Source: Brenneria alni (GTDB lineage: Bacteria; Pseudomonadota; Gammaproteobacteria; Enterobacterales; Enterobacteriaceae). From it: a stretch of DNA of 64,000 nt. The stretch covers positions 1 to 64,000 of the forward strand of contig NZ_MJLZ01000022.1 of the NCBI RefSeq assembly GCF_003666245.1. The letters are read 5' to 3'. The notes under the pieces are model-generated. The model saw only the letters and a program-made list of their open reading frames with translations, ran no database searches and was not told where the DNA came from. Below, one piece after another: positions 1 to 64,000 of this stretch. Within the stretch, counting starts at the first letter, position 1; every line of letters starts with the position of its first letter. Both the position numbers and the translations under genes were made by a program.

Positions 1-107
1 GGGGAGGGTATCAGGATGATACGAATAGACTCAGAAGATATTCAGCTTGTTTTGAGATTGGTTCCGGTGGTTGCGCGAAAAGCGTAACGGTCGGGATGAA
101 ACAGATT
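1..107 (+). other. rRNA operon 23S-5S internal spacer (partial)
   Basis: This lies directly upstream of the 5S rRNA. An AGAAGATATTCAGC stretch at 33-46 resembles the AGAAGATTTTCAGC of the E. coli 23S-5S spacer, which pairs in the processing stem. No recognisable 23S 3' end is present, so the window opens inside the spacer. Short reading frames here are not credible genes. Confidence 0.7.
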
Positions 108-227
108 TGCCTGGCGGCGATAGCGCGGTGGTCCCACCTGACCCCATGCCGAACTCAGCAGTGAAACGCCGTAGCGCCGATGGTAGTGTGGGGTCTCCCC
201 ATGTGAGAGTAGGGAACTGCCAGGCAT
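108..227 (+). rRNA. rrf: 5S ribosomal RNA
   Basis: This is a full-length 120-nt 5S rRNA. It begins TGCCTGGCGG and ends CTGCCAGGCAT, so the terminal stem closes. The internal CCCCATGCCGAACTCAG block and GATGGTAGTGTGGGG are the usual enterobacterial 5S sequence, differing from E. coli at only a few positions. It is the last gene of an rRNA operon whose upstream part lies outside the window. The operon is followed by the mob genes, as rrnA is in E. coli. Confidence 0.97.
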
Positions 228-240
228 CAAACGAAGTAGA

Positions 241-270
241 AAGCCTCAGTCGCAAGACTGGGGCTTTTTG
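241..270 (+). terminator. rrn operon terminator, overlapping the mobB 3' end
   Basis: AAGCCTCAGT and ACTGGGGCTT form a stem with loop CGCAAG, followed by a T-run. It closes the rRNA operon. The convergent mobB gene stops at 246-248, so its last codons lie inside the hairpin. Confidence 0.88.
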
Positions 271-797
271 CATTGCTGCGCCAGCCAGGCGGTAATAAAC
301 ACAGCAATCTGACCGGTATCATCAATATCGAGCTGTGGCAGAGCTGTATTCTGATGATCATCGCTTGCTACGGCCAGCGTATGGCTGTCAGTCAACCCAT
401 TGAACGGGTATCCTGTGGCAGCCCGATACAATAGGATCTTAGGGATGGCTTCCTGCTTGAAACCTTCAACTAAAATCAGATCCAGTTTGCCGCTATCCAT
501 CCTGCTGGCAAGGTAACGAAGATTGGGTTCCTGTTGCCGGGGCGTTTCGGTCATCAACGCCCAGCGTTCCGCGCTTGCTACCAATGTTTGTTGTGCACCG
601 GCCTTACGCAGTTCATAACTGTCCTTACCCGGTGTATCAACGTCCATCAGGTGATGCGTATGTTTGATCAAGCCGACCCGAATGCCCTGCTGGACCAAAA
701 CAGGAATCAGTTTCTTGAGCAGCGTGGTTTTTCCTGTTCCGCTATAAGCAACAATACCTAATATTGGTGGCGCGAGTTTATTCACGTTGTTGGCCAT
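246..797 (-). CDS. mobB: Molybdopterin-guanine dinucleotide biosynthesis adaptor MobB
   Basis: GTP-binding partner of MobA in the last step of molybdenum cofactor maturation, where GMP is attached to molybdopterin. A P-loop (SGTGKTT) lies near the N-terminus, followed by LIKHTHH, DSYELRKAGA and DLILVEGFK, all family landmarks. At 183 residues it is slightly longer than E. coli MobB. The gene starts inside the end of mobA with a 16-nt overlap, so the two are probably translated from one mobA-mobB transcript. Its stop lies in the rRNA terminator. The protein is cytoplasmic. Confidence 0.93.
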   Translation of the reverse strand: MANNVNKLAPPILGIVAYSGTGKTTLLKKLIPVLVQQGIRVGLIKHTHHLMDVDTPGKDSYELRKAGAQQTLVASAERWALMTETPRQQEPNLRYLASRMDSGKLDLILVEGFKQEAIPKILLYRAATGYPFNGLTDSHTLAVASDDHQNTALPQLDIDDTGQIAVFITAWLAQQCKKPQSCD

Positions 798-1360
798 TTC
801 TTTATATCTTCTGGTGTATTGAGATTGTGAAATGCCTCCGGCTGATCGGCGAAAGCGACCGGTTGAGCCTTAATGCGCTCGAGAAACAACATGAGCTTAC
901 GGTCACCATGATTAAGATATGCCTCCAGCGCGTTGCAGACGCTGGTATGCAGTAATAAAAGCGTAGGGTGGCTACGTGTGGCGTCAGTAGCAAAGGCTGC
1001 CAGCGCACCGTTTTTACCTTCCCTCAGGCGGGTAACCAAATCCAGAGGCAGCGCAGGCACATCGCAAGGAACAAAGACCACCCATTCGGTTTTTGCCGCT
1101 TTTAGCCCCGCGAGGATGCCAGCAAGCGGACCGGCAAATCCTTTAGTCTGGTCACGAATAATGCGCAATCCGCTATGCTGATAGCGGACAATATTCTGAT
1201 TGGCACTGATAATGACCTCATCTACCTGAGGCTGAAAGCGCATAAGGACATGTTGATAAAGCGGCTTTCCGGCAAGCGGCAGCAGGCCTTTATCACTCCC
1301 CCCCATGCGTGTTGCCTGCCCGCCAGCCAGAATCACACCTGTGATCATTTTTCGCCCCAA
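782..1360 (-). CDS. mobA: Molybdenum cofactor guanylyltransferase MobA
   Basis: Transfers GMP from GTP to Mo-molybdopterin, giving the bis-MGD cofactor used by many molybdoenzymes. The nucleotidyltransferase signature LAGGQATRMGG-DKGL is at the N-terminus, with FVPCDVPALP and FHNLNTPEDI further on. It is 192 residues; a start at MITGVIL (1348) would give 188 and is equally plausible. It is first in a two-gene operon with mobB and divergent from yihD across a 110-bp promoter gap. Confidence 0.93.
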   Translation of the reverse strand: MGRKMITGVILAGGQATRMGGSDKGLLPLAGKPLYQHVLMRFQPQVDEVIISANQNIVRYQHSGLRIIRDQTKGFAGPLAGILAGLKAAKTEWVVFVPCDVPALPLDLVTRLREGKNGALAAFATDATRSHPTLLLLHTSVCNALEAYLNHGDRKLMLFLERIKAQPVAFADQPEAFHNLNTPEDIKKWPTT

Positions 1361-1470
1361 TTATCTAAGCCATAGGTTATTTTCTGAAAATAATTACCAA
1401 AGACCAAGTTCTTTTCACTCTCTAATAAGACTGTTATTTTGTCATTGTATTGGACTTCTGAGGATAAAAA

Positions 1471-1740
1471 ATGAAATGTCATCGCGTTAATGAATTGATT
1501 GAACTGTTACATCCGGCCTGGCAATCAGAGCCTGATTTGAATCTTGTGCAATTTTTACAAAAACTTGCACAGGAGGCCGGGTTCGAGGGGCAGTTTAGTG
1601 AGCTGACTGATGATATCCTTATTTATCATCTGAAAATGCGTGGTTCGGATAAAGAACAGGTCATTCCTGGGCTTAAAAAAGATTATGAAGAGGATTTCAA
1701 AACCGCATTACTTCGTGCCCGTGGGGTAATTAAGGACTAG
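1471..1740 (+). CDS. yihD: YihD family protein
   Basis: An 89-residue cytoplasmic protein nearly identical in layout to E. coli YihD, including [22 protein letters not shown] and the C-terminal LLRARGVIK. Its biochemical role is not established. It sits between mobA and srkA as in E. coli. CTGAGG upstream of the ATG serves as ribosome-binding site. Confidence 0.93.
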
Positions 1741-1824
1741 TGCGGGTGAAAATGGCGTCCAACTTGAATAACCTGATATCACCACGTATTTATCTTACAT
1801 CGCATGTTACTGGCAGTGGTTGTT

Positions 1825-2811
1825 ATGAACAATTCCGTTTTTAATTTTCAGACGTTGTTCCCTGAATTGATAATGGATGCATTATTGGACGCAGGGATAC
1901 GTGTGGATTCTGGTTTAACAGCACTAAACAGTTATGAAAACCGGGTATATCAGTTTACTGATGAAAGCCGGAAGCGTTTTGTTGTTAAATTCTACCGTCC
2001 AGAACGGTGGAGTACGGCACAGATTATGGAAGAACATGCGTTTGCCTGTGAGCTTGCAGAAGATGAGGTGCCCATTGTCGCGCCATTAGAGCTTAATGGC
2101 CGTACGCTGCATATTTATGAAGGATTTCATTTTGCGGTTTTCCCCAGTGTTGGCGGGCGGCAATATGAAATGGATAATGAAGATCAATTAGAGTGGGTTG
2201 GGCGCTTTTTAGGCAGGATTCACCAGACGGGCCATAAATCCTTATTCTCGGAACGGCCTGCGATGGGTTTGAAAGAATACCTGTATGATCCCTATTTGCT
2301 ATTGGAGAATTGCCCGTTAATACCGAAAAAACATCGAAATGCTTTTTTACAGACCATCAGTAAGTTGATTGATACCGTCAAGGTTTATTGGCATAGCGAC
2401 TGGCATTCGCTTCGTCTGCATGGTGATTGTCATTCAGGTAATATCTTATGGCGTGATGGTCCTCTGTTTGTTGATTTGGATGATGCACGAAATGGTCCGG
2501 CAGTACAGGATTTGTGGATGTTGCTGCACGGCGAACGTCGTGAACAGCGTATTCAATTAGATATTCTATTAGAGGCTTACAGCGAGTTTGCTGAATTTCA
2601 GGATAAGGAACTGGCATTAATTGAGCCGTTACGTGCGATGCGCCAGGTTCATTATTTAGCCTGGATTATACGACGTTGGGAGGATCCTGCTTTTCCCCGA
2701 AATTTTCCCTGGATAACGGATGGGGATTTCTGGCTTAAACAGACATCGATATTTAACGAACAGGTTAAGCTGTTGCAGGAGCCTCCTCTGCAGCTAATGT
2801 CAATGTATTGA
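1825..2811 (+). CDS. srkA: Stress response kinase SrkA (RdoA)
   Basis: A Ser/Thr protein kinase of the aminoglycoside-phosphotransferase fold, linked in E. coli to the Cpx envelope response and to limiting stress-induced death. The catalytic loop [12 protein letters not shown] and the metal-binding [11 protein letters not shown] are intact, as is the N-terminal [11 protein letters not shown]. The start at MNNSVF, 21 nt inside the longest frame, matches the family N-terminus and gives 328 residues. It is followed after 23 nt by dsbA, so the two are probably one operon, as in E. coli where the upstream promoter is Cpx-controlled. No Cpx box was confirmed. Confidence 0.95.
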
Positions 2812-2834
2812 AATTGAATGGAGAGAGAGCGTTT

Positions 2835-3458
2835 ATGAAAAAATTATGGTTTGCACTGATTGGCGTAATTCTGGCATTTAGTGCGTCAGCAGCTGATTTC
2901 TCTAACGGTAAGCAATATGTGGAATTAGATAAACCCGCGACTCAGGAACCTCAGGTTCTTGAGTTCTTCTCGTTTTATTGCCCGCATTGTTACCAGTTTT
3001 CACTGGTTTACCATATTCCGGAAGCCGTGGAAAAAGTATTGCCCACAGACACGAAAGTGACCCGTTATCATGTTGATTTTCTTGGCCCATTGGGAAAAGA
3101 TCTGACTCAAGCCTGGGCTGTGGCCATTGCGCTGGGCGTTGAAGATAAAGTGAGTCCGTTGATGTTTGAAGCGGTTCAGAAAACACAAACCTTACAAAAG
3201 CCGGAAGATATTCGTAGCGTTTTTATTCGTGCTGGCGTCAGTGCGGAAGAATATGATGGCGCGTTAAATAGTTTTGTTGTGAAGTCGTTAGTGGTTCAGC
3301 AGGAAAAAGCAGCAGCGGATTTACAATTACGTGGTGTTCCTGCCATGTTCATTAACGGAAAATATATGATCAAGAATGATGGCCTTGATACCAGTTCAAT
3401 GGATGCTTATGTAAAACAGTATGCAGACGTTGCAAAATTCCTGATCGATAAAAAATAA
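2835..3458 (+). CDS. dsbA: Periplasmic thiol:disulfide oxidoreductase DsbA
   Basis: Introduces disulfide bonds into newly exported proteins. A Sec signal peptide ([19 protein letters not shown], cut before ADFSNG) precedes a thioredoxin fold with the redox motif FYCPHC and the cis-proline loop RGVPAMF. The mature length is the usual ~188 residues. The start is set by GGAGAGAGAG upstream of ATG at 2835; the longer frame would add nine residues ahead of a clean signal peptide. It is downstream of srkA and followed by a strong terminator. Confidence 0.96.
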
Positions 3459-3472
3459 GTCATTTACGTTAT

Positions 3473-3504
3473 AAACCACGCTGGCTATATCAGCGTGGTT
3501 TTAT
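3473..3504 (+). terminator. dsbA terminator
   Basis: AAACCACGCTG and CAGCGTGGTTT form an 11-bp stem with loop GCTATAT, ending in TTTTATC, 14 nt after the dsbA stop. Confidence 0.85.
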
Positions 3505-3827
3505 CATCCTTCTTAATCACTTGTTTATCGGTGAACATTAATATTTGATAGATTAATTTATATCCACAAAAAGGGGTTGTCTTTTATTGAGCATTAAAAA
3601 TGATGATTTTTATCATAACTATATGAAAAATATGGGTATAAAAATAATTATTTTATCTACTGGCATGATAAATAATGAATCTTTTATTTCTATTCACAAA
3701 CTTATCCACAGGTTGATCTTGCGAAGATCCGCGCAAAAACGATGAATATGGTGCGTTAAGGATCGTCTCTTTCCTTCAGCTATGGCATTCTTAGCAACAT
3801 GGCAGACGACAAAGATCACAACAGGCT
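3505..3827 (+). promoter_or_regulatory. polA upstream region with DnaA-box cluster
   Basis: An AT-rich gap with no gene. TTATCCACA at 3702-3710 is a perfect DnaA 9-mer. CTATTCACA (3690-3698) and ATATCCACA (3560-3568) each differ from TTATNCACA only at the first base. GATCTT-GC-GAAGATC at 3714-3729 is a small inverted repeat. DnaA has been reported to stimulate polA expression in E. coli, so these may be functional; no promoter hexamers were assigned with confidence. Confidence 0.5.
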
Positions 3828-6617
3828 ATGGCTCAGATTGCAGAAAACCCTTTAATTCTGGTGGACGGTTCTTCCTATTTATATCGTGCATATCACGCAT
3901 TTCCGCCGTTAACCAATAGTGCGGGAGAACCAACAGGTGCGATGTACGGTGTATTGAATATGCTGCGGAGCTTGCTGTTGCAATATCGTCCCAGCCATAT
4001 CGCAGTGGTATTTGATGCAAAGGGAAAAACGTTCCGTGATGAGTTATTTGAGAGCTATAAAGCTCACCGCCCCCCTATGCCGGATGATTTACGTGAACAG
4101 ATTGAACCCTTGCATCGTATGGTAAAAGCGATGGGGTTGCCGTTACTGGCTATTTCCGGCGTCGAAGCCGATGATGTTATCGGTACGCTGGCACTACAAG
4201 CAGAGAAAGCGGGTATTCCGGTATTAATCAGTACCGGTGATAAAGACATGGCCCAGCTAGTGACGCCAAACGTCACGCTCATCAACACGATGAACAATAC
4301 CATTTTGGGTCCACAGGAAGTGTGTGACAAATACGGTATTCCCCCTGAGTTGATTATCGATTTCCTTGCATTGATGGGTGACTCTTCTGACAACATCCCC
4401 GGCGTGCCAGGTGTGGGTGAAAAGACGGCGCAGGCCTTGCTGCAAGGCCTGGGGGGGCTGGATGTATTGTATGCAAATTTAGATAAGATTGCCGGACTGT
4501 CATTCCGTGGTGCCAAGACCATGGCGCCGAAGCTTGAGCAGCATAAGGACGTGGCGTACCTTTCCTATCAGTTAGCCACCATTAAAACGGATGTTGAACT
4601 GGATCTGACCTGTGAACAATTAACAGTGAACGAACCGGAAGTGGATGAGCTACATGGGTTATTCACTCGCTATGAATTCAGGCGCTGGTTGTCAGAGATC
4701 GAGTCTGGCACATGGTTACAGGGTAAAAAGAGTCATCAGCCTGTACAGCCGGTCATCAACGTTGCAGCAGAAAGTGCCGGGGATGATGAGAGAGGAATTA
4801 CGCTTTCTACTGAAGGTTATGTCACCATTGTGGATGAAAAGACATTACTGGAGTGGATTGCGCGTTTAAAGAAGGCTGATGTTTTTGCTTTTGATACGGA
4901 AACCGATAGTCTGGACACCCTTACGGCTAATCTCATCGGGATGTCATTTGCCATAACGCCAGGTGAAGCGGCTTATCTGCCGTTGGCGCATGATTATCTG
5001 GATGCGCCGGAACAGTTGGATCGTGATCAAGTTTTGGCGTTGTTTAAGCCGTTACTGGAAGACGAAAAACTGCTCAAGGTAGGTCAGAATCTCAAATTCG
5101 ATAAAGGCGTGATGGAACGTTATGACATCGAACTACGGGGTATTGCTTTTGATACCATGCTGGAGTCTTACGTTCTGAACAGCGTGGCTGGGCGCCATGA
5201 TATGGATAGCCTGGCGGAGCGCCATCTGAAGCATAAAACCATCACTTTTGAAGAGATTGCGGGCAAAGGGAAAAATCAGCTTACGTTTAATCAGATTGCA
5301 CTCGAACAGGCTGGCCCTTACGCTGCTGAAGATGCGGATGTCACGCTGTATCTGCATCAGAAACTATGGGCTAAATTGCAGCAGCACGTGGAACTGCGTA
5401 ACGTGTTTCAGGCAATTGATATGCCGCTGGTGCCGGTGTTATCCAGAATGGAACGTACCGGCGTTTTGATCGATCCAAATATACTGGCTGAACATTCGAA
5501 AGAGCTCACAATCCGTCTGGATGAGTTGGAAGCGCAGGCCTACGAACTGGCTGGCGAAGTGTTTAATGTGTCGTCAACCAAGCAGCTACAGGGCATTCTG
5601 TATGAAAAGCAAAAGCTGCCTGTGCTGAAAAAGACGCCGAAAGGCGCACCGTCCACCAATGAGGAAGTGTTGGCTGAACTGGCGCTGGATTATCCGCTGC
5701 CAAAACTGATTCTTGAATATCGCGGCCTGGCAAAACTGAAGTCGACCTACACCGATAAGCTGCCGCTGATGATTAATCCATCGACCAAACGTGTTCATAC
5801 TTCTTATCATCAGGCGGTGACGGCGACCGGTCGATTATCTTCCAGCGATCCTAACCTGCAAAATATTCCGGTGCGTAATGAAGAAGGGCGCCGGATACGG
5901 CAGGCATTTATTGCGCCGCAAGAGTACAGCATTGTTGCGGCGGACTATTCACAGATTGAGTTACGCATCATGGCGCACCTTTCTGGTGATAAAGGCCTGT
6001 TGAGGGCGTTCTCGCAAGGGTTGGACATTCATCGGGCGACAGCCGCAGAGGTTTTTGGCCTCGCACTGGATAAAGTGACGTCTGAACAGCGCCGTAGCGC
6101 CAAAGCCATTAACTTCGGCCTGATTTATGGCATGAGTGCGTTTGGGTTATCGCGTCAGTTGAATATTCCTCGTAGCGAATCACAGAAGTATATGAATCTG
6201 TATTTCGAGCGTTATCCCGGTGTTCATGACTATATGGAGCGAACGCGCCAGCAGGCTGCGGAACAAGGCTATGTTTCGACGCTTGATGGCCGCCGCCTCT
6301 ACCTGCCGGATATTCAGTCGCGTAACGCGATGGCTCGCAAAGCGGCTGAACGTGCTGCGATTAACGCACCAATGCAGGGGACTGCTGCCGATATCATCAA
6401 GAAGGCGATGATCGCTATTGATGACTGGTTGCAACAGGACAAGCCATTAGTGAAGATGATCATGCAGGTTCATGATGAGTTGGTTTTTGAGGTTCATGAC
6501 TCGGTTTTGGAAGCGTCTAAAAGTAAAATCAAAGCGTTAATGGAAGGCTGTATGCAGCTTAACGTCCCGCTACGGGTTGATATCGGCACTGGGCTGAATT
6601 GGGATGAGGCGCATTAA
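3828..6617 (+). CDS. polA: DNA polymerase I
   Basis: Replication and repair polymerase that removes RNA primers and fills gaps. The 929 residues match the family (E. coli 928). Residues 1-320 hold the 5' nuclease domain ([42 protein letters not shown]). About 325-520 is the 3'-5' proofreading domain with intact FDTETDSLD. The rest is the polymerase domain with [37 protein letters not shown] and the catalytic [10 protein letters not shown]. All three activities look intact. The Spot 42 RNA gene follows, as in E. coli. Confidence 0.98.
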
Positions 6618-6753
6618 GTACGACACATTTCTGTAATTAAACAACAGGATTGTGTGACCTGGTTTAACTTTGTGCAATTGGTCGCCACTTTTCGTGAAAG
6701 TAAACAACAAAAAAAACTTTTGTCTCATGAAAAAATAGGGTAGAGTTAAAGAC

Positions 6754-6860
6754 GTAGGGTACAGAGGTAAGATGTTCTATCTTTCAGACCTTTTACTTCA
6801 CGTAATCGGATTTGGCTGAATATTAGCCGCCCCGGTCAGTTTTGACCGGGGCGTTTTTTA
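6754..6860 (+). ncRNA. spf: Spot 42 small regulatory RNA
   Basis: Begins GTAGGGTACAGAGGTAAGAT and runs through TTCTATCTTTCAGACC and TTACTTCACGTAATCGG, matching E. coli Spot 42 almost base for base over ~107 nt. It ends in the terminator hairpin CCCCGGTCA/TGACCGGGG with a T7 tail. In E. coli it is an Hfq-dependent RNA that represses galK and many carbon-use genes and is itself repressed by CRP-cAMP. The changes in the terminator stem relative to E. coli keep pairing. Its position between polA and engB is also conserved. Confidence 0.96.
6829..6859 (+). terminator. Spot 42 intrinsic terminator
   Basis: CCCCGGTCA (6830-6838) pairs with TGACCGGGG (6843-6851), followed by CGTTTTTTT. It also serves as the Hfq-binding tail of Spot 42. 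Confidence 0.93.
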
Positions 6861-6966
6861 TTGGCCGTTATTCAGGTTTTGCGGAAAATAGCTTGCAATG
6901 TAGGTGGAACGGTTAAGGAAATAAAGGTGTATATGGATAGGGTGTTACCCGTCACTTGCGTTATGA

Positions 6967-7608
6967 TTACTCGCTTTCCTGTGGATTTTCCTCTTCTGCC
7001 TGCGACAGCGTATTGAACCAGCTATCAAGTTTTTGGCGTAGTTTATCGACACCTAATTTCTTTAGTGAAGAAAACGCTTCTACCTGAATATCACCCATAA
7101 ATGGCAATATCGCTTCGCGCACCCTATTGAGCTGCGCTTTACGTGCGCCAGAAGCCAGTTTGTCTGCTTTGGTCAGCAAAACTAAAACAGGAATTTGCAC
7201 ATCAACCGCCCACAAAAGCATTTGCTGATCGAGATCTTTCAGCGGATGGCGAATATCCATCAGTACGACCAGCCCTTTCAGGCTATTACGTTTCTGGAGA
7301 TATTCCCCTAATGCGCGTTGCCATTTAAGCTTCATTTCTTCCGGCACTTCGGCGTAGCCATAGCCGGGTAAATCGACCAGACGAATGCCTTCAGCGACCT
7401 CAAACATGTTGATGAGTTGCGTTCTTCCTGGGGTTTTACTGGTTCGCGCCAGATTTTTCTGATTGGTCAGCGTATTCAATGCGCTGGATTTACCAGCGTT
7501 AGAGCGCCCAGCAAAGGCAACTTCAATACCGCTATCTGTTGACAGGTGGCGAATATCCGGGGCGCTGATGACAAAGTGCGTCATATGGTAGTTATATTGC
7601 TGGGTCAC
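6967..7608 (-). CDS. engB: Ribosome biogenesis GTPase EngB (YihA/YsxC)
   Basis: Essential TrmE-Era-EngA-EngB-family GTPase acting in large-subunit assembly. G1 is [10 protein letters not shown]3 is DLPGYG, G4 is TKADK and the G5-like FSSLKK follows; [10 protein letters not shown] is the G2 switch. At 213 residues it is of normal length. It is convergent with the polA-spf unit and divergent from yihI. The E. coli CsrC RNA normally found in the engB-yihI gap was not recognised here. Confidence 0.95.
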
Positions 7609-7821
7609 AATTATTATCTCTATCTGGATCTATGTCTGGTTGGGGATTATACCTGTAACTGACAATAAAGGCGGTTTTATCTGTATTGAAGCGTTTATGT
7701 TTAACTGGTAAATGCTCCTGAATAACGAAAAGTACCATCGGTTGATGTGAGCACTTTTTTATTGCCAGGCTTTCTGCTAGATTCCGCCGCAATTACCTTC
7801 ACCTGTGTACCTGAGAGCAAC

Positions 7822-8358
7822 ATGATGAACCAACCAGTTAAGGGATCTGGTGGTAATGCCACCAAACCAAAAATGAAAAGAAAAACCCGTGAGGAATTGG
7901 ATCGGGAAGCGCGCGATCGCAAGCGCCAGAAAAAACATCGCGGCCATGCATCGGGAAGTCGTGCTCAGGAAACAGGGCAGGCAGGTAAAACTTACGGACA
8001 ACATAAGGTTGTCGATCCCCGTATTGGTAGTAAGAAGCCTGTTCCGTTGGGTATTAAAGAAAAAGCCGTAACCAAGCCTAGATCCGTTGCACCGGAGACT
8101 AAACCCGTCACGCTGTCGCCAGAGGAAGAGCTGACACTGTTGGAAAATGACGCCCGCCTGGATGTGTTACTGGATCGTCTGGACAACGGTGAAACCCTGA
8201 GTGCTAAAGATCAGTCCTGGGTGGATGAAACATTAGATCGTATCGATATATTGATGGAGCAACTCGGCATTGAACTGGGTGATGACGACGATGAAGAAGA
8301 GCAAAAGGAAGATATGCTGCAACTTCTGAAACGTAATAGCCCGAAAGACGATTTTTAA
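7822..8358 (+). CDS. yihI: Der GTPase-activating protein YihI
   Basis: Stimulates GTP hydrolysis by the ribosome-assembly GTPase Der (EngA). The basic N-terminal half contains [20 protein letters not shown], followed by DPRIGSK. The C-terminal half is the conserved acidic module ([32 protein letters not shown], then a DDDDEEE run). The start at 7822 (or 7825) is chosen because GAGAGC lies upstream and the longer frame adds a non-conserved hydrophobic leader. The next small frame begins 4 nt after its stop, suggesting coupling. Confidence 0.9.
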
Positions 8359-8361
8359 TCA

Positions 8362-8580
8362 ATGAAGCTGTTGCTCCTGCTGCTAGCATTACTGGTTACG
8401 TTTTATCTTTTTTATCTGTTAAGCAAATTATGGCGGCTGTCGAAACGAAAGGCGCAACTACAACGTGCTGTTTTTAAAGGACGGCAGATGTCGTCGGGAC
8501 GAATAAAAAAACGCCGGGAGCGTTTTTCAACGTCACGCAGTGACGGCCTGAAAGGTGAGTCCCAGGGATGGGACGAATAA
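8362..8580 (+). pseudogene. Truncated small membrane-protein gene (DUF2489-like N-terminus)
   Basis: A 72-codon frame starting 4 nt after yihI. Residues 1-21 are a clear membrane anchor (MKLLLLLLALLVTFYLFYLL), followed by a basic, Gln-containing stretch to about residue 40. From there on the frame is translated repeat element (GRIKKRRERFSTS and beyond), and the stop codon lies in the repeat. Some gammaproteobacteria have a DUF2489 membrane protein between yihI and hemN, so I infer this is its N-terminal remnant cut off by the repeat. A true short membrane protein cannot be excluded. Confidence 0.45.
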
Positions 8581-8662
8581 AAAAACGCCGGGAGCGTTTT
8601 TCAACGTCATGCAGTGACGGTTTGAAAGGGAACGGGCGGGAATAGCCCGCTAATAAAAAAGA
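8491..8662 (+). repeat. Three-hairpin intergenic repeat, ~2.3 units, period 74 bp
   Basis: Two units 74 bp apart share AATAAAAAAACGCCGGGAGC. Each holds hairpin H2 (AAAAACGC-CGGGA-GCGTTTTT) and hairpin H3 (CGTCAC-GCA-GTGACG, or its 5-bp variant in the second unit). H1 is GTCCC-AGGGAT-GGGAC between the units and GCGGG-AATAG-CCCGC at the end. The third unit decays into ACT-GGGAGG-AGT, whose loop supplies the hemN ribosome-binding site. The same architecture with other stem sequences recurs at 37.9 and 52.7 kb. Confidence 0.85.
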
Positions 8663-8680
8663 CTGGGAGGAGTGAGCTGT

Positions 8681-10054
8681 ATGTCTGAGCAGGCAATCGA
8701 CTGGGACTTGGCCCTGATTCAAAAGTATAATTATTCCGGGCCACGTTACACGTCTTATCCTACCGCGTTGGAGTTCAGTGAAAGCTATGATGAGTCGGCT
8801 TTTCGGCAGGCCATTGTACGTTATACGCAGCGACCGCTTTCGTTATATATCCACATCCCATTTTGCCACCGGCTCTGCTACTTCTGTGGCTGTAATAAGC
8901 TGGTAACACGTCAGCAGCATAAAGCGGATGAGTATCTGGATGTTCTGGAGCTTGAAATTCGTAAGCGTGCGCCGCTATTTGTCGGAAGAACGGTGACTCA
9001 GATGCATTGGGGGGGCGGTACGCCAACCTATCTTGATAAAAGGCAAATCAGCCGTTTGATGTCGCTGTTACATGATCAATTTTCTTTTGCGGATCATGCC
9101 GAACTGTCACTGGAGATTGATCCGCGGGAAATTGAGCTCAACATTCTCGATCACTTGCGTGCTGAGGGGTTTAATCGCCTTAGTATGGGGGTGCAGGATT
9201 TTAATAAAGAAGTACAAAAACTGGTAAACCGCGAACAAGACGAGGCTTTTATCTTCACACTGATTGCGCGTGCTAAGTCGCTGGGATTTACTTCAACCAA
9301 TATTGATCTGATTTACGGTCTGCCGAAACAGACGCCGGAGAGTTTTGCTTTTACGCTGCAACGCGTTGCTGAATTGAACCCTCATCGTCTCAGCGTATTT
9401 AACTATGCGCATTTACCCACTCTGTTTGCTGCGCAGCGGAAAATAAAAGAAGCGGATTTACCGGGAGCAGAGCAAAAACTGGAAATACTGCAACAGACAA
9501 TCAGTACCCTGACTATGGTGGGCTACCAGTTTATTGGTATGGATCACTTTGCCCGCCCGGATGATGAGCTGGCCCTTGCCCAGCAGGCTGGAAAATTACA
9601 CCGTAATTTTCAAGGGTATACGACTCAGGGTGATTGTGACCTGTTGGGTATGGGCGTATCGGCGATTAGTATGATCGGTGATAGTTATGCTCAGAATCAA
9701 AAAGAGCTGAAGCACTATTATGCTCAGGTAAAGGAAACAGGAAATGCATTGTGGAGAGGATTACAGCTTACGCAGGATGACTGCATTCGGCGTGACGTCA
9801 TCAAGACGCTGATTTGTAATTTCCGGTTGACCTACGCTGTGATTGAGGCTGACTACCGCATTGATTTCAAATCGTATTTTGCAGAAGATTTGCAACAGCT
9901 TGCGCCTTTAGCTGTCGATGGGCTGGTGGAGATACAAGAATCCGGGATTAGGGTGACGCCGAAAGGCCGTTTATTGATCCGCAATATCTGTATGTGCTTC
10001 GATATCTACCTGCGTGACAAGATGCGAACGCAGCAATTCTCGCGGGTTATTTAA
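8681..10054 (+). CDS. hemN: Oxygen-independent coproporphyrinogen III dehydrogenase HemN
   Basis: Radical-SAM enzyme that decarboxylates coproporphyrinogen III to protoporphyrinogen IX without oxygen in haem synthesis. HIPFCHRLCYFCGCN carries the three cysteines for the 4Fe-4S cluster plus the extra conserved Cys. WGGGTPTYL, EIDPREIE and the C-terminal ICMCFD follow. It is 457 residues from the ATG at 8681, as in E. coli. That start is preceded by GGGAGGAG at good spacing, which comes from the decayed end of the repeat element. A strong terminator follows. Confidence 0.97.
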   Translation: MSEQAIDWDLALIQKYNYSGPRYTSYPTALEFSESYDESAFRQAIVRYTQRPLSLYIHIPFCHRLCYFCGCNKLVTRQQHKADEYLDVLELEIRKRAPLFVGRTVTQMHWGGGTPTYLDKRQISRLMSLLHDQFSFADHAELSLEIDPREIELNILDHLRAEGFNRLSMGVQDFNKEVQKLVNREQDEAFIFTLIARAKSLGFTSTNIDLIYGLPKQTPESFAFTLQRVAELNPHRLSVFNYAHLPTLFAAQRKIKEADLPGAEQKLEILQQTISTLTMVGYQFIGMDHFARPDDELALAQQAGKLHRNFQGYTTQGDCDLLGMGVSAISMIGDSYAQNQKELKHYYAQVKETGNALWRGLQLTQDDCIRRDVIKTLICNFRLTYAVIEADYRIDFKSYFAEDLQQLAPLAVDGLVEIQESGIRVTPKGRLLIRNICMCFDIYLRDKMRTQQFSRVI

Positions 10055-10057
10055 TAA

Positions 10058-10086
10058 AAAACAGCCGCAGATACGGCTGTTTTTCT
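10058..10086 (+). terminator. hemN terminator
   Basis: AAAAACAGCCG-CAGATA-CGGCTGTTTTT forms a stem with A-run and T-run on both sides, 4 nt after the hemN stop; it may act in both directions. Confidence 0.87.
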
Positions 10087-10134
10087 GATGATACGCCTTT
10101 AGTCATCATTCTGGCCATTAATACGGCCAGAACA

Positions 10135-10257
10135 CTAGCTAAAGAAGTTAATCAGCGCGGCGCACAGTACGGCGGCGATGGCAGTTTGCGGTGAATGGCT
10201 CGCCGCAGAACTTATTTCAGCGCCGTGTACCACCACGGAAATTAATGAATCCAGCAT
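10135..10257 (-). CDS. yshB: Small protein YshB (40 aa)
   Basis: A 40-codon frame beginning MLDSLISVVVHG and ending TAIAAVLCAALINFFS. The C-terminal half (HSPQTAIAAVLCAA) matches E. coli YshB (HTPQTAVAAVLCAA), a 36-residue small membrane protein at the same place, between hemN and glnG. AGGAGCAGAGGAGC upstream of the ATG gives a strong ribosome-binding site. It has one hydrophobic segment. In Salmonella, YshB has been linked to growth inside host cells; its role here is unknown. Its size makes it easy to miss. Confidence 0.88.
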   Translation of the reverse strand: MLDSLISVVVHGAEISSAASHSPQTAIAAVLCAALINFFS

Positions 10258-10412
10258 AGTGCTCCTCTGCTCCTCCCGAATCAGCGACACGATCATACTG
10301 CTGACTCGGGGCAAGTAAAGGACAAATTAGTGACAATTTCGTGCGCCAGATTGTATTTTTTTGCTCGCCTTGTGCTTGGGGGTTCGTTCTTCGGAACAAC
10401 GCGCAACGTTTG

Positions 10413-11825
10413 TTACTCCATTCCCAGCTCTTTCAGCTTCCGCGTGAGGGTATTTCGCCCCCAACCCAGCAAACGGGCGGCTTCCTGTTTATGACCCTGA
10501 GTATGACGCAATGCTGTGGTGAGCAGCGTCCTTTCCATCTCTGGTTGTGCTTCCGCCAGCAGGTTTTGATGACCGGAGCGCAACGCTCTGTCAGCCCACT
10601 GCGCCAACAATGTCGCCCAACTGTCCGGCAGCATATGTACCGTGGCATCAGGTGCGGTTGTTTCAAACAGCTCAGGCGGTAAATCCTGAATCAGCACTTC
10701 CTGTCCGGCAGCCATCACGGTTAACCAACGACAGGTATTTTCTAACTGACGCACGTTACCCGGCCACGGCAGTCGCGTGAGTGCCGTTTCCGTTTCCGGA
10801 TGAAGATTTTTCGGCTCGACACCCAATTCTTTGGCGGTTGCCTGTAAGAAATAGCGCGCCAAACGGGGAATATCTTCACGACGCTCACGCAGCGGGGGCA
10901 AATGAACACGAATGACATTCAGGCGATGAAAGAGATCTTCGCGGAACTTACCTTCCTGTACCCGTAGCTCAAGATTCTGATGTGTGGCGGCAATGATCCG
11001 CACATCCACTTTAACTGCGGCATAGCCGCCAACCCGATAAAACTGACCATCAGCCAGCACGCGTAATAAGCGAGTCTGAACATCAAGCGGCATATCACCG
11101 ATTTCGTCCAGAAACAGCGTACCGCCATCTGCCTGCTCAAAACGCCCCTGACGAATTTGATTGGCGCCGGTAAATGCGCCTTTTTCATGACCAAACAACT
11201 CTGACTCGATCAAATCTTTTGGGATCGCCGCCATGTTCAAGGCGATAAACGGTGCTTTGGCTCGTGGGCTGTGGCGATGTAAAGCATGAGCAACCAGCTC
11301 TTTACCGGTGCCTGATTCACCGTTGATCAATACGCTAATGGATGAACGTGAAAGTCGCCCAATGATTCGAAACACATCCTGCATGGCAGGCGCTTCGCCG
11401 ATGATATCTGTCGTCGGGCCGTTAATCGGTTGGCTACGAACGGGCTGTTGCTGTTCCAGATAGTGACTAATCGCACGTTCTACCAGCGCAACGGCTTCGT
11501 CGATATCAAAAGGTTTAGGCAAGTAATCAAATGCCCCCTGCTGATAGGCGCTGACGGCGGCATCAAGATCGGAATGCGCAGTCATAATGATGACCGGCAG
11601 CATAGGATGCCGTTGTTTTATTTGCTGCAATAACGCCAGTCCATCCATTCCAGGCATACGGATATCAGACAGCAGCACGTCTGGCGTTTGTGTCGCCAAC
11701 GCGTGCAGAGCCTGGTTTCCATTATCAAACGTTGCACAGGTTAAACCTGCACCAGTGAGCGCACGTTCGAGCACCCAACGGATGGAGCTATCGTCATCGA
11801 CAATCCAGACTATCCCTCGTTGCAT
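10413..11825 (-). CDS. glnG: Nitrogen regulator NtrC (GlnG)
   Basis: Sigma-54-dependent response regulator for nitrogen limitation. The receiver domain starts MQRGIVWIVDDDSSIRW, with the phosphoacceptor Asp in LLSDIRMPGMDG. The AAA+ domain has Walker A GESGTGKE, the sigma-54-contacting GAFTGA loop and LFLDEIGD. A Fis-type helix-turn-helix ends the protein (TQGHKQEAARLLGWGRNTLTRKL). The start at 11825 gives 470 residues (E. coli 469). Its partner kinase glnL ends 8 nt upstream. It acts at the glnA and glnL sites described below. Confidence 0.97.
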   Translation of the reverse strand: MQRGIVWIVDDDSSIRWVLERALTGAGLTCATFDNGNQALHALATQTPDVLLSDIRMPGMDGLALLQQIKQRHPMLPVIIMTAHSDLDAAVSAYQQGAFDYLPKPFDIDEAVALVERAISHYLEQQQPVRSQPINGPTTDIIGEAPAMQDVFRIIGRLSRSSISVLINGESGTGKELVAHALHRHSPRAKAPFIALNMAAIPKDLIESELFGHEKGAFTGANQIRQGRFEQADGGTLFLDEIGDMPLDVQTRLLRVLADGQFYRVGGYAAVKVDVRIIAATHQNLELRVQEGKFREDLFHRLNVIRVHLPPLRERREDIPRLARYFLQATAKELGVEPKNLHPETETALTRLPWPGNVRQLENTCRWLTVMAAGQEVLIQDLPPELFETTAPDATVHMLPDSWATLLAQWADRALRSGHQNLLAEAQPEMERTLLTTALRHTQGHKQEAARLLGWGRNTLTRKLKELGME

Positions 11826-11833
11826 TGTGAACC

Positions 11834-12883
11834 TCACTGGCGAATGGGCAGGTAAACCGAGAATTCGGTATGACCTGGCCAACTGTTAAATTCAATTTTA
11901 CCGGAGTGTTGGTCGATAAGGCTGCGGGCAATCGACAATCCCAGACCGGTGCCACCCTCGCGTCCACTTACCATGGGGTAAAACAGCGTATCCTGTAGCT
12001 GAGAGGGAACGCCGGGGCCGTCATCTTCTACATCAATACGTGCAGCAAGGCGATAACGCACGCCATGCAAGGTGAGCTGAAATGCGGTGCGGGTGCGTAA
12101 GGTAATGGTGCCGCCTTTTTCACCTAAAGCCTGTAGCGCATTACGCGTGATATTCAGCAGTACCTGCTCAATCTGATCCGGGTCGTGTGTGAGTTCCGGA
12201 AGACTGGGGTCGTAATCTTTCACCAGCGTTACATTGTCTGGCTTTTCCAGTGAAACGAGTTGGCATACCCGTTCTGCAACCTGATGAATGCTTTGAGTAA
12301 CATGCAGGCCGGGTTGCTGCGGGCCGAGCAACCTGTCGACCAGATTGCGCAGGCGGTCTGCCTGCTCGATGATAACTTTGGTGTATTCGGTCAGCGACGG
12401 ATCGGGCAATGCCTTAGAGAGCAACTGCGCAGCCCCTCGCAACCCACCAAGCGGATTTTTAATCTCGTGAGCCAACCCTCTGACCAGATCGCGGGCGGCC
12501 TGCTGTTGAGCGTGCTGGAGCTGTTCCTGGCTAAGGCGACGTTGGTTGTCCATTGGCGCCATCTCCAGCAGAATGAAGTTATTTTGTATCCGCTGGGCCG
12601 TGAGCGACATGATATGCGCTTTGCCGTCTACAACAATTGTCACTTCGTTATCCGTAAAACCTTGCCCTGAATCCAGGCTTTCGCGCATCAAATCTATATT
12701 CAGAGAAAAATATCCCAGCAAATCTGGCAGCGGCGTCCCTGATAATTTACGAGAGCTTTGCGCCAACAGTTGTTGCGCTGCCGGGTTGGAGTAATGAATA
12801 GCCAGATCGTTATCCAATAACAAGATGCTGTTTATTAAAGAATTTAGGATCTGCCCAGCATCGGGCAGCGTGCCTGTTGCCAT
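11834..12883 (-). CDS. glnL: Nitrogen sensor kinase/phosphatase NtrB (GlnL)
   Basis: Cytoplasmic PAS-domain histidine kinase that phosphorylates or dephosphorylates NtrC under control of PII. The N-terminal PAS module is followed by the phosphoacceptor His in [15 protein letters not shown], the N box [10 protein letters not shown], and G boxes [10 protein letters not shown] and [12 protein letters not shown]. The ATG at 12883 gives 349 residues, equal to E. coli; the longer frame adds ten unconserved residues across the NtrC site. It is cotranscribed with glnG, and an NtrC palindrome lies immediately upstream. Confidence 0.96.
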
Positions 12884-12896
12884 AACGCAGACTCCC

Positions 12897-12912
12897 GCAC
12901 CATATCGGTGCA
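12897..12912 (-). promoter_or_regulatory. NtrC binding site at the glnL promoter
   Basis: Read on the minus strand the site is TGCACCGATATGGTGC, whose GCACC/GGTGC arms match the NtrC consensus GCACC-N5-GGTGC. It is 14-29 nt upstream of the glnL ATG. In E. coli a single NtrC site at the same place represses glnL transcription that is independent of glnA. Confidence 0.8.
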
Positions 12913-12961
12913 TAGTAGTGTAGATGATGGATATGATGTTGCAATTTCAGAGCCTGTGGAG

Positions 12962-12987
12962 AAAAAAGCCCATCCTGAGATGGGCTG
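12962..12987 (-). terminator. glnA-glnL intergenic terminator
   Basis: On the minus strand AGCCCATC-TCAG-GATGGGCT is followed by six T. It would end most transcripts from the glnA promoters and let only a fraction run into glnL-glnG, as known for this operon. Confidence 0.85.
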
Positions 12988-13027
12988 AAAAGTTTCCACG
13001 GCAACAAAAAATTTTCAGAAAAAACGT

Positions 13028-13160
13028 CCAGGAGAGATTTTGCAGTTATGCCACGACAACTCCTGGGTGACGGGCATGGATAGCTCGTCGCAAAAACAAA
13101 ACATCTTAAAAGCGGTAATTCCGACAGTAGCCTGAACATCAGGACGGTCAAACTACTGTC
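13028..13160 (-). repeat. Hairpin-forming sequences downstream of glnA
   Basis: Two further inverted repeats fill the glnA-glnL gap. CTACTGTC/GACAGTAG (13123-13130 with 13153-13160) encloses a second small hairpin, CCTGA-ACA-TCAGG. CCAGGAG/CTCCTGG (13028-13034 with 13060-13066) is nearer the terminator. They may protect the glnA 3' end; E. coli has REP elements at this position. Confidence 0.55.
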
Positions 13161-13185
13161 TTACTGTATGATTCAGCGCGAGTTA

Positions 13186-14595
13186 TTAAACGCTATAGTA
13201 CAGTTCAAACTCAACCGGATGCGGCGTCATGCGAACGCGGTCATTTTCTGCCTTACGCAGTTCGATGTAGGCATCAATGGTGTCATCCGTAAATACGCCG
13301 CCACGGGTCAGGAACTCGCGATCTGCATCCAGTGCGTTCAGCGCTTCTTCCAGAGAGCCTGCAACCGTTGGGATTTCACTTGCTTCTTCCGGCGGTAGAT
13401 CGTACAGGTTCTTATCCATCGCATCGCCAGGATGAATCTTGTTGATGATACCGTCCAGGCCTGCCATCAGCAGCGCGGAGAATGCCAGGTATGGGTTAGC
13501 CGCCGGGTCCGGGAAACGGACTTCAATACGGCGAGCTTTCGGGCTGGCCACGACCGGGATACGAATAGAGGCAGAACGGTTACGGGCGGAATAAGCCAGC
13601 ATTACCGGTGCTTCGTAGCCAGGGACCAGACGCTTGTATGAGTTGGTGGTCGGGTTAGCCAGGGCGTTAATGGCTTTAGCGTGTTTGATGATGCCGCCGA
13701 TGTAGAACAGCGCGGTTTCAGACAGGCCGCCGTATTTGTCGCCAGAGAACAGGTTTGTCCCATTTTTGGACAGAGACATATGGCAGTGCATACCTGAACC
13801 GTTGTCACCGAACATCGGTTTCGGCATGAAAGTTGCCGTTTTGCCGAATGCGTGAGCGACGTTATGCACAACGTATTTATAAATCTGGATTTCGTCGGCT
13901 TTTTTGGTCATGGAGTTGAAACGGGTAGCCACTTCGTTCTGGCCTGCGGTCGCAACTTCATGGTGATGCGCTTCAACCACCAGACCCATTTCTTCCATGG
14001 TCAGACACATGGTGGAACGGATGTCCTGTGATGAATCAACCGGAGGAACCGGGAAGTAACCGCCTTTGACGGACGGACGATGACCTTTGTTACCGCCTTC
14101 ATATTCCTTGTTGGAGTTCCAGGCGCCTTCAATGTCGTCAATCGTGACATGAGAACCGGAGATGCTGCTGCCGAAGCGAACGTCATCAAACAGGAAGAAT
14201 TCGGGTTCAGGCCCAAACAGGACGGTATCCGCGATACCGGAAGAACGCAGGAAATCTTCGGCACGCTTAGAGATAGAACGCGGATCGCGGTCATAACCCT
14301 GCATGGTGCCGGGTTCCAGAATGTCACAACGGATGATCAGTGTGGATTCTTCAAAGAATGGGTCGATAACCGCAGTGCTGGCATCTGGCATCAATACCAT
14401 GTCGGATTCGTTAATACCTTTCCAGCCGCCAATTGAAGAACCATCAAACATTTTGCCTTCTTCAAAGAAGTCGGCATTAACCTGGTGGGCTGGAATGGTG
14501 ACGTGCTGTTCTTTGCCTTTAGTATCGGTGAAGCGCAAATCGACAAACTTCACTTCATGTTCATTCAGCATCGTCAAAACATGTTCTGCGGACAT
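13186..14595 (-). CDS. glnA: Glutamine synthetase, type I
   Basis: Makes glutamine from glutamate, ammonia and ATP; the dodecamer is the main route of ammonium assimilation at low nitrogen. It is 469 residues, the enterobacterial length. [44 protein letters not shown] and RRIEVRFPD are the active-site blocks. The adenylylation Tyr lies in [10 protein letters not shown], so activity should be controlled by GlnE. It is first in the glnA-glnL-glnG operon and divergent from typA, with NtrC and sigma-54 signals upstream. Confidence 0.98.
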
Positions 14596-14672
14596 ACTTG
14601 GTTCTCCCGGTTGTCATTTATCGTCGTGGAACGAATATCGTTGTGGATTGATGTTGTGACCGTGAGTAGACT

Positions 14673-14691
14673 AAAGCTAAAAGTGTGCCAA
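14673..14691 (-). promoter_or_regulatory. Sigma-54 promoter of glnA
   Basis: On the minus strand TTGGCAC-ACTTT-TAGCTTT has GG and GC ten bases apart, the sigma-54 -24/-12 spacing, 78 nt or more upstream of the glnA start. It corresponds to E. coli glnAp2. Confidence 0.82.
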
Positions 14692-14753
14692 CTTTTTAAA
14701 TTAGTGCAATGTGTTGCCCTTTGGGGCTTTCCTCATTAAGACTCGCTGCACCA

Positions 14754-14759
14754 TTATAG
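14754..14759 (-). promoter_or_regulatory. Candidate -10 of the sigma-70 promoter of glnA
   Basis: A perfect TATAAT on the minus strand, without a good -35, abuts an NtrC site (14765-14781). In E. coli glnAp1 is activated by CRP and repressed by NtrC from overlapping sites, so this placement fits. Confidence 0.5.
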
Positions 14760-14764
14760 CCGAC

Positions 14765-14781
14765 AGCACCAAACTGGTGCT
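14765..14781 (-). promoter_or_regulatory. NtrC binding site, promoter-proximal
   Basis: AGCACCA-AAC-TGGTGCT is a perfect palindrome matching the NtrC consensus GCACCANNNTGGTGC, 75-90 bp upstream of the sigma-54 promoter, the usual enhancer distance. Confidence 0.88.
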
Positions 14782-14797
14782 TTATATGCGAATTATC

Positions 14798-14812
14798 GCA
14801 CTCATTTGGTGC
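14798..14812 (-). promoter_or_regulatory. NtrC binding site, distal
   Basis: GCACTC-ATT-TGGTGC is a second strong NtrC site. It is centred 32 bp from the first, about three helical turns, so bound dimers lie on one face of the DNA. Confidence 0.85.
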
Positions 14813-14902
14813 AATAATGATCGTTTGTGGCGTTTTTGCACCGTGAAAGGGATCACAAAGTAAGCAGCATCAGGTTGTTTATCATTGATGCTTGTGATCT
14901 TG

Positions 14903-14931
14903 TTTAGTCCCTCGATTAATACGTGTACAAT
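14903..14931 (+). promoter_or_regulatory. Candidate typA promoter
   Basis: TACAAT at 14926-14931 is a fair -10 hexamer, with TTTAGT 17 bp upstream as a weak -35. It would start transcription about 25-30 nt before the GTG start of typA. Confidence 0.4.
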
Positions 14932-14964
14932 AGCGCGCTATTTCTAAATGCCTGAGGCAAAGCT

Positions 14965-16788
14965 GTGATCGAAAATTTGCGTAACATCGCCATTATTGCG
15001 CACGTTGACCATGGGAAAACCACCCTGGTCGATAAGTTGTTGCAACAATCCGGAACTTTCGGAGAACGCACTGAAGCAACCGAACGTGTAATGGACTCCA
15101 ACGATTTGGAGAAAGAGCGTGGAATTACCATCCTCGCCAAAAATACCGCCATTAATTGGAAAGACTACCGCATTAACATCGTCGATACCCCAGGACACGC
15201 CGACTTCGGCGGTGAGGTTGAGCGTGTAATGTCGATGGTTGACTCGGTACTGTTAGTCGTTGATGCAATGGATGGCCCGATGCCGCAGACTCGTTTCGTG
15301 ACCAAAAAAGCATTCGCTAATGGTCTGAAGCCGATCGTGGTTATCAACAAGGTCGACCGTCCTGGCGCACGTCCTGACTGGGTTGTCGATCAGGTGTTTG
15401 ACCTGTTCGTAAATTTGGATGCAACCGATGAACAACTCGATTTCCCCATCGTTTATGCTTCCGCGTTAAACGGTATCGCCGGTCTGGATCATAACGATAT
15501 GGCAAGCGATATGACGCCGCTGTTTGAAGCGATTGTCGAACACGTTGAATCACCAAAAGTCGACCGTGACGGCCCTTTGCAGATGCAGATCTCCCAGTTG
15601 GACTACAACAACTATGTTGGCGTTATCGGGATTGGTCGTATCAAACGTGGTGTGGTCAAACCGAATCAGCAAGTTACGGTCATCGACAGTGAAGGGAAAA
15701 CCCGTAACGGTAAAGTCGGTAAAGTGCTGGGCCATATGGGTCTGGAGCGCATCGAAACAACTCTGGCGGAAGCGGGCGATATTATTGCCATCACCGGTCT
15801 GGGTGAGCTGAATATTTCCGATACCATCTGCGATCCCGCTGCGGTTGAAGCCCTGCCGGCATTGAGCGTCGATGAACCAACGGTAACCATGTTCTTCTGC
15901 GTGAATACCTCTCCGTTCTGCGGTAAAGAAGGGAAGTATGTGACGTCTCGTCAGATCCTTGAGCGTCTGAATAAAGAGCTGGTTCACAACGTTGCGTTGC
16001 GTGTTGAAGAAACCGAAGATGCGGATGCTTTCCGCGTTTCGGGACGTGGTGAGCTTCATCTGTCCGTGCTGATTGAAAATATGCGTCGTGAAGGGTTTGA
16101 ACTTGCCGTATCACGTCCGAAAGTGATTAATCGCGTTATTGATGGTCGCAATCAGGAACCGTTTGAAAACGTTACATTGGATATCGAAGAACAGCATCAG
16201 GGCGCCGTCATGCAAGCGATGGGTGAGCGCAAAGGTGATGTTAAAGACATGATCCCGGATGGCAAAGGCCGTATCCGTCTGGATTACCTGATCCCTGCTC
16301 GTGGTCTGATCGGTTTCCGTACTGAATTCATGACCATGACATCTGGCACTGGTCTGCTGTACTCCACCTTCAGTCACTACGATGATGTGCGTCCTGGTGA
16401 TATCGGTCAGCGTCAGAACGGCGTGTTGATTTCCAACGGTCAAGGCAAAGCCGTCGCGTTTGCGCTGTTCGGCCTGCAAGACCGCGGTAAACTGTTCCTG
16501 GGCCACGGGGCTGAAGTGTATGAAGGCCAGATTATCGGTATTCACTCCCGTTCAAATGATCTGACGGTAAACTGTCTGACCGGGAAAAAACTGACCAACA
16601 TGCGTGCTTCTGGTACGGATGAAGCGACGACCCTGGTTCCGGCGATTAAAATGTCACTGGAACAAGCGCTGGAATTTATCGATGACGACGAACTGGTTGA
16701 AGTAACGCCGCAGTCTGTCCGTCTGCGTAAGCGTCACCTGACTGAGAACGATCGTAAACGCGCAAACCGCGGCGGTAAAGAAAGCTGA
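14965..16788 (+). CDS. typA: Ribosome-binding translational GTPase TypA/BipA
   Basis: EF-G-like GTPase that assists 50S assembly and translation under cold or other stress. G motifs: [19 protein letters not shown] and [12 protein letters not shown]; the C-terminal part includes [20 protein letters not shown] and [15 protein letters not shown]. It has 607 residues (E. coli 607) and starts with GTG, as in E. coli, with CTGAGG upstream. It is divergent from glnA. A hairpin terminator follows. Confidence 0.97.
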
Positions 16789-16812
16789 TTTATCAGTAAC
16801 TTCTTGCCAATA

Positions 16813-16842
16813 TCAGGGCGCCTTCGGGTGCCCTGAGTTTTA
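16813..16842 (+). terminator. typA terminator
   Basis: TCAGGGCGCC-TTCG-GGTGCCCTGA, with one G-T pair and a stable TTCG loop, is followed by GTTTTAT. Confidence 0.82.
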
Positions 16843-16934
16843 TCTGATTCTCTGCGCTTTGATCTCCTCCCTGTTCAGTGTTGCCATTTCCCGCTACAGT
16901 GAAAAACCTACGCTTACGTCAAGAGGAAGGTGTC

Positions 16935-17546
16935 ATGCTTTATATCTTTGATTTGGGTAATGTCGTTATTGATATCGATTTCAACCGGGTGTTGGGCGTA
17001 TGGAGCAAGCTGAGTAGTGCGCCGCTGGCAACGCTGAAAGAGCGTTTTGTGATGGGTGAAACCTTTGAACAACATGAGCGTGGCGAAATCAGTGATGAAG
17101 CGTTTGCTGAACAGTTATGCCGTGAAATGGGTATCTCATTAAGTTTTGAGCAGTTTTCCACAGGGTGGCAGGCTATTTTCGTGGCGTTGCGTCCTGAAGT
17201 CATCAATATCATGCAGCAACTGCGTAAGGAAGGGCATCGGGTAGTGATCCTTTCTAATACCAATCGTCTGCATTGTAGTCATTGGCCGGTATTGTTCCCG
17301 GAAGTGGAAGAGGCTACCGATCGTCTTTATCTCTCTCAGGATATCGGCTTGCGCAAACCTGAAGCGGCCATCTATCACTATGTACTGACGCAGGAAGGGG
17401 TAACGCCCGATCAAGCTATCTTCTTTGACGATAATCCCGCTAATGTTGCCGCCGCGCAGACTCTGGGCATCCACAGCATCCTGGTAACAGACCGTCAGGT
17501 AGTTGCAGATTTTTTTGCCGCGCAGATGGTTATAGCCAGTGAGTGA
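16935..17546 (+). CDS. yihX: HAD-family phosphatase YihX (alpha-D-glucose-1-phosphatase)
   Basis: Haloacid dehalogenase fold hydrolase; E. coli YihX acts on alpha-D-glucose-1-phosphate. Motif I is IFDLGNVVIDID, the cap segment has FEQHERGEISDEAFAEQL, motif II is ILSNTNR, and motif IV is FFDDNPANV. The ATG at 16935 follows AGAGGAAGG and gives 203 residues; the longer frame adds 19 unconserved residues. It begins a yihX-dtd-fabY run on the plus strand. Confidence 0.93.
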   Translation: MLYIFDLGNVVIDIDFNRVLGVWSKLSSAPLATLKERFVMGETFEQHERGEISDEAFAEQLCREMGISLSFEQFSTGWQAIFVALRPEVINIMQQLRKEGHRVVILSNTNRLHCSHWPVLFPEVEEATDRLYLSQDIGLRKPEAAIYHYVLTQEGVTPDQAIFFDDNPANVAAAQTLGIHSILVTDRQVVADFFAAQMVIASE

Positions 17547-17611
17547 TTTATCTTGTGGTTTTGTGGCTATGAATCCTTTCAGAATAGTGAAAACAGAGGC
17601 GGTAACATTCG

Positions 17612-18049
17612 ATGATTGCGTTAATTCAACGTGTTTCCAGCGCTAGCGTTACGGTGAAAAATGCCGTTGTTGGTGAAATCGGCGCCGGGCTGTTGGTGCT
17701 GCTGGGCGTTGAGCAAGGTGATGATGAGCAAAAGGCCACGCGACTTTGTGAACGGGTTTTGGGTTACCGTATATTCAGTGATGATAATGGCAAAATGAAC
17801 CTTAATGTCCGTCAGGTTGGCGGAAGTGTACTGGTGGTATCGCAGTTTACGCTGGTGGCTGACACCCAGAAAGGAATGCGTCCCGGTTTCTCTCGTGGCG
17901 CGCATCCGGCAGAGGCCGATCGTCTCTATCAGTATTTTGTCGGGCAGTGCCGTGAACAGGATATTCGCACGGAAACGGGGCATTTTGCGGCGGATATGAA
18001 AGTGGCATTGGTTAATGATGGGCCGGTGACGTTCTGGCTGCAAGTGTAA
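17612..18049 (+). CDS. dtd: D-aminoacyl-tRNA deacylase
   Basis: Removes D-amino acids wrongly attached to tRNA. The conserved SQFTL block and the Gly-cisPro-containing NDGPVTFWL at the C-terminus form the active site across the dimer. It has 145 residues, the standard length. GAGGCGG precedes the ATG. It sits between yihX and fabY, 31 nt before the fabY start, so an operon is likely. Confidence 0.96.
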
Positions 18050-18080
18050 AGGCGAACACATTTTTTAATGAGGCATGTTT

Positions 18081-19022
18081 ATGTATCACCTGAGAGTGCC
18101 TGAAAGCGCAGAAGAACTTGATGCGTACTATCAATTCCGGTGGGAAATGTTGCGTAAACCCCTGCGCCAACCGCTGGGTTCTGAGCGTGATGCCTATGAT
18201 GCATTGGCACATCATCAGACGGTGGTGGATGAACACGGGCGGCTGGTGGCGATTGGCCGGTTATCCATCAATGCCGACAACGAAGCGGCGATCCGGTTTT
18301 TAGCCGTTCACCCTGATGTGCGAGGAAAAGGTCTGGGAACGTTACTGGCCATGACGTTGGAATCGGTGGCGCGTCAGGAGGGGGTAAAGCGCGTGGTGTG
18401 TAGCGCCCGCGAGGATGCGATGGATTTTTTCGCCAAACTGGGTTTTGTGAACCAGGGAGAAATTGCTGCACCGCAAACCACGCCGATACGGCATTTTCTG
18501 ATGATCAAACCGGTTGCGACGCTGGATGATATTTTGCATCGTCCTGACTGGTGCGGGCAGTTACAGCAGGCCTGGTACGAACACATTCCGTTGAGTGAAA
18601 AAATGGGCGTGCGAATAAGCCAGTATACCGGTCAGAAATTTATTACTACCATGCCGGAAACCGGTAATCAGAACCCCCACCATACGTTGTTTGCCGGCAG
18701 CATGTTTTCTCTCGCGACCCTGACGGGTTGGGGATTAATCTGGTTGTTACTGCGTGAAAGACATTTAGGCGGAACGATTATTCTGGCCGATGCGCACATT
18801 CGCTACAGCACACCGGTGACGGGCAGGCCGAGCGCCATTGCCGATCTCGGTTCGTTGAGTGGCGATTTAGACCGCCTGGCTCGGGGACGTAAAGCCAGGG
18901 TTCAATTGAATGTGGATCTGTTCGGAGACGATAAAAAAGGCGCATTATTTGAAGGCGTCTATATTGTGTTGCCCGCTACGCCGGAAGAGCCTCTGGAGCA
19001 GGGTGGATCTGAAATAAGGTGA
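18081..19022 (+). CDS. fabY: FabY-type acetyltransferase/thioesterase-fold protein (YiiD)
   Basis: A two-domain protein. The N-terminal ~150 residues are a GNAT acetyltransferase domain ([17 protein letters not shown]). The C-terminal ~160 residues are a hot-dog YiiD_C domain ([20 protein letters not shown]). FabY proteins can make acetoacetyl-ACP to start fatty acid synthesis. I chose the ATG at 18081 because GAGG lies 7 nt before it; the ATG at 18075 is only 1 nt from that motif. It is similar to E. coli YiiD over its full length. Confidence 0.9.
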
Positions 19023-19045
19023 TGCGGCCCACCACCCCATGCTTT

Positions 19046-20740
19046 TCATTGTGACGTTTCTGTTACTGCCCCCTGATGCATCTGTTGCCTGATTGGTTGC
19101 CCGTTACTGTCAACGCCCTGCAATGAACCGCTTAACGTTGGTTTCAGCGGCGTATTGTCAGCCAGCCGCCCGTTCAGTTGTAACTGCAAGTTAGCGTTGC
19201 CTGACGGCGCGGCTGTCTGTGTGGGCCATCCCCAGCGCGTTAACATATCCAATGGCACTGATCGTCCGGTCATCGTAAGCGAAAATGCTCGGTTGGGATG
19301 TTGTTCGATAGTTGCTTTGGCTTCCAGCAAGCCGTTTTGTGTAAAGGCGCTAAGATCGCTGAATGAGATTTGCCCCTCATTGGCTGTTAATGCCAGTGAG
19401 GGCCGACGAACATCGACTTTATTGAATGTCGCATCGCTGGCGTTCAGATTCAGTGAGCCTGCCCAGATACCCCACTGGTGATGATGGGCCAGTAGCAGGT
19501 CACTGCCGTATCCATCCAGTGCGGTAAGCTGAAATGGAAAATCCGGGTTGATATCAATCAGCAGATTACGGTTGGCGGTGAATTTTTTGATATTCACTTC
19601 CGCCAGCCAGGTAGGCAGCGTGGTTTGCCAGCGCTGACGCCAGTCGCCGGGTAACGTGTATTCCATACCCGCGACAACGAATTCGTCCAGTTGTAACCGG
19701 TGATTGCTGCGCTGCCAGTTACCGTTGGTGCGCAACAAGCCTCCTTCCCAGCGAGTAGTAAACTGTTTGATTTCAACTCCGTTGGAGGAAAGTGCCAGAT
19801 TAACGATAGGGTCGATCAGATGCATATTTCCGTTAACGATATCGGTGGCATTGAACGACAGCTCGCCATCATCACTCTGCCAGTCATCCTGTTTGAATGT
19901 GACGTTTTGCAGAGTGACGTCAAGATCGATAAACGCCCATCCCGGCCCTTCAATGCGAGCGTCAATCAAATCAAAACGGGAGACGGCAACGGAAGGCAAC
20001 GCGGTAATCGGTTGCCAGAATTCTTGTATTGTTCTTGGCGTTTGCAAACGAACCTTGCTGAGACGCAGATTGTCGATCTGCCAGCTGCCATCTTCCGCAC
20101 GGCTGGCGCTGCCGGTTAACTGGCCTTGTGCCACATCCGCACCAAAATTATCTAAAGTGAGTTGATTACGATTTATTTCGCCTTGTACCAACACCTGACT
20201 GGCGGGAATATCATTAAGCCGCAATGAACGGGCGCTGAGTTGGAAATGCCCCTGCTTGCCTAATAAATATCCCTTTTCTGGCTGCCAGGGCGTGATACCG
20301 CCATTGACCTGTTGACCGTTTAATTGCCAGTTATCATCCTGCGCCTGAAGCGCCATAGTCCGCAGTTGCAAAACATCGGCTTCGATGGGCAGGGTTGCAG
20401 CGGTTGGCGACAGATTCAGCGTGCCGCCTTCCAGTTGCAGGCTGGAAAAATGGCGTGGGTCGGTTATCTGCCGCACGCTTAGTCCTGCCGAAATCTGTTT
20501 TGCCGTAAGCGTTGGCGGCTGATCCTTATAGCCAAATATGACGTCTTTCAGCAGGATATGATCGGGTTTAGACCAGTTATGGTCAATTTTTCCCAATGAA
20601 ATTTGATAGTCCGTATGCTGATTCACCCAATTGCTGACCTGGCCTGAAGCCCAGGTGCTTTGCAGTAATACATACAATATAACCAGTGCCAGTAATGCCA
20701 GCAGCAGGATGGTCAGCAATAATTTCCCGATAAATCTCAT
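19046..20740 (-). CDS. yicH: AsmA-family inner-membrane protein YicH
   Basis: A 564-residue member of the AsmA/TamB-like group thought to help move or organise phospholipids between the membranes. One N-terminal membrane segment (LLLTILLLALLALVILYVLL) anchors a large periplasmic beta-rich domain of repeated layers. Many blocks match E. coli YicH, such as GGTLNLS, WQIDNLRLSKVRLQ, FPFQLTALDGYG and FNKVDVRRPSLALTANEG. It is convergent with fabY and downstream of xanP. The precise function is not established. Confidence 0.9.
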   Translation of the reverse strand: MRFIGKLLLTILLLALLALVILYVLLQSTWASGQVSNWVNQHTDYQISLGKIDHNWSKPDHILLKDVIFGYKDQPPTLTAKQISAGLSVRQITDPRHFSSLQLEGGTLNLSPTAATLPIEADVLQLRTMALQAQDDNWQLNGQQVNGGITPWQPEKGYLLGKQGHFQLSARSLRLNDIPASQVLVQGEINRNQLTLDNFGADVAQGQLTGSASRAEDGSWQIDNLRLSKVRLQTPRTIQEFWQPITALPSVAVSRFDLIDARIEGPGWAFIDLDVTLQNVTFKQDDWQSDDGELSFNATDIVNGNMHLIDPIVNLALSSNGVEIKQFTTRWEGGLLRTNGNWQRSNHRLQLDEFVVAGMEYTLPGDWRQRWQTTLPTWLAEVNIKKFTANRNLLIDINPDFPFQLTALDGYGSDLLLAHHHQWGIWAGSLNLNASDATFNKVDVRRPSLALTANEGQISFSDLSAFTQNGLLEAKATIEQHPNRAFSLTMTGRSVPLDMLTRWGWPTQTAAPSGNANLQLQLNGRLADNTPLKPTLSGSLQGVDSNGQPIRQQMHQGAVTETSQ

Positions 20741-20827
20741 CGTGTCAGTCCATGCCAGTCGTCAGGGATAACTGTTTTTATGCCGCAATTACCCGAACGG
20801 CTCAATAGATAATGCTGTTACAGACAG

Positions 20828-20864
20828 TAAAAAGCGACCGGTGTTGCACCATCGGTCGCTTTTA
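20828..20864 (-). terminator. xanP terminator
   Basis: AAAAGCGACCG and CGGTCGCTTTT pair around a 12-nt loop, with T-runs in both directions. It lies between xanP and yicH, both on the minus strand. Confidence 0.85.
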
Positions 20865-20900
20865 TTCATGCTTCTCACAGATTATTGAAGCAAGTACGAA

Positions 20901-22292
20901 TTATTTTTCTTCCTGGGGAAAAACCAGATTCAGCACAATCGCCGTAATACCGCCAGCGGCAATACCGGAAGAGAGCAGAGTTTTCATCCAGTCAGGCGCG
21001 AATTGCAGAATGAGTGGTTGCTGCGAAACGCCCAGCCCTACGGCCAGAGAGAGCGCGATAATCATGATGGCGCGACGGTTCAGCGGCTCACGCGACACGA
21101 TACGCACGCCGGAAGCCGCGATGGTGCCAAACATGACGATAGTTGCGCCGCCGAGCACCGGCTCTGGAATATGTTGTACGAAACCACTGACGGCAGGGAA
21201 CAACCCCAGAACAATCAGCATCAGTGCAACCACAAAGCCGACGTAGCGGCTGGCGACGCCGGTAAGCTGGATTACGCCATTATTTTGGCCGAAACAGGAA
21301 TTTGGAAAGGTATTGAAGACGGCAGACAGACAAGAATTCAGGCCGTTTGCCAGTACGCCGCCTTTCAATCTTCTCATATACAGTGGCCCGCTGACCGGCT
21401 GCTCTGATACATCGGATGTTGCGGTGATATCACCAATGGTTTCCAGCGATGTCACCATAAACACCAGCATCAGCGGGATCAGCAGATTCCAGTCAAAGCC
21501 CAGACCGTAATATAACGGCGTTGGAACCATGATAAATGAACGCGGTTCGGCTGGAGCGCCGCTCGGCAACATATCCATCAACCAGGCACCCAGATAACCG
21601 ACGGCCATGGCGATCACCAGTGATGCCACGCGTAGGTAAGGGTTACGCTGGCGGTTCAGCAGGATAATGACCAATAGCACGATGCCTGCCAGCAACAGAT
21701 TCTTCGGCGCCCCAAAGGTATTGTTATTCATCGCGGCATAGCCTCCACCAATAGAGGTCAGACCGACCTGAATCAGCGACAGGCCGATGATCATCACCAC
21801 AATCCCTGATACCAGCGGCGTGATAATCCGTCGGGCAAGATGTAAAAAACGGGATAAAATGATTTCCGTAAAGGAGGCGACCATCAGCGTACCGAATAAT
21901 GCCGCCATCATGGTGGGGACATCCGCGCCGCCGTTTTTCAGCGCCAGTCCGCCCATGATCAATGGCGTAACGAAGTTAAAGCTGGTGCCTTGAATGGACA
22001 GCAAACCCGAGCCAACCGGTCCCCAGGTTTTAATTTGCAGAATAGAGGCCAGGCCGGAGGCAAACAGCGACATGCTGATGATGTGTTGCGTATCTTGCGC
22101 GGGTAAGCCCAGCGCCTGACAGATCAACAGGGCGGGAGTAATGACGGCGACAAACATTGCCAGCAGATGCTGGCAAGCGGCAAACAAGGTTTGCGGCAGC
22201 GGTGGCCTGTCTTCCAGACGGTAGATTAATTCACTGCGCTGAGGCGCAACAGGAATGTTTGTCTGAGGGGTATCCGTGGTGGTGTCGGTCAT
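20901..22292 (-). CDS. xanP: Xanthine permease XanP (NCS2 family)
   Basis: A proton-coupled xanthine importer of the nucleobase-cation-symport-2 family, with about 14 membrane segments over 463 residues. Signature stretches include [20 protein letters not shown] near the start, the central [15 protein letters not shown] loop, and [20 protein letters not shown]. The cytoplasmic N-terminus and the usual gap from recG match E. coli yicE. It may supply purines for nitrogen; the ureide locus 30 kb away is the only other purine-like function in view, and no link is shown. Confidence 0.93.
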
Positions 22293-22454
22293 AATAGTTG
22301 GCGTTCCTGAAACGACAAAGAGGGCATTGTAATGATCTGTTTTACAAAAGCAAACGTCTGCGGAACGGTGTTTCTGATATGCAATTTGTCAGGTTGTTAA
22401 TGCCTTATTATTTAAAGGGATATTGGATGGGACATGGCGCTGAATGCCGTGTCG

Positions 22455-24536
22455 CTAGGCATTGGTATAGCGGGTTCGTTCCGGCAACCAGCGTTCAATC
22501 AATGCTTTGGCATGGTTGGGATAACGTTGGTGGAGATGGCGGGCAACGCGCTGTACCTGAGGGATCAGCGCCTGATCGCGCAGTAAATCAGCGACTTTAA
22601 ATTCGGCATTACCCGTCTGGCGCGTGCCTAATAATTCACCCGGACCGCGGATTTCCAAGTCGCGTTGTGCGATAACAAAACCATCATTGCTGTCACGCAA
22701 TACCTGAAGCCTTTTTTGTGCGGTTTTGCTTAACGGGGTTTTATAAAGCAGCACGCAGTGAGAGGCAACCGCCCCCCGGCCAACCCGTCCACGTAACTGG
22801 TGGAGCTGTGCCAGCCCCAGTCGTTCCGGGTTTTCGATAATCATCAGGCTGGCATTCGGCACGTCAACCCCCACTTCAATCACTGTTGTCGCCACCAATA
22901 GCTGAAGCTCACCTTGTTTAAAGGCCAGCATGACGGCTTGTTTTTCCTGTGCTTTCATCCGTCCGTGTACTAATCCGACGGTGATATCAGGCAAGGCTGC
23001 TTTCAATTCCTGACAAGTTGCTTCGGCAGCCTGAGCTTCTAACAAATCAGACTCTTCAATCAATGTACAAACCCAATAGGCTTGCCGTCCCTCCTGCTGA
23101 CAGGCGTTGTCGACTCGTTGGATAATGTCATTGCGGCGCGAATCCGGTATGGCGACGGTGGTGACCGGCGTTCTGCCTGGCGGCAATTCATCGATCACCG
23201 AGGTATCCAGATCGGCGTAAGCGGTCATCGCCAGCGTGCGGGGGATCGGTGTGGCAGTCATAATCAACTGGTGCGGGTGGAACCCCTGCTCTTCGCCTTT
23301 TTCCCACAGCGCCAGACGCTGATGCACACCGAAACGGTGCTGTTCATCAACAATCACCAACGCCAGCCCGTTGAATTTTACCTGCTGCTGAAAAATGGCG
23401 TGCGTCCCCACCACCATTGATATCTGACCACTGGCAATGGCGTCTTGCTGTGCCTGCCGGGCTTTGCCTTTCTGCTTGCCAGCCAGCCAGCCGACTTCGA
23501 TACCCAGCGGCTCAAACCACTGGCGAAAATTATGGGCATGTTGCTCGGCCAGCAACTCTGTCGGCGCCATAAGCGCGACCTGCTTGCCGTTGGCAATCGC
23601 CCGTAGCGCAGCCAGTGCGGCAACCAGCGTTTTTCCTGAACCAACATCCCCCTGTACCAAGCGCATCATGGGGAAAGGCTTTTCCATATCGGTTTCAATC
23701 TCACCCACCACCCGCTCCTGCGCCTGGGTAGGCGTAAAAGGCATGGCCGCAAGCAGGCGCTGTTTGAGGGCGTCATTTACCACCAGTGGCAATGCCTGAT
23801 AACGTTGCGCGCCAGCCCGTACAGCCAGCATACTTAAGTTATGCGCCAGCAGTTCTTCCATAATAAGCCGTTGTTGCGCCGGGTGTTTACCTTGCTCCAG
23901 TTCACTAAGCTGCACATCCGGCGGGGGACGGTGCAGGATGTGCAGGGCTTCGGGCAGGCTGATGAGCGATCGGCTCAACTCTTCCGGCAGCAGTTCGTCG
24001 ATAGGATTGGCGTCCAGCAACGCCAGCGCCTGATCGGTGAGCTTACGCAGTGTTGCCTGGCGAACGCCTTCGGTGGAGGGATAAACCGGCGTCAGGGATT
24101 CCTGTAATTTGATTTGGATGTTATCGCCCTGTATACGGTATTCAGGGTGGATAATTTCAGCGCCGATTTTGCCCCGTTTAATTTCGCCATACGCGGTGAC
24201 CCGCTGACCCGGAGCCAGACTGTTCTTCATCGCCGCATTGAAATTAAAAAAAAGCATGGTCAGTACGCCGCTACCGTCACTGATCTGGCAGGTCAACATA
24301 CGGCGACGGCCAGAGGTTATGTCGTTGCGCAGGATTTCACCTTCCACCGTGGCGTACATACCGGGGAGGAGATCGCCAATGGGATAAAGGTGAGTACGGT
24401 CTTCGTAGCGTAATGGCAGGTGCAGTAATAGGTCCTGCACGGTCTCCAGCCCGAGGCGAGCAAGTTTAGCCGTCTGGCTGGCACCCACGCCAGCAAGGGT
24501 GCTCAACGGTTGGGTAGTCAGCAGGCGGCCTTTCAT
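22455..24536 (-). CDS. recG: ATP-dependent DNA helicase RecG
   Basis: Branched-DNA helicase that remodels stalled replication forks and Holliday junctions. The N-terminal wedge domain has an OB fold (TVEGEIL, GSGVLTMLFFNF). The helicase core has Walker A GDVGSGKT, DEQHRFGVHQR, MTATPIPRTLA and QLRGRVGRG. The start at 24536 (MKGRLL) matches E. coli and gives 693 residues. Its ATG overlaps the trmH stop by one base (TGATG), so the two are translationally coupled. Confidence 0.97.
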   Translation of the reverse strand: MKGRLLTTQPLSTLAGVGASQTAKLARLGLETVQDLLLHLPLRYEDRTHLYPIGDLLPGMYATVEGEILRNDITSGRRRMLTCQISDGSGVLTMLFFNFNAAMKNSLAPGQRVTAYGEIKRGKIGAEIIHPEYRIQGDNIQIKLQESLTPVYPSTEGVRQATLRKLTDQALALLDANPIDELLPEELSRSLISLPEALHILHRPPPDVQLSELEQGKHPAQQRLIMEELLAHNLSMLAVRAGAQRYQALPLVVNDALKQRLLAAMPFTPTQAQERVVGEIETDMEKPFPMMRLVQGDVGSGKTLVAALAALRAIANGKQVALMAPTELLAEQHAHNFRQWFEPLGIEVGWLAGKQKGKARQAQQDAIASGQISMVVGTHAIFQQQVKFNGLALVIVDEQHRFGVHQRLALWEKGEEQGFHPHQLIMTATPIPRTLAMTAYADLDTSVIDELPPGRTPVTTVAIPDSRRNDIIQRVDNACQQEGRQAYWVCTLIEESDLLEAQAAEATCQELKAALPDITVGLVHGRMKAQEKQAVMLAFKQGELQLLVATTVIEVGVDVPNASLMIIENPERLGLAQLHQLRGRVGRGAVASHCVLLYKTPLSKTAQKRLQVLRDSNDGFVIAQRDLEIRGPGELLGTRQTGNAEFKVADLLRDQALIPQVQRVARHLHQRYPNHAKALIERWLPERTRYTNA

Positions 24537-25228
24537 CAGCACTCCGAGGATTGCATTGACGCCCACCAGGCGGTATCAGCAACGATCTGACCACTGTTAT
24601 CAATATAAGGGCGGGGCAAACCTTTACGTTTGGCGACACGCGCCAGTACCGGGTAGCCGCCTTCAAACAGCAACCGCTGCTGTTCTTCTGCGTCCAACGG
24701 ACTGTTTTCACGCTGGTACATTCCGGCTAACTGACGTTGGCGCTGGGCTTCATACAAAATTAATGCGGATGCGACGGAAACATTCAGCGACTGTACCATG
24801 CCGGTCATCGGAATGATGATGTCTTGATCGGCCAGCTTTAGCGCGTCCATGCTGATTCCGGTTTTTTCTTGCCCTAGTAAAATGCAGGTCGGGCGGGTGT
24901 AATCAATCTCGCGGAAATCGACAGCCTGTTCAGAAAGATGGGTTGCCAGAATCTGCATACCTTCCGTTTGCAGATGGCTTACCGCGTCATGAATGGTGCG
25001 GTGTGTTTTAACCCGAACCCAGCTATTGCTGCCTGCTGCGGAAGACACCAGCGTTTTCATTCTGCTGGTAGGCCATACGGCATGAATCTGATGGACGCCC
25101 ACCGCATCGGCGGTACGGATAACGGCGGAAACATTATGCGGCTTATGCACCTGCTCCATGCAAATTGTCAGATCCGGCTGGCGGCAGGTCAGCATCTCTC
25201 TTATGCGCGCATAGCGTTGAGGTGTCAT
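24536..25228 (-). CDS. trmH: tRNA (guanosine-18-2'-O)-methyltransferase TrmH (SpoU)
   Basis: SPOUT-class methyltransferase for Gm18 in the tRNA D-loop. The three SPOUT motifs are NVSAVIRTADAVG, LGQEKTGIS and IPMTGMVQSLNVSVASALILYE, and together they form the trefoil knot. It has 230 residues, the usual length. It lies between spoT and recG as in E. coli, with a 5-nt gap to spoT. Confidence 0.96.
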   Translation of the reverse strand: MTPQRYARIREMLTCRQPDLTICMEQVHKPHNVSAVIRTADAVGVHQIHAVWPTSRMKTLVSSAAGSNSWVRVKTHRTIHDAVSHLQTEGMQILATHLSEQAVDFREIDYTRPTCILLGQEKTGISMDALKLADQDIIIPMTGMVQSLNVSVASALILYEAQRQRQLAGMYQRENSPLDAEEQQRLLFEGGYPVLARVAKRKGLPRPYIDNSGQIVADTAWWASMQSSEC

Positions 25229-25233
25229 AACGG

Positions 25234-27336
25234 TTAATTTCGGTTACGGTTAACTTTTATTACATCCGGCATTACGCGGATCTTACGCATAACATTCGCC
25301 AGATGAACGCGGTCGAGCGTGGTGAGACGAATAAACGCGCTGTATACGCGGCCATCTTTTTCTTCTGTATTAATACTCTGAATATTCGAGTTTGCGGTAT
25401 TGATGGCGGCGGCTAAATTTGCCAGAGCGCCTTGATGGTTGAACATATCCACTTTGATTTCGGCAATAAATTCCTGCTCCGCAACTTTATCATCCCACTC
25501 TACAGCCATAAATTTCTCTGGCTCTTTCTGATAACCGCGAATATTGCGGCAGGATTCGTGATGGATAACCAGACCTTTACCGGGGCTGATATGAGCAATA
25601 ATCGGATCGCCCGGGATAGGACGGCAGCATTTGGCGAAAGAAACCATCACACCATCCGCACCTTTAATCGGCAACTTGCGCAGCCCGGTGTTATCTAACT
25701 GGGATTGCTCATTCAACAGGTTTTTCGCCACCACCACGCTCATGGCATTACCCATTCCAATTTCCGCCATCAGATCGTCCAGCGTGGCGAGCTTCATTCT
25801 ATCCAGTTCAAGCTGAATATTCTTTTGCGGGATATCTGAAAGTTTACGACCGCTGCCTAACGCGTGATTCAGCAGGCGCCGGCCCAGGCTGACGGAATCA
25901 TCTCGTTTGAGATTCTTCAGCATCTGGCGGATTTTGGCCCGCGCTCGGGAACTGACGACGAAATTCAGCCAGGCGGCATTGGGTCTGGCGCCTGGCGCGG
26001 TAATGATCTCAACGGTCTGCCCGCTGGTTAGCGACTGTGACAGCGGGTAGGGCTGGCGATCGACTCTGGCGCCAACACAGGCATGGCCAATGTCAGTATG
26101 TACGGCATAGGCGAAGTCGACCGGCGTGGCGCCCGCCGGTAATTCCACAATCCGGCCTTCCGGCGTGAAGACATACATTTCATCCGGAAAGAGGTCAGAC
26201 TTAACGCTTTCGATAAACTCAAATGAACTGCCCGCGCTCTGCTGCAACTCCAGCAGGCTTTGCATCCAGCGTTGTGCGCGAACCTGTGCGGTGGTGCTGC
26301 TTTCGCCTTCTTTATAGGCCCAGTGCGCAGCCACCCCCATTTCCGCCATCTGATCCATATCATCGGTACGGATCTGCACTTCTACCGGCACGCCGTGAGG
26401 GCCAATCAGCGAGGTGTGCAGTGACTGATAGCCGTTAGCCTTAGGAATGGCGATATAATCTTTTACCCGCCCGGGACGCGGCTTATACAGGCTATGCACC
26501 TGGCCTAACACCCGATAGCAGGTATCCAGTTCTTTAACTATCACCCGAAAGGCGTAGATATCCATAATGGAATGAAAACGCTGTTCTTTCAGGTGCATTT
26601 TGCAGTAAATGGAGTAAAGATGCTTTTCGCGGCCACTGACGCGGCAGGCAATCCCGGCTTCGGTCAAACGACCTTCAATCTCGGCGAGGATTTTCTGGAT
26701 CATCTCTTTCCGGTTGCCACGGGCAGCCTTAACGACCTCTTTAATCACGCGGTAACGATTAGGATAGAGCGCTTCAAAACCCAGCTCTTCAAGCTCGGTC
26801 TTTAGGTGATGAATACCCAGCCGATGCGCCAGCGGACTGTATATTTCCAGCGTTTCGCGGGCAATCCGGCGGCGCTTGTCCGGGCGCAGCGAACCCAGCG
26901 TGCGCATGTTGTGGGTGCGGTCAGCCAGTTTGATTAGAATGACGCGGATATCCTGCACCATCGCCATGATCATTTTGCGAAAGTTTTCAGCCTGCGCTTC
27001 TTTCTTATCGCGGAACGTCAGCTTGTCCAGTTTGGAAACGCCTTCCACCAGCTCGGCGACGCTTTTGCCAAAAAGCTGTTCCATATCATGATAGGTGGCG
27101 GGGGTATCCTCTATCACGTCGTGCAACAATGCGGCCATCAGCGTTTCATAGTCGAGGCGCATCTCAGCCAGAATACAGGCAACGGCGACCGGGTGAGTAA
27201 TATAAGGTTCGCCACTGGAGCGAGTCTGCCCCTCGTGAGCATCACGTGCAACGAGGTAAGCCTGCTGTAAACGTTTAATCTGCTCTTCTGGCAGATAGCG
27301 TTGAATCAGCAGATTAAGGCTTTCAAAAAGGTACAA
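25234..27336 (-). CDS. spoT: Bifunctional (p)ppGpp synthase/hydrolase SpoT
   Basis: Controls alarmone levels during starvation, notably for carbon, iron and fatty acids. The HD hydrolase domain has YITHPVAVA and LLHDVIEDTPATY, with RTHNMRTL after it. The synthetase domain has KANGYQSLHTSL. TGS (MYVFTPEGRIVELPAGATPVDFAYAVH), a zinc-finger-like CCRPIPGD and an ACT domain complete it. It is 700 residues and begins with TTG (27334-27336), the same unusual start as E. coli spoT. It is downstream of rpoZ. Confidence 0.97.
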   Translation of the reverse strand: MYLFESLNLLIQRYLPEEQIKRLQQAYLVARDAHEGQTRSSGEPYITHPVAVACILAEMRLDYETLMAALLHDVIEDTPATYHDMEQLFGKSVAELVEGVSKLDKLTFRDKKEAQAENFRKMIMAMVQDIRVILIKLADRTHNMRTLGSLRPDKRRRIARETLEIYSPLAHRLGIHHLKTELEELGFEALYPNRYRVIKEVVKAARGNRKEMIQKILAEIEGRLTEAGIACRVSGREKHLYSIYCKMHLKEQRFHSIMDIYAFRVIVKELDTCYRVLGQVHSLYKPRPGRVKDYIAIPKANGYQSLHTSLIGPHGVPVEVQIRTDDMDQMAEMGVAAHWAYKEGESSTTAQVRAQRWMQSLLELQQSAGSSFEFIESVKSDLFPDEMYVFTPEGRIVELPAGATPVDFAYAVHTDIGHACVGARVDRQPYPLSQSLTSGQTVEIITAPGARPNAAWLNFVVSSRARAKIRQMLKNLKRDDSVSLGRRLLNHALGSGRKLSDIPQKNIQLELDRMKLATLDDLMAEIGMGNAMSVVVAKNLLNEQSQLDNTGLRKLPIKGADGVMVSFAKCCRPIPGDPIIAHISPGKGLVIHHESCRNIRGYQKEPEKFMAVEWDDKVAEQEFIAEIKVDMFNHQGALANLAAAINTANSNIQSINTEEKDGRVYSAFIRLTTLDRVHLANVMRKIRVMPDVIKVNRNRN

Positions 27337-27354
27337 GGGCGACTCGCAGTCTGA

Positions 27355-27630
27355 TTAACGACGGCCTTCAGCAATCGCGGTGACCGCCTGAATTTCTGCG
27401 GCTTCCTGCTCTTGCTGTTCCTGGCGGTCACGAACGTCCATAATCTGGGCGTTGATCAGACCTTCTTCGATCTCGCGCAGCGCGATCACGGTGTATTTGT
27501 CGTTTTCTTCCGGCACCAGCGGATCTTTGCCACCAATCTGGATCTGGCGGGCGCGACGAGCAGCGACCAACACCAGGTCAAAACGATTACCAATTTTCTC
27601 TACAGCGTCTTGAACAGTTACGCGTGCCAT
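27355..27630 (-). CDS. rpoZ: RNA polymerase omega subunit
   Basis: Small RNA polymerase subunit that binds the beta' C-terminus and forms part of a ppGpp site. It has 91 residues beginning [20 protein letters not shown], with ARRARQIQ and the Glu-rich tail typical of enterobacteria. Its pairing with spoT and gmk places ppGpp metabolism and guanylate kinase in one operon. Confidence 0.97.
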
Positions 27631-27684
27631 AATGTGCTACTCCACAGGGAAATAAAATGACTGGGCATCATACTGAAAGAGCCG

Positions 27685-28777
<1,093 letters not shown>

Positions 28778-30457
28778 ATGAAGTTTGGTACCTCTTTTTC
28801 ACAACCCAAGTTATCGTTTGTTCTAGCAATATATATTGGCCTTTTCCTCAATATCTCAGTCTATTATCGGCGGTTCGATAATTTTTCAACCTCTACAGGC
28901 GTAGCGCTGTCGAAATTCATCCCTGCGATGATTGAACTGATTGCCTCTGTATTGTTTACCTTTTTCCTGATGCGCATTATTTCACTGGGCGGGCGCTATT
29001 TTTATCGTATTGTCGCGTCATTGTTGGTGCTCATCTCCGTTGCCGCCAGTTATTACATGACGTTTTTTAATGTTGTCATTGGTTACGGCATCATTGCGGC
29101 TGTCATGACAACGGATATCGATCTTTCCAAAGAAGTTATCGGCTTGCATTTTATCTTATGGATGCTGGTGGTCAGCGCATTACCCTTATTACTGATTTGG
29201 AAAAACACGTTGCGCCATACATTGATTGAGCAACTGACATCGCCGGGAAAACGCCTGTCGCCGGTTCTGATCCTGCTGGCTGTTGTTGCCCTGGTCTGGC
29301 TACCAATCCGCTATATGGATAGGAATCAGTCGGTCTCCGAAAAGCTCTCCAACGTTGACTTGCCCAGCTATGGCGGTGTGGTTGCTCACTCTTATCTGCC
29401 GTCAAACTGGCTATCCGCGTTGGGGCTTTTTGCTTACACCAAATATGATGAAAGTCAGGATGAGACAAATTTGTTCGATCCCGGCAAACACTTTACCTAT
29501 ATTCCGCCAAAAGGCATTGATGACACCTATGTAGTCTTCATCATTGGGGAAACCACCCGTTGGGATCATATGGGGTTACTGGGATATGAGCGCGATACCA
29601 CTCCCAAGCTGTCTAAAGAAAAAAATCTGGTCGCTTTTCGTGGTCAATCCTGCGATACCTCGACCAAACTTTCCATGCGTTGCATGTTTGTGCGGGAAGG
29701 GGGAACTGAAGATAACCCTCAGCGAACGTTGAAAGAGCAAAATATCTTTGCGGTACTAAAGGAACTGGGATTTACATCCGAGCTATTCGCAATGCAGAGT
29801 GAGGTTTGGTTCTATAACAGTATTGAAGCTGACAACTACTCTTTCCGTGAAATGATTGCGTCGGAAAAAAGCAACGATGGTAAGTCAGTGGATGACATGC
29901 TGTTGGTGGATGAAGTAAAGGAATCGCTGGAACGTTACCCGAAAGGCAAGCATCTGATTGTGTTACACACCAAAGGCTCCCATTATCTCTATTCGATGCG
30001 TTATCCCCGCAGCTATGCCCGCTATCAGCCGGAATGTATGGGGGTAGATGCGTCCTGTTCCCGTGAGCAACTTATTAATGCTTTTGATAATAGCGTGTTA
30101 TATACCGACAGCTTCATAGACAAGGTTATTGATCAGGTACGGGATAAGAAAGCGCTGGTGTTTTATGCCTCCGATCACGGTGAATCCATTGATGATAACT
30201 CTCATCTGCATGGTACGCCGCGCCATATGGCGCCACCGGAGCAGTTCCGATCGCCAATGATGGTCTGGGCATCGGATAAGTTCCTGGCTGAACCCAATAA
30301 TCTCTACGCATTCGATCAGCTCAAGGCCCAACAGCGGATAGGTAAAACGCACCGTCACGAAGAGTTGTTTGATACCATCCTGGGCTGTCTTGGATATAGC
30401 TCGCCGGATGGTGGTATCAACCCTAAAAATAACTGGTGCCACAAACCTGGAAGTTGA
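28778..30457 (+). CDS. eptB: Kdo2-lipid A phosphoethanolamine 7''-transferase EptB
   Basis: Inner-membrane enzyme that adds phosphoethanolamine to the outer Kdo residue of lipopolysaccharide. About five membrane segments fill residues 1-185. The periplasmic alkaline-phosphatase-like domain has FIIGETTRWDHMG (metal Glu), the nucleophile Thr in CDTSTKLSMRCMF, LHTKGSH, YASDHGES and HGTPRHMAP. It has 559 residues (E. coli 563). In E. coli eptB is controlled by the MgrR RNA and sigma-E; no such control is visible here. The neighbouring tRNA-Pro gene is also next to eptB in E. coli. Confidence 0.94.
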   Translation: MKFGTSFSQPKLSFVLAIYIGLFLNISVYYRRFDNFSTSTGVALSKFIPAMIELIASVLFTFFLMRIISLGGRYFYRIVASLLVLISVAASYYMTFFNVVIGYGIIAAVMTTDIDLSKEVIGLHFILWMLVVSALPLLLIWKNTLRHTLIEQLTSPGKRLSPVLILLAVVALVWLPIRYMDRNQSVSEKLSNVDLPSYGGVVAHSYLPSNWLSALGLFAYTKYDESQDETNLFDPGKHFTYIPPKGIDDTYVVFIIGETTRWDHMGLLGYERDTTPKLSKEKNLVAFRGQSCDTSTKLSMRCMFVREGGTEDNPQRTLKEQNIFAVLKELGFTSELFAMQSEVWFYNSIEADNYSFREMIASEKSNDGKSVDDMLLVDEVKESLERYPKGKHLIVLHTKGSHYLYSMRYPRSYARYQPECMGVDASCSREQLINAFDNSVLYTDSFIDKVIDQVRDKKALVFYASDHGESIDDNSHLHGTPRHMAPPEQFRSPMMVWASDKFLAEPNNLYAFDQLKAQQRIGKTHRHEELFDTILGCLGYSSPDGGINPKNNWCHKPGS

Positions 30458-30547
30458 TAAAAATCACTGACTGCGATGTCTGTTTCCGGTGGCTGAACGC
30501 AGGCCGGACACTTTACCAACAGCCATAATCCTTTTTCCAAAAAGGGA

Positions 30548-30576
30548 TTGACGCCTCAATAGGGGAGCAGTAATAT
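30548..30576 (+). promoter_or_regulatory. tRNA-Pro promoter
   Basis: TTGACG (30548-30553) and TAATAT (30571-30576) are 17 bp apart, followed by the GC-rich GCGCCCGCG before the tRNA. A GC-rich discriminator of this kind is typical of stringently controlled stable-RNA promoters. Confidence 0.75.
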
Positions 30577-30587
30577 GCGCCCGCGTT

Positions 30588-30664
<77 letters not shown>

Positions 30665-30707
30665 AATCGACTTTCGGTAGGTATCAGTTACCACCGGAAA
30701 AGATAAG

Positions 30708-30742
30708 AAACCCGCCTTCTGTCTGGATTGGCGGGTTTTTTA
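30708..30742 (+). terminator. tRNA-Pro terminator
   Basis: AACCCGCC and GGCGGGTT enclose a 13-nt loop and are followed by a T-run. The distal arm and T-run are part of the 29-bp direct repeat that also occurs at 32992-33020. Confidence 0.85.
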
Positions 30743-30761
30743 TTGCCTGTTATCTATCGGT
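30733..30761 (+). repeat. Left copy of island-flanking 29-bp direct repeat
   Basis: It begins GGGTTTTTTATTG, continues CCTGTTATCTATCGGT, and matches 32992-33020 at 26 of 29 positions. It lies at the end of the tRNA-Pro terminator, on the side of the integrase remnant, so it is a candidate attachment site. Confidence 0.5.
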
Positions 30762-30783
30762 GTACCCCGTTTACAGCCGGAAA

Positions 30784-30841
30784 CTTTGGGACCACATTTA
30801 GGACTACATCTGCATAGTCCCATAATAGCGTAGTCCCAAAG
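30784..30841. promoter_or_regulatory. Nested palindromes upstream of the integrase remnant
   Basis: CTTTGGGAC (30784-30792) pairs with GTCCCAAAG (30833-30841). Inside it GGACTA (30801-30806) pairs with TAGTCC (30815-30820). This puts four copies of a GGAC/GTCC motif within 58 bp just before the integrase start. They are candidates for integrase arm sites or an autoregulatory operator. Confidence 0.5.
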
Positions 30842-30850
30842 GTAACGATC

Positions 30851-31808
30851 ATGGCAGTCCGGGCAAAGCCCCTCACTAACACGGAAGTCAAGGCCGCTAA
30901 AGCAATAGATAAAGAGCTATCTTTGCACGATGGCGGGGGACTGGTGTTATTCGTAAAACCCACCGGCACAAAGACATGGCGTTTTCGCTATTAACACCCA
31001 CAGACCAAAAAGCGCACCACCCTGACGTTTGGCAGTTATCCTGCAATCTCTCTGGCTGATGCCAGACAAATGCGCGAAGCAGCCAAAGCGCTCTTAGAAA
31101 AAAAGCATTGATCCGCAATTCCACCAGCAACAGCAGCGCGAACAGGCGGATGCTGTTAACCAGAATACTGTCGCCAAAGTTGCCGCCGACTGGTACGAGA
31201 TAAAAATATCCCAGCAGTTGGCAGCAAACACAATTAAGGATATTTGGCGTTCTCTGGATAAATACATTTTGCCTGATGTCGGTTCTGTGCCGATCTCTCA
31301 TCTTACCGCCCGCCATTTTATTACCGCATTGGAACCGTTACAGGCCAGCGGAAAGCTGGAAGCCCTCAAGCGCGTTATGCAACGCATTAACGAGGTAATG
31401 ATTACGCCGTTAATGGCGGCTTAATCCCGGCCAATCCAGCGGCAAAAATCAGAAAGGTTTTTCAGTCTCCTGTTAAAAAGCATATGCCAACCATCCGGCC
31501 AGAAGCGTTACCCGGTTTGATGAAGATGTTATTGATAGCCAGTATCGAGCTACAAACTCGCCTGGTTATTGAATGGCAACTACTGACCGTGACCCGTCCC
31601 GCTGAAGCGGCGGAAGCGCGTTGGGATGAAATAGACCTAGTAATAAAACGTGGACTATTCCAGCGGGCAGAATGAAGATGCGACGTGAGCATGTCATACC
31701 GTTGCCAGATAAGCGCTGGCGGTTCTGGAAGCCATGAAGCCGATCAGCGGCCACAGAGAATACGTGTTCCCATCGTTCCGAGATCCAAAGCGCCCGATGA
31801 ACAGCGCA
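30851..31808 (+). pseudogene. P4-type tyrosine integrase, decayed
   Basis: Translation begins MAVRAKPLTNTEVKAAKA and LHDGGGLVLFVKPTGTKTWRFRY, the N-terminal domain of P4-like integrases. An in-frame TAA at 30992 replaces a sense codon, probably CAA, before HPQTKKRTTLTFGSYP. The frame shifts at an A-run near 31098-31104 and again near 31390 (EVMI) and around 31670. The middle core binding region (ISHLTARHF, IPANPAAKIRKVF) and part of the catalytic domain (LLTVTRPAEAAEARW, RREHVIPLPD, REYVFPSFRDP) are still readable. The C-terminal end with the last catalytic residues and Tyr is missing. It cannot encode a working enzyme. Confidence 0.92.
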
Positions 31809-32087
31809 AAGTGTTGATGTGCTGGTGGGGGGGATTTGTGGAAAGTGCCGCTACTGGCAAGACGTTGGCATCCGAAGGGGCGCGAGGTTTACGGGTAGCG
31901 GTGGAGCAGACGCCGGCTAAGGAGAGTGGAAGGAGTATTTATAAAGACCGATTTTTGGGGCTGAAATTAGTAGCTCATGAAGTTTATGTAATGGCATCTC
32001 CCAATACACTATTTTGTGATAACTTGCTTCCCTCCATGCTGATAACTACAATGTATACAAAAAACACACTGTAGTGAGGGAAATAGT
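31809..32087. other. Unassigned island DNA
   Basis: 279 bp between the integrase remnant and the toxin-antitoxin pair. A 129-codon frame crosses it but begins in the wrong frame inside the integrase remnant and shows no known motif, so I do not call it. The last ~40 bp contain the likely antitoxin promoter/operator, with ACTACAATGTATAC and ACTGTAGT as partly inverted elements. Confidence 0.4.
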
Positions 32088-32333
32088 ATGGGTGTCATGT
32101 CCGTTCGATTAAATGATGAAACAACCGCGCAGCTTGATGCGCTGGCTAAAGCCACAGGGCGTACACGCTCTTTTCTGGCTGGACAAGCCATTGAAGACTA
32201 TCTTGCGCGGGAAGCCTGGCAGATTACAGAGATCGAGCAAGCCATTAAAGAAGCCGATGCGGGTGATTTTGTCTCATCAGATGAGATGAGCAATCTGTTT
32301 AAAAAGTTAGGTACTGCAAGACATGGAAATTAA
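32088..32333 (+). CDS. Ribbon-helix-helix antitoxin
   Basis: An 81-residue protein beginning MGVMSVRLNDETTAQLDALA, with TGRTRSFLAGQAIEDYLARE forming the ribbon-helix-helix fold that binds DNA as a dimer. The acidic C-terminal tail (EIEQAIKEADAGDFVSSDEM) is the part expected to wrap the toxin. GAGGG 8 nt before the ATG supports this start; a second ATG three codons on is possible. It overlaps the toxin gene by 11 nt, the usual order of antitoxin then toxin. It should repress its own operon. Confidence 0.88.
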   Translation: MGVMSVRLNDETTAQLDALAKATGRTRSFLAGQAIEDYLAREAWQITEIEQAIKEADAGDFVSSDEMSNLFKKLGTARHGN

Positions 32334-32607
32334 ATGGCTGCGTAAAGCCGCGGCCAATTTGGAAGCCGAGTATCTCTATATTGCGCAAGACGATCCACAA
32401 GCTGCCAGTGAGTTTGTGGATGAAGTTCAAAGGTTAACGGAATTACTACCACAACAGCCAGCAATGGGAAGACCTGGCCGTGTGCCGGGAACGCGTGAGC
32501 TTGTGTTAACACACTATCCCTACATCATCCCTTACCGCGTGAAAGATAATATGTTCCAGATTCTACGCGTCTTTCATACGCACAGGCGTTTACCGTCAAA
32601 ATGGTGA
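32323..32607 (+). CDS. RelE/ParE-family toxin
   Basis: A 94-residue basic protein of the RelE/ParE fold: an N-terminal helix pair (LRKAAANLEAEYLYIAQDDP-AASEF), then MGRPGRVPGTRELVLTHYPY and IIPYRV-ILRVFHTHRRLP, which match the ParE pattern. ParE toxins poison DNA gyrase while RelE toxins cut mRNA; the sequence favours the ParE branch but does not prove the target. The frame is intact although the island around it is wrecked, suggesting selection through addiction. Confidence 0.88.
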   Translation: MEIKWLRKAAANLEAEYLYIAQDDPQAASEFVDEVQRLTELLPQQPAMGRPGRVPGTRELVLTHYPYIIPYRVKDNMFQILRVFHTHRRLPSKW

Positions 32608-32991
32608 ACACAGAGCCTTTACAAAAGTAAGCCTAAATACACAGGTGAAAATCTTTAACGTTGTATTTTCTGATTTGTGAAGAACGCACATTCACCAGCT
32701 AATAACCAAGCAGTCATGAAAAACAACAAAAAACACCACCAACAATCAAGATCGTCCGGCTGGGGCGGTAAGCGTACCGGTGCTGGCGCACCAGTCGGTA
32801 ACACCAATGCGGTGAAGCATGGAGAAGGTAGCCGCCGGTCGTTCTTTGCTTTGGCTGGTGATAACAGACAACGCACTCCGCTGGAATTACTGCGTGTAAG
32901 AAATTTGCTGCTTGCGAAACGTGTGGGCGAATTGATGCACAGCTCTCTTTCTTTTGGTACAGCCGAGTGGCGTGAGTTTATGTTGCTAGAT

Positions 32992-33020
32992 GGGATTTTT
33001 ATTGTTTGTTATCTATCGGT
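32992..33020 (+). repeat. Right copy of island-flanking 29-bp direct repeat
   Basis: It begins GGGATTTTTATTG and continues TTTGTTATCTATCGGT, 26 of 29 identical to 30733-30761. Together the copies bound a 2.3-kb segment holding the integrase remnant, the toxin-antitoxin pair and the phage-like fragment. Confidence 0.5.
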
Positions 33021-33041
33021 TTGCGACGGTTTTACCCGGAT

Positions 33042-33070
33042 TTTTAGGCATACCTCACCGGTATACCTAA
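33042..33070. promoter_or_regulatory. Operator-like palindrome before a 34-codon frame
   Basis: TTTAGGCATACC and GGTATACCTAAA form 12-bp arms with one mismatch around TCACC. No T-run follows on either strand, so it looks like an operator rather than a terminator. GGAGGG and ATG (33091) of a 34-codon frame follow at proper spacing. Confidence 0.45.
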
Positions 33071-33090
33071 AAAGTATGTGGAGGGAAAAC

Positions 33091-33195
33091 ATGGCACGAC
33101 ATACCTCGTGGTATCTCACGCTCTGGACGGGCGTTTTGGTTCGTCGGTTATTCCTCGCGCTGCGTTTCGTCTTTTATCATAAAACTCTCCAGTGA
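33091..33195 (+). CDS. Possible small basic hydrophobic protein (34 aa)
   Basis: ATG at 33091 is preceded by TGGAGGGAAAAC, a strong ribosome-binding site. The product MARHTSWYLTLW-TGVLVRRLF-LALRFVFYHKTLQ has one short hydrophobic segment broken by arginines. It is in frame with the truncated phage-like frame and overlaps the 3' end of the convergent EAL gene by 48 nt. I do not recognise it. The strong start signal and the palindrome upstream are the only support. Confidence 0.3.
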   Translation: MARHTSWYLTLWTGVLVRRLFLALRFVFYHKTLQ

Positions 33196-34752
33196 CTTAT
33201 TGTTGTTGTAATGAAGCCAGACGATTAAAGATTCACTGTTCATAGGTTTGGCGTAAAGAAACCCCTGGATGTAAATAACGCCACGCTGTTTCAGGTAAGC
33301 CAGTTGTTTCGCGGTTTCCACGCCTTCCGCCACCATTTTAAGGTTCATCCGCTGGCTAAGGTTGATGATGGCATCGAGTATTGGCGCTTCCTCATCCAAT
33401 GACGAGATGGTACTGATAAAACCCTGATCTATTTTCAGATAATCCAATGGGAAGTTTTGCAGGTATGAGAGTGAACAATGGCCGGTGCCAAAATCATCAA
33501 TAGCTATCAGGAACCCATCGTCACGCAGTTTATGTAACCGTTGTATGACGTCGGAACCGTTGCTGATAAGGCTGCGTTCCGTTAGCTCCAGCGTGATATT
33601 TAGTTGATGAGACGCCACTTTTGCTGCGAAATTGCGCACGTCTGAAACAAAATTCGGGTGCTGTAAATGTTCCGCGGCGACATTAAGACCAAGATGAAAC
33701 CCTGGTCTTGCTTGCCAGCCAGCGACGTCTGTTGCGACGAGATCGAACAGGTGGCGAGTAATGGGAATAATCATCCCTTCCGCTTCGGCAGCGGTGATAA
33801 AAACGTCTGGCCTGATCCATTTCCCGTTGCTACGCCGCCAGCGCAGCAGGGCTTCGACGCCGAGGCAATGCTTTGACACTGAATCGTAGATTGGCTGGTA
33901 ATAGACGGAGAATTCACCGTTAACAATCCCTTTTCGAATTTCATCCCGAAATAACAGCTTGCGCTTTTGCCTGTTCCACACAAAGACGATGAAAAACAGG
34001 GACAAGATAATCGCAACTGGCAGAAAGGTAAAAAATGTTTGTTTCCAGGTTCTTATAGATTCTTCGATTGGCGCAACCACGCGCACGGCAATCGGAAACT
34101 GATCCGATTTACTTTCAAACTCAGCAGTGGAAAATATGCCTGAAACGTGGGGGATTGTCCGGCCAACCTTAATGGGATAGCCATTATTCACCGTTAATGT
34201 TAACTGATATTCGCGCTCATCTCCGATAGCGAGCATCAGGTCAATAAGATACTGAGCATCAACCATAGCATAGGCGCCGTAGCCATTGAGCGGCATTTGA
34301 ACGAATATGATCGCCGGACGGCCTTGCACGCTCGACGAGCCAGCCATTGACAGACTCCATCGCTTGGGCAGGGGAGATGGGAGGGGCTGCATAATCACAA
34401 CGTCCATGGGGGTTGAGGTGTGACGGAACGTCGACGAACAGTAGACGTTGGTATCCTCGGTGACGCCGATTGCGCGAAAGTAGGAAAATACTGAGCCAAG
34501 CCGCTGCAATTCAGCGCCAATCTCGCTACAGGGCTGACCGCTAAAGCGATCGAGTTCAGTCACCATAGCCCATGCTTGCTCGGTGATGTTTTCAGCGTGA
34601 TGCAGAGCGATTAACGCGGTAGATTCGAGGTTTCGTTTAACCATCACCCGTGATTCGACAAAAGTGAACAGCAAACCAAGTAGCAGCGGTAACAAACCTG
34701 CTGCCAGTAATAGCGGCCAGTTACTTTTATGCTTGCCATGCCCGGGAATCAT
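33148..34752 (-). CDS. CSS-motif cyclic-di-GMP phosphodiesterase (EAL domain)
   Basis: A 534-residue inner-membrane protein that should hydrolyse cyclic-di-GMP. One membrane segment at about 13-33 and another at 240-260 flank a periplasmic sensor domain with the CSS motif (residues 105-107) and a second Cys at about 75; in PdeC-like enzymes this pair is redox controlled through DsbA/DsbB. The EAL domain keeps EALLRW, NVAAEHL, ELTERS, IDDFGTGHCSLSYL, DYLKID and AEGVET, so it looks catalytically competent. It is the first chromosomal gene after the island. Which E. coli Pde protein it corresponds to is not clear. Confidence 0.92.
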   Translation of the reverse strand: MIPGHGKHKSNWPLLLAAGLLPLLLGLLFTFVESRVMVKRNLESTALIALHHAENITEQAWAMVTELDRFSGQPCSEIGAELQRLGSVFSYFRAIGVTEDTNVYCSSTFRHTSTPMDVVIMQPLPSPLPKRWSLSMAGSSSVQGRPAIIFVQMPLNGYGAYAMVDAQYLIDLMLAIGDEREYQLTLTVNNGYPIKVGRTIPHVSGIFSTAEFESKSDQFPIAVRVVAPIEESIRTWKQTFFTFLPVAIILSLFFIVFVWNRQKRKLLFRDEIRKGIVNGEFSVYYQPIYDSVSKHCLGVEALLRWRRSNGKWIRPDVFITAAEAEGMIIPITRHLFDLVATDVAGWQARPGFHLGLNVAAEHLQHPNFVSDVRNFAAKVASHQLNITLELTERSLISNGSDVIQRLHKLRDDGFLIAIDDFGTGHCSLSYLQNFPLDYLKIDQGFISTISSLDEEAPILDAIINLSQRMNLKMVAEGVETAKQLAYLKQRGVIYIQGFLYAKPMNSESLIVWLHYNNNKSLESFMIKDETQREE

Positions 34753-34932
34753 CCATATCTCCTTTATTTGGCGGATCCAATGCCTTGGATGAGAATACGT
34801 GAGTCGACAGTAGTAGCAAGCCTGTAGAACCAGAAAATATTGTATTGTCTCTCAATTTCTGACTCGGTGCGAATAAGTCGCTTCTGTAGAAAGCGCTTCT
34901 CTCAAGGTTATGGTGAGTGGATTAAACCTGGC

Positions 34933-34952
34933 AACTATAATTAATTATAGTT
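34933..34952. repeat. Perfect 20-bp AT-rich palindrome
   Basis: AACTATAATT and AATTATAGTT are exact inverted repeats with no loop, followed on the plus strand by TTTATTTC. It is right after the yhiN stop and 180 bp upstream of the EAL gene. It may be a weak terminator or an operator. Confidence 0.4.
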
Positions 34953-34953
34953 T

Positions 34954-36153
34954 TTATTTCGCACAAGAGAGCGCTTGAGCGCAGGCCCAGGCTGAACTCC
35001 AGGCCCATTGGAAATTGTAGCCCCCAAGCCAGCCGGTGACATCGACCACCTCGCCAATGAAATACAATCCCGGTACGTTGCTGCTTTCCATCGTTTTGGA
35101 GGATAGCTCACGGGTATCCACACCGCCCAATGTCACTTCCGCTGTCCGGTAGCCTTCTGTGCCATTGGGTTGTACCCGCCATTGCCTTATATTTTCCTCA
35201 ATCTGCAATTGCTGTGTGCTGTTCAGTTGTTTCAGTGTGACATCTGGCAACTGTCCCAACGTTTGCAGACATTCGACCAGCCGTTTGGGGAGCCACTGCG
35301 CCAGCGTATTTTTCAGACTTTGATTAGGGTGGGCGGTGCGTTCATCATTAAGACATGCGCGGAGATCCCGGTCGGGTAACAGGTTTATCGTTACAAACTC
35401 GCCCGGTAGCCAGTAGCTTGAGAGCTGGAGAACCGCCGGGCCGGAGAGTCCGCGGTGGGTAAACAAAATATTTTCGCGAAACGTAGCCCCGTTTTCAGCG
35501 GTAACAACGGCGGGAACGGAAACGCCGGATAGCGTCTGTAAATTTTCCAGTAACGGTTTGTGCAGCGTAAAGGGCACCAGCGCCGCCCGTGTTGGCAAGA
35601 CATTTAATCCGAATTGCCGGGCGATTTGATAACCGAATGGCGTCGCTCCCAGACCCGGCATGGACAGGCCGCCGCTGGCAATCACCAGTGCCGGGCTATG
35701 AAGTGCTGTACCGTTGGCCAATTGCAACATGAATACGTCACCCGGTTTTTCCACCAAAACCACTTCACTGCGCAAACGTATCGTGACGTTAGCCTGTTCG
35801 CATTCTTTAACCAGCATATCGACGATTTGTTGGGCTGAATCATCACAGAATAGCTGACCGAGGGTTTTTTCGTGGTAGGCGATATTGTGGCTATTCACCA
35901 GGCTGATGAAATCCCATTGGGTATATCGCGCCAGGGCCGATTTACAGAAATGAGGATTTTGAGACAGATAAGCCGCGGGTTCGGCGTACATATTGGTAAA
36001 GTTGCAGCGCCCTCCTCCAGACATCAAAATTTTACGTCCGGGCTTTTTACCATTGTCGAGCAGTAGAACGCGTAACCCCCGTCGCCCAGCATGGGCCGCA
36101 CAGAACAACCCCGCCGCGCCAGCGCCGATGATGACAACATCAAACTGTTCCAC
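34954..36153 (-). CDS. yhiN: YhiN family FAD-dependent oxidoreductase
   Basis: A 399-residue flavoprotein of the HI0933/BaiN-like group. The FAD-binding Rossmann motif is VIIGAGAAGLFCAAHAGRRG; KILMSGGGRCNFTN is the family hallmark; VIASGGLSMPGLGATPFGYQ and the C-terminal LYFIGEVVDVTGWLGGYNFQ complete the FAD pocket. The substrate is not known in enterobacteria. It is divergent from pitA, as in E. coli. Confidence 0.92.
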   Translation of the reverse strand: MEQFDVVIIGAGAAGLFCAAHAGRRGLRVLLLDNGKKPGRKILMSGGGRCNFTNMYAEPAAYLSQNPHFCKSALARYTQWDFISLVNSHNIAYHEKTLGQLFCDDSAQQIVDMLVKECEQANVTIRLRSEVVLVEKPGDVFMLQLANGTALHSPALVIASGGLSMPGLGATPFGYQIARQFGLNVLPTRAALVPFTLHKPLLENLQTLSGVSVPAVVTAENGATFRENILFTHRGLSGPAVLQLSSYWLPGEFVTINLLPDRDLRACLNDERTAHPNQSLKNTLAQWLPKRLVECLQTLGQLPDVTLKQLNSTQQLQIEENIRQWRVQPNGTEGYRTAEVTLGGVDTRELSSKTMESSNVPGLYFIGEVVDVTGWLGGYNFQWAWSSAWACAQALSCAK

Positions 36154-36419
36154 AATGATTTCTCCGGTTATTGGCCCTAATGTGAAAGACGGGAACCTTC
36201 AGGGCGGCAAATTGTAGTGTCCGTTTCTGTCAGATACTAGCGTAACAATTTGCGTTTTTTGGTAAAACTATATAATTGTTTGATTTTTATTGATTAAATG
36301 AGCTTGTTGCCATAGTGCTTTACACGCTAAGTCAAAAAAATGTCATATTTCCCTTTTCCCTTCCCCTGCTTGTCGCAGATAATGCGCCGCGTTCATGACC
36401 ACTAAATGGCCTAACGCTT

Positions 36420-37931
36420 ATGCTACATTTATTTGCCGGACTGGATTATTACACCGGTCTGATGTTGATACTGGCTTTGTTGTTTGTACTGTTCTATGAA
36501 GCCATCAATGGTTTTCACGATACAGCCAATGCCGTCGCTACCGTTATTTATACCCGTGCTATGCGAGCGCAGTTCGCTGTTGTCATGGCGGGTGTGTTTA
36601 ACTTTTTTGGCGTGTTGCTGGGGGGATTAAGCGTTGCTTACGCCATTGTCCATCTGCTCCCCACGGATTTATTGCTGAATGTCAGTTCGGCTCATGGTCT
36701 GGCGATGGTTTTTTCCATGCTGCTGGCCGCCATTATCTGGAATCTCGGAACCTGGTATTTTGGGCTTCCTGCCTCAAGTTCACACACGTTGATCGGCGCT
36801 ATTATTGGGATTGGCTTAACCAATGCATTACTGACGGATACGTCGGTGGTGGATGCGCTTAATGTTCCCAAGATGATCGCTATTTTCCTGTCGTTAATTT
36901 TATCGCCGATTGTGGGGATGATTATTGCGGGTCTGATGGTCTTTTTATTACGTCGTTTCTGGAACAACAGTAAAAAACGCCAGCGCGTACACCTCACGCC
37001 AGGCGATCGTGAAAAACAGGATGGTAAACGCAAACCGCCGTTCTGGACGCGTACCGCGCTGATTTTATCTGCGATTGGGGTCAGTTTTTCACATGGCGCG
37101 AATGACGGTCAGAAAGGTATTGGTCTTATTATGCTGGTGCTGATTGGTGTGGCCCCCGCCGGGTTTATCGTCAATATGAACGCGTCCGGCTATGACATCA
37201 GTCGTACCCGAGATTCTGTTGTCAATTTACAGGAGTATTATCAGCAGCACGGTGCGGCATTGGCGCATGTTATCGATCTGTCGCCGCCGCTCATTCCGTC
37301 ACCGGAAAAAACCATTCCGGTAAACGGGAATGGCACGACCGAGTTTCACTGTGACAGCTCCCGCGTCATGATTGCCATTGAGCAGACAATGGATCTGTTG
37401 AACAACCTGAAAAGTTACGAGCAGTTGAATGCGGACGATCGCGGTAATGTTCGCCGATTACTGATGTGTATTGCCGATACCATGGATCGGATTATCAAAC
37501 TGCCGGAAACCCCAACCGATGACAGACGCTACCTGAGCAACCTGCGTAAAGACCTATTGCAGACTATCGAGTATGCGCCGATTTGGATCATCATTGCTGT
37601 CGCGCTCGCTCTTTCATTAGGGACGATGGTAGGCTGGAAGCGTGTGGCAACCACAATTGGTGAGAAAATCGGTAAGAAAGGGATGACGTATGCACAGGGT
37701 GTTTCGGCGCAGGTAACCGCCGCCTTGTCGATTGGCGTCGCCAGTTATACCGGTATGCCGGTTTCCACCACCCACGTGTTGTCATCGGCGGTGGCCGGGA
37801 CGATGATCGTTGATGGCGGTGGTGTTCAGGGGAAAACGGTGAAAAATATCCTGCTGGCCTGGGTACTGACTTTACCTGTATCGTTGCTGTTGTCTGGCTC
37901 ACTGTACTGGCTGGCATTAAAAATCATTTAG
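36420..37931 (+). CDS. pitA: Low-affinity inorganic phosphate transporter PitA
   Basis: A proton symporter for metal-phosphate complexes with about ten membrane segments. The two family signatures are present: [18 protein letters not shown] near the N-terminus and [15 protein letters not shown] in the middle. [15 protein letters not shown] and [18 protein letters not shown] are the repeated helix-loop pairs. It has 503 residues (E. coli 499). The G of its TAG stop is the first base of the tandem repeat that follows. Confidence 0.95.
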
Positions 37932-38198
37932 CGACGGCCCGCAGGGGGATGGGCAGGGATAGCCCATCATAAAAAATTTCCGGGAGAAATTTTCAACGTC
38001 GCTTGCGACGGCCCGAAGGGGGATGGGCAGGGATAGCCCATCATAAAAAATTTCCGGGAGAAATTTTCAACGTCGCTTGCGACGGCCCGAAGGGGGATGG
38101 GCAGGGATAGCCCATCATAAAAAATTTCCGGGAGAAATTTTCAACGTCGCTTGCGACGGCCCGAAGGGGGATGGGCAGGGATAGCCCATCATAAAAAA
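37931..38198 (+). repeat. Three-hairpin repeat, tandem array of 3.6 units of 74 bp
   Basis: Units begin at 37931, 38005, 38079 and 38153 (partial). The first differs from the second by one base; the others are identical by reading. Each unit has H1 GATGGGC-AGGGATA-GCCCATC, H2 AAATTT-CCGGGAG-AAATTT, and H3 CGTCGC-TT-GCGACG spanning the unit junction. On the minus strand H2 is followed by six T, so each unit could end uspB transcripts. Near identity of the copies points to recent amplification. Confidence 0.93.
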
Positions 38199-38225
38199 GG
38201 CGATTCTTACAAGATTCGCCTTTTT
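38193..38225. terminator. Bidirectional pitA/uspB terminator
   Basis: AAAAAAGGCGA and TCGCCTTTTT pair, with TCTT/AAGA extending the stem inward, between convergent pitA and uspB. The A-run belongs to the last partial repeat unit. Confidence 0.8.
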
Positions 38226-38248
38226 ACTTTCTATAACATTCCATTTGT

Positions 38249-38584
38249 TCAATACCAGATCAACATCGCCACTAAACTGATAACCACCAATCCACACAAC
38301 GCGGTCGTCAGCAGAAACTGACCTCGCACCCTTTCGCAGCGGCGCACAAACTCAGGATCATGATGTTCAAGATAACGCTGCGCGTAGATATAACGTACCA
38401 GTCTGATTTGTTTGCTCGGCTGACCATGCGATGTGAAGAAACCACCCCCATCCACGTACTGATAAAGCAACGGGTCACAGTCACGTAATATCAGAAGTAA
38501 CACGCGTAATGAGGAATAATATCGCGCCATATTGATGATGCAGACAACACATAAAGCCCAGAAAAGCGCAAATGAACTGATCAT
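38249..38584 (-). CDS. uspB: Universal stress protein B
   Basis: A 111-residue inner-membrane protein linked to ethanol resistance in stationary phase. Two membrane segments lie at the ends ([15 protein letters not shown] and [20 protein letters not shown]) around the conserved [20 protein letters not shown]. The ATG at 38584 gives the E. coli length; the longer frame adds 21 unconserved residues. It is divergent from uspA. In E. coli it is under sigma-S control. Confidence 0.95.
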
Positions 38585-39153
38585 ACTTCCCTCCCGCTTC
38601 CCGATTGTATTATTCGTCAGAGATAATGGCAGTGCAGGTTTTGCCAATGACCAATCTGCGAATATTTATGCCACACGTTCTTCACGTGATTTTATAGTAC
38701 GACCGGATGACCAAAGCACCACGGTTAACCCTATTGTTATTTCCCACCCCCTGAGGGTGAACGCATGTACTGATCACCCCCCACTTTTATTGTAGAAGAG
38801 GAACATATTTTTTTGCTACAGATACAGTAAAATCGGCGCAGTAAGCGACTTTCTCTGTCGTTATGACCGGAATGAAAGAAGAAATCGCGTGATTTAACCC
38901 TAAAAAGAAGCGCTTTCTACTACACTTATCAATAATATTGACAGGATTGAAAAGCGGTCTTTGATGGAGGAATCAAGGTGTTAGGTCGTTATAATCTGGT
39001 TTTTCCCCCACCATAGGCTAAAACATGGCGTTGTGATCCGCTGAACATAACCATAGCGCAGCGAAATGCTATTCTATAATCCACTGTTAAGTATCAGATT
39101 GGCAGGAGAAAATCTGCTGGCCCATCATTAGTCTTTACGGAAGGAGTCTTATT
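38585..39153. promoter_or_regulatory. uspB-uspA divergent promoter region
   Basis: 569 bp with no credible gene. TATAAT at 39075-39080 is a good -10 for uspA, about 74 bp before its ATG, but no clear -35 is seen. AAGGAG at 39139-39146 is the uspA ribosome-binding site. The AT-rich middle (38790-38960) contains no recognised operator. Confidence 0.5.
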
Positions 39154-39591
39154 ATGGCTTACAAACATATCCTCATTGCTGTTGACCTTTCTCCAGAAAG
39201 TAAGGTGTTAGTGGAAAAGGCGGTATCTATGGCGAGGCCGTATAACGCAAAGGTTTCTTTAATTCATGTCGATGTGAATTACTCTGACCTCTACACCGGT
39301 CTTATTGACGTCAATCTGGGGGATATGCAGCAACGGATCTCTGAAGAAACCCAGAATGCCTTGACTGAGCTTTCTCAGAATGCCGGTTATCCCATTACTG
39401 AAACACTGAGCGGCAGTGGCGATCTAGGGCAGGTATTGGTGGATGCTATCAACAAATACGATATAGATTTGGTGCTCTGCGGCCATCATCAGGATTTCTG
39501 GAGCAAACTCATGTCTTCCGCACGTCAGTTGATTAACACGGTACATATCGATATGTTGATTGTCCCGCTGCGGGAAGATGACGAAGAATAA
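39154..39591 (+). CDS. uspA: Universal stress protein A
   Basis: A 145-residue cytoplasmic stress protein made in growth arrest. It begins [20 protein letters not shown] and contains [20 protein letters not shown] and [20 protein letters not shown], with the C-terminal [11 protein letters not shown]. This matches E. coli UspA, which does not bind ATP, rather than the ATP-binding class with GxxGxxGx9GS. It is divergent from uspB, as in E. coli. Confidence 0.96.
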
Positions 39592-39632
39592 AACGTCGTC
39601 AGTTGTTGCGAGGCAGCGTATAAAACCACTAT

Positions 39633-39660
39633 AACGCCTTGCGAAAGCAAGGCGTTAGGT
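39633..39660 (+). terminator. uspA terminator
   Basis: AACGCCTTGC-GAAA-GCAAGGCGTT is a perfect 10-bp stem with a GAAA tetraloop. The tail AGGTTAAG is poor in T, so its strength is uncertain. It lies between convergent uspA and rsmJ. Confidence 0.65.
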
Positions 39661-39689
39661 TAAGACCTCGCGCAAAGGAGGATTGAGTG

Positions 39690-40445
39690 TTATTCCTGAG
39701 CTTGCGGCAGATAAAAATCGAAGCGGTGACTTTTGGTTTCGAGCGAGGACTGGGCCGGAATGCCAGCCAGCGGCGGCGCGTAGTCCGGTCGTTTCACCAC
39801 CACGCGTTTTTTGGCAAGCCACCGTGCGGGCGCCAGTAAAGCGTCTGCATCATTATCCTCTCCCACCAATGATTGAAACACCCGCATCTCTTTTTTCACC
39901 AACGCGCTTTTTTGCCGGTGCGGAAACATCGGATCGAGGTAAACCACATCTGGTGGTGGGGTAATGCCGCGTAGCGCATCCAGGCTGGATGCGTGCAACA
40001 GCGTTAGTCGTTCGCGCAGCCACAGGCCGATTTCCGCATCCCGATAGCCGCGTTGCAATCCGTCATCCAGTAACGCGGCCACAACTGGATTTCTCTCCAC
40101 CATCCGTACCCGGCATCCCAATGCCGCCAATACAAACGCATCACGCCCCAGCCCTGCGGTGGCATCAACCACATCGGGCCGGTAATCCTTTTTAATGCCT
40201 ACTGCTTTGGCGACGGCTTCACCGCGTCCGCCGCCGAAACGACGGCGGTGCGCCAGTGTGCCGGAGACGAAATCGACATAGATCGCCCCCAGTCTGGGCT
40301 CGTCCTGTTTGCGTAACTCCAGACGATCTGGCGTAAGCGCCAGCGCCAGGGTGGCGCAAGGATCGCATACCAATCCCCAGCGTTCAGCCAGTGCGGTTAA
40401 GGCGCCGTTATCGGCGCCTTGCTCCGCCAACAGGCAGATCCTCAT
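39690..40445 (-). CDS. rsmJ: 16S rRNA (guanine-1516-N2)-methyltransferase RsmJ
   Basis: Methylates G1516 of 16S rRNA. The SAM-binding block is [39 protein letters not shown] is the catalytic region. It has 251 residues (E. coli YhiQ 250). Its ATG overlaps the prlC stop (ATGA), so the pair is translationally coupled, as in E. coli. Confidence 0.95.
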
Positions 40446-42484
40446 CCTTTAATACCATAGTGGTGCAGCATGGCATCCAGTTGCGGCTCGCGGCCACGGA
40501 AACGTTTGAACAGATCCATTGGTTCTTCAGATCCCCCGCGAGACAGGATGTTGTCCAGGAAAGACTGACCGGTGGCGCGATTGAAAATGCCCTCTTCCTG
40601 AAAACGGGAGTAGGCATCCGCCGCCAGTACATCGGCCCACAGATAGCTGTAATAACCCGCTGCATAACCACCGGCGAAAACATGGCTGAAAGCGTGCGGG
40701 AAGCGCCCCCAGCTCGGGCTTGGCACCACGGCAACCTGCGCTTTGATTTCGGCCAGCCTCGGCAGAATTTGCGCGCCTTTGGCGGGATCAAACTCGGCAT
40801 GGAGGCGGAAATCGAACAAGCCAAATTCGAGTTGACGCAGGATGAACAACGCTGCCTGATAATTTTTCGCCGCCAGCATTTTATCCAGCAGTTCCTGCGG
40901 CAGCGGCTCGCCGGTCTCATAATGGCCGGAGATGAAGGCCAGCGCTTCCGGTTCCCAGCACCAGTTTTCCATAAACTGGCTGGGCAGTTCGACGGCATCC
41001 CACGGCACGCCGCTGATACCGGCAACGCCCGCGGCATCAATCAAGGTCAGCATATGATGCAGACCGTGGCCGAATTCATGGAACAGCGTGGTGACTTCAT
41101 CATGTGTGAACAGTGCCGGTTTGCCGTTGACCGGACGGTTGAAGTTGCAGGTCAGGTAGGCGACCGGTTTTTGCAGTTCGCCATTGCCTTTGCGCAGGCG
41201 ACCTACGCAGTCATCCATCCAGGCGCCGCCGCGTTTATGTTCGCGGGCATAGAGATCGAGGTAGAAGCTGCCGCGCAGCTCGCCCTTTTCATCAAACAAG
41301 TCGAAGAAGCGCACTTCAGGGTGCCATACGTCTACGTCTTTACGCTCTTTGGCGGTGATGCCATAAATACGCTTAACGACTTCAAACAGCCCTTCGACCA
41401 CTCGCTGCTCCGGGAAATAAGGGCGTAGCTGTTCATCGCTGATAGAATAGAGATGCTGTTTCTGCTGTTCACTGTAGTAGGTGATATCCCACGGTTGCAG
41501 ATCATCAACGCCGTAGTGCGTCTTGGCAAAAGAGCGCAACTGCGCCAGCTCTTCTTCTGCCTGAGGGCGAGCGCGCCTGGCCAGATCGGACAGGAAGTCG
41601 ATCACCTGCTGCGGGTTTTCCGCCATTTTGGTGGCCAGTGACTTATGCGCATAACTGTCGAAACCGAGTAATTGCGCCAGTTCATGACGCAGCGCCAGTT
41701 TTTCCGCCATGATGTCACTGTTGTCCCATTTACCCGCATGTGGCCCCTGATCGGAAGCGCGGGTGGCATAGGCGCGGTACATTTCTTCACGCAGCGCCTG
41801 ATTGGCGCAGTAGGTCATTACCGGCAGGTAGCTGGGCATATCCAGTGTCAGCAGCCAGCCATCCTGCTCTTTGGATTCAGCCAGTGCTTTGGCGGCGGCC
41901 AGCGCGCTTTCCGGCATTCCCTCCAGCTCGGTAATATCCGTTACCAGCTTGTTCCAGCCCATAGTGGCATCCAGCACATTGTTGCTGAACAGCGAACTCA
42001 GTTCGGACAGGCGGGCGGCAATTTCACCATAGCGTTTCTGCTTTTCCGGGGGCAGACCAATACCGGACAGTTCAAAATCACGCAGGGCGTTATCGACGGA
42101 TTTCTTCTGCGCCACGCTCAGGGCGGCATAATGCTCACCGTTTCTCAGGTTACGGTACGCCTGATACAGCCCGTCATGCTGGCCGACCCAGGTGCTGTGT
42201 TCAGACAGCAGCGGCAGACATTGTTCGTAAGCGCCGCGCAGTTCCGGGCTGTTTTTCACTGAGTTCAGATGGCCGATCGGTGAAAAGATGCGGCTGAGGC
42301 GATCATCGCTGTCGGCCAGCGGCTGGCAAAGGTTATCCCAGGTAAAGGGGCCGGGTTGCGCCACCACGCGTTCCACAGTCTGACGGCACGTTTCCAGTGC
42401 GGATTTTACCGCCGGGACAATGTCTTCCGTTTTTATTTTGGAAAAAGGGGGCAGGGTGAAAGGAGTCAGTAGTGGATTCGTCAT
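40442..42484 (-). CDS. prlC: Oligopeptidase A
   Basis: A zinc metallopeptidase of family M3 that degrades peptides, including cleaved signal peptides, in the cytoplasm. The catalytic motif is [14 protein letters not shown], with the third zinc ligand in the following EFDLP-type segment ([12 protein letters not shown]). It has 680 residues, as in E. coli. It is cotranscribed with rsmJ and divergent from rlmJ. Confidence 0.96.
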
Positions 42485-42725
42485 AGCGCCGTCCTGATAA
42501 TTGTGGGTAGCTGGTTGCCGTTATTAACCGACAAGGCGGAATATAAATTGCAGGTTAACCCCTAACATGAGGTTAAATGTAGTGAAAATCAATGGCAGCG
42601 AAAGCGAACCGGGGGAATGCTGCTGCGCCTGCTGCGATGCAGTTAACTTTTTATCGGCCAGACAGTCTATACTGGCAACGATTTTTACCGTGCCATTCTG
42701 AAACGCCAAAAAGCAAGAGAGTCTA

Positions 42726-43568
42726 ATGCTAAGTTACCGCCATAGTTTCCACGCCGGCAATCATGCTGATGTGGTCAAGCACACTGTTCAGAGCCTGATC
42801 ATCACCGCGCTGAAAGAGAAAGAAAAACCCTTCCTGTATCTGGATACCCATGCGGGGGCCGGGCGCTATCAGTTGAGCGGCGAACATGCGGAGCGTACCG
42901 GAGAGTATCTGGACGGTATCGCCAAAATCTGGCAGCGCGACGATATTCCCGCCGAACTTGGGCCATACATGCAGGCGGTTCGCACCTATAATCATCATGG
43001 TCAGTTGCGCTATTACCCCGGCTCGCCGCTGATTGCCCGTCAGTTGCTGCGCGAGCAGGACAAAATTCATCTGACGGAGCTGCATCCCAGCGATTTTCCA
43101 CTGCTGCGTAATGAGTTTCAGAAAGACGCTCGCGCCAGGGTATTGCGTGATGACGGCTACCAGCAATTGAAATCGCAGTTGCCGCCGCTGTCGCGGCGCG
43201 GTTTTGTGCTGATCGATCCGTCGTATGAATTGAAAACGGATTATCAGGCGGTGGTGAAAGGTATTCAGGAAGGCCACAAGCGTTTCTCCACCGGGGTGTT
43301 TGCTTTGTGGTATCCGGTGGTGCTGCGCCAGCACATCAAACGGTTGCTGAAAGAGCTGGAAGCCACCGGCATCCGTAACATATTACAGATTGAGTTGGCG
43401 GTGTTGCCGGATAGTGATCGGCACGGTATGACGGGTTCCGGGATGGTTGTGATTAATCCGCCGTGGAAGTTGAAAGCGCAGATGGAAAGCGTTCTGCCCT
43501 GGCTGCATAAGGTGCTGGTTCCGGCAGGAACCGGGCATGTACATGTTGAGCAGGTTGTACCGGAGTAA
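42726..43568 (+). CDS. rlmJ: 23S rRNA (adenine-2030-N6)-methyltransferase RlmJ
   Basis: Methylates A2030 in 23S rRNA. It begins MLSYRHSFHAGNHADVVKH; the SAM site is YLDTHAGAGRYQL and the catalytic motif is LIDPSYELK. It has 280 residues, as in E. coli YhiR. It is followed by gor, as in E. coli. Confidence 0.95.
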   Translation: MLSYRHSFHAGNHADVVKHTVQSLIITALKEKEKPFLYLDTHAGAGRYQLSGEHAERTGEYLDGIAKIWQRDDIPAELGPYMQAVRTYNHHGQLRYYPGSPLIARQLLREQDKIHLTELHPSDFPLLRNEFQKDARARVLRDDGYQQLKSQLPPLSRRGFVLIDPSYELKTDYQAVVKGIQEGHKRFSTGVFALWYPVVLRQHIKRLLKELEATGIRNILQIELAVLPDSDRHGMTGSGMVVINPPWKLKAQMESVLPWLHKVLVPAGTGHVHVEQVVPE

Positions 43569-43719
43569 GTTGTTGTTATCCGGCGAGGTTGGCAGTGGTT
43601 CGGCGTTCGACGCATCGGCGGCTTTTCCCTATTGCAATCATAGACACAATCTTTACGGGCAGCCGGGCTCTGACGTTACACTCTAGGCAAATTTTATTCA
43701 CCCAAGCATGGATATTCTG

Positions 43720-45072
43720 ATGACTAAACACTATGACTACCTGGCTATTGGTGGCGGCAGCGGTGGGATTGCCTCTATTAACCGTGCGGCCATGTATGGG
43801 CAAAAATGTGCGTTGATCGAAGCGAAATATCTGGGCGGTACTTGTGTTAACGTCGGTTGTGTGCCGAAAAAAGTAATGTGGCACGCGGCGCAGATTGCCG
43901 AGGCAATCCATCAGTATGGGCCTGATTATGGTTTTGATATCACGGTTAACCGGTTTGACTGGTGTACGCTGATTAAAAACCGCAGCGCCTACATTGACCG
44001 TATTCACCAGTCTTACGATAAGGTGCTGGGTAAAAACAATGTGGATGTGATCCACGGTTTCGCCCGTTTTATTGATGAGCATACCGTGGAAGTGAATGGT
44101 GAGAAAATCACCGCCGACCATATATTGATTGCGACAGGGGGCCGTCCCACGCGTCCTGATGTTCCCGGCGCCGAATACGGTATTGATTCTGACGGCTTCT
44201 TTGCGCTGGACGCCTTGCCGAAACGCACGGCCATCGTGGGAGCTGGCTATATCGCGGTGGAGATCGCCGGGGTGGTGAACGCGCTTGGCTCGGAAACACA
44301 CCTGTTTGTGCGTAAAAAAACGCCGCTGCGCAGCTTTGATCCGCTGATTATTGACACCCTTGTTGAAATAATGAACAGCGAAGGGCCGACTCTGCATACC
44401 GAGTCAACGCCTAAGTCGGTGGTGAAAAATACCGACGGCAGCCTGACGCTGGCGCTGGAGAACGGCAAGACGCAAACCGTTGATTGCCTGGTTTGGGCCA
44501 TTGGCCGTGAGCCAGCGACGGATAACCTGAACCTGAGCGTGACCGGGGTTGAACTGGATGATAAAGGCTATATCCAGGTCGATAAATTCCAGAATACCAA
44601 CATACCCGGCATCTATGCCGTAGGGGATAACACCGGTGCGGTGGAGTTAACGCCGGTCGCCGTGGCCGCAGGCCGTCATTTGTCTGAGCGTTTGTTTAAC
44701 AACAAACCCTATGAGCACCTGGATTACCACAATATTCCGACCGTGGTCTTCAGCCACCCGCCTATTGGCACCGTCGGCCTTACCGAGCCACAGGCGTGCG
44801 AACAGTATGGCGACCATCGGGTTAAAGTCTATACCTCGTCTTTTACCGCCATGTATACCGCCGTGACGCAGCATCGCCAGCCGTGCCGCATGAAGCTGGT
44901 GTGCGTGGGCAAGGACGAGAAGATTGTGGGTATCCACGGTATTGGTTTCGGTATGGACGAAATGCTACAGGGTTTTGCAGTGGCGGTAAAAATGGGCGCG
45001 ACCAAACAAGATTTCGACAATACGGTTGCCATTCACCCGACGGCGTCCGAAGAGTTTGTGACGATGCGGTAA
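43720..45072 (+). CDS. gor: Glutathione reductase
   Basis: Reduces glutathione disulfide with NADPH, keeping the cytoplasm reduced. FAD site [15 protein letters not shown]; redox disulfide [18 protein letters not shown] site [13 protein letters not shown]; second FAD motif IYAVGDNTG; catalytic His-Glu near the end in [13 protein letters not shown]. The start at 43720 (MTKHYDY) matches E. coli and gives 450 residues. With katG downstream and convergent it forms an oxidative-stress pair. Confidence 0.97.
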
Positions 45073-45242
45073 TGCCCGACGCAGGGCGCAATCGCCAGCG
45101 CCCTGATATCCCGTGCTTTCGCGGCGTCATGTCGCTCCCCCGGCAGTCATGTCCACTCAGCATCATTAAACCATGTTAGTTCGTTGCGCGTTTCAACTGC
45201 AGCCTGATATTGCTTTAATCCTCATTTTGATCAAGAGTCGGC

Positions 45243-45280
45243 AAAAAAATCCCGCCCGGCGTGACATCACACCGGGCGGG
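45243..45280 (-). terminator. katG terminator
   Basis: On the minus strand CCCGCCCGG-N12-CCGGGCGGG is followed by ATTTTTTT, 25 nt after the katG stop. It is a strong GC-rich intrinsic terminator. Confidence 0.92.
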
Positions 45281-45305
45281 AGCGGGTTAGTTTTGCGTCG
45301 TGGCG

Positions 45306-47864
<2,559 letters not shown>

Positions 47865-49070
47865 ATGTTTGCAGCCCTTAAATTAGCGTTCTGTACTGCT
47901 TTTGTATTGACGCTTGCCGGTTGTGGCACATTATCAAATATGCCGATTGACGCATCGAATGTTGACAGCCAGTCGTTGGCCTGTGGTAATGATTTGAAAG
48001 GGGAAATCGATCGCCTCGCCGTTCCATTACTCAAAAAGAATATGACTCCGGGTTTAGTCGTTGGGGTGCTGACCGCCGATGGGCGAATGCGCAGTTGGGG
48101 CTATGGCGTAACTGACCATAATCATCGCTACCCGATAACCGGCGATACCCTTTTTGCCGTGGGTTCGGTGAGCAAAGGTTTTACGGCGGAAACCACGGCT
48201 ATTCTGGTAAAACGCGGCGTATTGAAATGGGATGATACGCTTGAGCAATTGATGCCTAAGAACATTCGCTTAAGTGAACGGGCAAAGAAAATCACCCTGT
48301 TGCAACTGGCGACGCATACATCCGGTTTACCACGGCAAGTGATGGATGTGCAGATGCTGAGGTTGTTCGCCGAGTATCTGTTCACCGGAAACAACTTTTA
48401 TACAACACTGGATGATGATCGCGTGCTGAACTATCTGGCTAATTTTAATGCGCCGGACAATCCCGCGCCCATCTATTCCAACCTCGGCTACGCCATTTTG
48501 AATTACATCCTGCGGTTGAAGACCGGCGAGCCGATCGACCGGTCAGTGAACGACAATATCATCCAGCCGCTCGGGCTAAAAAATACCAGCTTCACGCCGG
48601 AAAAATTAAAACAATTCCCTTATCGCGCACTTGGTCATGCGGGCGATCAGCCAAAATTTATTTTACGCGGCACACCGATACCCGACTGGCATTTTTCTTC
48701 TTATATGATGGGGGCTGCCAGCCTCTATACCAGCGCTAATGATTTACTGAAATTTGCTCACGCGCACCTCTACCCGACAGGCGACCACGCGCTGGATGAA
48801 GCCATCAGCGATTCCCTGAAAACCTATTACAACCGCACCAAAGAGGCGGCGAATATTGCCTGGATTACCGATGAAATCGGCCTGCAACGTATCACCTATC
48901 AGGTGGGATATATTGGTGGGTACTCAAGTTATATCGGGTTGGATCGCCAGCACAAGATTGCGGTGGTGGTGCTGCAAAATAGCTTCAACTGGAATAATCA
49001 CCTCGGCCATTTGCTTATTCAACGTATTGGGAAAGCGATGGATTATCGTGGCAAGTGTCGAATGGATTAA
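47865..49070 (+). CDS. Lipoprotein serine hydrolase (beta-lactamase class C / AmpH-like family)
   Basis: A 401-residue penicillin-binding-protein-fold hydrolase. The signal peptide ends in a lipobox (LTLAGC, Cys20), so it is probably membrane-anchored in the periplasm. The active-site Ser-x-x-Lys is SVSK at 101-104 and the Tyr-x-Asn is YSN at 204-206. Where class C enzymes have K/H-T/S-G, this protein has YIGGYSSYIG, lacking the basic residue. It may be a D-alanyl-D-alanine carboxypeptidase or esterase rather than a true beta-lactamase. No ampR-like regulator is adjacent. Confidence 0.8.
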   Translation: MFAALKLAFCTAFVLTLAGCGTLSNMPIDASNVDSQSLACGNDLKGEIDRLAVPLLKKNMTPGLVVGVLTADGRMRSWGYGVTDHNHRYPITGDTLFAVGSVSKGFTAETTAILVKRGVLKWDDTLEQLMPKNIRLSERAKKITLLQLATHTSGLPRQVMDVQMLRLFAEYLFTGNNFYTTLDDDRVLNYLANFNAPDNPAPIYSNLGYAILNYILRLKTGEPIDRSVNDNIIQPLGLKNTSFTPEKLKQFPYRALGHAGDQPKFILRGTPIPDWHFSSYMMGAASLYTSANDLLKFAHAHLYPTGDHALDEAISDSLKTYYNRTKEAANIAWITDEIGLQRITYQVGYIGGYSSYIGLDRQHKIAVVVLQNSFNWNNHLGHLLIQRIGKAMDYRGKCRMD

Positions 49071-49285
49071 CCTCTTTTTGCCTTCGCCAGAGCGCCGCTT
49101 TTCATTTGGCGACGGCCTGTAAAAACTTTGTTTCCACTGACCACCGCGCTATTAGTGTTTTTGATGGAGATGACAACTATCCTGACAAAGGGGGGGAACG
49201 CGTACCCGTTCACCTTTAACCGAATGTCAATTACATAGAATTATTTACAGGGTCAATTAAAATTCACTCTTGCCGACCTCGATAT

Positions 49286-50266
49286 CTAATCTTTGATTAA
49301 GTCTAATAAATACATATTTGTTATTTTTTTCCTATGTACTTCATCGTGACAAACATTGCATAAAGTTATGAGATTTTCTAAAGAGTTTTCTCCGCCGTCT
49401 ACATGGTATTCGATATGGTGTAGTTCAAGGAATGTTCTCGGATCGTTAGGTTTTTTATTGTCATGTGACCAATGACAATTTCTGCACGAATGATGATCCC
49501 TTTCAAGGACTTTAACTCTTAATGAATCAGGGATATTTCGGTCGTGTACTTCCGCTTGTCGGTCTTCTTCAAGTAGATAAGCGCCGACTTCAAGCTCAGG
49601 ACGTCCAGAATTCTTAGTGGCAATAGGCCAGCCATCTTCTGTACGCAGCTCACGCGTGCGTCGTGCCCACTCTTTACTATCGTTAGCCAGATATTTTAAT
49701 TCTTCGCCAGTAACAGGGCGACCAACATTTCTTCTCAAATATGTAAGAATTTTGTCTTTAGTAGAAGCTTTGCTTCGACGAAGAACATTTGCTTCATTCC
49801 ATCGTAATGCAGCTTCTCTATCTTGTTCTATGCCCATAATCGCATAGATATCGGTTTTCAGACTGCTTGATGAACTTGCCTGGATTTGTTGTAGGGTAAT
49901 TTCATTCTGTTCCACCATTTCTTTGAGGGTAGTACCGCTTAAAACTGACCATCCAAACTGTACACGCAGCTCACGAATCCTGCGGGCATATTCACTAATG
50001 CCAGCAACAACCATCAATTCATCACCATGAATAATGATTTTCGGGTATTTCAATAAATATGCCAGTATGCGATCACGGGCTGAGTTGCAGTTATCTTCAT
50101 TTAACAGAGAACTGCCTAAATCACGTAATAGATGGTTTGCGGGAACAAGTGCCAGTACCTGTTCCCGAAGAGACTCATCCAAAAGCTTATGCTCAAAATC
50201 AGAGATAAGCATTAAAAGCTGTTTACGCAGCGTTTCCGGTTCGCTCTTCTTCGATCTTCTCGCCAT
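49286..50266 (-). CDS. HNH restriction endonuclease with duplicated N-terminal module
   Basis: A 326-residue protein, probably the nuclease of a restriction-modification pair. Residues ~250-311 form an HNH domain: CRNC (261-264), LELHHIEYHVDGGENSLENL (280-299) and LCNVCHDEVH (302-311), giving the His-Asn-His site and a four-Cys zinc knuckle. Residues 65-108 and 171-215 are a tandem duplication (DRILAYL-ARRIRELRVQFGWSV versus DKILTYL-ARRTRELRTEDGWPI), likely winged-helix modules for DNA reading. It overlaps the upstream methyltransferase by 44 nt in another frame. The sequence is more AT-rich than its neighbours, suggesting transfer. Confidence 0.85.
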   Translation of the reverse strand: MARRSKKSEPETLRKQLLMLISDFEHKLLDESLREQVLALVPANHLLRDLGSSLLNEDNCNSARDRILAYLLKYPKIIIHGDELMVVAGISEYARRIRELRVQFGWSVLSGTTLKEMVEQNEITLQQIQASSSSSLKTDIYAIMGIEQDREAALRWNEANVLRRSKASTKDKILTYLRRNVGRPVTGEELKYLANDSKEWARRTRELRTEDGWPIATKNSGRPELEVGAYLLEEDRQAEVHDRNIPDSLRVKVLERDHHSCRNCHWSHDNKKPNDPRTFLELHHIEYHVDGGENSLENLITLCNVCHDEVHRKKITNMYLLDLIKD

Positions 50267-51353
50267 TTTGAGTTCTATATTCCATTAAATTAATAACATA
50301 GGATGCTATTTGTTGAGCAAAAACAGGCGGAACAGCATTACCAATTTGGCGAGCTATTTCCGTTTTGCTGCCGACAAAGACAAAATCATCAGGGAAGCTC
50401 ATTAACCTTGCAGCTTCACGATGAGTTATCGGGCGGTGTTTTTCTGGGTGGAGGTAACGCCCTTTTTCTGGTTTAAAAAACTCAGTCCGAATTGTTACTG
50501 ATGGACGTTCCCACCACAGCCGACCAAAAAGATCTGTACCACCAGATTTCTTCTTAATCCAGCAGGCAGGGGTTATATCCGGTCTGTTTTTCTGTAAATC
50601 GAATCGATTTCCGCCTATCGGCACTGCACGATAGCGTTCCTGAGAGAGATCTGTAGGGTTTCTGCCAAAATGCAGATCCAGAGGTGGTTCAGTATTACGA
50701 ATCTCGGTTCCTACTGGTTCAGGTAGATCATAAATAAAATCTTTCACAGTATGCCAAGTGGGAAGCGTACCGGGTTTATCAGGACCTTGATGAGTGGGAG
50801 GGGGTGGAAAATCAGGAATGCAATCCTGGAAGAAACGATCTTTTTTTATGCCTACAGCAATTGCACGTTTACGTGTTTGAGGGGCACCATAGTCAGCAGT
50901 ATTGAGCACTGATGGGTTAAGGAGGATAAATCCCATACTCTCAGCGCGGTTTAAAATATCCTGAAATTCATTGCTTGACAGTAAACCAGGCACATTTTCC
51001 ATTACAAACACGGAGGCTGATGATTTCTCGATGATGTCCATGTAGGGTTCCCAAAGAGCACGTCGATAGTCGCCTGCGCGGTTTTTGTTCAGCAAACTGA
51101 AGCCTTGGCATGGAGGGCCACCAATGACAACGTCAGCCTTAGGAACCGGATTATCAGCTATCCAGTCTTCTATGTTTGCGACAACTCCGTGCTGACCAAA
51201 GTTTGCGTTATAGGTTTTGATTGCAGCACTATCATTATCAAGTGCCAGAACGCTTTCGAAATGAGCGCCATTTTTACCTCTCATAAAGCCGCAGGATAAG
51301 CCCCCAGCCCCGCAAAAGAGATCTATGACTTTTAATTTATTGATTTTACTCAT
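50223..51353 (-). CDS. DNA (cytosine-5-)-methyltransferase
   Basis: A 376-residue C5-cytosine methyltransferase. Motif I DLFCGAGGLSCGF (11-23), motif IV GGPPCQGFSLLN with the catalytic Cys82, motif VI ENVPG (119-123), motif VIII QTRKRAIAVG (159-168), motif IX region and motif X RQIGNAVPP are in order. The target-recognition region between VIII and IX is of moderate size; the recognised site cannot be read from sequence. It precedes and overlaps the HNH nuclease gene, so modification is translated first. A LexA box lies 59-78 bp upstream. Confidence 0.95.
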   Translation of the reverse strand: MSKINKLKVIDLFCGAGGLSCGFMRGKNGAHFESVLALDNDSAAIKTYNANFGQHGVVANIEDWIADNPVPKADVVIGGPPCQGFSLLNKNRAGDYRRALWEPYMDIIEKSSASVFVMENVPGLLSSNEFQDILNRAESMGFILLNPSVLNTADYGAPQTRKRAIAVGIKKDRFFQDCIPDFPPPPTHQGPDKPGTLPTWHTVKDFIYDLPEPVGTEIRNTEPPLDLHFGRNPTDLSQERYRAVPIGGNRFDLQKNRPDITPACWIKKKSGGTDLFGRLWWERPSVTIRTEFFKPEKGRYLHPEKHRPITHREAARLMSFPDDFVFVGSKTEIARQIGNAVPPVFAQQIASYVINLMEYRTQNGEKIEEERTGNAA

Positions 51354-51411
51354 TTAAATATGTTCCTGATTTTGACGTAAATGATAACTATCTGAGTTTA
51401 TCATAAGTTTA

Positions 51412-51431
51412 TGCTGTATACATATACAGCA
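51412..51431. promoter_or_regulatory. LexA box upstream of the restriction-modification operon
   Basis: TGCTGTATACATATACAGCA has the CTGT-N8-ACAG core and matches the E. coli consensus TACTGTATATATATACAGTA at 17 of 20 positions; it is fully symmetrical apart from the centre. On the minus strand a TATGAT -10 candidate lies 6 bp beyond it toward the methyltransferase start, so the box covers the -35 region of that promoter. Confidence 0.7.
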
Positions 51432-51435
51432 TTAA

Positions 51436-51600
51436 CCAGGGCCGATAAAGATCAAGGGGTGAAAGTCCCCGATCGAAAGGGCGGAGTCAGTGGAGCGAAG
51501 GAGCGGGGCCAAAGGGAACGCCAATCAGCCACACATGTGCCGGACTCAGGGCCTGGAAAGCATGTCACAGCGGTGGATGGACTACGCTGTGTGATCGTTC
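51436..51600 (+). mobile_element. Group II intron-like RNA fragment
   Basis: GATCAAGGGGTGAAAGTCCC resembles the GGTGAAAGTCCC stretch in domain I of bacterial group II introns. It is followed by GAAAGGGCGGAG, GGCCTGGAAAGCATG and a stem CACAGCG-N12-CGCTGTG. No reverse transcriptase frame and no domain V/VI were found nearby, so it is at most a 5' remnant. The likeness is by eye only; another structured RNA is possible. Confidence 0.4.
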
Positions 51601-51801
51601 GTGATATCTTCACCCTCTTTATCACGTCAATAGTTACTCTAATCTAACCGCAATTTCATCCTTCGGTGCAGTGGTTGCTGAAGGTGTCTGATAACATCTG
51701 TAGTGCCCTAAATCACAGGGATTTTTTCATATTCATGCGCTCACTTTAACTGTATTTTGGTTATCAATGGCTCTGCCTGATGGGGTAATAAGAGGTTTTT
51801 G
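51601..51801. other. Gap upstream of eamA
   Basis: No gene is seen. AAGAGG at 51790-51795 is the ribosome-binding site of eamA. CCTAAATCACAGGGATTTTT (about 51708-51727) is only a weak hairpin. Confidence 0.4.
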
Positions 51802-52719
51802 ATGTCGGTAAAAGACAGGCTGCTCGCACTTTGCGTCGTGATTTTATGGGGCGTGAACTTCGTCATGATTAAGGTTGGTTTGCAGGATATGCCGCCTTTT
51901 TTACTGGCGGGGCTGCGTTTTTCGCTGGTGGCGCTCCCGGCTATTTTCTTTGTGCCCGCGCCCTGCGTCCCTTTCCGCTGGCTGCTGGCCTACGGTATGA
52001 CCATCAGTTTCGGCCAGTTCGCTTTTCTGTTCTGCGCCATCAAGCTAGGGATGCCGGCGGGCATTGCTTCGCTGGTGCTTCAGGCGCAGGCGTTTTTTAC
52101 ACTGCTTATCGGCGCTGTGCTACTGTCGGAAAAACTTAAATGGAACCATATCACCGGTATGCTGGTGGCGGCGCTGGGGGTAGTTGTACTGGCTGAAGGT
52201 CGGCTGGCTGCACAGACGGCGTCCGGCATGACGCTGACCACGCTACTCCTCACGCTGGCCGGTGCGCTGTCCTGGGCGTTCGGTAATATCAGCAACAAGA
52301 CGATCATGACTCAGAACGGTAACGTAAAAATCATGTCGCTGGTGGTATGGAGTGCGCTGATCCCCATCTTGCCTTTCTTTGCCTGTTCGTGGCTGTTTGA
52401 GGGTGAAGCGGTCATTCTCTCCAGCCTGGCGAATATTCAACTGCCTACCATACTGTCACTGTTTTATCTGGCTTTTGCCGCCACGATAGTCGGTTACGGC
52501 ATATGGGGAAATTTGCTGGCGCGCTACGAAACCTGGCGCGTGGCGCCGCTCTCTTTGCTGGTGCCGGTGACCGGTCTAATCAGTGCGGCGGTATTCCTCG
52601 ACGAATCCCTTTCCGCCTTACAGGTAGTCGGTGCGCTGATGATTATGCTGGGGTTGTTGATCAATGTGTTTGGCGCCCGTCTGCGATCATTGAGGTTGCT
52701 CCATAGGCGGGCAGGATAG
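51802..52719 (+). CDS. eamA: EamA (YdeD) cysteine/O-acetylserine exporter
   Basis: A DMT-superfamily exporter with ten membrane segments made of two EamA repeats. It matches E. coli EamA closely: VILWGVNFVMIKVGLQDMPP, FGQFAFLFCAIKLGMPAGIA, SLVLQAQAFFTLL and RYETWRVAPLSLLVPVTGL. E. coli EamA exports cysteine-pathway metabolites. The ATG at 51802 follows AAGAGG; a TTG one codon earlier is less likely. The last residues HRRAG and the stop codon are encoded by the repeat element that begins at about 52703. Confidence 0.88.
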   Translation: MSVKDRLLALCVVILWGVNFVMIKVGLQDMPPFLLAGLRFSLVALPAIFFVPAPCVPFRWLLAYGMTISFGQFAFLFCAIKLGMPAGIASLVLQAQAFFTLLIGAVLLSEKLKWNHITGMLVAALGVVVLAEGRLAAQTASGMTLTTLLLTLAGALSWAFGNISNKTIMTQNGNVKIMSLVVWSALIPILPFFACSWLFEGEAVILSSLANIQLPTILSLFYLAFAATIVGYGIWGNLLARYETWRVAPLSLLVPVTGLISAAVFLDESLSALQVVGALMIMLGLLINVFGARLRSLRLLHRRAG

Positions 52720-52802
52720 CCCGCCATAAAAAATCGCCGGGAGCGATTTAAAACGTCGCTTGCGACGGCCCGGAGGGTGGCGGGCAGGATAGCCCGCCAT
52801 AA
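52703..52802 (+). repeat. Three-hairpin repeat, 1.4 units, period 73 bp
   Basis: H1 GGCGGGC-AGGATA-GCCCGCC occurs twice, 73 bp apart. Between them are H2 AAATCGC-CGGGA-GCGATTT and H3 CGTCGC-TT-GCGACG. The order and spacing equal those of the array at 37.9 kb while H1 and H2 stems differ on both arms. It supplies the eamA stop codon and lies 3 bp before the end of the convergent deacetylase gene. Confidence 0.9.
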
Positions 52803-52804
52803 TC

Positions 52805-53719
52805 TCAGAATTTGTCATAGGTGACCGGCCCCGGATAGGGCGGCATGGGTTCTTCTCGCAGCTTGACCAGCCCTTTGGCGTATACCTTATTGACGTGGGC
52901 CGCTATCTCCTCAAGAGAGGCGAACCAGACGCCGCCGCGCGCCTGCATATATTCAATAAAGCGCACCGTTTCGTGCCAGCGGGCCAGTCGCCCGGTGACA
53001 AAGGGGTGCCACACCGCCACCACCAGCCCGCCGTACTCCCACATGGCGTCGAACTCCGCCTTATAGACTCCGATCGCCTCCTGCGGCGAGCGGATCGGCA
53101 TCACGTAGTCGATGTCGCTCATATGTACGTAAGGGGGCCAGTCGTCCATCGCCCAGTGGGTGGGCAGCTCCACCAGATGGCCTTTTTTCCCGCGCAACAG
53201 GTAAGGCATGTCGTCGCCCATTAGCGAGGCATCGTACTGAAATCCTTCATCGATCAGCAGGTCGGTGGTGGCCGGGGAAAAGTTATACAGCGGGGCGCGG
53301 AATCCGCGTGGCCGTTTGCCGGTATGCCGTTCGATAATCTCAATCGCCTTACGTAGCCAAAAGCGCTCTTCGGCTTCGCTCAGTTCGTTGACGTGCTCAT
53401 GGATGTAACCGTGGTGACCCACTTCATGACCGTCCCTGACGATGGCCGCCACCATGTCCGGGTAGCGTTCGATGCACCATGCCGGGACAAAAAAGGTCTG
53501 CTTAAGGCCCAGCTCGCGGTACGTTTGCAGGATGCGGGGTACGCCGATCTGCGGATCGTATTGCAGTGTTGAAAGGGTGCTCACCCGCTTATAGCTGTCT
53601 GCCGGGCGTTGCAGATGGAGAAAGCTGTCCACATCCACGTCAAAGGTGATCGCCACGGCGCAGCGTGCTCCGTTGGGCCAGGGGATGGGGTTTTTGATCA
53701 TACTGTGTTTTGTCGTCAT
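52805..53719 (-). CDS. Polysaccharide deacetylase-family hydrolase (PuuE/allantoinase-like)
   Basis: A 304-residue protein of the NodB/CE4 fold without signal peptide, hence cytoplasmic. The metal site is TFDVDVDS (Asp) and HEVGHHGYIHE (two His); GFRAPLYNFS and HPFVTGRLARWHETVRFIEY follow. The C-terminal part resembles the allantoinase PuuE more than peptidoglycan or chitin deacetylases. It is last in the long minus-strand run with ABC importers and an amidohydrolase, which supports a ring-opening role on a cyclic ureide. The substrate is unproven. Confidence 0.75.
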   Translation of the reverse strand: MTTKHSMIKNPIPWPNGARCAVAITFDVDVDSFLHLQRPADSYKRVSTLSTLQYDPQIGVPRILQTYRELGLKQTFFVPAWCIERYPDMVAAIVRDGHEVGHHGYIHEHVNELSEAEERFWLRKAIEIIERHTGKRPRGFRAPLYNFSPATTDLLIDEGFQYDASLMGDDMPYLLRGKKGHLVELPTHWAMDDWPPYVHMSDIDYVMPIRSPQEAIGVYKAEFDAMWEYGGLVVAVWHPFVTGRLARWHETVRFIEYMQARGGVWFASLEEIAAHVNKVYAKGLVKLREEPMPPYPGPVTYDKF

Positions 53720-53758
53720 ACCATTGCCTGATAATAAAGGTGAAAAGGACGCCGTGCG

Positions 53759-54688
53759 TTATTTTCCGCCGCGCTGATAATGCTCCCCGGCCGCCGCCGG
53801 TGGCCTGATTTTCCCGGCAAAGATAATCAGCGCACCGATCGACGCCACATAAGGCAGCATCACAAACAACTGATAAGGTACGTCGGGATGACTGAACTGT
53901 AGCCGTAGTTGCAGCGCATCCGCCAGACCGAACAACAGACAGGCCGCCACGGCGCCGATTGGGTGCCAGCGGCCAAGTATCAGCGCGGCCAGCGCGATAA
54001 AGCCTTTGCCGGCGCTCATATGTTCGGTGAACATAAACACCTGTGACAGCACCAGATAGCAGCCGCCAAGACCGGCAATCACTCCCGATCCGACCACGCT
54101 GATAAAGCGAATGCCAAACACCGACAAACCGGCGCTGTCGACCGCCCGCGGATACTCGCCGGTGGCGCGCAGGTTCAGCCCCCAGAAAGTATGAAACAGT
54201 AACCACCAGGCCAGCGGCACCAGCGCGTACATCAGGTACACCAGAAAATCCTGATTGAACAGCAGGTTGCCGACTACCGGAATGGACGACAGACCGGGAA
54301 TGGCGAAAGTGGAAAAGCCCGTCAGGCTGTCAGACGCGCCTTGTCCGCTGAACACGATGCGCGAGAGAAAGGCGGTTATCCCGATGGCGAACATATTGAT
54401 GGCAATGCCCGCCACCATCTGATTGATCGACAGCCAGACGGTCATCACCGCGAGCAGCAGGCCGGTCAGTCCGGCGGCGAACAACCCGACCGCCAGCCCC
54501 GCCCAGGCGCTGTGGAAATAGAAACTGCCCAGCGCCGCGCCGAAAGCCCCGCACAGCAGGCTGCCTTCCAGCGCAAGATTGAACACACCGGCGCGTTCTG
54601 ACCAGATGCCGCCCAACGCGGCGAAGATCAGCGGGACTGACAGGCGCAACCCTGTCGAGACAATCGCAAGATAGGTGGCATCCATCAT
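53759..54688 (-). CDS. BMP-type ABC transporter permease 2
   Basis: A 309-residue inner-membrane permease of the nucleoside-type ABC importers that use BMP-family binding proteins (compare YufQ/NupQ). About eight hydrophobic segments. IWSERAGVFNLALEGSLLCGA near the start and INQMVAGIAINMFAIGIT are the usual contact loops. Its ATG overlaps the stop of permease 1 (ATGA), so the two are coupled. Confidence 0.88.
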   Translation of the reverse strand: MMDATYLAIVSTGLRLSVPLIFAALGGIWSERAGVFNLALEGSLLCGAFGAALGSFYFHSAWAGLAVGLFAAGLTGLLLAVMTVWLSINQMVAGIAINMFAIGITAFLSRIVFSGQGASDSLTGFSTFAIPGLSSIPVVGNLLFNQDFLVYLMYALVPLAWWLLFHTFWGLNLRATGEYPRAVDSAGLSVFGIRFISVVGSGVIAGLGGCYLVLSQVFMFTEHMSAGKGFIALAALILGRWHPIGAVAACLLFGLADALQLRLQFSHPDVPYQLFVMLPYVASIGALIIFAGKIRPPAAAGEHYQRGGK

Positions 54689-55767
54689 TTTTGCCTCTGG
54701 GAAGAGAGAGTGGAAGAGACGAGGGGGTCGACGGCGGCGGGCGGTTTTTGCTGCCGGAGTTTCCAGATCAGACCTGCCGCCACAAAGATGACGATCAGGC
54801 CGCGCAGGGCTTCAATCGCCGTAACATCAAGCCCGATGGCCCGCTGCATGAATTGCGCCCCGGTGCTTAACCCGGCGAGGAAAAAGGCGGACAGTGCAGC
54901 GAACAGCGGATTGAGGCCGGCCATAAACGCCACCACGATGCCATCGTAACCGTAGCCGGGACTGAACAGATGATATAGCCGGTATTTGACGCCCACCACC
55001 TCAATGGCACCGGCCAGCCCCGCCACCGCGCCGCCGGCTGTCATGCTGCCGATGATATGGCGCTTGATGGACATGCCGGCATAGTGCGCCGCTTTTGGGC
55101 TTTTGCCCACCGCCGCCATGGAAAAGCCGACGGTGGTGTAGCGCAACACCCAGAACACCAGCAGACTTAGCGCGACGGCAATAAACACGCCGATATGGGT
55201 GTCGGTGTGCGGCAGAAAGATCGGCAACCACAGGCTGTCGCTGATTTCATTGGAGTAGGGGTAAGGCGCGCCGTCCTGCATCATCGGGCCGCCAGCGAAA
55301 TAGCTGACGATATTGATACCGACGTAGTTCATCAGCAGCGTCACGATCACCTCATTGATGCCACGGGTGGCGCGCAGATAACCTGGGATCGCGCCCCACA
55401 GCCCGCCGCCCAGCATACCGGCCAGCAGGCACAATAGCAGATGCAGCCAGGCGGGCGCCGCAGGCAGGTAGAGGGCGACCGCCGCCGCCGCCAGCCCGCC
55501 GATGTAAATCTGCCCTTCGCCACCCACGTTCAGCAGGCCGCAACGCATCGGAATGATCACCGCCAGCCCGGCCAGCAGCATAGGGCACATTTTGATCAGC
55601 GTATCGGCCAGACCGTAGTAGTCGAAAAATGCGCCCTGAAACAGCGCGCCATAGGCCTCGATAGGATTGTGATCGGTCGCCAGAATCAGTAATGAACCGA
55701 CGGCAAAGGCGGCCAGCACCGCCCACACCATGCGTAAACTATAGAGCGCTTGCCGCAGGTTATTCAT
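54685..55767 (-). CDS. BMP-type ABC transporter permease 1
   Basis: A 360-residue permease (compare YufP/NupP) with about nine hydrophobic segments. MRCGLLNVGGEGQIYIGGLA is the family motif, with RATRGINEVIVTLLMNYV after it. The ATG at 55767 is chosen because GAGGAT precedes it; it overlaps the ATPase stop by 8 nt. A start 21 nt earlier is possible. It pairs with permease 2 to form the channel. Confidence 0.88.
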   Translation of the reverse strand: MNNLRQALYSLRMVWAVLAAFAVGSLLILATDHNPIEAYGALFQGAFFDYYGLADTLIKMCPMLLAGLAVIIPMRCGLLNVGGEGQIYIGGLAAAAVALYLPAAPAWLHLLLCLLAGMLGGGLWGAIPGYLRATRGINEVIVTLLMNYVGINIVSYFAGGPMMQDGAPYPYSNEISDSLWLPIFLPHTDTHIGVFIAVALSLLVFWVLRYTTVGFSMAAVGKSPKAAHYAGMSIKRHIIGSMTAGGAVAGLAGAIEVVGVKYRLYHLFSPGYGYDGIVVAFMAGLNPLFAALSAFFLAGLSTGAQFMQRAIGLDVTAIEALRGLIVIFVAAGLIWKLRQQKPPAAVDPLVSSTLSSQRQK

Positions 55768-57280
55768 GGTGGATATCCTCGACGGCATCGCTGGTCATCA
55801 GCTCGCCGATACGTTCTGTGGTTGCTTCTGCCCGCGTCAGCATCCCGGTGAGCTGCCCGGCGCACATCACGCCGATGCGATCGGAAATGGCCATGATCTC
55901 ATCCAGTTCGGTCGAAATATAGAGGATTGCCTTGCCCAGCTCGCGCTGTTGGCGCACCACGCGCTGTACCGCCTCAATGGCGCCGACATCAAGCCCTTTG
56001 CAGGGCTGCATCACCACCAGCAGCGCCGGATCGCATTCCACTTCACGGGCAAAGATCAATTTTTGCTGATTACCGCCGGACAGGAAGCGAACCGGCTGGT
56101 TAACCGAGTGCATACGAATATCGTATTTTTCGCACCAGCCGCGGGTGATGTCCTGGGTTTTCCGGGCGTTGATCAGCCCGCGACGGGCAAAGGGGGTACG
56201 GTGGGCGTCACGCAGCATGGCGTTTTGCCACAGGGAAAAGTCCAGAACCAGGCCGGTACTGTGGCGATCTTCGGGAACATACCCTACGTTGAAGCGGTGA
56301 CGGCGTTCGCCCACGTCATAATCCAGCATCGACTCCCCCCGCACGCTGACGTCGCCGGAGGTGGGTTGGCGCAGCCCGGTGATGGTTTCGGCCAGCTCTG
56401 ACTGGCCGTTGCCATCAACCCCGGCGATACCCAGTACCTCACCGGCGCGGATCTGGAACGAAATATCATGCAGCGCCTGCATACCCCGATCGTTGCGGGC
56501 GTTGAGCGTGGTTACCGCCAGCACCACCTCTCCCTGCGGCATTGGCGGCAAATCGGGCGGCCTGGTCAGGTCGCGTCCGACCATCATGCGCGACACCGCC
56601 TGTGGCGTAGTGTCGGCAATTTCCGCGTGCCCGGCGACTTTGCCGCGGCGCAGCACCGTCACCCGATCGCACACCTGGAACACTTCATCCAGCTTATGGG
56701 TAATGAACAGCATGGTTTTTCCCATGCTGCGCAGTTTGGCCAGAATCTGCAAAAACGATGTTATCTCGTCGGGGCCGAGTACGCTGCTGGGTTCGTCGAG
56801 GATCAGCACATCCACATTGCGATAGAGCACCTTGAGGATCTCAACCCGCTGGCGCATCCCGATAGGCAATTGCCATATTGGGTGGTTCGGGTTGATATCC
56901 AGACCGACCTGCTCGCTCAGTTCGATGAGCCTGCGGCGGTGTTCCGCCAGCCTGAGCCGCAGCCCGCCGGAGTAGCCGAGAATGACGTTTTCCAGCACCG
57001 TTAGGTTATCCACCAGCATAAAGTGCTGGTGGATCATCCCCAGACCGCAGTCCAGCGCCTGTCTGGGGGAGGAAACTTTCAGCGGCTTGCCCGCCAGGCT
57101 GATGCGCCCGCTATCGGGCTGGTACAGACCGTACAGGATATTCATCAGCGTGGTTTTACCGGCGCCGTTTTCGCCCAGCACCGCATGGATACTGCCCTGG
57201 CTGACGTTAAGCGAAACCGTATCCAGCGCGGTGAAATCGCCGAACCGCTTACTCAGGCCTTCAATGCTGAGATAACTCAT
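55760..57280 (-). CDS. BMP-type ABC transporter ATPase (duplicated)
   Basis: A 506-residue protein with two ABC ATPase halves, as in sugar and nucleoside importers. The first half has Walker A GENGAGKTT and Walker B LILDEPSSVLGPDE but an ABC signature weakened to IGMRQRVEI. The second half has GVDGNGQSE as degenerate Walker A, then LSGGNQQKLIFAREVE; where DEPT would be it reads LLVVMQPCKGLDVG. The N-terminal site is therefore the likely active one. It overlaps its neighbours on both sides. Confidence 0.92.
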   Translation of the reverse strand: MSYLSIEGLSKRFGDFTALDTVSLNVSQGSIHAVLGENGAGKTTLMNILYGLYQPDSGRISLAGKPLKVSSPRQALDCGLGMIHQHFMLVDNLTVLENVILGYSGGLRLRLAEHRRRLIELSEQVGLDINPNHPIWQLPIGMRQRVEILKVLYRNVDVLILDEPSSVLGPDEITSFLQILAKLRSMGKTMLFITHKLDEVFQVCDRVTVLRRGKVAGHAEIADTTPQAVSRMMVGRDLTRPPDLPPMPQGEVVLAVTTLNARNDRGMQALHDISFQIRAGEVLGIAGVDGNGQSELAETITGLRQPTSGDVSVRGESMLDYDVGERRHRFNVGYVPEDRHSTGLVLDFSLWQNAMLRDAHRTPFARRGLINARKTQDITRGWCEKYDIRMHSVNQPVRFLSGGNQQKLIFAREVECDPALLVVMQPCKGLDVGAIEAVQRVVRQQRELGKAILYISTELDEIMAISDRIGVMCAGQLTGMLTRAEATTERIGELMTSDAVEDIHHE

Positions 57281-58272
57281 TACGGCTGTACTGCCGCGGC
57301 GGCGTTGCGTTGCTTGATCTCCTCAATCAATGCGGCGACGTCGTTTTTGGTCTGTTCTGACACCGCTTTGCCATAACTGCCCAGACGAAACGCGGCTGGG
57401 GTTTCGAAGCCGTAGACATAGGCTTTGCCTGCCAGCGGCCCGCTTTGGGCTTGCGTCAGGATAGCCAGCAGTGCGCCGCGCATATCCAGTACCGCCGATT
57501 GCAGCAGGTTGTCCGGCCAGTCTTTCAGCGCATCATAATAAATGCCGAAGCCCTGCTTATTTTTCTCTCTGACGGCTTGCAGGCTGCCAAGCACCGCATT
57601 ATCCATAGTGGGGAACAGGGCATCCGCCTGCTGGTCGATCAGATTCAGCGCCGCTTCTTTCCCTTTGGCCAGATCGTCCCAGTCGTTGGTCCAGGCGCTG
57701 AGTACCTTGCCGTCCGGTCGTGCGGCTTTGAAGCCCTCAACGAAACCCTCGTTCAGATCGGTATAGGCTTTGATTTTCTGTGCGCCGATAAAGCCGCCGA
57801 CGCCGGTTTTCGAACTTTTACCGCCGATATAGCCAATGACATAACCCATATCCTTCATGTCAAAAGCCAGCGTGGAGACGTTGCCGCCGCTTTTGGTGCC
57901 GTTGACGATCAGAAACTGGGTGTTGGCGTTACGTTTGGCGACCCGATCGACCGCATCCTGAAATTCACCGCCGTGGCCGATCACGATGTCGTAGCCGCGG
58001 CGGGCATAATCAGACAGGGCGCGGGCCTGGTCGGGCTGGGGCACTTTCTCGCTGTAAGCCACTTCAATATCCAACGCTTTGCCCGCCTGCATCACCCCCT
58101 CATAACCGGACTGATTAAACGAGTGGTCGGTGATATTGCCGGCCATCACAATGGCTACCTTCAATGGCTGGGCGCTGACCACGCTGGCGCAAGCAAGCGT
58201 TATTGAAACAGCGGCTACGGCGGCGACCCGGACGAGTGCGGCAAAAGGACGTGGGGGAAAAAATGTGGTCAT
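57280..58272 (-). CDS. BMP-family ABC transporter substrate-binding protein
   Basis: A periplasmic binding protein of the Bmp/PnrA family, known mostly for nucleosides and purines. A Sec signal peptide (MTTFFPPRPF, then a hydrophobic core ending SVVSA) precedes KVAIVMAGNITDHSFNQSGY. ALSDYARRGYDIVIGHG and GGFIGAQKIKAYTDLNEGF are family blocks. The ATG at 58272 follows TGGAGAACG; the longer frame adds 46 unlikely residues. It has 330 residues. Its stop overlaps the ATPase start by one base. A palindrome upstream may be an operator. Confidence 0.9.
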   Translation of the reverse strand: MTTFFPPRPFAALVRVAAVAAVSITLACASVVSAQPLKVAIVMAGNITDHSFNQSGYEGVMQAGKALDIEVAYSEKVPQPDQARALSDYARRGYDIVIGHGGEFQDAVDRVAKRNANTQFLIVNGTKSGGNVSTLAFDMKDMGYVIGYIGGKSSKTGVGGFIGAQKIKAYTDLNEGFVEGFKAARPDGKVLSAWTNDWDDLAKGKEAALNLIDQQADALFPTMDNAVLGSLQAVREKNKQGFGIYYDALKDWPDNLLQSAVLDMRGALLAILTQAQSGPLAGKAYVYGFETPAAFRLGSYGKAVSEQTKNDVAALIEEIKQRNAAAAVQP

Positions 58273-58720
58273 TTTCGTTCTCCAGTTCAATGATGTTAAC
58301 TTTCTTTCAAGTAACTTGAGTTTAAGTAAAGCAAATTTCATGCCTGCTTTTTGTCCATCTGAATCCCACGGAAAAATGTTTATCGACAGGCGGAGCAAGG
58401 TGGCGGCCACGGCGGGTAAAAAACGCGTCAGACCGCGTCCAGCAAGGGGTTGTCGTCATCCGTAATTGTTGGGGTGGAAGAAATAAAGCGCGCTACCTTT
58501 GCTCTCCGCCGCACGGCAAGCTGACGCCGCTGTGCCGAAATGGAGCAAGACGTGCGATTTTTGCACTTAAAAAGTTCAGTATAAGACCATTTTGGCCGCT
58601 TAATGCGCAGAGGGAGAGGAAAGAAGCCGGTTTTTCAGCGGACATGCTGGCCGCAGGACTTGCAGCGGCCAGACTAAAAGGGGAAGCATGAGGTGGGTTA
58701 ACGCGGCGAGTCACCGCGAT
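58273..58720 (-). promoter_or_regulatory. Upstream region of the BMP transporter genes with palindrome
   Basis: 448 bp without a credible gene. TCAAGT-A-ACTTGA (58307-58319) is a perfect palindrome 35-47 bp before the start of the binding-protein gene, flanked by further ACTTRAA-like half sites (about 58320-58328). It is a candidate site for the adjacent XRE-cupin regulator. CTGGCCGC-N10-GCGGCCAG (58647-58672) is a strong hairpin with no T-run 3' of the regulator gene. Confidence 0.45.
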
Positions 58721-59311
58721 TCAGAACGTAACCGGCGTATTGACCCACAGCACGTGCGCCACCGTTTCGCCAATGTTGCAATAACCGTGGGGGATATGGC
58801 TGGGGAAATAAAAGGAATCCCCGGCGGTTAACCGGTGGGTTTCTTCGCCCAGATATAATTCGATTTCGCCGGATAACACATACCCCATCTCTTCGCCGTG
58901 GTGTTCAATCAGACCATCGCTGGCCACACCAGGCTCAATAATGTGGATATTGCCCTGTAACAATCCGCCTTTATGGTTATAGGTCAGGTTTTCCAGTTCG
59001 ATGCCGCCCTGCTTGTTGCGTTGCAGGAAACGTTTTCGCCGCCGCTGATCCGGTTTAAGCACCGGTGAATCCGTCACCCAGTTTTCCGCCATCAGATCTG
59101 AAATATTGGTTTCCAGCGCACGGGCCAGCCGGTGGAGCATCGCCAGAGACGGCGTGGCGACGTCGTTTTCCAGTTTAGAGAGCAGGCTTTCAGAGCATTC
59201 CACCTTCTGCGCCAACTGTTTTAAGGTCATTTCCTGCGCCAGACGAGCATGTCGTAGCCGCATACCAAGATTGGATAATACTGTACCGCTGGTGTCGCCG
59301 TTTTTTTTCAT
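58721..59311 (-). CDS. XRE-family regulator with C-terminal cupin domain
   Basis: A 196-residue protein. An N-terminal helix-turn-helix of the XRE/lambda-repressor type (RLRHARLAQEMTLKQLAQKV, ECSESLLSKLENDVATPSLA) is joined to a cupin_2 domain (HHGEEMGYVLSGEIELYLGE, DSFYFPSHIPHGYCN) with the metal-type histidines and glutamate. PuuR-like regulators of this build sense small amines or amino acids. It sits between the amidohydrolase genes and the BMP transporter, all on one strand, and probably controls them. Confidence 0.9.
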   Translation of the reverse strand: MKKNGDTSGTVLSNLGMRLRHARLAQEMTLKQLAQKVECSESLLSKLENDVATPSLAMLHRLARALETNISDLMAENWVTDSPVLKPDQRRRKRFLQRNKQGGIELENLTYNHKGGLLQGNIHIIEPGVASDGLIEHHGEEMGYVLSGEIELYLGEETHRLTAGDSFYFPSHIPHGYCNIGETVAHVLWVNTPVTF

Positions 59312-59377
59312 AACGAGTTATCGGTTGTGAAAGTAGACGCTGCCCGTCGTCAGCCTGATAACGGGCAGCATGGCTGA

Positions 59378-60076
59378 TTAGTCCGTTACACTAAAATGAA
59401 TTGCCTGAGGATTACAACCATTGATTGGCACGATGTCCTGCGGGCAGGCAGACATAACCACGATGCAGTCCAGTTCGGCGCGGATCTCGACATAGTCGCC
59501 GGCTTTGCTGACGGCGGGCAGCCAGGAAATAGTGTAATCGGGGTTAACCGGGGTATTCATCCACAGGTTCAGCGGCTGCGGCACTTCGCGGGCGCGCAGG
59601 CCGATGGCGTTGAGCGCCAGACGCATATTATCGGCGCAACTGTCGTGATATTCGGTGATCCCCATATTGCTGTAGCGGAACAGGTCGCAGGCGGCAATCA
59701 TGGTGTCGTGCACGCCCGGCGAGGTATCGGTCAGCAACGTGCCGATGGGGCGGCGCTGGTTGGTGACCAGCACATCACCCGGTTTGGGGATGATTTTGTC
59801 GATAAATGCGCGGGTGTGCTCCATAGAAGAGAACTCGCTCAGGTCTTCGCTATTGAACAGCCAGGTATCACACACCTGACTTCCGGGGGTATTGATAATG
59901 CGGATAATCTGCCCTTTTTGCAGGCGCACGGCGCGGCCACAGCGGGCAGGCACCGTATATTGCTCACCGAGAACCGGCGTGCCGTCGGCTGAAATCGGAG
60001 AGGTGGCGGTGGCATTGGTGCCCAGTGCGGTGCCGTTATCTTTTTCACAGCAGGCAGGGTAGTGGATTGTGCTCAT
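59378..60076 (-). CDS. DUF1989 (urea carboxylase-associated) family protein
   Basis: A 232-residue protein of the DUF1989/UAAP family, often encoded beside urea-amidolyase or ureide genes; its chemistry is not settled. VPARCGRAVRLQKGQIIRII, DTWLFNSEDLSEF and MEHTRAF are followed by the Cys/His-containing DSCADNMRLAL and PQPLNLWMNTPV, as in other members. Its start overlaps the stop of the M20 amidohydrolase gene (ATGA), tying the two to one pathway. Confidence 0.85.
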   Translation of the reverse strand: MSTIHYPACCEKDNGTALGTNATATSPISADGTPVLGEQYTVPARCGRAVRLQKGQIIRIINTPGSQVCDTWLFNSEDLSEFSSMEHTRAFIDKIIPKPGDVLVTNQRRPIGTLLTDTSPGVHDTMIAACDLFRYSNMGITEYHDSCADNMRLALNAIGLRAREVPQPLNLWMNTPVNPDYTISWLPAVSKAGDYVEIRAELDCIVVMSACPQDIVPINGCNPQAIHFSVTD

Positions 60077-61329
60077 GGATTGACTCCTGTTGATGGGTTT
60101 GCCAGTTCTGTCAGACAGCAGGCGAGGGCTCTGGCGCCAAGCCAGAGCGAATGGGGATCGGTATATTCAGCCGGGTTGTGGCTGATGCCGTTACGGCTTG
60201 GGACGAAAAACATACTGGTCGGGCAGTGCCGGGCCAGATACATTGCATCATGGAAGGCGCCGGAAACCAGTTGGCCGGTCGGAATGTCCAGCGCATCGCA
60301 GCACGCCTGTTGTTGCGCCAGCAGATGACGGTCAAAGGCGACCGGCGGCTGAAACAGTGATGACGTCACGGCGACGTCGTCTGCGGCAAGGCCAGCCATC
60401 ACCGCGTCAAAGCGGGCTAAAACGGCGGCGTCGGGATGGCGGAAATCGACGGTGAAGCTGACTTCGCTCGCCACGGTGTTGATGGCGTTCGGCGTCACCT
60501 GCCAGCAGCCAAAGGTTAAGCGTAGTTGATCGGCTGGCACCTCGGCCACGCCCTGCTCAATGCGATCCGCCAGGCGGCGCGCCAACGTCATGGCATCTTT
60601 GCGGCTGCCCATTGGCGTGGTGCCGGCATGGGCGCTCTGACCGAGGCAGCGAACCTGATACCAGCGAACGCCCTGAATGCCCTGTACGGTCGCCAGCGAC
60701 AGCCCGGCCTGTTCAAGCACCGGCCCTTGTTCGATATGCAGCTCGATAAATGCCGCCATCGGGTAGGCGGCGCGGCGCGGCAGGGAGGCAAAGCGGCGGT
60801 GACAGTCGGCCAGCGCCGCGCCGACCGTCACGCCGTCCTGATCGCGATTTTGCAGATAGCCTGCCAGACGGCCTGGATCGACAAAGGCGCTGGAACCCAT
60901 AGCGCCGGGGGCGAAGCGGCTGCCTTCCTCATTGGTCCAGACCACCACTTCCACTGGCCGCTGGGTAACGATGCCAGCCTCATTGAGCGCGGCAATGCAT
61001 TCGATGCCCGCCATAACGCCGTAGCACCCATCCAGATTGCCGCCGCATGGCTGGGTATCCATATGGCTGCCGGTGACCACCGGCGGCAGATCCTGCAATC
61101 CCGCACGGCGAATAAACAGGTTGGCGCAACTATCGGTGGACACCTCGCAGCCCAGCGATCGCGCCAGATCGATAAGCCACGTTCTCGCGTCCAGATCTTC
61201 TGCGGAAAGCGCCTGACGGTTTACCCCGCCGGAGGCCAGCGCGCCGAAGCGCGACAAGGCGGCCAGATTATCGAGCAGACGTGTCTGGCTGACACCATCA
61301 GCGGCTTTTTTGGCCGGTTCACTGACCAT
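60073..61329 (-). CDS. M20-family amidohydrolase (allantoate/carbamoyl amino acid hydrolase type)
   Basis: A dinuclear metal amidase of the AllC/HyuC/beta-ureidopropionase group that cleaves N-carbamoyl or ureido compounds. TGSHMDTQPCGGNLDGCYGV, WTNEEGSRFAPGAMGS, AFIELHIEQGPVLEQ, SAHAGTTPMGSRKDAM and SGAFHDAMYLA carry the metal and substrate residues. GGAG seven nt before ATG at 61329 supports this start (418 residues), overlapping the ATPase gene by 11 nt; longer starts run deep into that gene in a non-conserved frame. The exact substrate cannot be assigned. Confidence 0.88.
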   Translation of the reverse strand: MVSEPAKKAADGVSQTRLLDNLAALSRFGALASGGVNRQALSAEDLDARTWLIDLARSLGCEVSTDSCANLFIRRAGLQDLPPVVTGSHMDTQPCGGNLDGCYGVMAGIECIAALNEAGIVTQRPVEVVVWTNEEGSRFAPGAMGSSAFVDPGRLAGYLQNRDQDGVTVGAALADCHRRFASLPRRAAYPMAAFIELHIEQGPVLEQAGLSLATVQGIQGVRWYQVRCLGQSAHAGTTPMGSRKDAMTLARRLADRIEQGVAEVPADQLRLTFGCWQVTPNAINTVASEVSFTVDFRHPDAAVLARFDAVMAGLAADDVAVTSSLFQPPVAFDRHLLAQQQACCDALDIPTGQLVSGAFHDAMYLARHCPTSMFFVPSRNGISHNPAEYTDPHSLWLGARALACCLTELANPSTGVNP

Positions 61330-62131
61330 TGACGAACTCCGATTCATTAAGTTGCAGCGGGCTTCTGAACCACGGCGCAAGAAAGGCCCGCAGGCGTTCA
61401 GTTTGCGGATTACGCAACAGCGTACCCGGCGGCCCGCTTTCCACCACGCCGCCGTCCGCCATAAACACGATGCGCGAAGAGATATGGGCGGCGAATGACA
61501 TCTCATGCGTGACCATCACCATAGTAATACCTCTGCCCGCGAGCGCTTTTATCACGTCCAGCACTTCCTCGACCCGTTCGGGGTCGAGCGCGGAAGTTGG
61601 CTCGTCCAGCAACAGCAGTTCCGGTTCCAGCGCCAGCGCACGGGCAATGCCGACGCGCTGCTGCTGTCCGCCCGACAGGCGCGACGGCCAGGCATCGGCC
61701 TTTTCCGTCATACCGACCTGCGCCAGCGCGGCGGCGGCACGTTGCCGGGCCTGATGACGCGGCAGTTTTTTCCCCAGCACCAGCGGCGCGGTGACGTTCT
61801 CCAGCACCGTCATATGCGGCCACAGATTGAATTGTTGAAATACCATCGCCAGCGGACGGCGCACGTCGGCAATCAGCGCCGGGCTGTCACGGTGTTGTGG
61901 TTCGCGCCCCGGCCCGCTGTAGCCTAACAACTGGCCTTTAATCCAGATCTCCCCTTCATCATAGGCTTCCAGAAAGTTCATGCAGCGCAGCGCGGTGGTT
62001 TTGCCCGATCCCGACGGGCCGATCAGCGTGACGATCTCGCCGGCATCGACGGCCAGATTGATATTTTTCAGCACCCGGTTGCCATCAAACGATTTGCCGA
62101 CATCGCGCAGTTCGATAAGGGTTTCAGCCAT
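61319..62131 (-). CDS. Polar amino acid-type ABC transporter ATPase
   Basis: A 270-residue ATPase of the HisP/GlnQ type. Walker A GPSGSGKTT, Q-loop MVFQQFNLWPHMTVLENV, signature LSGGQQQRVGIARAL, Walker B LLLLDEPTSALDPE and the H-loop VTHEM are complete. An insert after the Walker A region (SGPGREPQHRDSPALIADV) is longer than in GlnQ. It is paired with two permeases and a binding protein upstream, and its 3' end overlaps the M20 gene. Confidence 0.94.
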   Translation of the reverse strand: MAETLIELRDVGKSFDGNRVLKNINLAVDAGEIVTLIGPSGSGKTTALRCMNFLEAYDEGEIWIKGQLLGYSGPGREPQHRDSPALIADVRRPLAMVFQQFNLWPHMTVLENVTAPLVLGKKLPRHQARQRAAAALAQVGMTEKADAWPSRLSGGQQQRVGIARALALEPELLLLDEPTSALDPERVEEVLDVIKALAGRGITMVMVTHEMSFAAHISSRIVFMADGGVVESGPPGTLLRNPQTERLRAFLAPWFRSPLQLNESEFVNGQ

Positions 62132-62135
62132 AGGG

Positions 62136-62777
62136 TTATCCTTTAGAGGTCTGCCAGCGGCTGAACAGGTGAATGCTCAGGCTGACGGCCTGCGCCAGCA
62201 GCCAGTAGCTCAGGATCAGCAAAGCGTAGGGCAGGACGTAGGTATAGGTATTGGCGACGATCTGTCCGGTCGTCATGGTGAGTTCGGGCACGGTGATCAC
62301 CGAGGCCACCGCGCTTTCTTTAATGGTCAGAATGAACTGATTGCCGAGCAGCGGCAGGCTGAAACGCATTGCCTGCGGCGTCTGGATATGCCAGAAGCTC
62401 TGCCACGGCGAAATATTATGCGCCGCCGCCGCTTCCAACTGACCACGGCCAATGCTCTGCCAACTGGCGCGGAAAATTTCGCCAAAATAGGCGGCGCTGT
62501 ATAACGTCAACGACAAAATGGTGGCTTCAATGGCGCTCAACATAATGCCGACCGACGGCAGACCGAAATAGATGACCGCCAACTGCGCCAGATAAGGGGT
62601 GCCGCGAATCAGCCAGACATAGACGCGCCATGCGGCATAGAGCGCCCGCTGCTGACGGCACGTCGCATGTAGGGCGAAACCGAGCAACGCGCCCAGCACC
62701 GCCGAGCAGGCGCTGATCCACAGGGTGACGCCGGTGGCGCGCAGGTAGTCAGGCAGGTAGAGAAGCAGATCGGTCAT
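62136..62777 (-). CDS. Polar amino acid-type ABC transporter permease 2
   Basis: A 213-residue HisMQ-family permease with about five membrane segments. The conserved region is LEAAAAHNISPWQSFWHIQT with PQAMRFSLPLLGNQFILTIK, the EAA loop that contacts the ATPase. Its ATG overlaps the stop of permease 1 by 4 nt (ATGA). Confidence 0.92.
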   Translation of the reverse strand: MTDLLLYLPDYLRATGVTLWISACSAVLGALLGFALHATCRQQRALYAAWRVYVWLIRGTPYLAQLAVIYFGLPSVGIMLSAIEATILSLTLYSAAYFGEIFRASWQSIGRGQLEAAAAHNISPWQSFWHIQTPQAMRFSLPLLGNQFILTIKESAVASVITVPELTMTTGQIVANTYTYVLPYALLILSYWLLAQAVSLSIHLFSRWQTSKG

Positions 62778-63433
62778 GTTCTTTCCTTCACCCAGCGGCG
62801 TTCAAAATAGCGGCCCAGCAGCGCGAGCAGGCTGGTCAGCAGCAGATAGACCAGCGCCGTGGCGATATACACCTGCAAAGGCTGATAGGTTGACGAGGCC
62901 AGTTGCTGGCCCACTCGCATCAGGTCGGTAATGGCGATAACCGACACCACGGCGGAGGCTTTCACCACGTCGATCAGTTCAGAGATCAAGGACGGCAACG
63001 TCAGGCGCAGCACTTGCGGCACCTGAATGCGCCACAGAGTCTGGCGAGAATTCAGGCCGCAGATCGCCGCCGCTTCCAACTGGCCGGGCGGGATGGCGGC
63101 AAAGCCGCTGCGCAGGATTTGTGACTGGTAGGCGGCGGTATTGAGCGTCAGGGCCAGAACGGCGGCGAGATAGCTGGAAATTTCCAGCCCCAGTTCACCG
63201 GGCAGATAAAAGCACAGCAGCATCTGCGCCAGCACCGGTGTGCCACGGAACAGGCTGACCCAGGCGTTGGCGATATTCCGCCACAGCCGCATCGGGCTGC
63301 GTTCCATCAGATGGATCCCCACGCCGACAAAAAAGCCGGCGACGATGGCGGTCAGGCACAACGATGCGGTGGTCACCGCCCCGTTGAGTAAGTCGGGAAG
63401 CCAGGAGAGGAACAGCCGGTAAAAATCGGCCAT
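62774..63433 (-). CDS. Polar amino acid-type ABC transporter permease 1
   Basis: A 219-residue HisMQ-family permease with about five membrane segments. WVSLFRGTPVLAQMLLCFYL and the EAA loop LEAAAICGLNSRQTLWRIQV are typical. It lies 9 nt after the binding-protein gene and overlaps permease 2, making a standard binding protein-permease-permease-ATPase order. Confidence 0.92.
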   Translation of the reverse strand: MADFYRLFLSWLPDLLNGAVTTASLCLTAIVAGFFVGVGIHLMERSPMRLWRNIANAWVSLFRGTPVLAQMLLCFYLPGELGLEISSYLAAVLALTLNTAAYQSQILRSGFAAIPPGQLEAAAICGLNSRQTLWRIQVPQVLRLTLPSLISELIDVVKASAVVSVIAITDLMRVGQQLASSTYQPLQVYIATALVYLLLTSLLALLGRYFERRWVKERT

Positions 63434-63442
63434 ACGTGTCCC

Positions 63443-64000
63443 TTACAGACTCGGCGCAGGCATGTGATCGGCTGGAACGGTCATGGTGAAGCCAAACCAT
63501 TTGTCTTGCAGCGCTTTCATCGTACCGTCGCGGTTGGCTTCGGCAATGCCGTCACTGAACAGTTTTACCAACCGGGCGCTATCTTCATCTTTACGTCCTA
63601 CCCAGCCAAAATAGGTGGTCGGGCCGAGCATCGGTTCTAGCGTGCTGAAGATGCCGGGGCGGCTTTTGATCAGCGGGCCAAGATTCGCCAGCGACTGGGC
63701 GACGCCGTCAAGCCGTTTGTTCGCCAGATCCGCATAGGCTTCATCAAAGGAGACATACTGTTTGATTTCTTTGATGCCGGGCTTGCCGCTGGCTTTTAAC
63801 TGTTCATTGAACGACTGCAAAATCTGCAACTGACCGGATCCGGCCTGTGAGCCGACCACTTTGCCGCTGAGATCGTCCAGCGAGGCAATAGAAGTATCGC
63901 TTTCGCGCTTGAGCAAGGCGACGGTGGATTCGGCAATCGGCATGGTAAATGCAAAATGTTCAATCCGCTGCTTGTTAACGGTAACTGCCGTGACCACGAA
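63443..64000 (-). CDS. Polar amino acid-type ABC transporter substrate-binding protein (partial)
   Basis: The C-terminal 185 or so residues of a family 3 extracellular solute-binding protein; the gene starts beyond the window. IEHFAFTMPIAESTVALLKR, IASLDDLSGKVVGSQAGSG, ADLANKRLDGVAQSLANL and the final TMKALQDKWFG are family blocks. The signal peptide is not visible. Because the frame stays open to the edge, a start inside the window (GTG at 63997) should not be taken as real. Confidence 0.9.
   Translation of the reverse strand, partial: FVVTAVTVNKQRIEHFAFTMPIAESTVALLKRESDTSIASLDDLSGKVVGSQAGSGQLQILQSFNEQLKASGKPGIKEIKQYVSFDEAYADLANKRLDGVAQSLANLGPLIKSRPGIFSTLEPMLGPTTYFGWVGRKDEDSARLVKLFSDGIAEANRDGTMKALQDKWFGFTMTVPADHMPAPSL

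Follow-up and report, generated by a model that had tools for sequence, protein, structure and literature searches.

A described relative of the repeat analysed here is the RtT RNA of Rfam (RF00391), whose consensus runs through a CGNCGC..GCGNCG stem and a GCCCGAAGGGC stem to a last stem ending in GAGTAAUCC. RtT-type RNA is not known to have a settled role. Other short repeats also bear comparison. ERIC/IRU/RU-1 elements are dispersed and non-coding, with the 127-bp ERIC possessing terminal inverted repeats, and inserts of about 70 bp in ERIC have reportedly been described. YPAL/RU-2 elements measure 168 bp, and RU-2 begins like GCTGACAAAG-type ends and contains its own GGAT hairpins, according to an excerpt of PMC2759123. 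For REPs, which are small palindromic repeats, a length of 20-40 bp is given (PMC3733652, in excerpt), and E. coli boxC is given as 56 bp in a passage of PMC2267715.

The window, meaning the entire 64,000-nucleotide stretch of Brenneria alni DNA that was analysed, contains several units of a four-hairpin repeat some 80 bases long. This repeat is probably a non-autonomous mobile module, the ATAAAAAA-ended Brenneria/Pectobacterium variant of an order-wide family that includes RtT. On our best reading, that family takes in the RtT RNA of Rfam as well as the E. coli module located between the rrn terminators, the latter being what we take to be the rrnB T1-T2 spacer. Copies of the repeat were searched for with a covariance model, R1, and the features of the window are as follows.

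37931..38198, + strand: tandem array of a truncated first unit and three units of 74 bp (from the R1 alignment and the adjoining ORF stop)
38121..38141, + strand: hairpin H2 of the last array unit, loop CGGGA (from the fold and pair counts)
38145..38158, + strand: hairpin H3 of the last array unit, G(CTTG)C loop
38160..38169, + strand: hairpin H4 of the last array unit, CCC-GAA-GGG (from the fold and pair counts)
38170..38190, + strand: hairpin H1 of the last array unit, loop AGGGATA, with GGA in the loop
38191..38198, + strand: right junction ATAAAAAA of the array, also found in seven relatives without a visible array
38199..38225, + strand: GC-rich hairpin with a T tract, resembling an intrinsic terminator, which the array adjoins
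8502..8660, + strand: pair of units separating a small ORF from a presumably hemN-like one
52709..52807, + strand: one full unit (52725-52807) after a partial unit from about 52709, between two convergent ORFs
13016..13098, + strand: decayed copy (R1, 34.6 bits), absent from the first-pass annotation

Immediately before the array is the stop of a 503-codon ORF, presumably a pit-like phosphate transporter. R1 aligns a truncated unit at 37916-37967 (20 bits), followed by full units at 37968-38041, 38042-38115 and 38116-38199 (74-84 bp) that are nearly identical to each other. The units at 8.5, 37.9 and 52.7 kb picked out in the first-pass annotation are real: R1 places them, and the pattern CCGGGAGNNNTTTTCAACGTC with up to three mismatches matches the window six times against 0.07 expected from shuffling. 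That annotation saw three hairpins per unit, having overlooked H4; structure prediction for the last unit gives four (z -3.2 versus shuffles). A free single copy has the order ATAAAAAA-H2-H3-H4-H1-ATAAAAAA, and because it is bounded by ATAAAAAA on both sides, neighbours in an array have an A tract in common. Free units terminate in these direct ATAAAAAA copies and, unlike ERIC, not in inverted repeats.

Two ORFs of the window run into repeat units. About the last 25 codons of the 72-codon ORF at 8362-8580, located between ORFs assumed to be yihI-like and hemN-like (the latter also flanking the 8502-8660 units), derive from the first unit at 8502, and its stop falls in the next A tract; the versions in relatives are not alike. 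The ORF at 51799-52719, which we take to be an EamA-like transporter, stops within the partial unit, with its last codons and stop coming from the repeat. Elsewhere in the window, 6628-6860 corresponds to Spot 42 RNA, ahead of which the soft-rot 3' UTR family RF02740 is matched.

The first-pass annotation had also proposed a covariance-model search for further copies, and these were found in number. R1 gives 108 matches in the 4.13 Mb genome that contains the window (E<=0.01), and at least 46-113 in each of eight other Brenneria genomes (E<=0.001). In the named collection, which may lack the closest records to the window, the exact H1-plus-tail pattern GGCAGGGATAGCCCNNCATAAAAAA matches 17 stretches, and all of these belong to Brenneria or Pectobacterium. 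Across the GTDB order, R1 matches at least 112 of 394 genomes and at least 48 of 115 genera with stricter filters (E<=1e-5). For E. coli, 3950 of 5426 genomes match the module, with a median of two places per matching genome and a highest count of nine.

Genomic context was determined for the 90 of 108 own-genome matches scoring at least 30.6 bits, which form 75 clusters, 72 of them located; surrounding genes were called with a simple codon-usage caller. Free copies with ATAAAAAA ends make up 53 of the 72, while 11 are housed in ERIC-like repeats and eight in a YPAL-like repeat, class labels that were assigned by eye. The ERIC-like copies (the flanking sequence is presumably ERIC-like) carry one or two modules, at two separate insert positions, one of which has an empty counterpart: at the left position module-free copies read GGCAAGTGAGTGAATCCCGATGAGC and filled copies ..AAGGA-CAAATTCG...CTCATTA-ATCCCGATGAGC. 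The YPAL/RU-2 host repeats have GCTGACAAAG-like ends and differ from the module in both their ends and their targets. YPAL terminal sequence is present around embedded copies and absent at the free units examined. In other genera, the module follows 5S rRNA in operons of the E. coli type (L068, L069, L188), or sits in tRNA gene 3' pieces as TTCGA-CAAA...GTA-ATCC (L078, L197, L205). Both modules of one E. coli record (R1 scores of 73.6 and 42.5 bits) lie between 5S 3'-end pieces, GAGTAGGA-CAAA...CATA-AACTGCC. Judged by eye, the insertion point common to these contexts is GA/A. At L233, an E. coli rrn operon that includes a tRNA-Thr carries a pair of unannotated modules (583-658 and 989-1071), with GGA loops in one and GAA loops in the other.

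A comparison to RtT shows the same order of stems in the Rfam consensus and in the module. Tandem units accompany a tRNA 3' piece at L197 and L205, and a tRNA 3' piece is likewise found at L078. Furthermore, the tandem GA motif reported in RtT (PMC7657543, in excerpt) fits CGAG..GAG at the H1 base in GAGTA-tailed module copies. L078:1459-1592 matches RF00391 at 45.2 bits against a gathering score of 45, and is the sole RtT match among 34 R1-found loci scanned at that score. The window, in contrast, gave no RtT match at gathering score, nor did 37850-38300 at E<=1; its three main copies are located between protein ORFs rather than tRNA genes, end in ATAAAAAA, and differ from the RtT consensus in the H1 loop, with GGA in place of GAA. 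Kinship with RtT is hence suggested by the common architecture, by model R1 and by one barely passing match of 34 loci. The first-pass annotation could not name the repeat as a described family; a described relative exists in RtT, although the window units themselves fall short of it. The E. coli rrn-terminator module displays the same four hairpins as the window units, but sits in rrn operons, in few copies, and is unannotated in the record examined. At L197 and L205, which represent other families of the order, a tandem tRNA 3' piece, a terminator and the module follow tRNA genes in an RtT-type layout.

A single covariance model unites RtT, the rrn terminator spacer, the ERIC- and YPAL-like inserts and an unnamed soft-rot repeat, all described apart before. 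Within the open-licence literature we found no work linking RtT, the rrn spacer and the ERIC/YPAL inserts, nor a name for the repeat in Brenneria, although this is weak evidence of absence.

The stem covariation noted in the first pass is real. Of the stem cells in 23 units from the own genome (aligned with MAFFT), 93.1% pair (83.8% when shuffled, 42.9-50.5% in slid controls) and 46 are changed on both sides (12.7 shuffled). The covariation score is 0.284 versus 0.130 shuffled, and double-sided changes occur at 13 of 23 pairs. In a diverse alignment of 48 units (33 from other genomes and 15 own, embedded copies included), 88.3% of stem cells pair (72.0% shuffled, 40.3-47.9% slid), 180 cells are changed on both sides (54.3 shuffled), the score is 0.439 versus 0.160, and double-sided changes affect 19 of 23 pairs; these controls, like those of the smaller alignment, ignore shared ancestry, and the structure tested was itself drawn from the same sequences. 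Pairing in the 48-unit alignment reaches 97.9% in H2, 97.5% in H3 and 96.5% in H4, compared to 67.6% in H1, where variation in loop length shifts part of the alignment out of register.

The first-pass annotation had listed a non-autonomous mobile unit among its options, and such behaviour is borne out by an orthologous site at 37.9 kb that holds an array in some genomes and shows none in others. The site is filled by an array in the own genome and in G008, while no array was seen in G001-G007, all seven of which carry ATAAAAAA and the terminator; the G001 sequence might hold a remnant. The array-free relatives could also reflect loss. Gain is favoured because the best flanking match is to G008, the nearest relative by this measure (87%). 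The two arrays have been homogenised separately, the three own units reading CCGGGAG and the two full G008 units CCTGGAG. Intact or decayed copies occupy the hemN site in nine of nine genomes, with arms GTCTC/GAGAC in some and GTCCC/GGGAC here. A strong, terminator-like hairpin adjoins the right end of 19 of the 53 free clusters and the left end of two (Fisher 4.4e-5, shuffled mean 1.3); the right side lacks a strong hairpin in the other 34. We propose that a putative trans-acting enzyme would recognise the folded strand, with insertion at A tracts (stop codons, terminators) or GA/A sites, and that arrays may then grow and homogenise through recombination or slippage. Less certainly, sense transcripts might present the H2 and H1 GGA loops to a CsrA/RsmA dimer.

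A bias relative to replication was not supported. Clusters run against the replication direction in 32 of 48 cases in the complete genome G001 (p 0.03), in 11 of 23 in G007, and in 43 of 71 when pooled (p 0.096). These counts draw on 67 of 126 G001 matches (at least 60.5 bits, leaving out seven at 60.3-60.4) and 28 of 92 G007 matches, with the replication origin set from a presumably dnaA-like sequence at base 1 and sampled GC skew.

The loops of the module suggest a possible partner. Among 160 distinct units, GGA is found in the loops of intact helices for 115 of 139 H2 and 82 of 96 H1 hairpins (an intact H1 was found in only these 96 units), against 0 of 149 for H3 and 10 of 147 for H4. With repeated places included, the counts become 127/151, 92/106, 0/161 and 10/159, respectively. 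In 26 order-wide copies a GGA loop was scored in H2 of 25 and H1 of 23, the three H1 misses being cases where H4 was picked instead. The CsrA SELEX consensus is RUACARGGAUGU with GGA in a hairpin loop (excerpt of PMC7492729), and H1 of the 26 copies agrees with it at 12 of 12 positions in two and at 11 of 12 in six. Permuting the arm pairs of 23 hairpins with loops kept (the three misses lie outside these controls) leads to 0.11 such matches expected and a maximum of two, compared to eight seen. A harder control, in which the two innermost pairs are kept too, raises the expectation to 1.8 with a maximum of seven in 3000 runs, indicating that much of the CsrA match is the conserved loop itself. 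Genus g22 contributes five of the eight best matches, with the other three from three further families; with a single g22 copy retained, the harder control expects 0.9 against 4 of 19 (p 0.008). A csrA gene is present in 23 of 23 genomes tested.

The pair of GGA hairpin loops expected of a CsrA-type two-site target is thus found in the module, and is lost in the G011 subfamily as well as in one of two E. coli rrn copies. In G011 (L074, L209-L230), 15 of 23 copies have GNNA, GAAA, AAA or similar loops with the stems kept, as judged by eye; H1 is without GGA in all but one, and csrA is present. This loop swap with retained stems indicates that structure seems to matter in itself and that GGA is dispensable in places. 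Candidate CsrA docking is offered as a lead, predicted from sequence, and is the most interesting reading left. One extended version, which we regard as doubtful, would have a single family of RtT-like modules, placed between the rrn terminators, behind tRNA genes and within ERIC- and YPAL-like repeats, serve as mobile, preformed sites for CsrA/RsmA docking, predicted to spread two-site GGA hairpins across the order and to tie CsrA availability to stable-RNA and mRNA transcription. If CsrA binds the module, the role of RtT-type RNA becomes directly testable. Since the T1-T2 cassette is a component of common expression vectors, the E. coli copy could be tested at once.

Should a predicted two-site CsrA/RsmA-binding RNA, acting as sponge or in host-transcript control, be the main function of the element, the retention of GGA in H2 and H1 but not in H3 and H4, the close H1 consensus matches in 8 of 26 copies and the csrA gene in all 23 genomes tested would be accounted for. 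We consider this a tentative possibility, and one compatible with mobility; the harder control, the weight of one genus among the best matches and the loop losses described above weaken it. So does the orientation of Brenneria free copies with co-directional flanks, 22 of which are antisense and 10 sense (p 0.05). Wobble pairs speak in the same direction: G.T and A.C number 37 and 47 in the own-genome copies (alignment A3), 22 and 15 in A2, and 10 and 2 in A4, the only alignment biased to the sense strand. The near equality in the own copies is what the upkeep of palindromes on both DNA strands would predict. Fold energy did not tell the strands of four copies apart (z -3.2 to -5.0 on both). 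For the Brenneria copies, action at the RNA level finds no support in the orientation or wobble counts, and the selection on a transcribed RNA suggested in the first pass is not established. The same wobble counts would suit an element without function, whose palindromes would be kept perfect during replication as template switching corrects quasi-palindromes, and whose arrays would grow by slippage, with covariation as a by-product. Nearly all stem cells are Watson-Crick with wobble rare, two H2 pairs show frequent AU/UA flips, and arrays are homogenised within genomes. We nevertheless find this unlikely, as it leaves unexplained the dispersal, the one-sided terminator abutment, the common insertion points and the selective retention of GGA in two of the four loops.

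A role as transcription terminator or mRNA 3'-end stabiliser could draw on the A and T tracts flanking H2, and on the 9 of 15 free clusters with a sense upstream gene that begin within 36 nt of the gene end. It appears improbable, given that 19 of 53 free clusters already run into a strong hairpin distinct from the unit, and that the upstream gene is on the opposite strand in 36 of 51. Finally, the module resembles GTAG/CGTC REPs in being short, palindromic, intergenic and multi-copy. Its four stems, the lack of an unpaired GTAG or CGTC tag (CGTC is paired inside H3) and its length beyond that described for REPs make it extremely improbable that the module is a REP-type element mobilised by a RAYT. 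The REP-associated partner transposase that the first pass had thought worth seeking was not found, with PF01797 (Y1_Tnp) giving 0 matches in the own genome and control matches in 5 of 14 genomes; on this result REP/RAYT identity was rejected.

Individual copies also neighbour genes of interest. An opposite-strand module directly adjoins the end of the GcvB sRNA gene (L186:1310-1584). Tandem copies lie upstream of a dapA-like ORF (L002:1501-1729, L061, L062, L183, L184), and similarity of the flanks, compared by eye, points to apparent orthologs of the own-genome copy before this ORF in G001, G004, G146 and G217. The dapA-like site is seemingly kept, again by eye, in Brenneria and two genomes of another genus (g36).
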